From assembly GCF_000787575.1 (NCBI RefSeq), contig NW_012236494.1, forward strand, positions 62,001 through 126,000: a stretch of DNA of 64,000 bases, given 5' to 3'. This document shows, one piece after another, positions 1 to 64,000 of this stretch (position 1 is the stretch's first letter; the number at the start of each line of letters is the position of its first letter). The notes under the pieces were generated by a model. The model searched no databases, was not told where the DNA came from, and saw nothing but the letters and a program-made list of their open reading frames with translations. The stretch is from Acytostelium subglobosum LB1. Its lineage: Eukaryota; Evosea; Eumycetozoa; Acytosteliales; Acytosteliaceae. The position numbers were made by a program, and so were the translations under genes.

Positions 1-3000
1 ATGCACTACGCAAGTCGACCAAACAACACATAACCGAGCAACCCCAGAACTCTGGTGTCATCGTTCTCGAATCCGTACTCGATGTTGACAAGGCCTACAA
101 TCAAGACGAGTGGCCATTCACTGCACTCTACGAAGATCTCCTCATTGCCCTGTTCAGGTAAGTACCAGCCAGGGAGCATAATCTAGCACGGACTGTCATT
201 AACCAAACGATCAATCATACAGTCCACAATGGGAGATGAGACATGGAGCAGCCGTTGGACTTAGAGAACTATTCAGGAAGCATGGCAAAGGTGGTGGCAT
301 CACAGTATTCACAAAGCCAGAGCTTATCGAAACCATCAACACACTCTGGCTCGAAGACTTTGCCATCAGACTTCTCTGTGTGATTGCCCTGGACAGGTTT
401 GGTGACTTTGTATCCGATCAGGTATGTCCAATCAATCAATCAATCAATCTCGCAGCCTCACTCACTCACTCACTTAATCAATCAAGGTTGTCGCACCTGT
501 TAGAGAGACCTGTGCACAGGTACTTGGACTTGTTGTGAAGTTTATGACACCAGAGAGTGTGATGAAGGTGTTGACAGTGTTGTTGCAACTGCAGGAGAAC
601 AAACAGTGGGAGGTCAGACATGGTGCATTGCTGGGCATCAAGTATTTGTCTGTTGTAAGACTGGATCTTATGTCAATCATTCTACCTCGTATACTTAATG
701 CTGTCACACGTGGACTGAGTGATCGCGATGATGATGTGAGGGCCACGGCATCCGAGACCTTTCAGCCCTTGGCCAAAGAACTGGTTCAGAATCATCCGGA
801 TCACATACAGGAGATATTATCCATTCTTTGGGAGATCCTGTTGGAGCTGGACGACCTGGCCGTGTCAACATCGAGCGTGTTGAACCTGCTGGCAGACTTT
901 TACACGTTCCCCGAGGTGCTGCCTGTCCAATCTGGTGACAACAACAACAACAACATGTCACACTTCCAGACATCACACCTCACTCAGTTGGTGCCTCGTC
1001 TCTACCCATTCTTCCGCCACGCACTGTATAGCGTGCGATTGTCGGCCATACGAACGGTCGAGCGACTCATCACTTCGAGCCCGGTGGTCGACCACAACAC
1101 ACACTGGCTGGTACCCATCCTCTCTGATCTCTTACGATACATCTTCCAAAACATCCTGTTGGAGGAGAGGAAGGACATTGTAGACATCTCACTCAAGACA
1201 TGGCAGCAGCTCGTCAGCAGCTTCAACCCATCCATCCTGCGATCGGCCACACTCTCGCACCTGATACAATGGATCACACTACTCTCCACGCAGCCTGGAA
1301 CACCAATCAACAGCAGTCTCTTGTTGACCACATCATTCTCATCATCGTCCACCTCCACTACCAGCACATCCAACACAAAGATGGAGATTGGCACCGTAAA
1401 GCGTGGACGTCTATCCAAGCAACAGCAACAGGCCAATGAAGCTGGTGCACGCATTGTCAAGGAGAGTTACCTGTCCACCAGGTCCAAGGTCATTGGTGCA
1501 TCGGCCATCGGCATGATTATCAAGACATGGCCATCCGAGTACATCCAAGAGATACAAGGACTATTCTCCAACATGATCCAGTCGACCTCGGCAATCCAAC
1601 AACATTTGGCATCACTCATACTCTCTGAATCATACATCAACAACAACAACAACAACGATTGCAAGACGACAGTGAACAGTGGTGTCCCTTTGACAGAACC
1701 AATGATCCAGGCATTGACTGCCGCGCTGGATGTGGCCGACCCCACATGGTACTACTACGAGACCGACACGATCATCAAGAGCAAGTTGGCGGCCGACGCC
1801 AAGGTCTTGTCTCAAAGCATATGCAACACTGGCATTGACTTTCGCGTGGAACTGCTCATGCAGTTGAGCAAGGATACGACACCACCCGATCAGATACTGC
1901 CCATGTCGTTGGAGCTCGTGTCAAACGTGTACACATACTGCATTGAGAACATCAAGAACCTGATCCCCACCAGTGTCAAGTCGGGCCTGATCGATCAACT
2001 GGAGGGTCGACGCAAGACCATCTTGTCAACAGTGGGCTACATCGAAAAGCTACAGAAGGAACTGCACACATGTGTGTTGGCAGCCTACGACGGCCTGTTG
2101 ATCGCATCCAACAACATCCCGGCCAAGGTTACGCCAGTCATCAGATCACTGCTACACTCAATCAGAAATGAGGAGGACGAAGTCTATCAGAATCGCACGT
2201 CGGCGTCGCTGGCGCACTTTATCGAGCGATGCGTAACGAGGAAGCCTTGTCCCAATGACAAGGTAGTCAAATCGATGTTCTCGGTGCTCTGTGAGGACCG
2301 CACTCAAACACCCTTGGCCAGCGATGGCGTGGATGGCAAGTCCGACGACGACGCCAATGGCAAGAGTGCTGCCGAGAGCGATGAGATCAAGATCGCCCGT
2401 CTTGGACGTCGTGGTGCGCATGAGTTCTTCACATCAATGTCGAAGCGCATGGGCGCCCAACTATTCACAAACATACCCTCATTCATGGCATTGATGACAC
2501 AGAACTGTGTGCAAGTTCACCAAGAGACGCAGTCGGACAACTTTGACGCGATCAAGAACAATGTGGAGCGACTCCAGACATTGATCGACGAGCTTCAATT
2601 GCTCAGGACAGTGCTGCCCTCACTGGACGCCTCATTCCACACAATGCTGAACGATGTCATACCCATTGTCTTTCACTTTATCAAGACGCCCAACACATCT
2701 GTGCAGTGGATGGCGTCCAAGACCATCGCTCAACTCTGTCGTACGATAACACTCAGCTCAATGCACTACCTCATCTACAATCTGTTGCCACTGCTTGGTG
2801 ACAGCAGGTCCATTGTCAATCGCAGTGGCGCCATCACCACTCTGCTGCAGGTGATCAATGAGATGGCCATGGAGATCGTGCCCTACATCGTCTTCCTCAC
2901 AATCCCCGTCCTGGGATGTATGAGTGACCAGGACACCACGCTGCGCAAGAAGGCATCGCTGTGCTTTGCCAAGTTGGTCAAGCTGATGCCTTTGGAGCCG

Positions 3001-4986
3001 GGCGTGCCCAACCCGCCCGGCCTGGACGAGCGACTCGTGCTGCAGAAGCTAGAGGAGCGAAAGTTCTTGGAGCAGCTGCTGGATGGATCAAAGGTGGAGC
3101 AGTATCCACTGCCCATCCGCATCAACACTGAGCTGAGGAAGTACCAACAGGACGGTGTCAACTGGCTCGCCTTCCTCAACAAGTACAAACTGCACGGCAT
3201 CCTCTGTGACGACATGGGTCTGGGCAAGACACTGCAGGCGATCTGCATCATGGCTGGCTCAGACTATGACCGTCGCGTCAACTTTGCCGCCAAGGGCACA
3301 CCCAACTTCCAGCCCCTGCCCTCGCTGGTCGTGTGTCCATCGACATTGGTCGGCCATTGGTACTACGAGATCAAGAAGTTCTGCGACTCTACCATGAGTC
3401 CGATGACATACATGGGCTCGCCAAGTGAGCGCGCAGCACTTCGTCGCAAGTTCAAGGACCACAACGTACTGATCATGTCCTATGACATTGTTCGCAATGA
3501 CATTGATCATCTGGGCGAGATGAACTTCAACTACTGCATCCTGGACGAGGGCCACATCATCAAGAACGCCAAGACCAAGCTGACGCAAGCGGCCAAGCAG
3601 CTAAAGTCCAACCATCGTCTCATCCTCTCGGGTACGCCAATCCAGAACAATGTACTCGAGCTCTGGTCGTTGTTTGACTTCTTGATGCCTGGCTTCCTGG
3701 GCACCGAGAGACAGTTCGATGACCTATACAGCAAGCCGATCCTCGCGAGCAAGGACCCCAAGTGCACTCCCAAGGATCAAGAGGCCGGTGCCCTGGCAAT
3801 GGAGGCGCTTCATCGTCAGGTTCTGCCATTCCTGCTGCGACGTCTGAAGGAGAACGTGCTGCACGACTTGCCACCAAAGATCATCCAGGATCGCTATTGC
3901 AAGCTCTCTCCTCTCCAGATGAGACTATACGACGACTTTGCAAAGACTCACTTCAAACAAGGCATGAACCAGGAGATTATGGACGACGACGATGACCAAG
4001 ACCAGGATGAAGACGACGAGTCATCATCGTCAGGAAAGAAGAAGGGCAAGTCATCAAAGAAGGCGGCACCAGCAACACATATATTCCAAGCATTGCAGTA
4101 CCTCAGAAAGCTGTGCAGTCATCCTCAGTTTGTGCTCAATCAGAATCATCCACAGTACAACGCCATCACCAAGGAGCTCAAGGCGGCCAAGTCGGATATT
4201 CGCGACATTGAACACTCACCAAAACTTCAAACACTCAAGGAGTTGTTGCTCGAGTGTGGCATTGGCGTGCAACAGACGTCTGCGTCATCATCGTCCAACG
4301 CCAACGAGGCACTCAGTCAGGAACCCATCACCACACAACACAGAGTCTTGATCTTTGCCCAGATGAAGTCAATGCTGGACATTGTGGAGTCGGACCTGCT
4401 CAAGGTGCACATGCCGTCCGTCACCTATCTGAGGATGGACGGCACGACTGAGGCCATGAAGCGACAAACGATTGTCAATCAATTCAACGCAGATCCAACA
4501 ATCGATATCCTGTTGCTGACGACACATGTCGGAGGACTGGGTCTGAACCTCACGGGAGCAGACACTGTGATCTTCCTCGAGCACGACTGGAACCCAATGA
4601 AGGACCTACAGGCAATGGATCGTGCACATCGCATTGGCCAGAAGAAGGTGGTCAGTGTCTATCGTCTAATCACCACAGGCACACTCGAGGAGAAGATCAT
4701 GGGTCTGCAGCGATTCAAGCTCAACATTGCCAACACGGTGGTCAACCAGGAGAACCAGAGTCTTCAAACAATGTCCACAAACGAATTACTCAACTTGTTT
4801 GATTACAACGATGACGAATCATCCAAGGAGTCGTCCAACGATGGTGGCGTAAACAATCTTGGACAAGTGGAAAAGGCCAACAAGGGAGGACTCAAGAGTG
4901 TACTGGCAACGATTGGCGAACTCTGGGACGAGTCACAGTACACTGAAGAGTTTGACATCAACAACTTTATTAGTTCATTAAACTGA
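1..4986 (+). CDS. btaf1: BTAF1/Mot1 TBP-removing Snf2-family ATPase (5' partial)
   Basis: Homologue of yeast Mot1 and human BTAF1, a nuclear Snf2-family ATPase that strips TATA-binding protein from DNA. Exons are 1-157, 223-421 and 487-4986; the first is in frame from base 3 and the true start lies outside the window. The joins restore the conserved stretch around QWEMRHGAAVGLRE. About 1617 residues are present. The N-terminal thousand are HEAT-like helical repeats with low-complexity insertions. The Snf2 core follows, with Walker A DDMGLGKT near residue 1026, DEGH near 1138, and the helicase C-terminal lobe with QAMDRAHRIGQ. The tail matches the Mot1-type C-terminus (LEEKIMGLQRFK, then a TMSTNELLNLFDY-like bridge). 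Intron 2 carries CAAT and CACT repeats. Identification is secure; only the start is missing. Confidence 0.95.
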
Positions 4987-5311
4987 GCTCATTTCACATT
5001 AATCAATATTATATAATGTCTAATGGATAATAATTTTGTAAAAAATTCCCTGAATCTTCTTTGTGTGTAACTGGATGCGCACCCAAACATTCCGGAATGG
5101 GGCTTTTCTTTTTTATTATAAAGTTTACTCAAGTTTCCAGAGTTTGCACGATTGAGGAGAATGATAATTTGAATTGGAAAAAATGAAGTACGTCCAGGAG
5201 TATCCAAACAAGAGGTACGCACACTTAGAATAAATTCAAGGGGTGATTGACCATTCATTGTTTACATGTAAACAACAAATAGTCCATTGAACAATTAACT
5301 CATAGTTTATC
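4987..5311. other. intergenic, between btaf1 and the next plus-strand gene
   Basis: AT-rich spacer holding the 3' flank of btaf1 and the promoter of the following gene. No RNA gene or convincing open frame was seen. Confidence 0.5.
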
Positions 5312-6681
5312 ATGACCTCAGTCTTTGGATACGAGACTGAATCATCATCATATTCAACTCTAACAATGACAGCCAAGAGAAGAAACTCAGCACAGGGTCA
5401 GAGATCAAAGACAAAGAAGGCAAAGAGTACAGTACAACAGGGGCAACCAGTTAATCAAGTTGTAAACAACGCCCAACCACAAGACTCTCCTCAAGAAGAT
5501 CATCACCCATGGGAGTCCGCAATCAAGCATCTAAGAGAGGTAAATCTACGATCATCTATTTATACTTGTCTACATACAACTAACATATAGAAAGACCAAT
5601 CTCAATGCACATAGGAGAACCGATGGTGATGAGAGGGACAGAGTGGAGCTTCAGCCATACACAATCGCTGAGAATGTGAAGCTGGAGGTGTTTCTATTAA
5701 GACACGAGCACAATCTTCTTGGAGGTTTGAAGAATCTACTTGCTTATGTCGATGGATCGGTTCTCATCTATGAACTTGATATCTCCGAGGCCCACGATGT
5801 ACTTGCTGATTGGTTTTCAATCGTCTGGGTTGGAGCCAATGCCAACATTCGTCGACGTCTCCAAGGAACAGCTGGCTTTGATCTCACAATTGCTCCCAAC
5901 TTGGTTCAACAGGCCGACAGATCGTTCAGACCAAGGAATCGAACAGGAATGCCGGCCAATACTGATGGTGCCCGATTCCCAACGATTGTAATCGAGGTCG
6001 GAGTGTCATCGTCTCTCGCGTCACTTCACACAAAAGCCCAACGTTATCTTGGTGGTGGCACTGATGTGCAGATCGTGTTGTGCATTTCTGTGTGGCCGAG
6101 ACGAGACAACAATCTGCACAACTTCCAAATGGTGGCCCTCCTCTACCTTCGCGATCATTCGGTGATGCTCCCACAATTGGTCGTGTCCTTTGGAAGTGCT
6201 GCACTTCATTGGGAAACGCTTAACTCAATTCAAAGCTTCTTCGAAGACGAATGGAACGCAAGGCGACCGATCCCGGGACCTGACGGTGCACCAATTGTAC
6301 CTCCTGCTGCGCCCGCTCAGCTTCCAGAATTCCCACCTGCTGGATTCGTCTATCCCATTCATGGACATCTCAATGCAGCTACAGTGCCCCCTGGTGTCCC
6401 CCCCAACCCAGTTTATATTCTCCAAGTAAGTGTTCATCTCTTTATACATACCCGAGCCCATTGCTAATTTGAATATTTAGATCCCAACAGCCAGTCTGTT
6501 CCATGGGGTCCCTGGAATGGTCCTTGCTGCAGGTGGGCAAGTGTTTCTGCCAGCAATCAACCAAGCTGAAAATCTAGCCTTGGGTATTCCTGCCCTGAAT
6601 CTTCCCGCTGTGAATCTTGATCCCACAATTCCTTTGGACCTATTAGACCTGCGACCCGAGTTGAGTGGTATCCAATTTTAA
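5312..6681 (+). CDS. unknown protein with a possible PD-(D/E)XK (Uma2-like) nuclease fold
   Basis: Three exons, 5312-5539, 5595-6425 and 6481-6681, give 419 residues. The start is the first ATG. The N-terminal 75 residues are basic and Ser/Gln-rich and look disordered. The middle is a compact alpha/beta domain containing FPTIVIEVGVSSS followed by a helix and a strand (VQIVLCISVW). The E-V-G strand with a preceding proline and a following helix resembles the core of Uma2-like restriction-endonuclease folds found in many uncharacterised fungal and protist proteins. The C-terminal 90 residues are rich in Pro, Ala and Leu. The fold assignment is by eye, and I cannot confirm a catalytic lysine. 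It could be a lineage-specific protein with no nuclease activity. Confidence 0.6.
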
Positions 6682-6963
6682 TAGTTTCTGGTGTTCACTA
6701 GTGTTATTATACATAAATATTATCTTCACATTATGGAGAGGTGGAAAGAAACGAGCATTTTTTTTTTGAGTTTTTTTTGAGTTTGAATGTTGGGTATCAT
6801 TTATTGGAACATTGAGGGACCAGTAAATTGGCTCGTCAGTTAAGGAGCATCGCCTTTTTTTTTCTCCATCAAAAAAAAAAAAAATGTAACATGAGGAACT
6901 TCCAGAGTCGAATGATTCGTTTTCCAAAGTGTTTTGATGTCGCTTCGCGCACTCAATCACTTC

Positions 6964-7168
6964 ATTCGTTCATTCATAGACAGTGGGTCTTCAATTACTA
7001 ACTGTCATACTCTCAAGGTATGTCCTCTTGGTTACACCAATCATTATATATATAAATAAATAAGTTTATATTAGATTCGTTCATTCATAGACAGTGGGTC
7101 TTCAATTACTAACTGTCATACTCTCAAGTGAACGTTCAATAATATTAAGAGTACATCTCTTTATATTA
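6964..7168. repeat. tRNA-linked dispersed repeat, locus 1 (two 54-bp units)
   Basis: A 54-bp unit beginning ATTCGTTCATTCATAGACAG and ending ACTCTCAAG occurs at 6964-7017 and again, identical, at 7075-7128. The spacer ends in a TAAATAAATAAG-like AT stretch. After the second unit comes a 40-bp tail that starts TGAACGTTCAATAATATTAA (7129-7168). The unit, the upstream AT stretch and the tail all recur at 24431-24659 beside another tRNA gene. Both copies lie just downstream of a minus-strand tRNA. Dictyostelid tRNA genes are known targets of retroelements (TRE and related families), so this may be the end of such an element. It could also be a repeat of another kind. Confidence 0.75.
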
Positions 7169-7188
7169 AAAAAAATTACAAAAAGGTC

Positions 7189-7260
7189 GCTCCTGGTTGG
7201 GATCGAACCAACGACCGTTCGGTTAACAGCCGAACGCTCTGCCGACTGAGCCACAGAAGC
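7189..7260 (-). tRNA. tRNA-Asn (GTT)
   Basis: The minus strand folds into a standard 72-nt cloverleaf. The acceptor pairs GCTTCTG with CAGGAGC, the anticodon loop is CTGTTAA with anticodon GTT, and the T arm contains GGTTCGATCCC. There is no intron. Runs of T on the transcribed strand follow directly (plus-strand A runs at 7168-7184) and would serve as the RNA polymerase III terminator. The dispersed repeat ends about 20 bases downstream. Confidence 0.95.
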
Positions 7261-7505
7261 TGATGTTCTCTAAGACATGTTTCCCCGGTTTTATCGGTAT
7301 TTCCAGGAGCGTTTTTTTCTTTGTGTTTATAGTCATTTAATACACTTTTAAATCGATGGATATCTTTAATTAATGATTGGGAAAACCTCAAAATGAAATG
7401 GAAAGTTAAATTAAACTATTGATTAAGTTCACCAAAAAAGGAAGTGCTCACACATAGTTGCTCATTTACCAATTAGATAATTAATTAATACATATAATAT
7501 AAAGA

Positions 7506-9964
7506 ATGACAATACAATATCCAGTAACAAGAAGAGATGACAGTGTCAGTGACACATTCAAGTCTGCTGCTGGTCCAGCAAAGGTTGTCAATGATCCCTA
7601 TCGCTGGCTCGAGGAACCATCATCCGATGAGACAAAGGTATGCACGCATGTCACAAGTGCCTCATCTGCTCAATCACTCACTCACTCACCAATCAATCAA
7701 TCAACCAATCGACAATTCAAGGCATGGGTCGAACAACAGAACAAGGTCACAACAGAGTACTTGTCAAAGGATGGTGATTTGACAAAGAGACTTGAGAGTG
7801 AGTTGATGGAGAGGATCAACTTTGCAAAGTTTGGTTGGACAAGGAGAAGAGGAGACAGATTGTTCTTTGATAAGAACCCGGGTCTTGCCAACCAGTCGAT
7901 CATTTACATGGCCGACGCGAATGACCCCTCCAAAGAGGCCGTCCTGCTCGATCCCAACCAGTTCTCAACTGATGGCACATGGTCTCTGAGCAGCATGTCC
8001 ATCTCGCGCTCGGGAAAGTTGGTCGCCTACGGTTACTCAAAGGGTGGCTCCGACTGGGTCACCTTGAAGGTGTTGCGCGTGCCCGATGTCATTGGAGGTC
8101 CGGTCGAGATCCTCGAAGACACCATCGAATGGGTCAAGTTCTCTTATCCAGAGTTTGATGAGAAGGAGCAGGGCTTCCTCTATGCTCGCTTCCCCGAGAA
8201 CAAACAATTGAGTGCCGATGAGAAGGGTACAGAGACCGACAGCAATATCAACCAAAAGATGTACTACCATCGCATTGGTGAGCAACAGAGTCAGGACACA
8301 CTGGTCTACCAGTCCACCACCAATCCCGAGTATCTCTTTGGCGGCAACTTCACCAATGACAACAAGTACCTCATGGTTCACATCTCCAAGGATTGTAATC
8401 CAGAGAGCAACCTATCGATCATCACAAACTGGAACCAAGTGATCTATGACAAGACGGGTATGTGCGATGTGACGAGATGGAAGTTGACAACACAAACTAA
8501 CGATCGACCATCCCACGCCAAACAGAGACTGAGTTCAAGGAGATTAAGTTGATCACCAACTTCAACGCGAGCTACAACTATCTTCACAATGTTGATGGCA
8601 AGTTCTGGTTCCACACCAACTTGAACGCGCCAATGAATAGAGTGATCACGATCGATCTACCGGCGAAAGAGGGCGATGCATTGAACATCACAGAGGTGAT
8701 CAAAGAGCGTGAGTACCTGAATCAGTACGCTCACTACACAAGCCAGAAGTTGTACGTAGTGTTCCTTCGTGATGTTCAAGACGTTGTTGAGGTGTTTGAG
8801 CTCCATGGCAAGCTGATCAGACCACTCCCACTGCCAGCACCCGGATGCATTGGCAGTCTTGGAGGTCTACACGACTCGCCACACATCTACTTCAGCTTTG
8901 AATCATTCACCTATCCCAAGACATCATTCTACCTCAACACCAACGATGATGTGATGTCTGTGTTCAGAGAGCCAAACATAAGTATGTATATTAGAGTGGC
9001 GTGTCTTGGCATGCAGTGGAATGATCCCAACTAACCAATCACACCTTGGTACAACAGAGAACTTTGTACCAACAGACTATGAATGCAAGCAAGAGTTCTA
9101 TCAATCAAAGGATGGCACAAAGATACCAATGTTCGTTGTACACAAGAAGAACTTTGTTGCTAATGGACAGGCACCAGTCTTCCTCACTGCCTACGGAGGC
9201 TTTGAGTACCCCTACTCTCCAGCCTTCTCACTCAACCTTATCTTCTTTGTCGACAAGTTCAACGGTGCCTTTGTCGTGGCCAACATCAGAGGAGGGTAAG
9301 TGATCTCAACCAATCGTTCAATCAATCAATCATACTCACGTCACCATCCATCAATCAAACAAACAGAGGAGAGTATGGAAAGAAGTGGCATGATGCTGGA
9401 CGTCTTAAGAACAAACAGAACTCTTATGATGATATTGCAGCTGGAGTGGAATACTTGTTTGAGAAGAAGTATACGTCGGCGGATAAGTTGACGATCAATG
9501 GTGGCTCGAATGGTGGACTGATGGTGGCCGCATGTACCAATCAGCGCCCTGAACTATTTGGATGCTGCATTGCTGATGTTGGCGTGTTTGACATGCTCCG
9601 CTTCCAAAAGTTCACGATCGGACGTCATTGGGTCAGCGACTATGGATGCAGTGATGAGCCCGAACAATTCGACACGTTGATCAAGTACTCCCCACTGCAC
9701 AATGTCAATGCCAACAAGAAGTATCCACACGTGCTGTTGGTCACTGGTGATCATGACGATCGTGTCATCCCTGCGCACTCCTACAAGTACATCTCAGAGC
9801 TGCAGTATCAACGTGGAAACAAGCCCGATCAGACTGATCCACTACTCATCCTCGTGGATGTTCAAGCTGGACATGGAGCAGGCAAGCCACTCAGCAAGAG
9901 AGTGCATGAGTTCTGTACCAAGCTTACCTTTATCTCAATTGCAACCAAGTCCAAACCAAACTAA
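7506..9964 (+). CDS. dpoA: prolyl oligopeptidase (serine peptidase S9A)
   Basis: Cytosolic prolyl endopeptidase that cleaves short peptides after proline; in D. discoideum, loss of dpoA raises inositol phosphates and gives lithium resistance. Five exons, 7506-7637, 7722-8457, 8526-8981, 9058-9295 and 9367-9964, give 719 residues, close to the family norm of about 710. The N-terminus has the family signature DPYRWLEE, followed by a beta-propeller. The catalytic serine is in GGSNGG near residue 568, the Asp in DHDDRVIP near 652 and the His in QAGHGAG near 690. The join of exons 4 and 5 recreates the conserved ANIRGGGEYGKKWH. Introns 1 and 4 hold CAAT repeats. Nothing is missing; it looks fully active. 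Confidence 0.95.
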
Positions 9965-10139
9965 ATATACAGTAAACTGTCTACCTCTCTCTTGTGTCCA
10001 TTACCGTATCCAATGATTTGGAAACAAATTCAATGAATTGATCAAACATCCATTTTTAGACATTTGGATGGACATGTGATGAGAATGATTACATGACAAG
10101 TCATTCCATTTGAACAACAATTGATATTAAGTAGTTAGA

Positions 10140-10890
10140 ATGGATTATAAATCATCAGAGTTTAGTCTTAGCAATGAGACATTGACCAAGGTGAAGGAAG
10201 GTAATGAAGCCTCACTCAATCATTCAAAGTGTATACCATTCCAATCAAACAAAGGATTCCTCTTGGAAGGTATATTCACCAAGATTGAATGTGAAGCAAT
10301 GTTGAACAACATCAAAGAGATCCAAGCAGAGAAGACCCGTGGATATGACAAAGATCATGTACGTGATCCCTCAATCATTCATTCAAACCTTACTCACTCA
10401 CTCAATCAATCAATATGATTAGGGAATGCGTACTGTTAATGTATCCAAAGAACTGGCAGAGATACTACAATCAAGGGTGGAATCATACTTGCCAAAGATA
10501 ATAAGGAGACCACCAGCAGCAATCATTAATGATCAAACTGATGACATTGATTGGCATTACAAGTGTGTCTCCGACAAGTTCAAACTGATCAGTTACGAGG
10601 TGGGACAGAACTTCCCGCCACACTTTGATGGCGGACGCAATGTTGACAACCAACACATGTCATTGCTATCGGTGCTCGTCTATCTCAATGATGGTGGCGC
10701 ACAATCATACACTGGCGGTGACTTCCGCTTCCTCAAGAAGAATGGTCCGGAACAATACTCTGTCCTGGAGAGTGTCGTGCCCTATGCCGGTCATGTCATT
10801 GTGTTCCCTCATGGTACACTCCATGACAGCACGGCCATCACCAATGGTGTCAAGTATGTGATCCGAACAGATATAATGTATGGCGTCTAA
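10140..10890 (+). CDS. 2-oxoglutarate/Fe(II)-dependent oxygenase, prolyl 4-hydroxylase type
   Basis: Two exons, 10140-10358 and 10423-10890, give 228 residues. The C-terminal half has the double-stranded beta-helix fold of P4H-type oxygenases. The iron ligands are visible as HFDGG (H-x-D) and the distal His in GTLHDS, and the Arg of YVIRTDI would bind the 2-oxoglutarate carboxylate. There is no signal peptide or membrane segment, so it is probably cytosolic or nuclear and distinct from the collagen-type secretory enzymes. The substrate cannot be read from sequence. The intron contains CACT and CAAT repeats. Confidence 0.85.
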
Positions 10891-10989
10891 GTTCTTGCTT
10901 GGCCTTAGCCTCGAGGCCCAAGACACCTAATGTACCATAAACTGATTGATTGTCATCCACTCATTCTACTTTAATAACGAGGATGTGGC

Positions 10990-12046
10990 TTATAGTATTC
11001 CCCATTGCTTCTCGAACACTGTTGTCAACTTGAAGCACGCACCAGCGGCACTGAGTGGGTAGTTGGAGAATGCAATCTCCTCGTGGTTGTAGTCGATCTT
11101 GACCGAGCCGGTGGACATGGCCCCAATGACAATGGCGCATTGCTGAAGACCATTCAACTTGTTGTCTATCTTTAGTTTCTTGCCCTTGCCTGTTGTTGAT
11201 GTAGTTGATGTGGTGGATGTTGTTGCCTTTCTCTTCTTTGATGATTGATCGTCTTGCTCGCTGCTGCCCTTTACATTATCGATGCCCTCTATGTAGCTGT
11301 CACCTGCACTGCGCACCTCGTTATCATTATCCTCCTGGTTCTCAGGCTCTGCACTGACTGGGATGACTGGCAGTGGGGCGTAACCAAACTGCTCAGGTAC
11401 CCAATCAAACAGATCTACACACTTTGTAGCAGAGAATGATGCCACTGATTGTTTGATTGATTGATTAGTATCACGTATTGTTGGAGTTGGTGATGACGAT
11501 GATGACACATACGGAACACCTTGCATCCTGGTGGGAGGAAGTCTGTGACTGGGTTCTTGATGACCTTGAACAACTTGTCAGGTCCATTTGTTGCTCTAAT
11601 ACTCAGTTTATTCAGTAGTTGCACTATGTTGATTGATTGTTTGATTGTTTGAACGAGTAAGTATGAATGAGTGAATGAGTGCCGCGCGATGTAAACATAC
11701 CCATCAAACCAGCAAACCTGTGGAATGTTCTTGGTATTCTTGTCTGTGGATGTACTTCGATCAATACGTTCTTTGTCGTTCTAATGTAACATTGGAGCAG
11801 ACCAGCCTTGTTGAGGGGACTGTCAAACAATGCCAATAGACATTGATGAAGGATATCTGGACGTGCCTCTGATGCCTCTCTCTTGAACTTCTTTAAAAAG
11901 TCAGCATGGTCATCACAGTTTAGCAATTGATAGTTGTCCTTGACCTTAACAGTCTCCAACGTAGCATGCTCCAATATAATAATCAGCTTCTTCTGGTCCT
12001 TCACAGGTAAGTCCTTCTGTTTAATTGCTATTGATGTTGCTGACAT
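10990..12046 (-). CDS. emg1: EMG1/NEP1, 18S rRNA pseudouridine N1-methyltransferase
   Basis: SPOUT-class methyltransferase of small ribosomal subunit biogenesis that methylates a hypermodified pseudouridine in 18S rRNA; nucleolar. Minus-strand exons are 12046-11701, 11623-11513 and 11444-10990, giving 303 residues. The family blocks [50 protein letters not shown] and [13 protein letters not shown] are all present and cross the exon joins without a break. An insert of roughly 70 residues, acidic and then Lys/Ser/Thr-rich, sits before the last conserved block, making the protein longer than the yeast or human enzyme (about 250). Both introns show CAAT repeats on the coding strand. Confidence 0.93.
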
Positions 12047-12527
12047 TATAAATGTTAATATATATATTTATGTTTATAAAGATTAAAGATAATAAGTGTT
12101 TGTTTGAATGATCAACCAACCAAACTTTCGTTCGTTTCTCAACCAAACTATATTTTTGATTTGTTTTGTTTTTTTTATTCAAAATATAATCATTTTTAAA
12201 TTATTTACTCTCATTATTATTATAATACTACTCATTAGATAATATATTATCTGTATCTTTAACTTATTTATTTGTTGGGATGACGTTTTGAATGAACTTC
12301 GGAAGAGATCTTGTGGTTTACCCCATTATTTTCTTTATTTTATTTTATTTTAATTCAAAATGTAATGAATGATACCCCAACATCAAGTTCACATGACCCC
12401 CACTCAATCTGAAACAACACCAGCTAGCTCGTTCCGTTCAAGTTCACTCAACTCATACTTCACTAAACACTTCATCCTCTCACAGAGCATATATTATCTA
12501 AACATAAACAGTTAATTAATACACACA
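12047..12527. promoter_or_regulatory. divergent promoter region between emg1 and cyclophilin
   Basis: An AT-rich region of 481 bases between two start codons in opposite directions, with long T and TTTA tracts around 12160-12360. It should hold both promoters. No specific site can be named. Confidence 0.5.
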
Positions 12528-13135
12528 ATGGCCAACCCAAGAGTCTTCTTCGATATTGAGTCCAACGGAAAGAACCTCGGACGTATCATCTTTGAGGTAT
12601 GATCAACAACATCAACAACATCCAATAACAACATCGAAACAAACATACTTACTAATATTATTATTATTGTTATTGTTATTATTATTAGCTGCACGCTGAT
12701 GTCGTCCCAAAGACCGCTGAGAACTTCAGATCTCTCTGCACTGGTGAGAAGGGTGTCGGCAAGTCTGGCAAGCCACTCCACTACAAAGGATGTGTCTTCC
12801 ACAGAATTATCCCCAACTTCATGATCCAGGGAGGTGACTTCACCAAGGGCAACGGCACCGGTGGTGAGTCCATCTACGGTGAGAAGTTCAACGACGAGAA
12901 CTTCAAGTTGAGACACACCACCCCAGGTCTCTTGTCCATGGCCAACGCTGGTCCAAACACCAACGGTTCCCAGTTCTTCATCACCACCGTCGAGTGCGCC
13001 TGGTTGGATAACAAGCACACCGTCTTTGGAAAGGTCATCGAGGGTATGAACGTCGTCAAGGCTATGGAGAGCAAGGGCTCCCAGTCTGGAAAGACCGCCG
13101 AGAAGATCCTCATCTCCGACTGTGGTCAGCTCTAA
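12528..13135 (+). CDS. ppiA: cyclophilin A-type peptidyl-prolyl cis-trans isomerase
   Basis: Cytosolic cyclophilin that speeds proline cis-trans isomerisation and binds cyclosporin. Exons 12528-12596 and 12689-13135 give 171 residues, the usual single-domain length. The active-site blocks [26 protein letters not shown] and the cyclosporin-contact Trp in [12 protein letters not shown] are intact. The divergent loop [16 protein letters not shown] is the insertion typical of many protist and plant cyclophilins. Codon use is strongly biased to C-ending codons (AAC, CTC, TCC, ATC), which suggests high expression. A poly(A) signal AATAAA lies at about 13240. Confidence 0.96.
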
Positions 13136-16021
13136 ATCAACCCCAGTAGTAGTAGGCATCATCCCCCTTTTCTTGTCAATGTTGAAGCCAAGCCTGAGGC
13201 CGTCTGTATCCAATTACAGGATACACTAGACGTTGTTTAAATAAATTCCAGTGTTGACAAGGTACCCCTTTTTCAAACAGATTGTAGATTGACTCAAAGT
13301 CTATTCAATATGCTATGTACGAATGTTCTGTCTTGTCCTGTCCTGTGTCAATTCCGGCAAGGGCGATCATGGTCTCATCGATCACGTAAGTCAAGTCATT
13401 CATACATTCATTCATTCAGCCAGCTGTGATCAGTAAGTTGAAGGTTAGCAAATGTCCTCGGAAGTGTAGGACAACCATTAATTAGTTCTACAGCTTGGGT
13501 CTCGGGTTAAGCATTATGTGTATGTCTAGCCATCATCGAATCACTCTGGGATTGTTGAGTGTAGTTGTGTGCAAAACACAGCTTGGTCTTGTGTTGTGCT
13601 GTGTTTGACACAACACAAATTTTTATTCCTTGACTTTGGCAAAGGTTTGTGAGACACTCTCGTTGAACACATGTTCATTTTCATTTTCGAATTCGAATGC
13701 ACTGCTCGCAAGCACAGACAGAGAAGCACAACACACACAGGACAAGGATGGACAATGGACAAGAGAGAGGAATAGGTGATCGGATCAACATGGACCGTGT
13801 CTGTTATACTCACACGTATTCCACATCCACGTCATGACAAATGCACTTGTTATGCTCTTGTACATTGATTGTTGACACCTTGCATCACGACAACATCCAC
13901 CACCGTTGTCCACCTTGTCAACTAGTTGACAACCAACCATGCATGGTCACACACCCATTCCAAAAAGCCAAGTTCCATCTGTTACAACTAACCTTTTGGT
14001 AGTATATCCCTTTGTTTGTTGTTTGTTCAGAAGATATTATCTAATGTCACACAACAAGGTTGTTTGTTAGTTAACAAGATTACTTACATGATATGACCTG
14101 AAGGTAGGTGAACTTAATGTTAATGATCTTCAATCACATACACACATACACAAATATTCACTTACATGTTTGACAACAACTTCCACAACATCCACAACTA
14201 CTACCACACACCTACAACATATTTACCCTTCACATATTAGTACATTCATACATCATACCTGGCAGTTATCATTTATGATTAACTATATTCTAAATACCTT
14301 TCCAACTATTATTCATCCATCTATTCTATCTACAACCTTTTGAATCGACCGATCTATTTGTTATAAAGCCCAATACAACCATTACATCTTTAACTTCAGC
14401 CAATCAATTAATCAATCAGTCAATCAAGGTTGACACAATCCATTGTCAATCAAACACAAGTAAGGCCTCCATTATCCCCAATAACATTAATGGTAAACAT
14501 TATAATATATACATCAAACGAATGAACGAAAGAACGAACGATTGTTATTTGAATAGACCAGGGACATTGGGTCTCTTACGTGTCATGCCAAGTCCGAAAT
14601 ATACGACTCGTCAACTCAATTCAATTCACACGACCTTTCGACCCTTCGATCTTACATCGGAACACACACTATACTTTACTCGTTTCTTTTAACAATCATG
14701 AGGTGATCGGTCGTCTTCAGTCCAATCAATCGACATCTGATCAGATGTTGCACAGCATTACCTAATTTGTCGATTCAAAGACCATGCCCTATGCTCTTGT
14801 GCTCTCCACATGTTCACCATTCAATTTTGAACTCATCACATACACACCACCACCACAAACACAAAGAGGTCCAATTCATTGAAGGACCACACATTGGGCT
14901 CTCTGATCAAAACACACACACTGTTTCACCCACTCACTTCACACTCACAATCACACACATACTCCATGAATGACTGGTGATGGGTGATGGTTCCGATGCT
15001 CTGTGGTGCTCACAGAGTCTTTTTCAAAAAACAGGACACCCCCTGTGTGCATCACCATGGGTGCTGTGTCGCTCACACCATCCACAAAGGACATCGATCA
15101 AAGAAGTGATGCATGCAAGCAACTTCTGACTGAATGAATGACCCGTCGACATCATCGAACCAATCAATCAATCAACCAGCACTACCACCAAACTAAGGCA
15201 AAGGACATTCATTCTCCAGTTGTCATTGTTGTCAAATCTGTCATTGTAATTATTAATTACATCATTATTTATTATATCTGTCTGCCATTGTGTATGTGTG
15301 TATACTTATTCCACATCCATTCATACAAAGGTAAGTCATGGTCCACTCACTATATCATCACCATCAATCACATTATTATTGTTGTTATATATATTCGACC
15401 AATAACTCATAATGTTGAGTCATTAATTGTCCACGTCTGATCGTTGTCACTCATAGTGATTGATTGATCAGATAGTGTTTGGAAACCACCCATTGATGGA
15501 GTTTCTCATTTTTCCAACATTGAGACAACTCATTCATTTACTCACACACTCAAACACATCATTCCCATAATGTAAATCGTTTCAAACAACTCCTTCCTTC
15601 CCTCATCAACATCATAATACATCAATCAATCAATCAATCAATTCATGTTATATTACAAGGACCTTAACTAACTCTAAATTCTCTCTTTATTTCTCTTTCT
15701 ATAATTCAAACAATCAATCAATGTGACGTTTCATCAATCATTATTTTTTTAAAGATTGATTAGGGCCACAGGACCAACCAACACGTACCGCATCACACCC
15801 CCCTTTTTTCCCAACCAACCATTCTTCCTTCCTTTTCCAAACATTGCATTTCCAAACAACACCGGTTCAACTCATCATTCAATTGATTAGTAACTAGTTA
15901 GTTGTAAGCAATCTTTAACAAATTGTGAGTATCTTACTCAATCATACATGTATCTGTAACACACTCATACTCACTCAATCAATCAATCAACCCATCAATC
16001 CAGAATAATATAAAAGGCAAT
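13136..16021. other. long gene-free region upstream of the Gln-rich PH-like gene
   Basis: No frame longer than about 100 codons looks real. The stretch is rich in CA, CAAT and CACA runs. It has several splice-like signals, for example GTAAGT near 15331 and GTGAGT near 15925, and CCAG at 16000-16003, just before the next start. It may hold a long promoter and a 5' untranslated exon with one or more introns. This is unusually long for such a compact genome. No tRNA or other known RNA was recognised. Confidence 0.5.
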
Positions 16022-18317
16022 ATGTCAAATCAAATGCCTTCCTCCAATTTATCTCCAAACCAACAACACACAAATAATAATATTGCCAGTATGGAGCAAC
16101 AACAGCAACAACATCCTAGATATCAACTTGGAGTACAGCTGCCACAAGGTCAGCACCAACACCAGCAACACCAGCAACAACAACAACAACAACAAATGAT
16201 GCATCAGAGTGTTCCACAGCAACAGTCTCCACAGATGACGATGGGCAGTCCTTATTTGGCACCGATGCCTATGATGTCACCGCCATCCACATCACAATTG
16301 ATCAGACAGAAGATCCTGAGCAAGAGTCAAGGTCCATCCGCAGTGATGGCACCTGGCCACGTCATGCCAGGCTACTTCCACACACCGCCAATGTCTCCAG
16401 CACACTCGCCAGTCTACTCCCTGTCCACACCAACCTCATCGGGCACTCCACAATCACCCCCATTCACATACCAAATGGATCCATCATCCTTCCGTGCTCA
16501 AGACTCTCCAATGATCAACTACGTCCCAATTCCATTTGCTTCGCCAGGTATGTATTTCCAAAAAAGGAAATGATTGGAACCATTCCAGCCTCATACTAAC
16601 ACTCAATCAATCAAATATTTAGATATGTACGCAGGATATCCACAAGGATACTATTACCAACCACATCCTTATGCAGTCCAACAAGGTGGATGGGTGGGAG
16701 GATATGATGGCGTGGGCATACCATCGACACCAATATATAGAGATTTGCTGGAGGGCTCACCATTCAGTCTTTCAGACCTCAAGTTAAAGCCAGCCAACTT
16801 CCCTGCCTCCAAGTTGATCATTGGCAAGTGGGAGGTATCCGCCACTTTGCCCACCGAGATCACCGTCAAGTTCTACTTCACCAAGAAGCAGATCGTCTGG
16901 GAACTATTCCGAGGTACACTCAAGAGCAAGATAGTCATCTGCTTCACAGACATCACTGCCATGGTGTAAGTACATTCATTTCCCTCAATCAGTCGGTCGA
17001 TGGAGCCATTCCACTAACACTCAATCAATCATGGAATGTAGTGTCGAGAGTTTGAATGATGAGTCAGTGACTATGACAGTGGAGATATCAAAGCCACCAA
17101 AGTTCTACAAGGAGATCAATCCACAGCCAAAGAAGAATACTATGTGGGGACCAAGCGCAGACTTTACAAGGGACTGCCAGGGCTCGACTTATAGACGCCA
17201 CACACTACACATAAAGAGGAGCGCATTGGTCAAGAACCTGGAGAAGCTGCGCCAGTCCGACCAGAAGCTGAGGAACCTGCTCATGTCCAACAGATTCACC
17301 ACCAACGATATATTTCTGCCAGGCGAGAATCCCGATGCGCCAGACTATGTCTACGCATCCAAGGAGCAGACCGAGTCCCAGACCACCGGCCACCACGCTG
17401 CCACTGCCGGCGACAAGGAGTCTGCTGAGGGCGGCCACAACATGACCAAGGAGGAGATGATGATGGCCAGGGAGAACGCTGATTTCAAGTCACCAAGCTC
17501 GCCAGCGGAGCACAACGACTCTTCGCCAGAGTCCAACCCATCGTCCGAGTACATCGAGGACTGCACGACCACAACTACAACCACCACAATGACCACGACC
17601 ACCAAGCAATCGTCTCCATCAGCCGCCACAACTACATTATATCATCACACAACACCCTACCAGAGTCTGTTCAATATGAATGGCGACTACCAGTATACTC
17701 CATCATCATCATCGACCGTGGCGATTGCCGTGCCAGCCGCACCCGTTAAGGTGGTGGACACCAGTTCCTGCGCCGCGGCCAACGCATACCTTGGCAACCA
17801 GAGTGCCAGCGGATCGCCACCCGGTGTTGGCGTGCCACACAACAACATGATCACGACGTCCACCATCACAACGACTACCACTACCACCTCGGTGGGCCTG
17901 CCCGACCTCAAGGGTGAGGGTGGTTTGATTGGCGACTGCTATGCCGAGCCGATTGGCAATGTCCCCACACCCGTGGTCACCATGGAGTCAGTCCCTCCAC
18001 CTGGCAGCCAACTCATGTCACAGCCATTATACTACATTCCTCAACAGCAACAGCAACCTCAGCAGCAGCAACATCAACAGCAGCAACTCTTTAACAACAC
18101 AATTTTCCAACAACAACAAACTCCTCTTCCTCTTCAGAGCCAGATGATCTCATCATCTTGCAACAACATCAACATCAACACATCGATCAATGCACCGACA
18201 CACCTTTCACCAATGGACATGCAACAGATGTCCGCATCCACATCATCCTATTTCCAACAACCAAACATCCAACATCTTCAACAACAACATAATACATTAT
18301 ATCCACCTCAACAACAT

Positions 18318-18349
<32 letters not shown>

Positions 18350-18506
18350 ACAGTATTCGTCACCTCAAGATCTTTCACCAAACATTAACATTACATCATC
18401 ACCATCTTCATCATCATCGAGCAAACCAACATCACCTAGTCTAAGACATCATCCATATTCTCCCAGTCAAATGACCAATAGTCAACGACATCCCAACCTC
18501 CAATAG
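16022..18506 (+). CDS. Gln/Ser-rich protein with a plant TRF2/HOY1-type PH-like domain
   Basis: Three exons, 16022-16547, 16623-16965 and 17042-18506, give 777 residues. The first 200 are rich in Gln, Met and Pro. Residues of about 240 to 400 form a conserved domain with PASKLIIGKWEVSA, VWELFRGTLKSKI, KFYKEINPQPKKNT and a C-terminal helical part (LVKNLEKLRQSDQKLRNLL). These blocks match, from memory, the PH-like domain of plant TRF2/HOY1-type proteins, where an equally spaced INPQPRKHTLW motif occurs. The C-terminal 370 residues are low complexity (Thr, Ser, Gln, Asn). There is no membrane segment. A regulatory or nuclear role is plausible; the function is unknown. Confidence 0.8.
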
Positions 18507-19002
18507 TTAGTCAGTCTAGTAGTCTAGTTTTGTAATAAATGTTATCTGTTCTTGAACATATTCTATCGAGTGCGTGTCATTCATTCACTGCCAGGGCTGC
18601 CTAACTTGTCAACCAAGCAAGCCAACTCAACCAGGCTATGCATGTCTTGCTCCCACTCTTCACTTTTGCCCAGTTCAGTTGAGTGAGTGTGCGTGAGATT
18701 CTTTCCTTTGAAATGTCTAAAATTAAAAATAATAAATTAAAACAAAACTAAAATGATCATGCATCCTGTTTGTGTGAGCGGGGTATCGTGTGTGTTTGAC
18801 GATCACAGTGTCAATGTATCCAGGGCATCATTGATATCATAACATAACATCTGAAAGAGTCGTGCATTTGTTCAATCAACCCTTGCCCTCCTCGACTTGT
18901 TTGTTTGACACATCACATTACATCTTATTTGTTATTTATAATATATATATATATATATATATCTTATTCTTTATTTTCATATACAGACAATAACAGGATA
19001 GA
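18507..19002. other. intergenic with (TA)n tract
   Basis: Spacer of 496 bases between two plus-strand genes. Notable parts are the AATAAA at about 18535 and a (TA)n tract at about 18941-18961, just before the V-ATPase H start. No gene seen. Confidence 0.5.
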
Positions 19003-20888
19003 ATGAGATTCGAAGAGGACTTCCAAAACCACACTGCCAATGGTATAAAGTCTGCCGAAGCAAACTTCCGCGAGAAGGTTGCCGGTCGTCAAGTACCATG
19101 GTCAAGACATTGTCGCTCAGGCTTCATCACAACAGAGGAGTACGAGCTCATTGACAAATACGATAAGAAGCCAGAGCCAGAGAAGAGAGCTATCTTTTTG
19201 AATGTAAAGTGTTCAAAGTTCATTCACTTTCATTCATTCATTATTCACACTTCACATCCGTGAAGTTGAGTGAATGTGCGAGGAGAGATGAAGAGAAGAG
19301 ATAGAGATGATATACTTACACAATGACTGCTTGTTAACTTTGGATATTATAGGAGGGAGAGAGATTGTCTAGATTCTTTGTTGACTTTTTGAACAAGGTC
19401 GCTGATTTGGAGACCGTTCAATATGTCCTATACTTGATCAACGAGATCATTAGCAGTAAGTCGACTAAAGGATTGATTGATGGATGATACAGAGTACAGT
19501 TACCAACACAACAATTATGTTAAACAAACAACTATAGTTGAACCAAAGGCATTGGCTCAGTTTGCCAAGTTGTCAAAGGAGGACGACCCAGAGTACCCAC
19601 TGATGACATTCTTTAGAATGACTGGCCGTGAGGATAACAATGCTTACGTCAATTTGCTCACTGGTAGAATCATGGGTAACTTGATGTCGGTCACCGCGCC
19701 ACAGAAGAAGGATCTGGAGCGCTTTGTCAACTGGACACTGCCACTGCTGCGCAAGACAGAGTCCCGCGAGGTCGAGGTCGCCTTGATCGCCCTGCAGCCA
19801 TTCTTTTTGAAAGAAGACAACAGAGTACTCTTTATCTCTCTCAATGGACCAGAGCAGTATGTAGTAGTAGACTAACTTGTAGATCGATGAATGATGAAAA
19901 TCTTACTCACTTACTCGTTCATTCATTCAACAATAGCTTGACAGACATCCTGTCAGTTCAATCGACATCCTCCACTCCAGTGCTCTCATTGCTCTATGAG
20001 GCCTTATATGCATTTTGGTTGCTGTCCTACAACGAGTCGTTCGTCAAGTGGGTCTCTGGCAAGCACGTCATCTCCAACCTCGTGTCAATCATCAAGGCCA
20101 TCACCAAGGAGAAGATCGTTCGTTTGGCCATCTCATCCCTCAGAGTAAGGATAAGGATATACAACAAGTCTCATATGTCCAACTCACTCACTCTATCCAA
20201 TCAATCAACAAATCATTTAGAACTTGCTTGGACATGGTGACAACAATGAAGAGATGATCGAGTGTGGATTCGTCCGCATGTTGAACTTCCTTAGCAACAA
20301 GAAGTGGGGAGATCAAGACATTGTCGACGATATCTCAACCCTGTCTGAGACATTGTCACAGGATATCGCTAGAATGAGGTAAGAGATTGGATGATGATGA
20401 TGAAGTTCCAGGTTTCCATGTTTGATCAACTATACTAACAACCGATCATCAAACAACAAACAGTTCATTCGATAAATATAGAGCAGAGGTGTTGTCCAAG
20501 GAGTTGGAGTGGTCGCCAGTGCACAAGTCCGAGAAGTTCTGGAAGGAGAATGCCGTCCGCTTCGAGGAGAACTCTCACAATGTACTCAAGTTTTTGCACC
20601 TTATACTACAAAAGTCCGACAATCCTCTCCACATTTCGATCGCCTGTCACGACCTTGGAGAGTTTGTCCGTTTCCATCCACGTGGAAAGATGTAAGTGAT
20701 CAAATTCCACACAATATCCAATCAATCCAATCCTAACAATCAAACAATATAGTATCATCGAGACACTTGGAATCAAGACCGACATTATGAAGTTGATGAC
20801 CAATCCAAACGAGGAGGTGAAGAAGCAAGCCTTGTTTGCTCTGCAGAAGATGATGATCAACAACTGGGAGTACCTTTCATCAAAGTAA
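19003..20888 (+). CDS. vatH: V-type ATPase V1 subunit H
   Basis: Regulatory subunit of the V1 sector of the vacuolar proton pump, which in dictyostelids acidifies endosomes and the contractile vacuole. Seven exons, 19003-19203, 19353-19455, 19493-19856, 19937-20144, 20221-20378, 20464-20691 and 20753-20888, give 465 residues, the family length. The sequence is all-helical, armadillo-like. Conserved blocks include VPWSRHCRSGFITTEEYELI near the N-terminus, QLYEALYAFWLLSYN-like residues (read here as LYEALYAFWLLSYNES), SPVHKSEKFWKENAVRFEEN, HDLGEFVRFHPRGK and the tail NPNEEVKKQALFALQKMM. The least certain join is exon 2 to exon 3, where several AG acceptors lie close together. Confidence 0.92.
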
Positions 20889-21098
20889 ACCTGCCAGTAT
20901 CATTACCTGGAATGACCATCACCACCATGCCTGCCAGAGATAGTAGTGCGCGTTCATGAACCTTTCATGCGCGTGTATACAATCAATGGACAACATTACT
21001 ACATTATATTATCAAACAATCATCATTAAAAGTACTAAATATTAAGTAATAATGTACAGAAAGGGTATAAATAATATATATTTGATGGTATTATGGTA

Positions 21099-24000
21099 TT
21101 ATAACAATACTCCATGTCCACTACTGCCGCCACCACCTACCAACAATCGATCAAGTAGGTCCTTGACAGAGTTGAGGTGATCCAACAACATTGAACAATC
21201 CTTCTCGTCAATCTTGTTGGCTGTGACTGCTCGTTGGATTTGTGTCTCCTTGGCAGTGAGTATCTCCTTGAATGCTTCGAACGCCTTGGGATGTATACAT
21301 CCGCCAAAGTATATCGATTGGCGTTGTGCCTCCTCGCGAACACTGGCAATCTCCATGATCTTGTTGGAGCAATAACTAAAGTCTTTGGTGCGATCCGCCT
21401 GTTCCAGCTCGGTTATGTCCATGCCCTGGTCCCATTCGTCGTCCGTCTCTTTGTAGGCGTCCATCTTTTGTTGACGCTTGTAGGCTGTCCTTGGCGAGAT
21501 TGAACGTCTGTTGGCAATCTTGTTGACTGGTACGGACAGAGATGCACCAGTGGTACGCGGTGACCTCAGTACGGTGGTCGTGGACGATGTGGATGTCTCT
21601 GTCTTGCCCTCCTCCAAAGTTGTGGAGATTGTCGTTGTTGTGATGGTCTGTGGCAAATCAGTAAGATCATCAAAGTCCTTGAATGGGTCGTCATCGTCAT
21701 CTTCCTGATCAACTTGATCCACTTCCAACTTGTCTTCCACGGGTTGTTTGTTCAAAGACAATGTGAGTAAATTGAGCTTTGGTATACGTGTTGTTGTTGT
21801 GGTCATAGTTGTGCCGCTGGTGATCTTGATGGCTGGTTGTTGTTCCAACAGGACACTAACAGGAGTAGCAGGAACAACTGATGATGACGTTGTTGTGGTC
21901 GTGGTCGTAGTGAGAAGTGAATCTGACGATGTCTCCTTGGCCAATATAGACGTAGAAGTTGACGATGATGATGTTGTTATACTCTCATCATTGTTGGCCG
22001 CCGCCGACGATGTATGAGTTGATATAGTGATTGACAATGATGATCGTTTGCTCTTTGTTGGAGGTATCAGCATGTTGCCAGTGATCGTGTCCCCTGATGA
22101 GGATGAGGATGAGGTAGTTGTCGTTGTGGTGGTCATTGAAGTCTTCTTGAGTGCTGGTTGGAGTTGGGCAACACGTACAGGTCGTTGTGGAGATGGTTTG
22201 GTTTGAGGTGGTATCAGATGGAAGGTGTGNTGGCTTGGCGTTGTGCGTATGGACTCCATCAATTGGTGTCTTTGATGGTGATGATGTTGGTGTTGCCTTG
22301 AGATAGTTGANTATTGTATATACATGATGGGTTTGATACAAGCGATGCAGTCCGTTGTGCTGGACCGGATCGTTTAAGCAGTGAGAATGGCACTGCTGGT
22401 GAACAGTTTGTCTTTGTTGGCGTGGAAGTATATAGATCGGTTGGTTTGTTGCTGCTAGGCAGTGTTGTCTTTTGTACAGTATATGAGTATGGACTTGATT
22501 GAGTTGGAGGTGTATGTTGAACTGGTCGCAGCATTGATGGTGATTGTGACATTGGTGTAGCGTTCGTTGACTTGTTACTACTCAGTGGCGATGGTAATGT
22601 TGCCGAATGACGTTTCAGTGAGTAAGGCGTTCCATTGGTGGATGATGATGATGTTGATTGTTTAGGTGGCGGTGTAGATGGTGGAGTCACAGCCACAGAC
22701 TTCTTTAGAATTGGTGATTGTAATGTTCGTGCTCCATTGAATGATGACGGTGATGGTATCCATTGTCTTGTGGTCGTAGTTGTCGTTGTTGTAGTCGTAG
22801 TCGTCTTGAATGGGAATGGTGATGGCGCTGGTGTTGGAGGTGTGGCAACAACACCTCCAGACGATGATGATGATGATGTGGACCTGTACGATGGTCCATT
22901 TGACTTCAAGTGAAATTCCTTTGCAGTGAAGCATAGCCGACACATTGCCGGCTTCCAAGGGTTCTGTTCAAAGCCAGTGCATTGATGTACATTCGGTACA
23001 CCCATTGTCAATGAAGTTGAAGTTGTTGATGTTGTTGTTGATGATGTTGATGATGTTGATGATAATGATGATGATTCAGTGTCGATGTTTGATTGACAGT
23101 ACTTTGGATATGATTGTGTCGCAGCGAGGCTTAGTGTGTAGCGTTCCTTTGTGAACAATGATATGTTGTTGGGAACAAGTTGTGCCTTTGATTGGTACTT
23201 CTTTAGTTTGTTATCCAATTCCTCTAAAGTTGTTGTTGTTGATGTTGCTGCTTGTCCATATACCTCTGTTGTTGTTGATGTATCAGTGTTTATGTGATTG
23301 GAAAGTTGTTGATTATTGTAACAGAAGTCGCCGCTTATTAGGTTGGTCGTTGATTGATGACTGGTGCCAACAGTGTTATATGTCAAGAGATGGTGTAGGC
23401 TATTTTGAAATTGACACCTATCCTTGATAAATGATAATGATGAAAATGATGATGTCTTGCTGATGTTTCCGCTGCTACCGCTGCTGCTGTTGTTGCTGTT
23501 TCCGCTGCTACAACCAATGTTGTTGTTGATGTTGGATGATGTTGGTTGTTGAATTAGGTCGTAACCTTCAGCTTCATTAGTACTAATGGTACCTCTTCCT
23601 ACTTATGTATCATTTTTGGAATATGATTGGTTGGGTGGGTTTGTTAGTTGTTTGTTTGATTGTTTCAACGACATCACGTGGTCGTGATTGAGTGTGTGTT
23701 TAGTGTGCTGTTTGATTGATTGATTGGCACGTCTGTGTGTGAGTGTGATTGGTAGTGTCTATAAATATATAACCACGACGAGATTGGTGGCAATGTGGTG
23801 GTCTGTTGACAAGTCGATGGATGCCATTGAGCGACGATTTAAAGATGATATTGATAAGTGATCGTCGTTGTTTATACAATCAATCAATCACAGAGTTGTG
23901 CAACAAACTATTTGTTGCAACAATAATAAATAGAGTGATTATCGTCATTCGCTTTAAGTGAAGGGTAGGTAATAGTAGTAGTACGTCCACAACAGAGTTT

Positions 24001-24114
24001 GAATTATATACAAGATGGTACCAACAATGGTACCGAAATGATTGATTGATTGATATGTTATTACTTACTATCAAGAGACGGATGCCAACGAGATAGAACA
24101 GGTGACAGTGTCAT
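21099..24114 (-). CDS. low-complexity protein with an N-x-W-K-x3-C-x2-C zinc motif
   Basis: Unknown dictyostelid protein. A short first exon (24114-24069, starting MTLSPVLSRW) joins 23598-21099 across a 470-base intron. The phases agree, though this 5' end is less sure than the rest. Two single Ns, at 22230 and 22311, each break the reading frame. If both are treated as spurious bases the total becomes a multiple of three and one frame runs through, giving about 847 residues. The only compact motif is a Cys/His stretch containing NPWKPAMCRLCFTAKE, similar to the RanBP2-like N-terminus of the myosin phosphatase Rho-interacting protein. The last 130 residues are helical (EREEAQ-like, then KIDEKDCSMLLDHLNSVKD). 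The rest is Ser/Thr/Pro-rich. Function unknown. Confidence 0.7.
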
Positions 24115-24430
24115 AATTATTAACTGTTATTTGTATGTATCTATGTATGTGCGTCTTTGAGTGTATCCGTAATTGACTGATTTGTTTGATCAATCAGAAT
24201 GACATATCAAAATGTATGGTTTTGTTGTGGTCAACAATTGATCCATTTTGCAAATTAATTTTATAATAATTACCAACCGATTCACAGTTTGACCAATCAA
24301 TCTTTTTTAGATTCTTAGGTAATTGGTCACTGGTATCCAATACACACCAACTTAGACCTTAAGCTCTTCCCTCTCAGGTGAGAGACATAAAGTCAGACCC
24401 ACACAAATTTTTCATTGTTACTTGTTGCAA
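24115..24430. other. intergenic upstream of the minus-strand zinc-motif gene
   Basis: AT-rich, with no frame or RNA recognised. It presumably holds the promoter of the minus-strand gene that starts at 24114. Confidence 0.4.
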
Positions 24431-24659
24431 ATATAAATAAATAAGTTTATATAGATTCGTNNTTCATNNNNNNNNNNNNNNNNNNNNNNNNNNNNNNNNN
24501 NNNNNNNNNNNNNNNNNNNNNNNNNNNNNNNNNNNNNNNNNNNNNNNNNNNNNNNNNNNNNNNNNNNTCGTTCATTCATAGACAGTGGGTCTTCAATTAC
24601 TAACTGTCATACTCTCAAGTGAACGTTCAATAATATTAAGAGTACATCTCTTTATATTA
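24431..24659. repeat. tRNA-linked dispersed repeat, locus 2 (interrupted by a gap)
   Basis: This is the same arrangement as at 6964-7168. The AT stretch TAAATAAATAAGTTTATAT is followed by the start of a unit (ATTCGT, 24455-24460), then Ns, then a second unit from 24568 to 24619 and the same tail (24620-24659). The 100-N run at 24468-24567 is close to the roughly 110-base unit period, so the gap probably reflects a tandem repeat the assembler could not resolve. It lies downstream of the minus-strand tRNA-Arg. Confidence 0.75.
24468..24567. other. assembly gap (100 N) inside the tRNA-linked repeat
   Basis: A run of exactly 100 Ns, a usual placeholder for a gap of unknown size, preceded by two further Ns at 24461-24462. 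Confidence 0.95.
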
Positions 24660-24690
24660 AAGAAAGGCGGAAAAAAAACAAAAGGATTTT

Positions 24691-24761
24691 GAGTGATGCA
24701 GGGATCGAACCTGCGACCTATTGGTTCGTAGCCAATCGCACTTCCACTGTGCTAAACACCC
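24691..24761 (-). tRNA. tRNA-Arg (ACG)
   Basis: The minus strand folds as a tRNA. The D arm is GCAC...GTGC, the anticodon stem ATTGG/CCAAT encloses the loop CTACGAA (anticodon ACG), and the T arm is GCAGGTTCGATCCCTGC. The acceptor stem has a U-U mismatch and a G-U pair, which is slightly unusual. T runs on the transcribed strand (plus-strand A runs at 24671-24683) give a polymerase III terminator. No intron. Confidence 0.88.
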
Positions 24762-25132
24762 ATCGAAAAAGAACGAATTTATTGTCCATATTTGAGCTGA
24801 TTTTGTGGGGGCTTTTTTTTCGTTCCAAACTTCTTCAAAAATCCAAATATTCTCCTATTTTCCAAGATAGAGTAGTCCTTATCATCCACGTAGCCTAGTT
24901 TTTGTAATCCGAAACTAAACTCTCAAATATAGTATGGGATGAGTTTGCAAAAATTTCCATACTTTTTGGTTTGAAAATTGGATTGGACAGTTAACTCAAA
25001 TCGTAAAAACAAAAAGATATCAGTTTTATGCTATTATTAATAATAACATATAACTAGTTATAACATACTTAAGAAATATATACAAAATAATTAATTAAAT
25101 TATAAGTAATATTTATTATCTCTTCTCAACAA
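24762..25132. other. AT-rich spacer upstream of a small secreted protein gene
   Basis: Very AT-rich from about 25010 to 25130, as is usual for a dictyostelid promoter. No gene recognised. Confidence 0.45.
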
Positions 25133-25405
25133 ATGTTTAACCCAACTTTTAAATATTTAATATGTATGGTATTGATTTTAATGATCTTTATCAACTGTAA
25201 TGGAGTATTGTCGAATGAAGTACTTGGAAAGAAACACTGTCACCAGCCATGTCAATTCCCTGAGGCCTGTAACTATGACCCAAATGGAGCCTTCGATCCT
25301 ATCTGTATGAAATGTCCACCCAACAAAGTAATTGTCGGTGGAATGTGTGTCTCCTGCGTCAATGCCCCTGAACTCTGTAAATACGAAGGTGTGCCATACC
25401 AATAA
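25133..25405 (+). CDS. small Cys-rich secreted protein
   Basis: A 90-residue, intronless protein. The first 27 residues are a hydrophobic signal peptide (LICMVLILMIFINCNG). The mature part has ten cysteines with spacings such as C-x3-C-x5-C and CMKCPPN...CVSCVNAPELC, suggesting a disulfide-bonded extracellular peptide. The start is the first ATG after a strongly AT-rich leader. I do not recognise the family. Confidence 0.75.
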   Translation: MFNPTFKYLICMVLILMIFINCNGVLSNEVLGKKHCHQPCQFPEACNYDPNGAFDPICMKCPPNKVIVGGMCVSCVNAPELCKYEGVPYQ

Positions 25406-25657
25406 ACACAAAAGAGACTCTTCTAGTATAGGCGGTATGAAGTTAGTCTTCTGTCAATCAATCAAACTTTGAAAAGTGTGTGTGAGTGTCCATTGTTGAT
25501 CAATCAGACTTCACACACTCGCTTCTCTCTCACTCACTCACTTGTACAAGTTGAAGGGTCATTATAACTCGCGAATAACTTCAATACTACTACTACACAT
25601 ACAACACAAGATAAAGAATTGAGTAGATATAGAGAGAGAGATAAAGATACCTATAAT

Positions 25658-28600
25658 ATGAAAGAGCGTAGAGTCAAGTGCTTGCACAAACGATGCAGGA
25701 GCAATAAGAGTGACTTCTCGGCACAGGGCTACAAGGAACATCGAACCAATGCAAAGTTCCACGTTTGTAATGCAAAGTACTGTTCAGAGTGCAAGGCTAT
25801 CAAAGCGGAGGAGGCCGGCCAAAAGCCTGCCGCTGCCTCTGCTGCCAAGCCTGCTCCTGCCAAGACTGGTCCGGGCGCAGCGGCTGAAGCCATTGTACCA
25901 CCCGAGAAGGAATGTCAACAGTTGTTTCAACAGGACATGGATTTTATCTCTCAATTGCTACCAGTCAACGGATCAATGTGGGAGTGTATCGAATATCTAT
26001 TGAAGTATCCATACGGTCAACAGTACAACATTAGAAAGTACTCATCAGGTATGTCGGTCATAGTTTGATTGATTGATTGATTGATGTGATCGTATACTCA
26101 TGCTTGTATATCCATAGAGATGAAGGTGGAGCATGGTATTAGATCATACGATAACTTTGCTCAAGTATCCATTCAATCAATCATCACAAAGTCTATCAAG
26201 CTAGCAAAGCCAGACAAGACAAACACACTATACTTTAAAATATTCTTTGACCTGTTCAAGTACAATCAAGACCCAAAGAGAAGTCCAGAGTCAACACTTG
26301 TAACTATCGATCATACGACTCATTCATTCACTTCATTCATCGTCATTAACATCAATCAATCAATGTATGTAGGTCAATGGATACTGTCAACTTGTATACA
26401 CAGAGAAGGACATCAAGTATCCTGGTAGACTACACTCACTCAATGACTATGATATGTTCTTGTGTGTTGCTTGCAAGGACTTTAAGGAGGTGTCAAAGGA
26501 GCTTACATCATTTGGAAAGGAACTCAATGAGTTGCTCGCTGGCAAGAAGATCATCTCACTACTCGTCGACAACGAAACTTACAAATTGAAGCCAGTATTT
26601 GTCAATGATACTGCCACCCTAGCATTCCTTCAAGGACTGTCCAAGCTACAGAGGTATGTCAATTGATTGATCGATATGACATACATACTAAGTCCTTTAA
26701 CTCCTTTAGATGCTGTTGGTGTAAATGCACTCCAGATCAATTGTGCAATCATGGTATGGACTTTATACCTCGTGATATGAGCCAAGTCAATGATGCGAAT
26801 CTGATATCACCTTTGGCCAGCATACCTATACAACAACACATACCAGATGTATGCGAGTTGTTTGTTACACTGGTGGAGCAATTCACTCGACTGACATTGA
26901 GCGAGATATTGGGCAAGCAGAGCTACACCAGCACCTCTCCTCATCTCCAGAAGCGCATCAATGAGACACTTCGACACATGGTCACCGACAAAGATAACGA
27001 TAGAATAATTAATGGACTAAGATATAATCAGTATGGATGGGATTGGAACATGACCCATGATCGATCGATCAATCAACTAACATTGCTCCTCCATCCATCC
27101 ATCAATTCTTAGGAACATAACAATGACATTGGAGGCTGGCAAGGCATTGTTAAAGAATAGAACAGCACTTCTCAATCTTCATCGAGAGATAACAAAGGAG
27201 GAACAGAGGAATAGTGATCTGCGACAGATTTGGCAACAGTTGTCCACTCTCCTCAATCTATGCATGAGCAAACAGCCGGCTGCTGCTGCTGGAACACCAG
27301 CCATCACCAACGCCGAGTGGAACAAACTCTCGTTTGTCTTTGCCGACAACTTCAAACGATTGTTTGGACCAAAGAGCTTCACCAGCGAGCTCCATGTCTT
27401 TGTATGCCACCTTGGCTACTACATCGAGACCTACACCAACCTTTTCCTTTTTACCAACTTCTCAATCAAGAGAATGTATTCATCAACGCTCAAACGTAAG
27501 TAGTGTATGATGTATTGTGGTCGCCTCACTTACTCACTCCACTCCTCACCCTCTTGAAGAACATTGCAACCCTAGGAAGGAGATACTCATACCTGCTATG
27601 AGCAGGTTTGTCAACACGATATCCAATGTTGGACTACAGATCATGAGCAAGTTCTATATCTTGCTTCAAACAACTGATGCCACAGTCGATTTGAACACAC
27701 CAGCAGTATGGAAGAGTGTAGCAAACAACTACTTCAGACCAGACTTCTTTGATCCCAAGGAACGTGATCCAAATAGCATCAACACTCTGTTCAAGATCAC
27801 TACATATGGTTCATCCCGCGATAAACCACAGACAACATCATCGACATCAACAACAAAGAGCACTGCTGGACGTATCATTGAACTTGATGAGGATTCATCT
27901 GAACCAACACCTAGCACGACGACTACTACCTCCACCTCGACCACATCCACTACATCGACAGCATCCACCATATCATCACGTTCATCATTGTCCTCCAAAA
28001 GGCTGAAAAAGATGGTCAAGAATGCCAACAAACCATCAAAGCTCCAGATCATATCGGCAGTGATGACACTGAAGAAGCTCACATTGGTGCTAAAGGGACG
28101 CAAATCAAACTACACCGTCGAGCTACGAAGCATGAAGGGTGACAGCTTTAGATACTCTTGCTCCTGCAGCATCTATGCCAAGAGGGACATGTGCAAGCAC
28201 GTCCTTTGGGTCTTCTTCCAGCACTCTACATTGACCACTGCAGACGCAGTCATGGCCACCGAGGCCATATCACTATCGCTCCTATCATCAGTTCATAGGA
28301 GCATTCTAAAGGTGATCACCAAGCCTTCTGTTGATGTCGAAGAAGATGACTCCCCAGCAACAAGCCCTATCTTGTCACCCAAGATCACCAACCCTTTAGT
28401 TGGGTTACCCGCCCTACCAATCAAGACCCCAACCCCAAGCGACTCTCCTCCTCTCAAGTTCACAAGCACATCTGGTAGTTTGCCTCCATTGGCACCCAAG
28501 ATCATATCTCTGACCACTCCGCTCAACCCGTTACCAAACATACAAGACCTAATTAGCTCCAATGGCAAACCTCCAGCGACAACCAAGACAACTGTACCAA

Positions 28601-29372
28601 CAACTACAACAACTACAACAACAACGACAACATCTACAGCATCAACAGCACATCCAACCACGAGTATACCATCTCCAGAGGTCATTGTCGTGCCACCAGC
28701 ACAAACCACCTCCACTACTACAGGTGCACCAGCAGCAGCGGCAGCAGCAGTGGCAGCGGTTGGAGAGCATGTCAAGGAGGTAACGGCAAATGGCAACAAT
28801 GGCAATGGCAATAGCAATAGCAACACAAACAACAAGAACAACACAAAGAAGAGGAAGCATGAAGAGATTGTTAGGCCAGTTGTGGTCGCCAAGAGACTCA
28901 AAGAGGACCATCTGTTCAATAGTTTCTCAGAAGCCGAGGTCGAAGAGTTTGACCCGGACACAAAGAGATACTTGGTTCGATTCACCGACGAAGAGTAAGT
29001 TTGAACAAGAGTCCAACCTTCAACCAAAAAACTGACTGACATTGTCACTCTCCTAGATCATCCAACATGGAACCTCAATGGACCAACGAAAAGGACATCA
29101 TCAAGTCGGGTGGCAAGGTGACAACGCCATTCGACTTGAGGACAAAAATACCAGATGATGCTCTACTACTCGTACGCACCGTGGAGATGTGCAGACAGCG
29201 ATCAATGCACAAGCCAAAGACTGGCAAGGACCTACCATCATGGTATCGTGCCAAGCTTGTCGGTAGGAATCACAAGGGTTTGCGAGTGTTGCTCCTGGAC
29301 TTTAGTCCAAGCACTCAGATACAAGAGGTCACCATCCCCTATGGCGACAACTTGATTCTCTATCACAATTGA
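25658..29372 (+). CDS. SWIM zinc-finger protein with C-terminal Tudor-like modules
   Basis: Seven exons, 25658-26048, 26118-26299, 26373-26653, 26710-27030, 27113-27495, 27560-28994 and 29057-29372, give 1102 residues. The N-terminus has a Cys/His cluster (CLHKRC ... HVCNAKYCSEC), then a long conserved-looking helical region containing RCCWCKCTPDQLCNHG. A SWIM finger (CSCSIYAKRDMCKHVLWVFF, C-x-C-x8-C-x-H) lies near residue 710. A Pro/Thr/Asn-rich linker follows. The C-terminus has two Tudor-like pieces: FDPDTKRYLVRFTD with a later PQWTNEKDI, and WYRAKLVGRNHKGLRVLLLDF. SWIM fingers are common in MULE-type transposases and their domesticated relatives; Tudor-like ends are common in chromatin readers. 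A nuclear, chromatin-linked role is inferred. The domain calls are by eye. Confidence 0.75.
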
Positions 29373-29450
29373 TCAAATAAACCTAGTTTCCTTGTCCTAT
29401 GCTATCTATGTACACACTTGTTGGAATGATCATTCCATTCATATTTAATT

Positions 29451-30590
29451 TTATGATGAGACCTTCGGTATGGCGCGCTCTGATTGATGAGCCAATCTGT
29501 AGGTGAGCACATTGTGAATGAACTGTACACACTTTTGTGAGAGGACCAGTCCCTCCATTGGATTGGAACTGGATACATCATAAAGGTTGGGTGCGACTAC
29601 GATGGCCAAATTCTGTAGAGTCATCTTGTTGACACTGGCATGTGATGCCACTTGAAGCAAGAGAGCCAACAACCAATCCAGAAGGTTCTTTTGTATGCTT
29701 GGCAGTCTGTTTACCGCCTCCACACATGTCTCCACATCATTACAATGGAAGATATTCTCTGTTGGTATCGAGTTTAGAATAGGTGTTGGCAATTCTCTGT
29801 ACCAAATCTGATTGATTGATTGATTTAGGGTGTCAGTGATTGTGGACTCGACCTTGGAGTCACATGGACCCAATCCAATACATACCTTGATCAGTGATGC
29901 GACAGTATTGATGTCGTTGCTTGATGTAAACTCATTCTTGTTCATTGAACCTTTGATACGTTTGATCTCGGTCTGCTCACCAGCGAGCCTAAAGATACCT
30001 TCTTGTTCTAGACCTCCAAACTCTATAAGTGATCTCTTCATTTGTACGAGGATGGCCGGTACACGGTATCCTTCATCCTCCACTTGTTCCAGAGTGGAGG
30101 GATCGACACCAAACACACCAGTCTCACAACGTATCTTGACGGTGAGGAAGTGGCTGACACCGCCCTCTACACGGAGCACTGCCTTGTGATTGGTGTTGAT
30201 CTTTTGGAGAACGACCAGCTTGACCTTGATCAGCTTGACCTTGCCCTTCTCGATTGTGCCCGATGCCGGACTGAAGCTGAGCTGGAACTCCTGTGGCACA
30301 AGCGGCTCGAGCTGGAACTTTAGCTTGTTCTTTGACATGTTGGCGATGGCGAATTGGTCCTGAACGGTGGTCCTGAGAGGACATGGACGATCGCCCATAT
30401 TAAAGTCCAGTATACTCTTTGATACATCTATGCCACCATGATTGCCGACACCAATCTCTTCGATATTAGGCTTTGACCTGTAGTCAACATGTGATGAACC
30501 ACTGGGTGCACTAATATCACCAAGTGATGAGTTTGATGTTGATGGTGTATTTGATGCAGACGATGATGCTTTGGATGATGATGATCCCAT
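29451..30590 (-). CDS. ASH-RhoGAP protein (Rho GTPase-activating)
   Basis: Exons 30590-29886 and 29807-29451 give 353 residues. The Gly-Ser-rich N-terminus (MGSSSSKAS) could be N-myristoylated. Residues of about 55 to 165 form an MSP/ASH-like beta-sandwich (FQLSFSPASGTIEKGKVK, HFLTVKIRC) directly followed by FGVDPSTL and a RhoGAP domain, the same order as in OCRL/INPP5B but without the phosphatase. The arginine finger is present (EGIFRLAGEQ), as is the conserved WYRELPTPIL at the exon join, so unlike OCRL it is likely an active GAP for Rac/Rho proteins. The 78-base intron is a multiple of three with no stop codon; keeping it would insert 26 residues into the domain. Confidence 0.88.
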   Translation of the reverse strand: MGSSSSKASSSASNTPSTSNSSLGDISAPSGSSHVDYRSKPNIEEIGVGNHGGIDVSKSILDFNMGDRPCPLRTTVQDQFAIANMSKNKLKFQLEPLVPQEFQLSFSPASGTIEKGKVKLIKVKLVVLQKINTNHKAVLRVEGGVSHFLTVKIRCETGVFGVDPSTLEQVEDEGYRVPAILVQMKRSLIEFGGLEQEGIFRLAGEQTEIKRIKGSMNKNEFTSSNDINTVASLIKVCIGLGPCDSKVESTITDTLNQSINQIWYRELPTPILNSIPTENIFHCNDVETCVEAVNRLPSIQKNLLDWLLALLLQVASHASVNKMTLQNLAIVVAPNLYDVSSSNPMEGLVLSQKCVQFIHNVLTYRLAHQSERAIPKVSS

Positions 30591-31543
30591 TGTTATGTAT
30601 ATGTAAGTAGTAATGTACTGATAGTTATGTGGTAGGTAGGTTAAGGAATGAGTCTATAGACTGATGAAGAGATGATATTAATGATGTGGATAATGGATAT
30701 AAAGTTTGTTGTTATAACAATGTCATCTCCAACAACAACATTAACGTATATGATCCAACAACAACATCATCATCTACTCTAGGTTGTATGACCTCAGCGC
30801 GCGCGCATTCATCTTGGAACTCCACCACTCTCAATCAATCAATCACTCCACGCACTCAACAAACCCCCTCCCTTTGATCACTCATTCACGATCACCCTCA
30901 CTCTCAAGTCTACGCATCCGAGTGGGTGTATGTATGTGGGGGTAGTGATGAGGAGTAGTACGTCCCGGGACATACAACTACATAGAGTGAATGACATCAG
31001 TCCATCAACCTCATCTATCGACACATGTCCTTTCCTTGAAGGACCTTATTACTTAGGCTGATATTTGTTGACATCAACCACAAACGTACGCCCACATGAA
31101 ATTTGAACATCCTTGGAGGTGCAAAGGAAGAAAGTGATAATAACAACAAAAACAACTAATAAAGTAAATAGGTAAACTAACTATTATTACTTCTTTCGTC
31201 AGACAATATTGGTCTATGGCCTGAAGTACCATTCCATTTATGTTAACTGACGTGGTCAGTTTAAATGATTGATTGATTGGATGACACAATAATGTGTTTG
31301 AATGACACATCACCCACGATCAAACCTCTGATCGAAGTGGTCACCTGTTGATTGAACTTGGTGAAAGGCCCTATCTTTGAAGGCCAAGATGGTTATTATT
31401 ATCTGTCGACTGAAACACGTTGATCATTCCAGAAATAGATCACTTTACACCAATCATTCATTCGGTTCTATATAATACCAATCTTCATCTTATTTTAATA
31501 ATTATCATAATCAAATAATAATAATAACGAAGAAATAATAAGA
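30591..31543. promoter_or_regulatory. divergent intergenic region
   Basis: 953 bases between opposite start codons. It contains a GC-alternating patch (about 30797-30806) and a perfect 10-base palindrome GTCCCGGGAC near 30963. The last 150 bases are very AT-rich, typical of the core promoter for the downstream gene. No RNA gene recognised. Confidence 0.45.
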
Positions 31544-32643
31544 ATGAATAGTAAAGTTGTAATATATAATGTATTAATATTTATAACATTGTTGGTGATT
31601 GTAACAAATGGACAGGTATGCTCCAGATGTAGAAAGCTGGGTGAGACATGCAATAAGAATGTATCAAACATCTGTCAAAAGGGTTCAATGTGTGTAGACA
31701 CCATTGGCAATGCTACATTCAAATGTGTAACCATACCTGGAAATGGTGGCAACTGTTCTCTCACCAATCTATGCTCCGACTCCTACACCTGCAATCCATC
31801 CACAAAGATTTGTGTCTCTGAGAACTATCTTGGTATGTTGTAGTATATCTTGACATTGATCATTGACCATTGGCCATTGACTAACTGACATGAACCAAAG
31901 GCACTGGCGAGACATGTGTAAATACAACACAATGTAGTGATGGTCTATTGTGTACAAACTCAAAGTGTACGAATCCATCGTATCCAACATGTTCTTCTAG
32001 TTCTGATTGTTTCTGGAATGAAACTTGTGCCAATGATCATAAGTGCAAGACGCCAGTTGCCAATGGTGAACAATGTATGACCTACTCTGACTGTACCCAA
32101 AGCAGTAACTGTGTCAACAACAAGTGTGTCGCATCACTCTCCGTTCAAGTTGGTGGAGTATGCTCACTAGACAGTGATTGTGATATATCACAAGAGTTAA
32201 TGGTATGTTACATGATTGAAAGATGAGATAAGACGAGTTACTAACAATAATTACAGTGTATAAACAAGACATGTCAGGACAAGGACTTGTATGGACTGCT
32301 CAAGTGTAACACTTCGAAGGATTGTTCGATGGGAGTATGCATGTGTGATGGTAATGAAGTTACTACGACCAATGCTACTTCGAATGGTACTTGTTATCCA
32401 TTGCTAGATATGACTCGTGTGTCAAAGTCTGTTCTGGATCAATACTTCCAATGTGTTGTGAACAACAAGTGTCCACAAGTTGACAATATCATACCAGGTA
32501 GCTGTGCCTACAAATGTGGTACACCATTTTATGCCACATTCAATCCACCATGCAACATCAACTCTGCCATCTCATCCATTCATATCAACAACCTTACACT
32601 ACTTTTAATTAGTATGATAGTTATATTCATCATAATGTTGTAA
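31544..32643 (+). CDS. Cys-rich surface protein, signal peptide and hydrophobic C-terminus
   Basis: Three exons, 31544-31832, 31901-32202 and 32257-32643, give 325 residues. A signal peptide (about 1-23, IFITLLVIVTNGQ) is followed by repeated short Cys modules of the dictyostelid type (ETCVNTTQCSDGLLC, GEQCMTYSDCTQSSNC, GGVCSLDSDC). There are many N-glycosylation sites (NVS, NCS, NTT, NET, NKT, NAT, NGT). The last 25 residues are hydrophobic (LLLISMIVIFIIML) without a charged tail, so the protein is probably GPI-anchored, with small residues before it as a possible cleavage site. Many dictyostelid cell-surface proteins have this build; the exact role is unknown. Confidence 0.82.
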
Positions 32644-33010
32644 AGATATAAATTATAATCTAGTGTTATTATGTATTAATAAACCAAAAAAGGAAAGAAC
32701 TTCATCACTTAGTTATGAACAAAAATATCCAAACCAATGTTTTTTTTTAATTTAAATAGTTTTTGTTGATCATAATGTGTGGTGGGAAAGCGAGTCCAAA
32801 GGTGGGGTGATCGTCTGTGTGTTTTTGAGAGACGACTTCCTGTGATGATGGTGACAATTACAAGGTGTCACCCTCCCTTTCCTTTGTTTGGTTTGAATGA
32901 ATGAGTGGAGTCCACAACTTGGTCCCAAGTTTGATTGTTAAGGTTTAGTTCAATTCACTCACAAGTGCATACAAACAACAAACAAACAGATATATATATC
33001 TTATTCAAAA
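32644..33010. other. intergenic between surface protein and cyp51
   Basis: 367 bases. An AATAAA at about 32678 serves the upstream gene. A T run lies near 32740. No gene recognised. Confidence 0.45.
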
Positions 33011-34565
33011 ATGATACAAATATTAATTGGTGTTGTCGTTGCTCTAGTATTACTATCATTATTCAAAAAGGTAGGTTCTCAATCATCCCCTATGCCCACA
33101 CACAACATCACTTACTCATTCATTCAAACATTATTCAGAATGTCCCTGGCACTCCACCAATGATCGGAAAGATCCCATTGATTGGATGTTTCTACCAGTT
33201 CGCCACTGACCCACTGGGATTGGTGAAGAGATCGTACGAGGCGGCCGGTGACGCCTTCACACTCTATCTGATGGGTTTCAAGATGACCTTTTTGGTCGGA
33301 CCTGAGGCACAGTCTGTGTTCTTTCGTGGTACCGACGAGGAGCTGAGCCCAAAGGAAGCCTACCGTTTCGTCACACCCGTGTTTGGTCCAGGCGTCGTCT
33401 ACGACTCGCCAACCGAGGTCATGTATGAGCAGCTTCGTTTCGTCAAGAATGGTCTCGTCCTCGGACAACTCAAGAAGGCCGTCGGTATCATCACCGAAGA
33501 GACCGAGAAGTTCCTCGAGGAGAAGTGGGGAGACTCTGGTGAGGTTGACTTGTTGACCGAAATGAACAATGTATGTGGTCGGAAACACGGCGCGGAAACA
33601 CGGAAACAAGTCAAGGCTAACACTCCTTTTTCTTTTACAACCTTTAGTTGACAATCTTAACTGCCTCACGTTGTCTTATGGGCAAGGATATTAACTCTGC
33701 ATTGGGAAAGCAATCAAACTTGGCCGATTTGTACCATGAGTTGGAGGAAGGATTGAACCCAATCTCGTTCTTCTTCCCAAATCTTCCATTGCCATCGTTT
33801 GCCAAGCGTGATGCTGCCCGTGCAAAGGTGGCAGCCATCTTTGATTCGATCATCAAGGAGCGCAGAAAGTGCAATGAGGAGCGTGACGATGTGCTCCAGG
33901 TGCTCATGACCAGCAAATACAAGGACGGCTCGCAGCTTGACGACGAGAAGATCGTCGGTCTGATGATTGGTCTGCTGTTTGCCGGCCAGCACACCTCGTC
34001 GATCACCTCGACTTGGACCGGCTACTACATGTTCAACAACCCAGAGTACCACGACGAGGTGTTGCGCGAGATCCAGAGCATCCACGTCGACGAGTTCAAC
34101 GGTGAGATCTGCTTCGATGGCCTTCGCAAGATGAACCGTCTCGAGACCATTGTTCGCGAGGTCCTCCGTCTGCACCCTCCCTTGATCTTCTTGATGCGCA
34201 AGGTAATGGAGCCCATCCAGTACAAGGACTACACCATCCCGGCCGGCCATCTGGTTGCCGTGTCGCCCGCCGTCGGCATGCGTCTCGAGTCAGTGTTCAA
34301 GAACGCTAACGAGTTTGATCCAAAGCGTTTCGACGCCGATCGTGCCGAGGACAAGACACCATTCTCCTACATTGCCTTTGGCGGTGGCAAGCACGGCTGT
34401 CCCGGCGAGAACTTTGGCATCCTCCAGATCAAGACCATCTGGTCCGTACTCCTCCAGAAGTATGACCTCGACATTGGTTCCATCCCCCAGCCAGACTACT
34501 CTAGTTTGGTTGCTGGTCCCAAGGCACCATGCAAGATCAGATACACCAAGAAGTCAAAGAAGTAA
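33011..34565 (+). CDS. cyp51: sterol 14-alpha-demethylase, cytochrome P450 CYP51
   Basis: P450 of sterol biosynthesis that removes the 14-alpha methyl group of lanosterol-type sterols; ER membrane. Exons 33011-33070, 33139-33570 and 33648-34565 give 469 residues. The 20-residue first exon is the membrane anchor ([15 protein letters not shown]). The CYP51 I-helix signature [16 protein letters not shown], the E-x-x-R motif (EVLRLHPP region) and the heme loop [14 protein letters not shown] with the Cys ligand are present. His in place of the usual Arg before the Cys is normal for CYP51. Codon bias towards C-ending codons suggests strong expression. Complete. Confidence 0.94.
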
Positions 34566-35195
34566 AGTAAAGTTAAGAGTGGAGTGAATGTCTGTCCACG
34601 ACGTTGACATCAATGTTCGGTCCAACAAACCACCAATAAACCCTATTCATTCATTCTAAGTATTGACAATTCCACTAAGCGTGGACCGACGACATTGCCT
34701 TTGCCCACTTTGTCAACTCGATCAAGACTGGAGTGCCTACTGCTGTCATGGTCATCGGGTGCTCATCCTAGCCCTCTCCCACACTGTGCGAATCAATGAG
34801 CACGCTAGCACCTAGGTGCATCGATGTTCATGCTCATTGGAACCCAAGACAGACCAACCTATTGCATGATCGGTCGCAAGGGCAGCCAGCCTGGATCAGC
34901 GATAGAGTCCTCGGGTGACCCACCAAAGGCCACATGGTTGAGGTTGAGAGGGACTTCGTCTCATCGTGACTATTAAATTAGCAACGGGATCAGCATGAAC
35001 AACAATATAAGTAGCGTTGTCTTCGTGATTGGTCTGGTGGCCCACCTGCCTTTCGTACGACTTCCACCTGCACCCTTGCTAGCAAGGTAACCATAGGGGT
35101 TGACAATAAATAGTGCCTCAGAGAGATAGACAAGTTATTCACTTTTATGGTTCATTTATTACTACAATACATATATATACATAAAGAGAGAGATA
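34566..35195. other. intergenic, GC-richer than other spacers
   Basis: 630 bases. From about 34670 to 35100 the base content looks more like coding DNA than the usual spacer. One frame near 34690-34780 reads WTDDIAFAHFVNSIKTG before a stop, but no family is recognised and no frame continues. A perfect 12-base palindrome GCACCTAGGTGC lies at 34808-34819. It could be a decayed gene or a non-coding RNA. Confidence 0.35.
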
Positions 35196-36202
35196 ATGTC
35201 AAGACATTCAAAGAATAAGACATCATCTGGAAGATTTACATACTCTGAAAGACAAGAGTTGGGATATGGAACAAAGGTTGAGAGACTTGGCAAAGACTCA
35301 TTAAAGGCATTCGATTCTTGTTGTATATGTTTGAACTCTTTGATATCTCCACTGAGTTGGTATGTACATATGAACACTTGATCAATCAATCAATCAATCA
35401 TATAACTTACACAAGTACTATACAGTACAAAGGGACATCTCTATTGTAAAGAATGTATATATACTTCATTGGTGATGCAGAAGAAACAGATAAAGGAGAA
35501 GGAAAAGGAATGGTTACAACAATTGGAGAAGAATAAGCAATTGGATGAGACAAAGAGATTGAAACAGGTAGAGGATGAGTTAAAGGTGTTTGAATCAAAC
35601 AATGTCACCTATCTAGACAATACAAACGGAGGAGCATCAAGCAGCAACAGTAATGGTGTCAAGGAGATGGAGCCAAAGCTTAATAGTTTCTGGGTTGTAT
35701 GTATACGATACTTCAATGAATCTAGCAGTTAACTAACTAACTATTGAAATCCATCCAGCCATCTTTAACACCTCAATCAAAGGAGAGTGAGAAGAATAAG
35801 CCAGATAATCATACAATGTGCCCAGAGGGTGGACATCAGATACGAATGAAGCAGTTGATAGCGGTCAAGTTTAAACAGGCGACTGGAGAGGATAGTGTTG
35901 CATTGTCTACGTCGGTGCAGGCAAAGTACTGTTGTCCAATATGCGATAAGATATTGACGAATAGTCATTCACTCAAACTGCTGAAGCGATGTGGACATGT
36001 CTTTTGCGAGTCATGTATCAAACGAACGATGGAAGGCGACAATAAGAAGAAGGACGAGAAGCAAGTTGTTGGCTCATGCTTTGTCTGTGCCAAAGAGTTT
36101 GAATCACACGAAGCCATCTCATTGCAACGAGGAGGCACAGGTTTCTCAGGTCTTGGACAGACTCTTGAAGCAAAGAAATATACACCAACAGCTATAATAT
36201 GA
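35196..36202 (+). CDS. nosip: NOSIP-type RING/U-box protein
   Basis: Homologue of nitric oxide synthase-interacting protein, a nuclear RING/U-box E3 ligase also found in spliceosomal complexes. Exons 35196-35359, 35426-35696 and 35759-36202 give 292 residues, the family length. The signatures are the N-terminal MSRHSKNKTSSGRFTYSE, a first split U-box (CCICLNSLISPLSC...GHLYCKECIYTSL), a Lys/Glu coiled coil, the FWVPSLTP block restored at the second join, and a C-terminal RING-like unit (CCPICDKIL...CGHVFCESC...CFVCAKEF). Nothing unusual. Confidence 0.93.
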
Positions 36203-36327
36203 TCACCGACGTAGACAATGCAAAGCCAATATTAGAGTTATAATAATAATTTATTTGATCGGTTACAGCTGACATCTCGCTTATGTCTGCTGTTGTGTCG
36301 CACTGTTGTTGTTCAGAAGTTAGGTCA

Positions 36328-36636
36328 TTACCACTTCTCAAGACCCTTGAGGAGGATGATGACACCCCAGATGATGGACCAGAACCAACCGACGAATGGG
36401 AGACACAACTGTTTGATTGATGGATCATTAGTAGTGCTACACTCGCTACGATAGTTGCAATTGTGACTTACCTGGAGGACTCCGATGATGACACACCAAA
36501 CATTGCAGTTGTCCAAGACACCGAGGATGATGGTTCCAATGCCGAACAAGAAGAAGTCGAGGATTCCACAGATGATCATGACATTCTTCTCGAGGGAAGG
36601 AATGGCGGATGGCAAGAAGTTATCGGCAGCTCCCAT
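36328..36636 (-). CDS. small two-to-three-span membrane protein
   Basis: Exons 36636-36472 and 36408-36328 give 81 residues. Hydrophobic segments are MIICGILDFFLFGIGTIILG, CVIIGVLQLCLPFVGW and IIWGVIILLKG. There is no signal peptide in the strict sense. The 63-base intron is a multiple of three and has no in-frame stop, so intron retention would add 21 residues between the second and third segments. The start lies in good context, and a short AT-rich leader precedes it. I do not recognise a named family. Confidence 0.7.
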   Translation of the reverse strand: MGAADNFLPSAIPSLEKNVMIICGILDFFLFGIGTIILGVLDNCNVWCVIIGVLQVSHNCNYRSECSTTNDPSIKQLCLPFVGWFWSIIWGVIILLKGLEKW

Positions 36637-37493
36637 TGTTATATATGTGTATGTGTAATAAGAATATGTTACTCAATTTAAAGAATGAATGATGAGGGCA
36701 ATCGTCGACGTTGTGTATTAGTAAAGTTCGAGTCAGAAGTTTTAGACGACAAAACTCTGAGAAGGTTAGCGCAAAACAGTCACTGGAACACGGCACAATT
36801 ATTTTTAACTTTGGGAGGGTTCCTCATCACGACTACACATAGATCTGGGCTCAGATTGCAGATGATGAGGGGAATCAGACCAAGTAAGAAGAATGCCTGT
36901 TTTGTGGTATGGTTCACCACTGACTCACAGATTATTTGAATGGTCCACCCTCACAAAACGTCAAAACCCCCACATTTATCTAAAAATATCTTGATTAGGG
37001 ATCCGATGTTCGAGAATAAAGGTCCACAAAAGACAAATAATAATAATCACACACCTTTATTATTATGATTTATTATTAATTATTACATTAGTAATCTATA
37101 TTATTTACTTCTTTAATTAAAGAAGAGGTAGTGTAAATATTAGACTCCTATCTTTTTAGATTAACGATCGTGTTTGTTTTCTTTTGATAGATATTTGTTT
37201 GATTGGGTATCACCCATTTGTCAGATATTTAGATTGATTTCATTAAGACACACACACAAACAAATAGCCCTTATCCATCTGATGAATGGGCAATGAAAGA
37301 TGGCGACAAATACAGCCTTCCAACACACCACAAAACAACATCTATCATCTAACCTTAAGACTACATTCTACGCTCATCTTCACCTAACCTAGGCCAAGCT
37401 CCGCCTCTCTCTCTCCACTCCACTTATGAATGAAGAAATGATTGTTTGGTTGATTAGATCAACTAATAATATTTATACAATTAAGTATATAAA
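36637..37493. promoter_or_regulatory. divergent intergenic region
   Basis: 857 bases between opposite starts. AT-rich with mirrored TTATTA tracts near 37050-37120. An 84-codon frame at 36685-36939 has no recognisable domain and is not called as a gene. Confidence 0.45.
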
Positions 37494-40400
37494 ATGTCAA
37501 GTCATTATAAGTTTATATTATTTGGCATTACACTCATTATATTGTCAATGAGTCCGTTGTGTAAGTGTCTGCGCACTCATTCCATCACTCACTCACTCAC
37601 TCACTCAACAACTTTGAATTAATCAATAAACAGATCAATGTGCAGTACCATCAATAGCAAACTTTAAATTGAACAGTGGATATAGTAATAGTGTACCATG
37701 TTTACTATCATATGAGGTGTTGTTCCAGGACTATGACCCAAAGAATTTAATATCAGCAGTCAATACATCATCAGTCCAGTTCAACTCACAGGTATCACTA
37801 TTTCAGAATATGACCAACAGTCTCTACAGACTAAGATACACCATCTCAACCAATGGCACCCAAACACCTCAGTTCTCCATATCCGACTCAAAGGGTACAA
37901 TTCTAACAACCTTGAATTTTCCAGCATTCACATGTTACTGTATGTATCACTCATTCAATCCTGGAATCATTCCAAATATATGACTAACCAACCATATCAC
38001 AAACAAACAAATAGTAAACAACGTCACTATAGAAGCGAAGGTATTGAGTTCAAGCTTCAATGTGTCAACGATGGGAGTTGATGTATATCTTGATATCTAT
38101 CCACCATTGAATAATAATCAATATTCAGCTGATGTCACACCTGGAAGTGTTAGAACATTCACTCAGATGCCCAACCAACAATACTACCTCTATTTTGAAT
38201 TACCAACATCATATTTTCAATTGATCAACGTTTCACTAGCCATCACCAATCCAGGAGCCGGACTCTTTTTCAATCTTCCAGTCTTCAAGAACCAATCCAG
38301 TAAGCAAACATTGGAGACTGATCAGTCTCGGAATCATTCCATCGTCACGCACTAATCAACCAACCAACCAATCAATCAATCAATCAATCACACTAGACAT
38401 GACTACTGTCAACTCATTTTCTTACTATTTCCAGAATGATAGTAAGATATCCAAGTATAGAGAGACATTGTATTTGGATATGATTGCCAATGTTAGTGAT
38501 TGGAATAGTGATGTGGTGTCATTTATCGGTTATAGCTTGAGATCATTGCAAATACCATTGCTTGGATCAAGAAAGAATGCAGTGATCAATGTTAGGACAA
38601 CAATCGACCCCTATGATATATTTAGTAATACTTTGGTTTACGGTATCAATCAACCATCATTGTCAGTGTGGGAGCTCGACAAAGTGACCTACTCATTCCA
38701 AGAACGACTCAGTATCAATTCTATAATCAACACTTATCAGAACCATAACGATCTGGCAATGTACCGCTCAGAGGATCTAACTGATTTCCAACCAACATTG
38801 GAGGGTGGTCTACTGTATGGAACCGACTTCTCAGAGTATCCATATCCATTTGGAATCATTAGCAACAAGCCAAACTCTGGTCTATTCAAGTACAAGTATA
38901 CATATGCCTTCCCTGTCGATCTGGCCAACTCCACCGATATGAACGCACTTAACATGTACATCCTATACTGCGCCAACAGTCCAGATTATGGTACATTCTG
39001 GCAATATCTTGGTCCATATCGTATGTATCCCACTACTCACTCAATCAGAAGTAGTCTGACTCCAGTAGTCAGTCTATTCCAATTCCAATCACTGATTGGA
39101 CCAGACTACTATTCCAATTCCAATCACTAACTCAATCAAACAAATAGCAATCGCATCCACATCGATATCATTGCCCACGATCAACTTGAAGATGTTAAGT
39201 TCAGATTCATTCATTGTGAGGCTAAGGATTAGAACGAGTGGACATGCATTCCAGTTTGCTAAACTATATGGTGATGAGATCACCGCCACTCACTTGATTC
39301 AGGGTACAAATACTGATGGATGGTATGAGAGGGAGTTCTCGGTGGTGGACTACATCTTGAACCCAGTGGCAGCACCATACTTCCAATCATTCAGTGGCCG
39401 CAACGCAACTATACAATACGATTTTGTTGTCAACATCAACTTTGACATGTTCCCATCGGTACCAACAATGATGGTGGTCCCAGCTGACTTTTCATCATTC
39501 CAATTCCAACCAAGTTATATTGATGTGACCAATGGACCTCGGGATGTAGTCCTAACATTTGGTCTCAAGTCATCATATCCAACATCAATGATACAACCCT
39601 ACCTGTACATTGATCAGTTTGAAGAGTCCATACTCCCACTCAACAGGTCACACCTCCTGCCCGCCACCTACGACGTTGTCTCACAGACCTACTCGATCTC
39701 CTTTACCGTTCGCGAGAAGCTCTTCACAAGGGCACTGGCCTATCGACTGTTCATTGGTGGAGCATGCTTGAGACCAAAGTACTTGTCAACTAGCAAGTTG
39801 ATCCAGAACAATGCCTTCCTCCAAGTGTACTCAGAGTACGCAGACGAGATGGGTCCGATTGTGTCCAGTTTGATACCAAAGATGGGCACTGTCGTCGTGT
39901 CCTCCTCGTTGCCCGTCAACTGGGTAGAGTTAGGTTGGTCAGTAACAATCGATGACTATCCAGCGGGATTCAGTCATGGATTGGCAGTGATCAGATCGGA
40001 CATTGACAATGAACCACGCAACATATCATTCACATTACTGGACGCCATCAGTGGAGACAAGTATCAATCAACATACCGCTTGATGTTCAATATTAGCACA
40101 ACATGTACCAGTCAGTCATTCTATCCCAGTCTGGAACTATATGACACACTTGGCAACATGGCCACCAACCTACGATCGACCAAGGACAACTCCCCATACA
40201 TCACGCCATTCTACAAACTGGATAGTCCATTCCGTATTGATCGATCTATTGTTGTCAATTGCACTGGTTCCAATGATACGGTGGCGCCATCGATCATGAC
40301 CCTCGACCTACAACCATACACTGTTGATGTTGGAAGTAATGATCGAAAATTCCAAGTCAACATCACCGTGGCCGACTCTGGAAGTGGGATATCAACACGT

Positions 40401-41924
40401 CACTGTCCATACCTCTATGTCCAGACGTTGAGGACCAAGTACATACGATTCCAATCACAATACTCTGGAAGGGTGGGATCATACTACGTGTTCACAGTCA
40501 ATGGCGAACTACCATTTGGATTTGGTGTCAACTCTGCATTCCTCTCTGTGTTTGGCGTCGTGGACAACATGAACAATGTGGCTGGATTGACTACTTGGGA
40601 CCTACAGAGCTATGAAATGACCTACATGATCAATACTACACTTGGTTTGGTCGATCCTTACTTGTTCTCAAGTACACCAATCACCACCAATGGAGGAAAG
40701 ATGATTGTGAAGGGCAGGATACCAGCAGGTCCATACACATTGAGCGTCAGTGTGATCAATCAGACCGTCATTCTGCCAGTGCTTAACATCACCAACTCTG
40801 TGGTAACATTCCAGATGCCACCAATGTCATCGGTCTATCCAATTGTGATCGTGCTCACAGTCAGTGGAAGAGCTTCCAACAAGCTGACTGTAATCCCAAC
40901 GCAATACTTCACTCCCAGTCCACCCGTTCCTCCATGCAGTGATGACCAGTGCTCAGGTCATGGAACATGTCTGGCCAATGAATGTCAATGCTTCCAGGGA
41001 TGGGCCGGCGCCACCTGTCTCGATCAACCAACAGCCAACGTCACACCGCCAGTAATCACACCTACAAATGCCTCGTCCACTGTGATTATTCCCCAAGACG
41101 ACAGTACCATCACTCTGCACATGGGAGTTGTGAGCGTTCGTGAAGTGGCCGTTGATGGTTCCATCGTGAAGGAACATCCACTTGCCAACTGGACCAGACT
41201 GGTGACCGACAACAGCAACAGCAGCTACCATCAGTTCATTGCCAACATATCTGGTGATGGTGTGTTGGTGACCACGGTCAAGGCAACCGTTCAGTTCTTC
41301 ACCAACCTGACGCAGATACCATTTGCCGGCTCAGTCTTGACGATGCAACCCAACACAATCAAGTACACGATCGAGTTGTCCGAGTACAGTTTCCAAAACA
41401 TACTCAACACGATGCAGGTACTCATGTCGGCGTCAGTGGCAAGCAGCCAAGACTGTTCAGCATCGCCCGAGAGTCAGGTGGGACTCAACGCCGATGGCAG
41501 TCTGCAGTGGGTGCGTCTGGTTGTTGGTGGCATGACACTCTATGGCAGAATGTTCCAGAAGGCTGTGATTGATCTACGTCCAACATATGTGACCAGTACT
41601 CTTGCTGGCAATGTCACACTGAACGACTCAATCACAGCACTGGTCGCACTCAACCTACCACATTACACCAATACTATTGTTTGTGATCCAGACTTCCAAG
41701 TGTTGGTTGATGGAGGTGCATCATCGACATCTGGTGAGGATAAATGTGGTCTTGGAGCAAAGAACAATATCTCTGGTCTAAGCAATGCAGCACTATCTGG
41801 TATTATAGTTGGTGGAGTAGTATTCTTGGCAGTAGTAATAGGTGCCAGCATCCTCTTATACAAAAATATTCGTTATCACAGAGAGGAGAAGATCCTAATG
41901 AATCGTCTAAATACAAACATGTAG
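37494..41924 (+). CDS. ComC-like EGF/TIG type I membrane protein
   Basis: Member of the large dictyostelid ComC-like surface protein family, which includes a cell-cell signalling protein needed for developmental communication. Exons 37494-37560, 37634-37939, 38015-38299, 38397-39020 and 39148-41924 give 1352 residues. A signal peptide (ILFGITLIILSMSPLY) leads a long beta-rich ectodomain with many N-glycosylation sites. A TIG-like piece (SSTPITTNGGKMIVKGRIP) precedes an EGF-like module near residues 1022-1052 (CSDDQCSGHGTC...CQCFQGWAGATC). The family's C-terminal domain follows (TIKYTIELSEYSFQN, INLPHY-like ALNLPHYTNTIVCDPDF), then one membrane span (ALSGIIVGGVVFLAVVIGAS, about 1308-1335) and a short basic cytoplasmic tail. 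All introns are phase 1. Confidence 0.88.
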
Positions 41925-42872
41925 TAAGAGATGTTCATCATCATCAACAATAAACTAAAGTAAAGTCAGACATCGTCGCTCGCTCAAAGACATGCTATTT
42001 CAAGAGATAATAGTGACCCATAATCAATGATGGGTGTTTGGGTGATGATACCGAAAGTCGACGAATTTGAAAAAGTTAATAATCTAATAACACTTGTTGG
42101 CATATGTTAGGAAAGCTCCTTCATGAGTCTCTCTCCTCGTTCCTTTGCCACAGATAAACTGGGGAAGGTTTTAAAACACTTGAAACGATTAAAATATGAA
42201 GTTCGAGAACCTAGTCTTCCCACACCTCTTAAACAAATAATCTAAAGTTAAACAACAATCTAAACATACACCAATCTTGGTGTCCATTCGTTCAGTAACT
42301 ATCTATCTCATTCTCTCTATCTTCTTTCCACCCCTCATTGTATGAATTTCTATGACAGGCAGACTACAAGTTATTAAATTGAACGTACGCCCATCAAGTG
42401 ATTGGCTTTGTGATAATGGGCCGTATTCAATCTAACATTGAGTGGGATGTACACATACATCGGACTGAAAAGACCCACCGACAATGGGTTGTTGGCAATC
42501 GAATCTCATAGGAGAGCTGCCCACATCGACCACCAAGATTTACAAGTTTTTTTTTATCCATTGGGATTTTGGGTCGGCAAGTATCTTCGTTTGGGCGAGT
42601 GGTTTTTGGGCAGTGCGAAAGCGAATGTAAGGGGCTGATGGCCCGCTGTTTCATTCATTGGCAGGACATCCCACCGAACTAGTCCATCTACTTACTGGTC
42701 GTCATCCAACAGATTGTTCCTTTTAGTTGACAATTACGAATTATTATTATTAAGTTACTTACTACTAATACATATTATTAATCTACAAATAGGAATTATC
42801 ATATTATATATATCACCTACCCTTATCATTATCAGTTCTTGATCTATCTGATCACACTAGATTTGATTCCAA
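41925..42872. other. intergenic between ComC-like gene and kinase
   Basis: 948 bases. The segment at 42420-42640 is less AT-rich and has short frames on both strands, but none is convincing. No tRNA fold was found there. The last 130 bases are very AT-rich and are probably the kinase promoter. Confidence 0.4.
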
Positions 42873-45800
42873 ATGATGTCCAGTGAAGATGACTCAACTC
42901 CTATGTTCTTGACATCCTCTGTGGATATGTCCGAAGAGGAGAATGAGATGCTCTATGATCTTTTAAAGAAGTATGTTTCATTAGTCATACTTTACAAGAT
43001 GGATATACTAACTGGTCAATCATCAACAGAGGATGTAGTGGTAGTATTGAAGGAGAAGAGCAGGATCATCTTAAATCCCTACTTCTTGAACAAACAATTG
43101 AAGATAGACATAGAGCACAATACAGAGCAAGACATTCAATTTATCCAACACGTAAGTTGTCACTTATATTTAATTCCAAGTATTGAATACTTGGAGATCT
43201 AACACAGCCCATATATGGATAAAATATAGAGGAGGAAAAGATGGCATCCACAATGGTACAGTTCTCAAAGTATCACATTGACTTTGGATTGAAGGAGGCT
43301 GAGAAATGCAAAGTTGGCCCAACACTCAAGGACAAGATTCGTGTTAGCAATAGGGGCAGTTCAAAGGTGTCGTTCAACTTTGTTAACTATCCACCGACAT
43401 CCAGCAGCATCAGACTGACTATTACACCATCGAGTGGCGTCATCAAGAAGAACTCATCACTAGACATCTTTGTCGAGCTGGTCGTGCTGTGCACGACAAA
43501 GGTTCGCGAACTTATCACTGTCGACATATCGAATGGCTGCGGCAGTCACATATTCACCATCAAGCTCGACTCAAAGATGTCACAGGTGCTCGATCACAAC
43601 GAGATTGAGATGGGTCCAGTCATTGGAGGTGGTGGCTACGGTGCCATCTACAAATCAAGGTGGCGTGGACTATTCGTGGCTGTCAAAGTCATCTCTGAGA
43701 TGAGTGATGGTTCAGAGTTTGAGAAGGAGTTGGAAATGCACAAAGAGCTCCTTCATCATCCAAATGTTGTCCACTTCGTTGGCTTCTGTGTATCACCAAA
43801 GTGTTTGGTATTAGAGGTATGTTGTTTTTTGATCACTGGTCACAGTTAGCAAGACACTGACTCACTCATTCAATCATTCAAAGTATGTCGAGGGAGGTAG
43901 TTTGGAAAGATATCTCCAGGATTCACAGACATATCAGTTCAGCCCAGAGCTTAGACTAAAGATGGCACATGACATTGCCAAGGGAATGTGTTTCCTTCAT
44001 CAGAATGAGATTCTTCATTTGGACCTTAAGCCTCAGAACTTCTTGGTATGTTGTGATGTCAAACAAACTTGATTGACTGACAGTCTCTAACTCGTATTGT
44101 ATACATTATAGGTCGTATCACTCTCTCTTCAAGCTCCAGTTAACATTAAGTTGGCAGACTTTGGCTTGGCAACATCATCAACTAGATCATTCTATGGCGC
44201 AACTGTGGAGGGATCATTCCTTTATATGTCACCAGAGGTGTTTACACAGAAGAAGTTCTCAAGAGCAGCTGATGTTTGGAGTTATGGTGCATGTCTCATT
44301 GAGATTCTGTCTGGAAAGCGTCCATATCAAGAGTACGATGAGTTGGGATACCTCGAGTTGGCACGTGTAAGAGAGGAGGGTCTTCCTCCAACCATCCCCA
44401 GCGAAATTGAGCCCGAGCTCAAGAAGTTGATTGAAGCATGTATTCACAGGGATCATACCAGACGTCCAAGTTTCGAGAACATCGTTCAATTCCTCGAGAA
44501 GAAGGTTGAAGTAGTAAGTATACGCGACCCAACATACATATCCCAAGGTAGATACTAATCCCCTCTTCAGGCCGCAGCACAATCTGGATCACCGGACAAT
44601 CATTTCTTCCAAGTTGGATCACCATTGACATCATCAGGATCATTCTTGGGTGGTATGGTTGGATCACCAAAGCATTCATTCCTTAACCCGTCAAAGTCAA
44701 GCATGAGTCTGGTCAGCACTCGTCCATCCACGCCAAAGCCGACTGTTCCACCCAGGTCAGCCTTTTCAAAGTCACAGGAACAAGTCGATACCAAGACCAT
44801 GAGGGCAATGACCGAGCTATCATTGGTATCCGATAATACCAATCAACAACGCGAAGCACCAATCGCCCCTCTTCCACAACGCTCTGTAACATTATCAACA
44901 CCATCCACTTCATCATATATTCAACAACAAAATATACAGCCACCTCAACAACAACAACAACAGGCATCACAGAAATCGAACCAAACTACCACCGCCATAC
45001 CAATTGCATCCAGACCATTGCCAGTTGTTCCCAAGAGAATGGCAACGCCACCAACCTCACCAAACAAACCATCCACTACTGAATCCAACATCAACCACAT
45101 CATCACCAACCTCAACAATAACAACAACAACCTCAACAACAACACAATCTCAACAAAGACACCACCTATTCCAATCTCCAAGAACAAACTTATGAACTCT
45201 TCCTCTTCCACCACCTCGATACCAACGCCACACAGCCATGCACCTCCATTCCGCTCAACCTCTGCTTTTGAGTTCAAGGCAACAGTATCAAAGGAAGAAT
45301 CATCAAGCAATAGCCCGACCCATACCTCAACAATCCAAGGCAATGGAGGCAATAGTGATATGAAGCTTGTGGAGTTGAGGACTCGATCAATCAGAGCACT
45401 CAGAGATATTTATGTCTCATCCCAAGACACGATCAAGATGTTTGCAGAGATCAAGTCAATGAGTGAATGCATAGAGCTGGGTCACAGGATACGAGACTTC
45501 AAGAAACACATCGAGGCTCTGTGTCTGGAGCACCTTGGAGTCAGCTGGGACGAGATCTCTGATTCAAGGAAGGCATACAACAAGAAGACGCATATCTCCA
45601 ACATCCAGTCACCTCATCCATCACATTTCGACGGACCAACCTTCAACAAGGTGCTCATCCTCCGTGATGCCGCCATCGCTGTGGGTGAGTGCGCCCTTGA
45701 CTCGGTCTACTACCTCATGACACTACTCTCACCATCGACGTTTGGATCAGCCAGTCCACTATCATCTTCTCCATCATCAGGTTCCTTCCTTGGAGGCGAT

Positions 45801-45890
45801 CAAAGTTCAGCCAACAGAGCAGCATTCAGCATTGACAAGGATGTCTTGTTAAAGATTGCCAAGATCACAAGGGATCTTCATCCACTTTGA
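42873..45890 (+). CDS. TKL-type protein kinase with an ASH-like domain
   Basis: Five exons, 42873-43151, 43232-43816, 43884-44045, 44112-44513 and 44571-45890, give 915 residues. An acidic helical N-terminus is followed by an MSP/ASH-like beta-sandwich (about 97-215, [20 protein letters not shown]). The kinase domain runs from about 220 to 480: the glycine loop [16 protein letters not shown] lysine, HLDLKPQN catalytic loop near 332 (Arg of HRD replaced by Leu), ADFGLA near 357 and SPEVF. The Gly-loop and catalytic loop point to the Tyr-kinase-like group, abundant in dictyostelids. A Ser/Pro/Asn/Gln-rich linker leads to a conserved-looking helical C-terminal domain ([19 protein letters not shown]). 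Key catalytic residues are intact. Confidence 0.88.
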
Positions 45891-45946
45891 GTGACCATAT
45901 ATACAAATATTAAACTATCAATTGGTTTGAAAGAGTTGCAACATGT

Positions 45947-47029
45947 TTAATTGTTCCTGCTATTGGATTGTTGATAGACCTTGAGTGACTTGATGTCAAG
46001 GATTGCACCTTGACCGAATATCCTATTGGAGTCTAGCGACTGCTCATCGTGGAACGTTTGGTTGTGGTTACCACTACGTGGCGAGTTATATGGGGCGGTG
46101 GGTTCCCCTGCATCCAGGCGAACCAGTCCTTTGGAGAGTTCAGCAGAGTTCATACATGACCTTCCACCACCAATCGTTGTTTCGTGTCTGTGGCATGGAG
46201 CTGATGCGTCCATCAGAGTGAAGGTACCACCTCCGCACTGAACTGATGAAGGGAAGACAAGTTCCTCGCGTCCACCACGGTCAATGATCATGTGTTCCCT
46301 CGAGAGTCGATAGCCGACAGATGTGATACGGTATACCTCCTTGCCATTGATGAGCCATCTGACCATCTTGTTCTCGAAGTCCCATGCGATGGCTAGGTCC
46401 ACAAAGGTCTTTGGTGATGCGCGCTCCATTGCAGGGATGGCAAAGACAAACGCTGCGTATCCACCAGGACCAAAGGGCAAGCGTTCGTAGAGAACATAGA
46501 TCATTCGATCAGTGACAAGAAAGTCTGCAACCAAGTTGGTGTTGAAGTCCAACGAGTTGACTGCCACTGTTGCCAAGCGAAGGTCTGAATGTGGGTCGAG
46601 CACAGCAGCATTGCCAAATGGATGTCGTTCAGTTCCAAATGATTGGGAGCGAATGGTGAAGCTGCATACCAGTTCTTGGCCTTGTGTTGGTAGAGGGTAG
46701 GAGTCTTGAGTGAGGGCCAGCCACTTGACATGGTCAAGCGATCCACCTGGGCTTTGTGGAGCGGTCAATGTGAAGGGATTGGAGTCCACTCTCAAGTATC
46801 TTCCAACATCTTGATCATTCTCGATGCTGACCTTGCCTTGATTGGCGACATAGGGTCCGAAGCCAAAGTGCATGAAGCCTTGTGGTGGGTTGGACACACT
46901 GCTGTTGCTGTCCAATGTGTAGTCATAGTGTTGAAGTACCACCTGATCTTGTGTTTGTGTTTGCTGTCTAAGCCATAGTTGTTGCAGTAACAACAAGACT
47001 AAAGGTACAAATAATGCTTTGTTATTCAT
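45947..47029 (-). CDS. intronless secreted protein of a bacterial-type family (DUF6081-like)
   Basis: A 360-residue intronless protein with a signal peptide (FVPLVLLLLQQLWL). The body is beta-rich with blocks MHFGFGPYVANQGKVSIEND, DHVKWLALTQDSYPLP, GQELVCSFTIRSQSFGTERH, FVFAIPAMERA and WLINGKEVYRI, and ends with NRIFGQGAILDIKSL. From memory these resemble a family of secreted bacterial and fungal proteins annotated DUF6081, probably a concanavalin-like beta-sandwich. The biochemical role is unknown. Lack of introns among intron-bearing neighbours, and the bacterial look, make lateral acquisition possible. Confidence 0.75.
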   Translation of the reverse strand: MNNKALFVPLVLLLLQQLWLRQQTQTQDQVVLQHYDYTLDSNSSVSNPPQGFMHFGFGPYVANQGKVSIENDQDVGRYLRVDSNPFTLTAPQSPGGSLDHVKWLALTQDSYPLPTQGQELVCSFTIRSQSFGTERHPFGNAAVLDPHSDLRLATVAVNSLDFNTNLVADFLVTDRMIYVLYERLPFGPGGYAAFVFAIPAMERASPKTFVDLAIAWDFENKMVRWLINGKEVYRITSVGYRLSREHMIIDRGGREELVFPSSVQCGGGTFTLMDASAPCHRHETTIGGGRSCMNSAELSKGLVRLDAGEPTAPYNSPRSGNHNQTFHDEQSLDSNRIFGQGAILDIKSLKVYQQSNSRNN

Positions 47030-47249
47030 TCTATTTATATCTGTCTAAAGATGATCAAATACAATGATGTTTAATAATAATCGGCTGCGTTCTACATCTG
47101 ATCACGTGATCAATTTTTGAACATCAAAAATAACGACAAACTATGGAATCATCCCACTACAATAATGATCAACCAAAGCTGGATCATTATGGATATTTAG
47201 AATCTATATAGATATACAACTCTCTCGAGTTTATTAGCAACTATATCAA

Positions 47250-49690
47250 TTAGCAATCGCACATTCTAAGGATAAAGTTGCGTAGTTGACCTCCACGACG
47301 AGATTGATCTCTCTTGATACGTTCGAAGCTCTTGACTACGCTTATGTAGTGCTTGACAAAGTCTCGAAGAGAGTATATTCCTGAACCAAACTGAATCATC
47401 TCTGGATGTAGCTTGAACATGACCTTTCGCTGGAGGAGATCTTGTCGGACACCTTGGAATGAAAGGTCCAACTCCTTGAGTGCCTCGTTAAGGTCCGTCT
47501 CGCTATCGTAACCTTCCTCGCGTGCTTGATTGAATACCAATTGGATGATGTGTTGGAGTGAGCGACAGATGGCCGTGATCATATGCTTTAGAGGTGCCCT
47601 GATGGGTGCCATGGCCGACAACATGTCATCAGAGAACTCATAGTCGAATGCATTGTCAAAGGCCACCAGTCTGGTGTAGAGTTTGGACAGGTTCTCCAAC
47701 ATCTCTAGGTAGTAGGCCACGTGCATCTTGGGATGGATGGCCAGCTCAGACTTGATGTCATAGATCAAGCCCTTCTGAGCCGACATACTGACTCTGATCT
47801 TTCTGATGGATCCGGCAATTTCCTGTTTGATTACTGCGCGCTGTTCTGGTGAGCCGTCACTCTCAAGTCGCAGGCCAAGGTCCACAATCTTGATGAAGGT
47901 CTCGGCGATCGTGTTGGTCACCTCAAAGTACTTGAACCGTGAGGTCTTGTAGGTAAAGAATGGGAAGAGCATAAGAGACACGATGATCACCCATATGATT
48001 CCAAGACTGACGTTGAAGATACGGTTGACGGCGATCATGTAGGTGAAGTGATGGGCAAAGAACTCTCCATAGGTGATGATCATCAGTGTGAGGGCAAACA
48101 CTGCGCCCGCATAGCTGAAGCGAACATCTTGCTGAACAAATGAGGCTGAGAACACGGCGATAAAGGTGGACACTGCAAGGATTACCTGTTTGACTGGCTC
48201 ATTTACGACGTTTACCAGCATCATGATGAGGACACCAAGGCCACCACCCAGTACTGTTCCAATGAGACGATGGAAACCACGTGTCAGTGTTGCGCCCAGT
48301 GATGGTGACATTACCAGGCCAACTGTGGCGCACATCCAAATGCCACGAAGTTCAAATCGATCTGCAGACGTGCCTTCAAAGTAGTAGAATACTGATGCGG
48401 CAGCGGTGAAGGCCACTGACAGCTGTAGAGGGAACTTCCACTTCCTGTTGGCAAACCATAGATTGTAGAAGTACCTGAGGATCCATGCGAGTAGAAGGGT
48501 GAAGCTTGATGAGTGTGCGCTGCCAGGTTGACTTGGATCATAGCTCCGCAGTTCTTTGATGTTGCTCAATAGTAGTCTCCATCGCTTGATTAGGTATCTT
48601 GGGAAGGCCATGATCAACCAGGGTAGTCCATGCATGATGATCTCAATTGGCACTGGATAGGAGCTAGAGTCATTGTTGATTTCAAAGATGATGTCGGAGA
48701 TCTGACGTTGGTTCTGAGCAAACACTGTGATGCTAAAGATGAAGAAGTGGATCTTTGAAACCTCAGAGGCATCGAGCAGGGGCAGGTTGTTGCGTTGGTA
48801 CTCGTGCACCAACTTCTTGTAGGTACTGCTGCACTCTTGAACCAATGCCTCGGTCTCCTGTAGCGACTGCTCCAGGATGGACGTGGTGAGTTGATACTCG
48901 GACTGTCCCTTCTCCACGTCGAGACGGAGATGGTCATGTACTGAGTGCTTGTTGACCAGGATATGGATGATGAGGCCAATCTGAAGGAAGACCTCTTCGA
49001 TGATCGAGTCCAAAAATGGCAACACTGGTATCAGGATCTCTTGACGGGCAAAGTAGCTGAAGCCATTGGACACGGCCAACTTGATCGATATCAGCTGCTT
49101 CTGGTTCATCTCCAACACTGTGAGCAGACGCTCAAAGTGTCCGATCAACTTTAGGTTCCAACGCTCTTGACGACACTCGACCAACAGCTTGGTCAGACGA
49201 TCGATCTGCTTCACGAGGTGTATCTCCATCTGTGCGAGTTCGCCCTCACTCGGTATGAGTACAGCAGTGGAGAGCACCTGTTTCTTGCTCATCTTCTTGG
49301 AGAACAATTCCTTCTCCAGTGCAGTCGATCGGCTCAGAGGCAGTGGGCCCCGAGTCTCGCCAGTTGTCGTGTCGCTGTGTTTGTGATCGCCACGCAGAAA
49401 GTCCTTGAGCTTCTTGAAACTCTTGTTCTTTGGCATGCTGGCGCCTTCATCAGAGTGTTTCCGGCGATGTTGTTTCGGTGTTGTGTTGCCAGGTGTTGTT
49501 GATTGTGATGATGTTGTCGATGGTCCTTCTGATGATGATGATGTGACATCGATGCTTGGAGGCGACGGCACTGTCTCCACACCAATGACGTCGGGGATTA
49601 CACATGAATGATCGGGTGATGATATTGATTCGGGTGACTGATCTGGTTGGGTTGGGATTGGGATGCTCATAGTTTGATTGAGTGGCGTGA

Positions 49691-49724
<34 letters not shown>

Positions 49725-50513
49725 GATTGGATCAAGATTGATACCAAGTAGATCATCCTCTTCTATATCGTTTGATGATCCAACGCTTTGATCGTTCAAA
49801 GGTGAGTCGCTGCTTATTGGTATGTCATTGGGGTGTGGAAACATGGGGAATGTGAATGAACTATTCTTCTTCATCTCTCGCTCATCATGACTGACACTAG
49901 CCTCCATCTGATATCCAACGCCTCTGAACAGGATCCTCGTGCTGTTCAACGTCTTGATGATCTTCCTCTGGAACAGTCTGGTGGCAAGTGTTGGCGCCAC
50001 GATCAGACCCACCACAAGGATACTAGCAACGATCATGAGCGACGACATTAACGAGTCCCATATCTGTGAGCCCTTGTTCTCGCGTGGCGAAAAATATAGT
50101 ATGATGGTGATGTCGATCAATGTCTTTTTGACCAGAAGTTGATTGAACCATCGTCGTCCAATTGCCGTGCTAGTCATGATGAACACGAATGGCATCAGGA
50201 TGATGAAGCTGATCCAGAACAGATCTTCGGGAACGATGATGAACACCAAGTATACGTATAGTGAACTGAACAGACTGGCATATACCAATGTGGCACCATT
50301 GATGATGGCCGTCCATACTGAGAGAGTACATGTGATAATTATACAAAAGATCGGTACGAATAACAATGTGTTTGGATTGATATTTGATGGAATTAGAGTG
50401 AGTATGGCTGAAAGAGTAACAATGGCAGCCTCTCTCAATGCTATAATAGTTTCAAATCTCCATAACTTCTTCTTCTTTCCAGTTGTATTATAATAATATT
50501 GTTTCAGTTTCAT
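47250..50513 (-). CDS. FUSC/aromatic-acid-exporter-like multi-span membrane protein
   Basis: A 1087-residue intronless protein. It has two hydrophobic blocks of about five or six spans each. The first (about 20-195) starts FETIIALREAAIVTLSAILT. The second (about 700-880) includes LRGIWMCATVGLVMSPSLGA, GFHRLIGTVLGGGLGVLIMM and FSYAGAVFALTLMIITYGEF. The G-T-x-x-G-G motif and the duplicated layout with a long helical cytoplasmic linker are typical of FUSC/ALMT-like transporters (efflux of aromatic or organic acids). An Asn run and Ser/Pro-rich loop lie between the halves. Substrate is unknown. It could sit at the plasma membrane or vacuole. Confidence 0.85.
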
Positions 50514-52527
50514 CTAAATTATTGATTATTATTAGTTATACATGTATGGAATATCATGGCCATATGACTGAATAACTTACTCTTTATCTCTCTCTTTAAC
50601 TTTTAAAATGTGATGTTTCGATAATTATGTGTCTTTCTTTGAAAGTAGCAACATAACTGTTACACCTTTGACTGACCGACTGACTGACCAATAACAATTG
50701 ACCAGTGTTACTTTGTTAACCAATGGATGGTGAGTAAGCAAAAGGCGCAATAAACACACTCGCTATTGTTGTTGTCGTCGTTGTAATTATGTATGTAAGT
50801 GATAGCGCGTATCGAAACACCACACACCACTGTCGACTGACTGACTGCGCCGATCTTGTGCAAGTGTATCTCTGTGAGTGTTATTGTGAGTGAGTGAGTG
50901 AAGTGCAAGGTGTGTGTCTTTGTGCAGGTGCTTATCTCTTGGACAAGGTGACTGTCAAATGTATTATGTAACTATCTCTTTCTATCTATCTATCTCTTAT
51001 AAATATTGTATGTGTGAATAAGAGTAGTGATAATATCTATCTGTCAGGTCAGGTGCTTGATATCAGGTTGTGATTCTTTGTCTTCCATGACACGATCTTA
51101 AGACGACCTTGTACCCAATGTTCACTTCGAGAGACAAGCTTATTGGGGCAGATGTCAAGCCCAATAAAACACTTTGCTTACATGGTCCTCTGTTTATTCA
51201 TCCAAGGACCATCTTTGTACCGATTTGGTAAACGGGTGGGCCTCTCTGTCCACAAAACAATCGGCAAAAGTTTAAACTTTAAACCCTCAGTTAGTTTCAG
51301 ACCGAACTAGTCCAACCAACAGACTAGCCTGGGTTGTTAGTGGGTAAAGTAGAGAGAGATAATAAACGACCTTCTTGCAAGAAGTAACACATAACCTAGG
51401 TTATAGCTTCGTAGGTAGGCACGTGTCTGTAAGCAGTCTGTTTACATTACAAGACGACTGACTGATACAATGATGAAGTCTGTCTGTTGTCTGTTGTATG
51501 ACAAGAGCTAGTGTAGTCCTATATCAATCAACATATGTTGGTATTACCTGATCATTCGAATGGTGTTTATTAATATCACCATTATGATAGTGATCGAAAT
51601 GCGCCATGTGATAGAGGCTCGTCGTGTTAGTCTATCGAAAGGGATCTATTGCAGGTTGAATGTAGTTGTTTGATTGAGGATGATTGATTAGCATTCATAT
51701 AGCATGTATATATGATGATCAATAATGTAATCATTCATACCTTGGGGATGATGACGTGATAACGGTGCAGTGCATTACTCATCAAACGACGCTAATTGAC
51801 TTTGATTGTATAATGATTGATTGAGTAATGTTGATTGATTGATATTGATGATTGAAGTGTACATATTCGAACTTGATGCTATCTATTGTTGTTTGTTTGT
51901 TTGATTGTTGCTCTACTATCGCTTAATGATGAGTGTTATCCTTTGGCTTGACCGAGTCAAAGATAAACTCTGCTACACAGTAAACAGCAAACAGACCGAC
52001 AGCCTGCTTGAAGCCTGGAAGGACATTGTGGAACTTTGGCTTGAAGATTGGGGAACTCCTCCATTCATTAATATTTCCGTGAACCATTTCTATAATCTTA
52101 TATATATAAATATATATGTAATGTTATCTGTATCTGTATCTGTGTATCAAAGTCATTACGAATGATCAACAAAACATGAAAGGGGTGAGTAACCCCAGAG
52201 TGAGTTCTCTTAAATGAAAAAAATCCAACAAAGTTGTAGACAAGGACAAGTGAAGTTGAAATCAATCATTATCTTTATTCTCTATTATTTGTGTACACAT
52301 ATATATATATATTTGATACAAACATAACTAACAACAAATATAAATATATTTACTATGGAATAAGGATGTCTATTAGGACATTAAAGAGTATTATCACTAT
52401 CAATCATGTCTGGTTTGTATCATACTATATATTAAACATCCAACTAACAAATCTCCATTATTATTTATTAACATCCTTTATAACTTAATAAATATTGTAC
52501 AAACATAATCTAGATACCATAATAAAG
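50514..52527. promoter_or_regulatory. 2 kb divergent intergenic region with paired palindromes
   Basis: Between opposite starts of the FUSC-like and Alba-like genes. It has runs such as GTGAGTGAGTGAG near 50885, CTAT repeats near 50985, and two adjacent perfect palindromes at 51371-51404 listed separately. An 86-codon frame at 51905-52165 has no recognisable family and is not called. A regulatory region or an unannotated non-coding RNA are both possible. Confidence 0.4.
51371..51404. promoter_or_regulatory. two adjacent 14-base perfect palindromes
   Basis: CTTCTTGCAAGAAG at 51371-51384 and ATAACCTAGGTTAT at 51391-51404 are each perfect inverted repeats with no loop, separated by TAACAC. The layout suits two dimeric transcription-factor sites; as RNA each would be only a weak hairpin because there is no loop. 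Confidence 0.45.
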
Positions 52528-53176
52528 ATGGAGAAAGAGCCAGAGATGGAAGTGAAGATGGAACCGGAGAATGATGATGATGTTGTCCCAAAGGTGAAGT
52601 TGGAGGATGTTGAACAAGCTTGTGATGTCAAAGTATTCAACAACAATTACAACAACAACAACAAGAAGGTCAAGATATCATTTGACAAGAGCAAATCAAT
52701 GTTCTATTATGGTGACCTCACTGTTAGATTGTTAGAGACTGAGGACGCAATAGACATTTCTGGTTTGGGAAGAGGTAAGTAGCTAGACAACTGTATTATT
52801 GTTGTATTAAGCACTAACATTCCAACAACAACAACAACAACAACAACACACAAGCTGTCTCTAAAGTATGCACAACCATTGAATACCTCAAGTCCAAGAA
52901 CATTGTCAATGTAGTGAGTATGTATTTAATCAAACATCACTACTCTGGTCCAATGTTAATACTAATCATTACAATCTTATGAATAGAGATCCACACTGGA
53001 TTCTCCTCGAGTGTGGAGTTGGTTGTCAGCGTGACCAAAGGTCCAGCCTATGTTGAGTACCTCAAGTCGATGGAAGAGGTAATGTACTAGTTTGGCAATA
53101 AGATGTTATCGTTGCCGGTACTAACACCAAGACACAACAGAGAAAGAGAGCAAACTATGACCATGAAGATGATTGA
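52528..53176 (+). CDS. Alba-like DNA/RNA-binding protein
   Basis: Four exons, 52528-52774, 52855-52917, 52987-53078 and 53141-53176, give 145 residues. The first 65 are acidic then Asn-rich. The rest matches the Alba fold: DLTVRLLETEDAIDISGLGR, a helix SKVCTTIEYLKSK, a beta hairpin (NIVNVVKIHTGF) and VELVVSVTKGPAYVEYL. Alba proteins bind RNA or chromatin in eukaryotes. The final 12-codon exon (RKRANYDHEDD, stop) is supported by a TACTAAC branch-like site and CAACAG acceptor. Without that splice the frame would read through and stop at 53090. Confidence 0.78.
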
Positions 53177-53312
53177 TTGACCAACACCCAATGATGGACC
53201 GTGTCCAGTGGCTGTCAACAGCACTGTTCGTATATATTTATCTATGTATATATCCAAAGATGATACATTAGTCGACAATTATGGAGAATAAATATGATAA
53301 TCAATCAATCAA

Positions 53313-54695
53313 TCAATCCAAAGTGACTGTGACAACATCCATGAAGTATCTTGATATGATGATGGTTAGGAGAATGATTAGGGCAAATGTTCGATTGGAG
53401 ATAAACATGCGAAGACATGATCGTGGGTCATGGAAGTCCACTGTCTTCATCTGCCATGCCAAGTGAAGTGCTCCAATAGTTGTGCCAACATAATAGATCC
53501 ATGGCATTGATGCTGCCATTCCTGCCATATTGAGTGCGCCAATGGTCAGTGCAGAGAACGCTGAAAGTATAACACGGCTATTCTCGCCAAATGCCTGTGC
53601 AGTTGACTTGACGCCGATCTTGACGTCGTCCTTCTTATCCATGTGTGCATAGATTGTGTCGTAGACCAATGTCCAGGCTATACCGGCCACGTACAGTGGC
53701 AGACATATGCTCCAGTCGCAGTAGCCCTGGACTGCCGAATAGCCCACCAGTGCGCCCCAATTGAATGCAAAGCCAAGCACAAGTTGGGGATAGTATGTAA
53801 AGCGCTTCATGAATGGATATACAATGACGATAGGTACTGATGCCAGTGACAGTAGTATACTAGAGGGATGGAGGGTAGGTGTTATGTGTTAGTTGCCTAA
53901 GGGGTCGGTTGTCGCGCGACATGACATGACCTACGTGTATGGGTTAAAGGTGAGGAGAACACAGAATGATACTCCGAGTTGGAAGGCCAACAGTGCCAGT
54001 GCCTTCTTGTGTGTGAGCTTCATTGATGCTAGGGGTCGAGAGCGTGTTCGCTCAACCATTCGATCAAACTTGTAGTCGGCCATGTCATTGATGACACAGC
54101 CAGCGGAGCGCATTAGTATGGCACCAGTGGCAAACATCACCATCAGCTTGATGTCGGGAAGTGTGCCTGGCGCAGCGGCAAATGCAGTGCTGAACCAACA
54201 TGGATAGAGCAGCAATAGAGTGCCAATAGGCTTGTCCAGTCGTGACAGACGTAGATATGGCTGTATTGATTGCGGACATTTGTCGACCCATGTTGGCTGC
54301 TGATTCTCAACACTCTTGTCAGGTTGGTCGTTGTCCACCGGGTGCTGTTGCGGTGCTACATCGATCTGACCTGATCCTACACTCTTCAACAAAGGACTTG
54401 AAGGTGAGACAGTTGACAATGACCTCCTGCTATTCTTGGCTCTAGAAAGATCGATGTAATATAATGTATTGAAGCTTCCACAATGATTGCTGCTGCTGTT
54501 GTTGATGTGTTTGTTATGTGTGGAAGCACGTGCTAACACTGTTGTTGTTGTTGTTGTAGTGGTGGTGAAGTGATAACTACCAAACGCTAGATGTGGCACT
54601 ACACCTTTGATTGAGGAGGAGGCAGTGGTAGAGACCAGTCTAATACCACCTCTTGCAATCCAACTAGTAGTATTGAAGCATGCTTTGCTCAACAT
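53313..54695 (-). CDS. coq2: COQ2, 4-hydroxybenzoate polyprenyltransferase
   Basis: Mitochondrial inner-membrane enzyme of ubiquinone synthesis that adds the polyprenyl tail to 4-hydroxybenzoate. Exons 54695-53935 and 53859-53313 give 435 residues. The first 100 or so are Ser/Thr-rich and basic, a likely mitochondrial presequence with a Thr run. The UbiA motifs are intact: NDMADYKFDRMVERTRSRPL near residue 203 and YDTIYAHMDKKDD in the second half. About eight hydrophobic segments follow the family pattern. The intron lacks the CAAT repeats seen elsewhere. It converges on the Alba-like gene, with 136 bases between stop codons. Confidence 0.93.
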
Positions 54696-54979
54696 GATGA
54701 TGGTCTATCTGTTTATGTAAATAGGTTGCTTTCAAGAGTAACCCAACATCAGAAAGTTGGTCATCTACAAAAAAACGATCAATCTATTGTGATATTTTGT
54801 GGGACTTGCCCAGGATTAATCAATGGTGTGTCACAATAAATTTACATTGTTTGTAGAACCGGTCCTTTATATATAGGAACATATATACTTTTTTGGATAT
54901 ATATTTATATAATTAGAGTCATAATGTTTTAATATCATTAGGTTTATCAAATTATTTATAATATTTATCTAAAAACAAT

Positions 54980-55261
54980 ATGAAGTTTATTATCATTATC
55001 ATAGTTCTATGTTTCCTATTAAAAATAATTAAATCTCATCCTTCCTTTGTTTTGGATATGCCTGGTTTTGATATTATTGAGCCAGAGAAGCCTAACTTTA
55101 ATCCTTATTTAGATCCTGCCAAGAAAACGATAGAAGGCCTATCCCAATTGAATTCCGGAATTCCTATATCATTCCATGGAATGCCTGGTCTCCCTATGGA
55201 CTTTGGAGCAGACTATGACCCTTATTTTCAGTCATCAGAATCGAGGAACAGTTTTGTTTGA
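54980..55261 (+). CDS. small secreted protein
   Basis: A 93-residue intronless protein. A strong signal peptide (FIIIIIVLCFLLKIIKS) is followed by a Pro/Phe/Asp-rich mature part without cysteines (HPSFVLDMPGFDIIEPEKP). The upstream region is very AT-rich, as expected for a promoter. No family recognised; the gene could be lineage-specific. Confidence 0.65.
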   Translation: MKFIIIIIVLCFLLKIIKSHPSFVLDMPGFDIIEPEKPNFNPYLDPAKKTIEGLSQLNSGIPISFHGMPGLPMDFGADYDPYFQSSESRNSFV

Positions 55262-55333
55262 TTACCTAATTGCAGTTAATTACGAGGTGTGAAGGCTGGA
55301 TCTATCGTGGTTGGTTGCCCAAGAGTGGGTAGT

Positions 55334-56566
55334 TTATAAATAGATGATAATAAAACATGGCTTGGCTTGTTCGACGTTGTATACGATGCATTCGTCGTAG
55401 TTGAGCGATTGGCCAGTCTCGCCCAGCACACTGTCAAAGCCCGCAGACGGGCTTTTGATCGTGACATGATCGTTATATAACTTCTCTCCATTGCCGACGA
55501 GCACGTCGGCGATGAACATGTACTTGTAGCCAGTGCCACCGTTGGTGTAGTCGTGGCTCTTGGACGACACGCTAGAGAAGTAGATGCCAGGACCAAAACG
55601 TAGGAAGTTGTTGAAATTGTTGGTGCTGTTTTGAGTGGGCAGGATGAACGACTGTTCGACGATGCGACATACGTTGCACTTGGATGAGCGACACAGCGAC
55701 ATGCCTCTGACGCCCAGGCCGCAATCGACCTTTGTGCCATGGAAACGTCGGCAACTGTTACCGGCCTTGAGCTGTTTACCATTCTGCTGCTTCTTGCTGA
55801 CAAATTTGCCAACGGCTTCGATCTCGCTGCGCTTGGCTTCGAAGCGGCGTACAACGTCCATCGCCGGATTGACCTTGAGGATGTGTTGGATGACGCCACA
55901 GGGCTTCTTTGAGATGGGATGGTGCCATTTGGACGTGAATTGATCGGATACGGTTTTGAATTCCGGGTCGCTTGGGTCGAGCTTCATGACCGAGGCAAAG
56001 TTCTTCCTGTCCTGCACAGCGTGCTTCTTGGTGCAGTAGTCGTAGCCACTGGCGCGAGGATTGTTGCAACCATTCAGCTTGCAGAAGTTGGCAGCAGGCG
56101 AGCCAACACCGGTGGTGGGTGAGCCTGAGGATGAGGAAGAAGCAGACAAGGTGCTGTAGTGCTGTCCATGGGTCTTTGTACAAAAGTCATAAGGGTAGCT
56201 TGCAGGCCTCGTGCAGCCTGTGAACTTGCATATTTGCGCGGCGGGGATTGCAGTCGAGGTCGTTGATGTCGTAGAGGTCATTGGCTGTTGCTGCGAATTG
56301 ACCCATTCATTATATTGTGCGACATGAGTTCGTGAACAGAACTCTGAACCTGCGTAAACGGTATTTGAGCAACCTTGTAGTTTACATATTGTTGCTGCAG
56401 ACGACGATGATGTAGTCGTAGTCGTCGTCGACGTCGACATTGTCACATCAGTGTCGCGATCGCGCGATGGCAACTGGTAATACATTGATCCATGAGTGCG
56501 TCCACAGAACTCGTATCCAGGGTAGACGCGAGTGCTGCAACCAGGGTATTTACAAGTGATACACAT
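55334..56566 (-). CDS. PARP-fold ADP-ribosyltransferase with four Cys/His knuckles
   Basis: A 410-residue intronless protein. Four copies of a small knuckle, C-x4-C-x10-C-x3-H (for example CKLQGCSNTVYAGSEFCSRT plus H), lie near residues 5-25, 61-81, 113-133 and 162-182, joined by Ser/Thr linkers. The C-terminal 180 residues form a PARP catalytic domain: RRFHGTKVDCGLG with H276, RFGPGIYFSSVSSKSHDY with Y329, and LNYDECIVY with E392, so the H-Y-E triad is complete. A CRSSKCNVC pair sits inside the domain, as in fungal PARP-like proteins of this architecture. It should transfer ADP-ribose from NAD+. It is divergent from the NADAR gene, 224 bases away, and probably shares control with it. Confidence 0.88.
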   Translation of the reverse strand: MCITCKYPGCSTRVYPGYEFCGRTHGSMYYQLPSRDRDTDVTMSTSTTTTTTSSSSAATICKLQGCSNTVYAGSEFCSRTHVAQYNEWVNSQQQPMTSTTSTTSTAIPAAQICKFTGCTRPASYPYDFCTKTHGQHYSTLSASSSSSGSPTTGVGSPAANFCKLNGCNNPRASGYDYCTKKHAVQDRKNFASVMKLDPSDPEFKTVSDQFTSKWHHPISKKPCGVIQHILKVNPAMDVVRRFEAKRSEIEAVGKFVSKKQQNGKQLKAGNSCRRFHGTKVDCGLGVRGMSLCRSSKCNVCRIVEQSFILPTQNSTNNFNNFLRFGPGIYFSSVSSKSHDYTNGGTGYKYMFIADVLVGNGEKLYNDHVTIKSPSAGFDSVLGETGQSLNYDECIVYNVEQAKPCFIIIYL

Positions 56567-56790
56567 CTCCTAGCCCTTTGAGCTGTTCGTAGTAGTATAT
56601 GTACTTTATATGTATATAACAATGAAGTGAGTGAGTGAATAAATGAAAGGTCCACTAACTTAATACAAGATGTGCTTATCCTAAAACTCTACTCAACTTC
56701 ATTTATAAACATCTATCTCTCGCTCATGCATGTAAATGTACACGTACACGTACATCATATACGGTCGCGACTAACATATACAACAAGAGA
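56567..56790. promoter_or_regulatory. shared promoter of the PARP and NADAR genes
   Basis: Only 224 bases separate the two start codons. A GTACACGTACACGTACATC-like tandem (near 56735-56757) is the most striking element and contains repeated ACGT cores. Co-regulation is inferred. Confidence 0.5.
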
Positions 56791-57690
56791 ATGAAGATCA
56801 GCGACTTACCAAGCGATAATACGATCATGTGGATCACGCCGTCGCCCTTGGTGATGACCACAGAGGACAGAATGATGATCGAGCGACTCGAGAGCTGCGG
56901 CAAGCGATTCATCTACGTGCACCCAGAAGACGTCAACCTGGTCAACTACAACCGATGTCTATTCATACTCATGTCGGCCGCACAGTGGTCCTATCAGCTA
57001 GCCGTACACAACATGCTGCCCTTGGACGACATCAAGGTGCCACTCATTCTACTGCTGAGCCAGGTCACGCCGGTGGGCCTGCCACCCACCTGCCTCAAGG
57101 ACCGAGAGCTGATCACACACAGCCAGCTTGCCAACAACTACTACTTGGCCGCTGACACGCGTCGTTGTATGGGCAATAATGCTCGACAGACTGACACAAG
57201 CACAGGCCCAATCTACTTTTATCACCAAGACCAGCCATACTACCAGTTCACCAACTTCTTCCAAGCGCCATTCGAACTCGATGGATTGACGTGGCGCACG
57301 GCTGAGCACTACTTCCAGGCACAAAAGTTCGTTCCACATCACAATCTGGTTCAGTACGTCAATGAACTAAGGACGCCACGCGAAGCATTCGAGTTCTCGC
57401 GTAATCCCAAGGTCAAGGATTCGCTGCGACACGACTGGCGAGACATCAAAGACGGCATAATGTACAAGGCAGTACAGGCCAAGTTCAATCAGAGTCCAGA
57501 GCTCATGGAGTTGCTGATCAATACAGGAAAGCGCGACCTGGTCGAGCACACCAGGAACGACAACTACTGGGGCGATGGAGGCGATGGAACCGGGCAGAAC
57601 CGGCTTGGACTAATTCTCATGAAAGTCAGATCAGAGTTGCAAGACAGGTACTGGCATTCATCATCATCCACCAGCGTGCCAGCACTATAG
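56791..57690 (+). CDS. NADAR-domain protein (possible ADP-ribose glycohydrolase)
   Basis: A 299-residue intronless protein. The C-terminal 155 residues form a NADAR (YbiA-like) domain: QFTNFFQAPFELDGLTWRTA, EHYFQAQKF, a middle NPKVKDSLRHDWRDIKDGIM, then LVEHTRNDNYWGDGGDGTGQN and RLGLILMKVRSEL. These are the family's conserved blocks, including the Glu of AEHYFQAQ and the W-G-D-G stretch. NADAR proteins act on N-glycosidic bonds; some remove ADP-ribose from guanine in conflict systems, others act in riboflavin metabolism. The first 115 residues are a separate alpha/beta part (RLESCGKRFIYVHPEDV, CLFILMSAAQWSYQLAV) I cannot place. It converges on the seven-knuckle gene, 107 bases away. Confidence 0.88.
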   Translation: MKISDLPSDNTIMWITPSPLVMTTEDRMMIERLESCGKRFIYVHPEDVNLVNYNRCLFILMSAAQWSYQLAVHNMLPLDDIKVPLILLLSQVTPVGLPPTCLKDRELITHSQLANNYYLAADTRRCMGNNARQTDTSTGPIYFYHQDQPYYQFTNFFQAPFELDGLTWRTAEHYFQAQKFVPHHNLVQYVNELRTPREAFEFSRNPKVKDSLRHDWRDIKDGIMYKAVQAKFNQSPELMELLINTGKRDLVEHTRNDNYWGDGGDGTGQNRLGLILMKVRSELQDRYWHSSSSTSVPAL

Positions 57691-57797
57691 CAAGACATGC
57701 GTCACATCGATGTAAATATATAATATATTATAGTTTAGTATACATTCAACATGGGCTGGCTCTCATCCTGGTGAGGCCTTGGACCCAAACTCATTCA

Positions 57798-58400
57798 CTA
57801 CTGGCCACCGGCATGCAGTTGGCCATGAGTGCGACAGCAGAATTCGTGTGGAGAAAATACAGGCTTGGTGCATCCAGTCAACTTGCAGGTTTGAGATATG
57901 TTGGTCGATGTCGTCAAAGTTGGAGTGGTGGTCGTACTCGTAGACGTAGTGGCTGGCTGTGCCGTTGGCTGTGCCGTTGGTTTTGCTGCTGGTTGTGCTG
58001 ATGGTTGTGCAGGCGGAGTAGCCACTGGACCTGTTGAACTGTTGGCAGCAGTAAGACCCTGGGATTGGGACTTGTAAAGCCTTCCATGATTCTTGGAGCA
58101 GAACTCGAATTGACCGAATACTGGATTGTTACAGCCAGCTATCTTGCAGGTTGATGGTGTCATTGACTTTGGCGGTGCAGCAGCAGCAGGCGGTGTTGTT
58201 GTTGTTTGTGTTGGGGATGAGGTGGCGGCATTCGTTGTCGATGTTGATGCCGTTGATTTTGTTGATGTCTGCTTGCTGCTTTGATGTTGCTGAGCATGGC
58301 CACGAGAGCAATACTCATGTGGAGCAAACACTGGTTGTGAGCATCCAGAAAGCTTGCATGTTGCGGGTGCCTGAGGCTGTGATTGGGCCTGCACCTGAGA

Positions 58401-58439
<39 letters not shown>

Positions 58440-59743
58440 TGTGCCATTGCCAAGCTGAGGCTGAGCAACAACAGGTGATTGAATGGTCTGTGTTGTGACC
58501 ACATTGCTTGGCTGTATCTGAGACAACAATAACGCCTGTTGGAACTGCTGACCATGCGAACGTGTGCAGAACTCATAACCAGGATACAAAGCCTTGTTGC
58601 AACCAGGAAGCTTGCATGTTGTAGGCGCCGCGGCGGGTACAGCAGGAGCAATGGGAACAACCACAACAACATTAGCCTGTCCCTGAGTCAGTGTGCTCAA
58701 GAACTCATTGGCATGTGTTCGCGTACAGTAATCGTGACCTGGTTGCACATCCTTGTTACAGTCTGGCATCTTGCAGGTCAGTCTTGTCTTGAGTACCACA
58801 GGGTTGAGACTTGTCTGATACAGGTGGTGGTGAGTGCGAGAGCATGTCTCGTGGCCACCAGGAGCCACTGGCTTGTCACAACCGGCCAACTTGCAAGTGT
58901 TTGGGTCCTTGACCTTGTTGGTAATATCTGTCGTCATATTCTCGTCCTCGATAAGGTAGAAGGTGTCCATGTACTGCTGAGCATGAGTTCTTCCACAGAA
59001 GTCATGGTCAACGTCGTGGACTGGCTTAAGACAACCTTTGAGTTTGCACAGTCCCTTTGTTGTATGCTGTGCATAAGGATGGTATGGTGCTACATTTGAC
59101 GTAGTCGTCGATGTCGATGTTGTTGCAGATGTCGATGATGGTGATGGCAAGGAGGTAGTCGTCTCCACACCCTGCATTGGTTGAGATTGGTCTTGATCTG
59201 CGCCACTCTCAATCGCCATTGTGTAGTCGATGAATTTGGTTCCTTGATTGGAAACGCGAGTTGAGTTCTCTTGTGTCATTATTGGTATAATGGTGATCTG
59301 GGAGAAAGGATGTCAGTCAACTGCATATCAAGATGCATGTGTTCGAACGAATTGCAACATACTGATGGTTGAGTGACAATGGAGTTGGTGATCTTGCCAA
59401 GTAGTGCGAGTTGGTCCTGTGTAATCTGATTGGCCAACGTGCTACAACAGTTGAACACACGGTCGTAGTCTGCTTGGTTCAGTCCATGGTAGAGCAGGTA
59501 TAGGATGGACTGTTGGACAACAACACGCATCGGTATCTTGTCAACACTCTCTGATTGTGAGGTGTTGAGCAGTTGAGCTACATTATCAACCAATCCTGCT
59601 GGCTGGGTATCAGTTGTAGTAATATTGAGTATGTCCTTGCAGACCTGGCACAATGCCTCGACATTGACAGGTTGTTCGGCATCGATCTCATAGCTGTCAG
59701 CCAGTCTGACCAACAATCCAAACTTCTCTTGATTCATTGTCAT
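57798..59743 (-). CDS. seven-knuckle Cys/His repeat protein of the ADP-ribosylation island
   Basis: Exons 59743-59363 and 59297-57798 give 626 residues. The N-terminal 127 residues are a predicted all-helical domain (FGLLVRLADSYEIDAEQPVN; QITQDQLALLGKITNSIV). From about residue 211 to the end come seven copies of the same knuckle as in the neighbouring PARP, for example CKLPGCNKALYPGYEFCTRS plus H and CKIAGCNNPVFGQFEFCSKN plus H, with Gln/Thr/Ala/Pro-rich linkers including a Gln run and a (PTAQPTAQP)-like tail. No catalytic domain is visible, so it looks like a reader or scaffold. It is divergent from the ART gene, 42 bases between start codons. Confidence 0.85.
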
Positions 59744-59785
59744 CGTGTATCTGTCTGTTTGTTAGTGTATCTGTGCACACAGTGA

Positions 59786-60538
59786 ATGAATGGCAAAAAC
59801 AACAATGAGTTGATGGTTCATTCAGTTTCACGAGCTAGTGAATGTATAACTAACTACATGTACAATAACCAATTCTACATTGATGATGATGTAGACTATT
59901 CCGACTACCTTGCTAGTTTAGCCAACAACAACAACGACAACTACACTTATAATAACTTTATCAACAACATCACTTTAAATAACATGGTCAATTACAACAA
60001 CAGCAACAGCGGTAGTGTGCCTCGGTATCAATATCAGAAACAGAGTAGACCGAATCCTAGACAACGCAGACGAATGAGGGAACGCAGGGAGACACTGGAT
60101 AACGATCAACATCTGATTACGCAGGTGCAGGACAAACTACACGAGATCGCCAACGACGTCATGTACCACGGAACATCCACTGCCAACGCAATGTCGATCA
60201 TGTCGCACGGCTTTGTCTCTAGCCACCACGGTCTGCTTGGCTACGGCGTCTACCTGGCCTCGGAAGAGAAAGCCGAGAACTTTGCCCGCGATGCAAAGAA
60301 TCGCGGTAAAGGCGACGGCGCCACCATTCTCATGTGTTCCTACCATGCACCGCGAATAGCTATCGCAGTGACAGCGGAGGAAGCCGAAGACGACTGGCAA
60401 GACAGCTACGACGCAATGTGGGTGGGCTCCACCTCTCGCTCGACACGACCCGAGCTATGCATCGCCAATGCTGCCAATGTAGTTGTTATTGGATACAAAT
60501 ACCTAGGCGAGACCGAATATCGTAATCCACATTGCTAG
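59786..60538 (+). CDS. second ADP-ribosyltransferase-fold protein (PARP-like)
   Basis: A 250-residue intronless protein. The first 75 residues are Asn/Tyr-rich, then a basic stretch (RPNPRQRRRMRERRE). Residues of about 118 to 245 carry an ART fold: MYHGTSTANAMSIMSHGF (H128), GLLGYGVYLASEEKAENFAR (Y156) and RPELCIANAANVVVIGYKYL (E223). This resembles the compact PARP-like domain of fish Gig2 and similar proteins. The H-Y-E set appears complete, but whether it mono-ADP-ribosylates a protein or nucleic acid is unknown. The first ATG is used; a later Met (residue 25) is possible because only 42 bases separate it from the divergent gene. Its 3' end may overlap the opposite zinc-finger gene by 36 bases. 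Confidence 0.82.
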   Translation: MNGKNNNELMVHSVSRASECITNYMYNNQFYIDDDVDYSDYLASLANNNNDNYTYNNFINNITLNNMVNYNNSNSGSVPRYQYQKQSRPNPRQRRRMRERRETLDNDQHLITQVQDKLHEIANDVMYHGTSTANAMSIMSHGFVSSHHGLLGYGVYLASEEKAENFARDAKNRGKGDGATILMCSYHAPRIAIAVTAEEAEDDWQDSYDAMWVGSTSRSTRPELCIANAANVVVIGYKYLGETEYRNPHC

Positions 60539-60925
60539 GGGAATGTATCCCCCACCAGTAATCATGGAAGTTGTAATGTATTGCCAAACGATTGGCACCA
60601 CAACAGCATATATTGTATCATTAATAAAAAGAGGCAAGACTCCACCACCTGTTTGTTGTTGTGGTAGATACAGTCCATAACCGCCACTTGCCATCCAAAA
60701 AATAGTATTGATTGGATGGAGCACATGCCTTGATCAACATGCATTTTATGGATGTATGTCTACGTGGTTTTGCGATGAGAGTGTAGTGATTATGCATACC
60801 TGAACACATCTTGTTTAAAGAGCCAGTTGGTATTAGGATCTGGCTTCGTGTTGGCGTCGACCTCCTCCCAATCAATGCCACAAGCCAAGTGACAGGGTAC
60901 TATGTTTGATAGAGAACAGTGTTAG

Positions 60926-60969
<44 letters not shown>

Positions 60970-61137
60970 GAATGATATATAAACAAGATGAAGGTATTGG
61001 GATTGATCTTTCGAAAGATTATTGAATGTATTTGGGATGTAACTTACTTTGAGGGTTGGATAGATGCCTCCATCCGTTGCTAGTAGATGGAAGGGTAAAC
61101 TGATGTTTTCCACAGTAATTGCACATTGCGATATGTG
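60503..61137 (-). CDS. zinc-finger protein, N-terminus lost in an assembly gap
   Basis: Model with minus-strand exons (gap)-61048, 60899-60800 and 60728-60503. The phases agree only in the frame reading AMCNYCGKHQFTLPSTSNGW then RHLSNPQIPCHLACG, which looks like a BED- or C2H2-type finger (C-x2-C...H...H). It then reads IDWEEVDANTKPDPNTNWLF and a Gly- and hydrophobic-rich end. The first intron carries ten or so CAAT units and a TACTAAC branch-like site. The C-terminal exon is uncertain, since other frames are open too. The gene faces away from the hAT-like fragment across the gap. Confidence 0.42.
60926..60965 (-). repeat. (CAAT)n microsatellite inside an intron
   Basis: About ten tandem CAAT units on the minus strand (ATTG on plus), the longest such run in the window. 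It lies in the first visible intron of the minus-strand zinc-finger gene. Confidence 0.85.
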
Positions 61138-61237
61138 NNNNNNNNNNNNNNNNNNNNNNNNNNNNNNNNNNNNNNNNNNNNNNNNNNNNNNNNNNNNNNN
61201 NNNNNNNNNNNNNNNNNNNNNNNNNNNNNNNNNNNNN
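61138..61237. other. assembly gap (100 N)
   Basis: Exactly 100 Ns, a placeholder of unknown true size. Two zinc-finger-like genes diverge from its edges and lose their 5' ends in it. Confidence 0.95.
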
Positions 61238-62375
61238 TTACACTCCAACTACCCAGTTCGAGTTCCAACTCCCATGAATAAAACACCAAACAAGTCACCA
61301 GCAAAGAACACACCGACCAGGTCACCAACCTCGATCAAGACACCGACAAACTCAATGACTAAGAACACACCGACCAAGAATACACCGACCAAGAACACAC
61401 CGAACTCGTTGATCAACAGCACACCATCATCGACAGAATCAACCAAACAGCGTTCTTCCAAGTCTCATTCTGGCATTCAAACTGACAAACCAATAATACC
61501 AACAACACCAGCAACACCAANAACACCAACAACATCANCAACAACAACAACAACTACACTTCAAACCCAAGCTCATGGATATCCAACCACACCAGCGTCT
61601 GGACATAAACGAAATAAAGGTACCTTTATCATTAGGATTCCATTCTTTAGATGTTGTCTCCTAACTTTATCCACACCCTGATCAGATCATTTAAAGAGCA
61701 ACGGATCATCACCAGAAGATGCACGCGATAAATACAATGCATCTCTTTCAAAGGATGCAACCAAAAAGAGGTTCAAGAAGAGGCAACGCAAGACATTGAC
61801 TTTGATCGAGGAAGGGTACTATCTTAAAGTTGGCAAAGACAGCGGCGAGTGCAAAGGATGTGGCCACATATACACTGGTGGCAGTACAGGCAATGGAACT
61901 AAACACCTTGCATCCAACTTAAAGTGCTGGAGCGCGAGGGAATGGAGATTCGCTGATCCAGNAAGACTTCTTCCCGAGGACAAGGCTGAATCAAAGATCA
62001 CCGACCATCTCGTGAATAGACCTAAACTTCCATCATCACAAGACGTTAAGTAGGTATTCATACATTTCCAACAAACAAATAACATGAAATACTTACATTT
62101 AATTCAAATAGGAATGAGCTGGTAGGATTAGTCACATCCAGCAACAGTAGCTTTAGGCTGGTCGAGAATCCCAATCTCCAGAATTTGTTGAAGATGATCC
62201 AAACATCAGATCATACTAACGTAGTGATCAACGAGAAGTAAGTTCATTTATTATATTTACTATATGATAGAACAACTTTATTAACTTTTATTATTACAGG
62301 AATATCAAGTTAGCGATTTTATTACATCATTGGGTCCAAGGGGAGGTGGAACACAAAATTGATTGCTTGCGCTAA
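61238..62375 (+). CDS. BED-finger/hAT-transposase-like fragment or domesticated gene (5' partial)
   Basis: Exons (gap)-61619, 61686-62049, 62112-62237 and 62300-62375. The N-terminal part is a Thr/Pro/Lys repeat region (KNTPTKNTPTKNTP). It is followed by a basic patch and a BED-like finger (ECKGCGHIYTGGSTGNGTKH...), then NELVGLVTSSNSSFRLVENP and NLQNLLKMIQTSD. That last block is the hAT transposase N-terminal signature (F/L-V-E-N-P). The frame stops soon after, so the catalytic core, dimerisation domain and terminal repeats of a hAT element are absent. It is either the remains of a DNA transposon or a host gene built from its N-terminus. Single Ns at 61521, 61538 and 61962 keep the frame. Confidence 0.6.
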
Positions 62376-62819
62376 CAATAACAACAACAAACAGAAGTGT
62401 TGTTCATCACAACAACCTGTGTGCAATCCTATCACTTCACCAAACACACATGATGTTGTTCTCTCACTAATGCTGGTGACGAGGCACATAATAATTACCC
62501 CATTTTTTCTCTCATTTTTCACAAGTGACACCTCACCAACTCTCACTCACAACAATAACCAACTCGCAAACTTCTTTGGCATAGGAAAACACACCAACTT
62601 CTCTTTTTGGTCTCAAGATTCTCTATCCATCCATTCTGCGCAATTTGGGATACTCTGACTCATTGACGCTCACTCACTCTTTCACTCGCTCATATTCAAT
62701 TGTAACACATACATCATACACACAATATATTATTACATCAACATCAAACAGGCAGTATTATCAAAAAGTATTTAGTTGTGATTAAAAGAAAGAAAGAAAG
62801 GAAGTAAAGTAAAGAAGGA
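62376..62819. other. intergenic upstream of the bZIP gene
   Basis: 444 bases. CACT-rich stretches and an AT-rich block precede a purine-rich leader (GAAAGAAAGAAAGGAAGTAAA) just before the start. No gene recognised. Confidence 0.45.
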
Positions 62820-64000
62820 ATGGATACTTCTTCATTCAATCAATATGATATCATTATGAATCAACAGAGCAACTATGATGATCCGTTGGTTCAATACTTT
62901 CTCAATGAGGACACTACTTCATCATCATCATCGTTGATGATGAACAACAGTAGCAACAGTATCATCAACAACAATAACTTTGACATTCATGGTTGTGGCA
63001 ACATCAATGACACTACATCAATGTTTGTGTTGCAACAGGATCCAATTGCAGTGGCAACAACTACGACACATCACTCCTATCCCAGTTCACCATCTGTCGT
63101 GCCAAACTCATCGCCATACGATAGCAACTCTTCGTCGCTGTCCACACCAGAGCAACAGCAACAGCAGCAATGCTTCATCGTAGACACCTCCTCATTGAAT
63201 GGACATCAACAGCAGTTGGAGCAACAGCAACAACATATGTTGTACAATGACTATTCATCAATGCAACCAATCTTTGATGGTCAACAACAACAAATGTAAG
63301 CATTACAATAATATAAGTATGCTACGTACACAAACTAACAATAACAACAGTGCCATGGCAGAGTTCCCTGTTGTAGAGTTTGATGCAATGACAAACAACA
63401 ATGTTGACACTGGAATACACATTTCTGAGCCAACTGTTGACGCTGGTGAATATCAGATGTTCTCTTCATCGTCACCTGACCAATTGGACACTCAATCACC
63501 ATTGTCATCCAATGAAGATTCGATTGAGAGCGAGGAGTCAAACACCTCACCAGCCCAATCATCGAATCAATCAAACAAGCAGAAGAAGAGAGGAACAGAG
63601 ACACGTGTTCAGAATCGTATGTACAACATCATGGTTGATTGGTCATCATGTACAAGTTACTAACAACATACACCGCATTATTATTAGTTGTGCATCCATT
63701 GACAAGAGAAGAGTTGTTAAAACTTTCTGGCAAGGAGCCAGTCAAGATCACTGAGCAAGACTCTGCTGTGTTGGCTGACGAACGTTCGTTCAAGAAGCAG
63801 CGTCGTCTGGTCAAGAACCGTGAGAGTGCACAGTTGTCGAGAATGAGAAAGAAGATATTCATTGAGGACTTGGAGAAGAAGATCAGTGATCTGACCTCTG
63901 AGAACAAGTCATTGCGAGATGAGGTGCTCTACCTCCAGGGCATCCTGAAGCAGGTGTCCAAGAACCACCCAGAGGTCTCGCGTCAGATCCAGCACCACGA
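62820..64000 (+). CDS. bZIP transcription factor, ATF6/CREB3-like (3' partial)
   Basis: Exons 62820-63295, 63351-63616 and 63688 to beyond the window end. The N-terminal 250 residues are Asn/Ser/Gln-rich, a likely activation region. Then comes a short conserved lead-in (HPLTREELLKLSGKEP), similar in position to that of ATF6/CREB3 factors. The basic region reads KQRRLVKNRESAQLSRMRKK, and the leucine zipper has heptads (LEKKISDLTSENKSLRDEV). The N-x-x-S-A-x-x-S-R signature is exact. Whether a membrane segment follows, as in true ATF6/CREB3 proteins, lies outside the window. Confidence 0.9.

What the first reader, a model, noticed from the sequence alone, without database searches (positions are those of the whole stretch)
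55334..60538. ADP-ribosylation island: PARP, NADAR, knuckle-array protein and a second ART side by side
Four adjacent genes combine an NAD+-using writer (PARP with complete H-Y-E), a possible eraser (NADAR), a protein with seven copies of the knuckle that also decorates the PARP, and a second ART-fold enzyme. Spacers are 224, 107 and 42 bases, and the pairs are divergent, convergent, divergent. Clusters of functionally linked genes are unusual in amoebae. NADAR proteins are known from bacterial and phage conflict systems in which ADP-ribose on guanine is reversed. A cluster like this could be a eukaryotic ADP-ribosylation switch for defence, DNA damage or development. Function is inferred from domains and layout.
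Basis: partly seen in the sequence, partly recalled or inferred. Interest (0 to 1): 0.92.

Follow-up and report, generated by a model that had tools for sequence, protein, structure and literature searches.

The report
PARP–NADAR gene cluster in an amoeba
Four neighbouring genes of what looks like a social amoeba encode two enzymes that could attach ADP-ribose, one that could remove it from nucleotide bases, and a repeat protein sharing a zinc-binding-type motif with the first enzyme; the parts are real, but whether they work together is untested.

Summary
In 55334-60538 four ORFs lie as described, with spacers of 224, 107 and 42 bases, no N inside, and divergent-convergent-divergent order. 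A (PARP) passes the Pfam cut-off (51.3 vs 26.7 bits) and shares its H-Y-E positions with a phage PARP. B is a confident NADAR (E 4e-36) of the YbiA subfamily: E172, K179, E252, D257 and W260 are invariant in 81 of 81 aligned rows. A and C share one motif, CK-x3-C-x10/11-C-x3-H, 4 and 7 copies. D is a weak but credible PARP-type ART (26.2 bits whole, 27.6 after trimming; cut-off 26.7).

B's kin include riboflavin-intermediate N-glycosidases as well as guanine-ADP-ribose hydrolases. Short spacers also occur just outside the cluster. Conservation of the neighbourhood in other dictyostelids, the decisive test, could not be run because no eukaryotic collection is on hand. Closest precedent: the myxobacterial YarT-YbiA toxin-antitoxin pair (PMC11125620). 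I rate it an interesting, testable new variant, not a demonstrated switch.

The parts
55334..56566 (-). Gene A: knuckle-PARP, 410 aa
   Evidence: ORF; PF00644 E 1.3e-13; nearest solved structures PARP3 E 3.6e-7, ZAP/PARP13, PARP4, tankyrase
56021..56554 (-). Four knuckles of gene A
   Evidence: pattern scan, alignment
55334..55804 (-). PARP catalytic part of A with H276, Y329, E392
   Evidence: alignment with one phage PARP, positions
56567..56790 (.). Spacer between divergent A and B, 224 bases, 35% GC; possible shared promoter
   Evidence: promoter role inferred
56791..57690 (+). Gene B: NADAR protein, 299 aa
   Evidence: PF08719 E 4e-36; YbiA 2b3w E 2.1e-35
56791..57207 (+). N-terminal extension of B (139 aa), unidentified
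   Evidence: no Pfam match over cut-off and no PDB match; no match to the 5 bacterial relatives with an extension of 60 aa or more (best E 0.45)
57211..57642 (+). NADAR domain of B with E172, K179, W216, K220, E252, D257, W260
   Evidence: alignment with 80 bacterial loci
57798..59297 (-). Gene C exon 2: seven knuckles and low-complexity linkers
57825..59048 (-). Seven knuckles of gene C
   Evidence: pattern scan, alignment
59298..59362 (-). Intron of gene C, 65 bases, GT..AG
   Evidence: splice sites read from sequence, no transcript data
59363..59743 (-). Gene C exon 1: 127-aa N-terminal part, no known domain found
59786..60538 (+). Gene D: small PARP-type ART, 250 aa, putative H128, Y156, E223
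   Evidence: PF00644 6.8e-6 whole, 27.6 bits trimmed; hhalign to the A-plus-phage PARP profile E 8.6e-4 over 42 columns covering H and Y; E by eye; positions

Best explanation
A small ADP-ribosylation toolkit. A is an active-looking PARP brought to its target by four knuckles; C carries seven copies of the same knuckle and no recognised enzyme domain, so it most likely binds the same ligand and acts as scaffold, reader or competitor for A; B is a YbiA-type NADAR that hydrolyses an N-glycosidic ADP-ribose (or ribose) bond, most plausibly on guanine or a guanine-containing nucleotide, and so can limit what A or D produce; D is a second, small ART. The two divergent pairs (A-B and C-D) could each share a promoter. 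Shown: genes, domains, active-site-type residues, knuckle sharing. Inferred: enzyme activity, substrate, knuckle ligand, coupling and co-expression.
For: PARP with H-Y-E. NADAR with the residues that bind ADP-ribose and catalyse in characterised members: E172/K179/E252/D257/W260 keep the spacing of E43/K50/E125/D130/W133 of Phytophthora NADAR, and that eukaryotic enzyme hydrolyses guanine-ADP-ribose (PMC11543638, passages). Same knuckle in A and C, matched by BLASTP at 6e-14 within the window, and no other such array in the 64 kb. ART-YbiA adjacency has a functional precedent: YarT-YbiA (PMC11125620, section 2.2). A and D do not look like recent duplicates: BLASTP of each against the window's ORFs does not find the other at E 1.
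Against: No test of conservation or expression was possible. The genes are not an operon. B scores above cut-off as a riboflavin-intermediate N-glycosidase. Bacterial NADARs had no or negligible activity on PARP10-made uracil-ADP-ribose (PMC13036486, passages), so B need not reverse what A makes; reversal of protein ADP-ribosylation by a NADAR was not met in the passages I read. A and C could share knuckles through local duplication. D's assignment is weak (hhalign probability 23.5%).
Confidence: 0.4

Rival explanations
1. Neighbours by chance and local duplication. In a compact genome, A and C share knuckles because one arose from the other nearby; B is a metabolic damage-control N-glycosidase of the riboflavin pathway or a general YbiA; D is an unrelated small PARP. 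No joint mechanism.
For: Spacers of 72 and 284 bases occur just outside the cluster. B exceeds the riboflavin N-glycosidase cut-off and is 44.5-52.9% identical to 80 bacterial YbiA-like loci of many phyla. The paper that solved NADAR structures says that YbiA-like NADARs tied to motility seem closely related to flavin-biosynthetic NADARs of plants and fungi (PMC11543638, passages).
Against: Two ARTs and a NADAR within 5.2 kb is a lot for chance if such genes are few per genome (rough estimate from recalled gene numbers, no call: well under 1 in 100; it ignores that the locus was picked for being odd). I recall, without a call, that Dictyostelium defined medium contains riboflavin, which would leave little to damage-control; one literature listing did not settle it.
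Confidence: 0.4
2. A eukaryotic toxin-antidote or antiviral module: D or A ADP-ribosylates guanine in DNA or RNA of an invader or as a cell-death trigger, B protects the cell, the knuckles of A and C recognise foreign or damaged nucleic acid.
For: DarT1-NADAR and YarT-YbiA work as toxin-antitoxin pairs in bacteria. Knuckles give weak matches to fingers described as DNA-binding or transposon-associated: CxC6 in 5 of 11 copies, Zf_WRKY19 in 3, zf-C3Hc3H in 1, at E up to 10.
Against: CxC6 is below its curated cut-off in A and C and the best per-copy E is 0.0036. D has no detectable kin in plasmids or phages, nor in 282 genomes of the phylum of the Nannocystis genome G001 or 296 of the phylum of the Xanthocytophaga genome G003, though those genome searches had no positive control. 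YarT itself was not compared with D. B falls well short of the anti-phage NADAR model. Not an operon.
Confidence: 0.15

Closest known systems
YarT-YbiA toxin-antitoxin pair (myxobacteria; PMC11125620, section 2.2)
   Same: An ART with H-Y-E residues beside a YbiA-subfamily NADAR; B has the subfamily glutamate.
   Different: Bacterial operon with one small HYD1-clade ART; here eukaryotic, divergent genes, a knuckle-PARP and a PARP-type ART, plus a knuckle array protein. YarT sequences were not compared here. No functional data here.
DarT1-NADAR (DarTG1; PMC11543638, passages and section 12)
   Same: ART next to NADAR; guanine ADP-ribose reversal.
   Different: DarT1 partners are BC4488-type NADARs with aspartate; B has glutamate E252. 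A and D match PARP; no DarT family was listed for them in the four libraries scanned.
E. coli YbiA / riboflavin-intermediate N-glycosidases (TIGR02464)
   Same: B matches over the whole domain, E 4.5e-36, above cut-off; YbiA structure 2b3w E 2.1e-35.
   Different: B has a 139-aa N-terminal extension; the median extension in 80 bacterial relatives is 5 aa, with 60 aa or more in 5 of 80.
Zinc-finger PARPs such as PARP7/12/13 (CCCH fingers plus PARP; PMC4245714, passages)
   Same: Several small Cys/His motifs in front of a PARP domain.
   Different: Different motif (C-x4-C-x10/11-C-x3-H); no WWE domain listed by Pfam.
Short Cys-Cys-Cys-His fingers: CxC6, Zf_WRKY19, zf-C3Hc3H, EsV-1-7, finger of COMPASS subunit Spp1
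   Same: Similar size and Cys/His order; weak profile matches.
   Different: All weak (best per copy 0.0036; Spp1 0.069); array context differs.

Membership tests
PARP (ARTD), gene A | PF00644 above gathering score and H-Y-E triad | tested here: met
   51.3 vs 26.7 bits; H276, Y329, E392 aligned to one phage PARP
DNA-repair type PARP, gene A | WGR or PARP regulatory domain | tested here: not met
   no such Pfam hit up to E 1
PARP-type ART, gene D | PF00644 match and H-Y-E triad | tested here: inconclusive
   26.2 bits whole, 27.6 trimmed, cut-off 26.7; H and Y aligned by hhalign, probability 23.5%, E 8.6e-4; E by eye only; fold model failed, mean pLDDT 33.2
NADAR superfamily, gene B | PF08719 above gathering score | tested here: met
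   125.2 vs 35.1 bits
NADAR, YbiA subfamily, gene B | catalytic glutamate in the last strand (Asp in BC4488, His in phage) | tested here: met
   E252, invariant in 81 of 81 rows (the phage NADAR L002 was not matched and is not among the rows); rule from PMC11125620 and PMC11543638; position matched by spacing, not by structure
Guanine-ADP-ribose hydrolase, gene B | removes ADP-ribose from guanine | not testable with these tools
   residues compatible only
Riboflavin-intermediate N-glycosidase, gene B | TIGR02464 above cut-off; activity on intermediates | tested here: inconclusive
   cut-off met, 124.4 vs 73.7; activity not testable
ART-NADAR toxin-antitoxin system | adjacent, co-oriented operon | tested here: not met
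   adjacent but divergent or convergent
ART-NADAR toxin-antitoxin system | toxicity of the ART relieved by the NADAR | not testable with these tools
   bench test
PBZ (PAR-binding zinc finger), knuckles | PBZ profile match | tested here: not met
   no PBZ family among the 6 families listed for the 11 copies at E up to 10; HMMER filters can drop weak matches
CxC6 finger (PF18721), knuckles | gathering score 27.5 bits | tested here: not met
   22.9 bits in A, 22.2 in C
Conserved functional gene cluster | same neighbourhood in related species | not testable with these tools
   no own genome held, no eukaryotic collection on hand

The most novel reading that the evidence does not exclude
A eukaryotic reversible nucleic-acid ADP-ribosylation system with a dedicated knuckle reader: the knuckle is a new ADP-ribose or nucleic-acid binding module that directs PARP A and adaptor C to the same sites, where guanine-linked ADP-ribose is written by A or D and erased by B.
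Probability: 0.12. Interest if true: 0.9.

Novelty: new variant of a known kind. Interest (0 to 1): 0.52.

Why it matters
The roles of NADARs in eukaryotes are stated to be unclear in the field's own papers (PMC11125620, passage). A locus that places a NADAR beside two candidate writers and a protein sharing the PARP's recognition motif, in a group with a tractable laboratory relative, would make that question directly testable.

Tried and rejected
AlphaFold2 from single sequences failed for B (mean pLDDT 38.8) and D (33.2), so no fold search was run. I suspected a TIR-like fold in the first 139 aa of B from its sequence pattern; Pfam up to E 10 gave only a HAT-repeat hit at 0.038, below cut-off, and the PDB search nothing, so I make no claim. 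A Rhodococcus plasmid match to that region (E 0.01) lies antisense to the annotated gene there and was dropped as chance. Relatives of A, B, C, D and the knuckle profile in viral contigs: none confirmed; this means little, since for B no stretch even matched a pattern while tblastn found B relatives in 375 of 50,697 phage records. D in plasmids and phages: none; in 4, 282 and 296 bacterial genomes: none, without positive control. A in phages: 4 of 50,697 records, 29-30% identity. Of 81 fetched NADAR loci given to tblastn, the phage locus L002 was not matched at 1e-5 and is left out of the alignment; the other 80 are the best of 560 relatives, so conservation is biased to close kin. Literature listings for NADAR with PARP, dictyostelids, fungi, Acytostelium, or Dictyostelium with DUF1768 showed no paper on such a cluster (titles and abstract starts; several of the searches listed only the first 10-15 of many papers). 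Passages or sections were read in nine papers. Most subscription papers are not in that library. Two further listings, on CxC6 and on EsV-1-7, gave nothing on these knuckles. Riboflavin need of Dictyostelium was not settled.
Full report
What is there. The window appears to be from a dictyostelid-like amoeba: short GT..AG intron, poly-N and poly-Q runs, compact genes; this is inference, no genome is held for it. Four ORFs fill 55334-60538 with spacers of 224, 107 and 42 bases, in divergent, convergent, divergent order, with no N inside.

Gene A (55334-56566, minus) is a 410-aa PARP. PF00644 scores 51.3 bits over a 26.7 cut-off; solved relatives found by sequence are PARP3, PARP13, PARP4, tankyrase and PARP2, E 3.6e-7 to 0.064. 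H276, Y329 and E392 are identical in the alignment with a Klebsiella phage PARP at 37% identity. No WGR or regulatory domain was listed up to E 1, so it does not have the architecture of a DNA-repair PARP. Four knuckles precede the catalytic part.

Gene B (56791-57690, plus) is a NADAR (E 4e-36) whose best solved relative is E. coli YbiA (E 2.1e-35) rather than the NADAR 8bau (E 9.3e-8). In an alignment with 80 bacterial relatives, 44.5-52.9% identical over the domain, E172, K179, E252, D257 and W260 are invariant in 81 of 81 rows, W216 is W in 80 (one X), and K220 is K in 78 and R in 3. These fit, by spacing, E43, K50, E125, D130, W133, W89 and R93 of the Phytophthora enzyme (PMC11543638, section 12). 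The 80 loci were the best of 560 relatives, so conservation is biased to close kin; one fetched phage NADAR (L002) was not matched and is not among the rows. The glutamate places B in the YbiA subfamily. The 139-aa N-terminal extension has no known relative by Pfam, by PDB sequence, or among the 5 of 80 bacterial relatives that have an extension of 60 aa or more.

Gene C (59743-57798, minus, one 65-base intron) is 626 aa with seven knuckles separated by 18-66 residues after a 127-aa first exon of unknown kind. The 11 knuckles of A and C keep C, K, C, C and H in 11 of 11 copies and G in 10. Shuffled proteins give about 0.002 per protein. Per-copy Pfam matches at E up to 10 are weak: CxC6 in 5 of 11, Zf_WRKY19 in 3, zf-C3Hc3H, EsV-1-7 and two others in 1 each; the profile's best solved match is Spp1 of COMPASS, E 0.069. 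Metal binding is inferred from the Cys/His pattern.

Gene D (59786-60538, plus) is a small ART: PF00644 at 26.2 bits whole (just under the 26.7 cut-off) and 27.6 for its last 145 residues, a trim chosen afterwards, with YHGTS, GYGVYL and PEL motifs. hhalign against the A-plus-phage PARP profile gives E 8.6e-4 but only 23.5% probability over 42 columns. No relative in PDB sequences up to E 1, plasmids or phages.

What it means. The strongest link inside the cluster is A to C, which share the knuckle; either targeting to one ligand or local duplication explains it. The link of B to the ARTs is positional plus precedent: bacterial YarT-YbiA and DarT1-NADAR (PMC11125620, first part of the text and section 2.2; PMC11543638, passages). 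Against a simple switch: NADARs are guanine-linked ADP-ribose hydrolases in those papers, while A resembles PARPs, known mostly as protein modifiers; bacterial NADARs had no or negligible activity on PARP10-made uracil-ADP-ribose (PMC13036486, passages); and YbiA-class enzymes also cleave riboflavin intermediates. So B would erase a product of A or D only if that product is on guanine, or on another base or small molecule that B accepts.

Spacing is poor evidence: the ORF at 54980-55261 ends 72 bases from A and the UbiA-family gene starts 284 bases before that ORF. The nearest identified flanking genes, a UbiA-family enzyme and a bZIP factor, have no ADP-ribose link that I know of; ORFs between 60.6 and 62.8 kb were not searched. 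A rough chance estimate for two ARTs and a NADAR within 5.2 kb, from recalled gene numbers and no call, is well under 1%; it favours some link but ignores duplication and the fact that the locus was picked for being odd.

Verdict. I found no paper on such a cluster in the listings, but that library lacks most subscription papers, and dictyostelid genome annotation was not searchable here.

Noticed in passing
54980-55261 (+): 93-aa ORF beginning with a hydrophobic, signal-like stretch, 72 bases from the 3' end of A; no search made with it.
   Followed up: no
56791-57207: N-terminal extension of the NADAR protein has, to the eye, a strand-helix alternation reminiscent of TIR-like or Rossmann-type domains; profile searches found nothing.
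   Followed up: partly
55334-55804 (-): Between H and Y of PARP A lies a stretch with four cysteines, most of it a gap in the aligned phage PARP; possibly a metal site inside the catalytic domain.
   Followed up: no
L001/L002 (Klebsiella phage 05F01): One phage genome carries both a PARP (38213-38599) and a NADAR (14136-14576), about 24 kb apart.
   Followed up: no
24468-24567 and 61138-61237: Runs of 100 N, likely scaffold gaps.
   Followed up: no
60927-60974: Tandem ATTG repeat downstream of D.
   Followed up: no
47250-50513 (-): Large protein with an ALMT/FUSC-type transporter domain.
   Followed up: no
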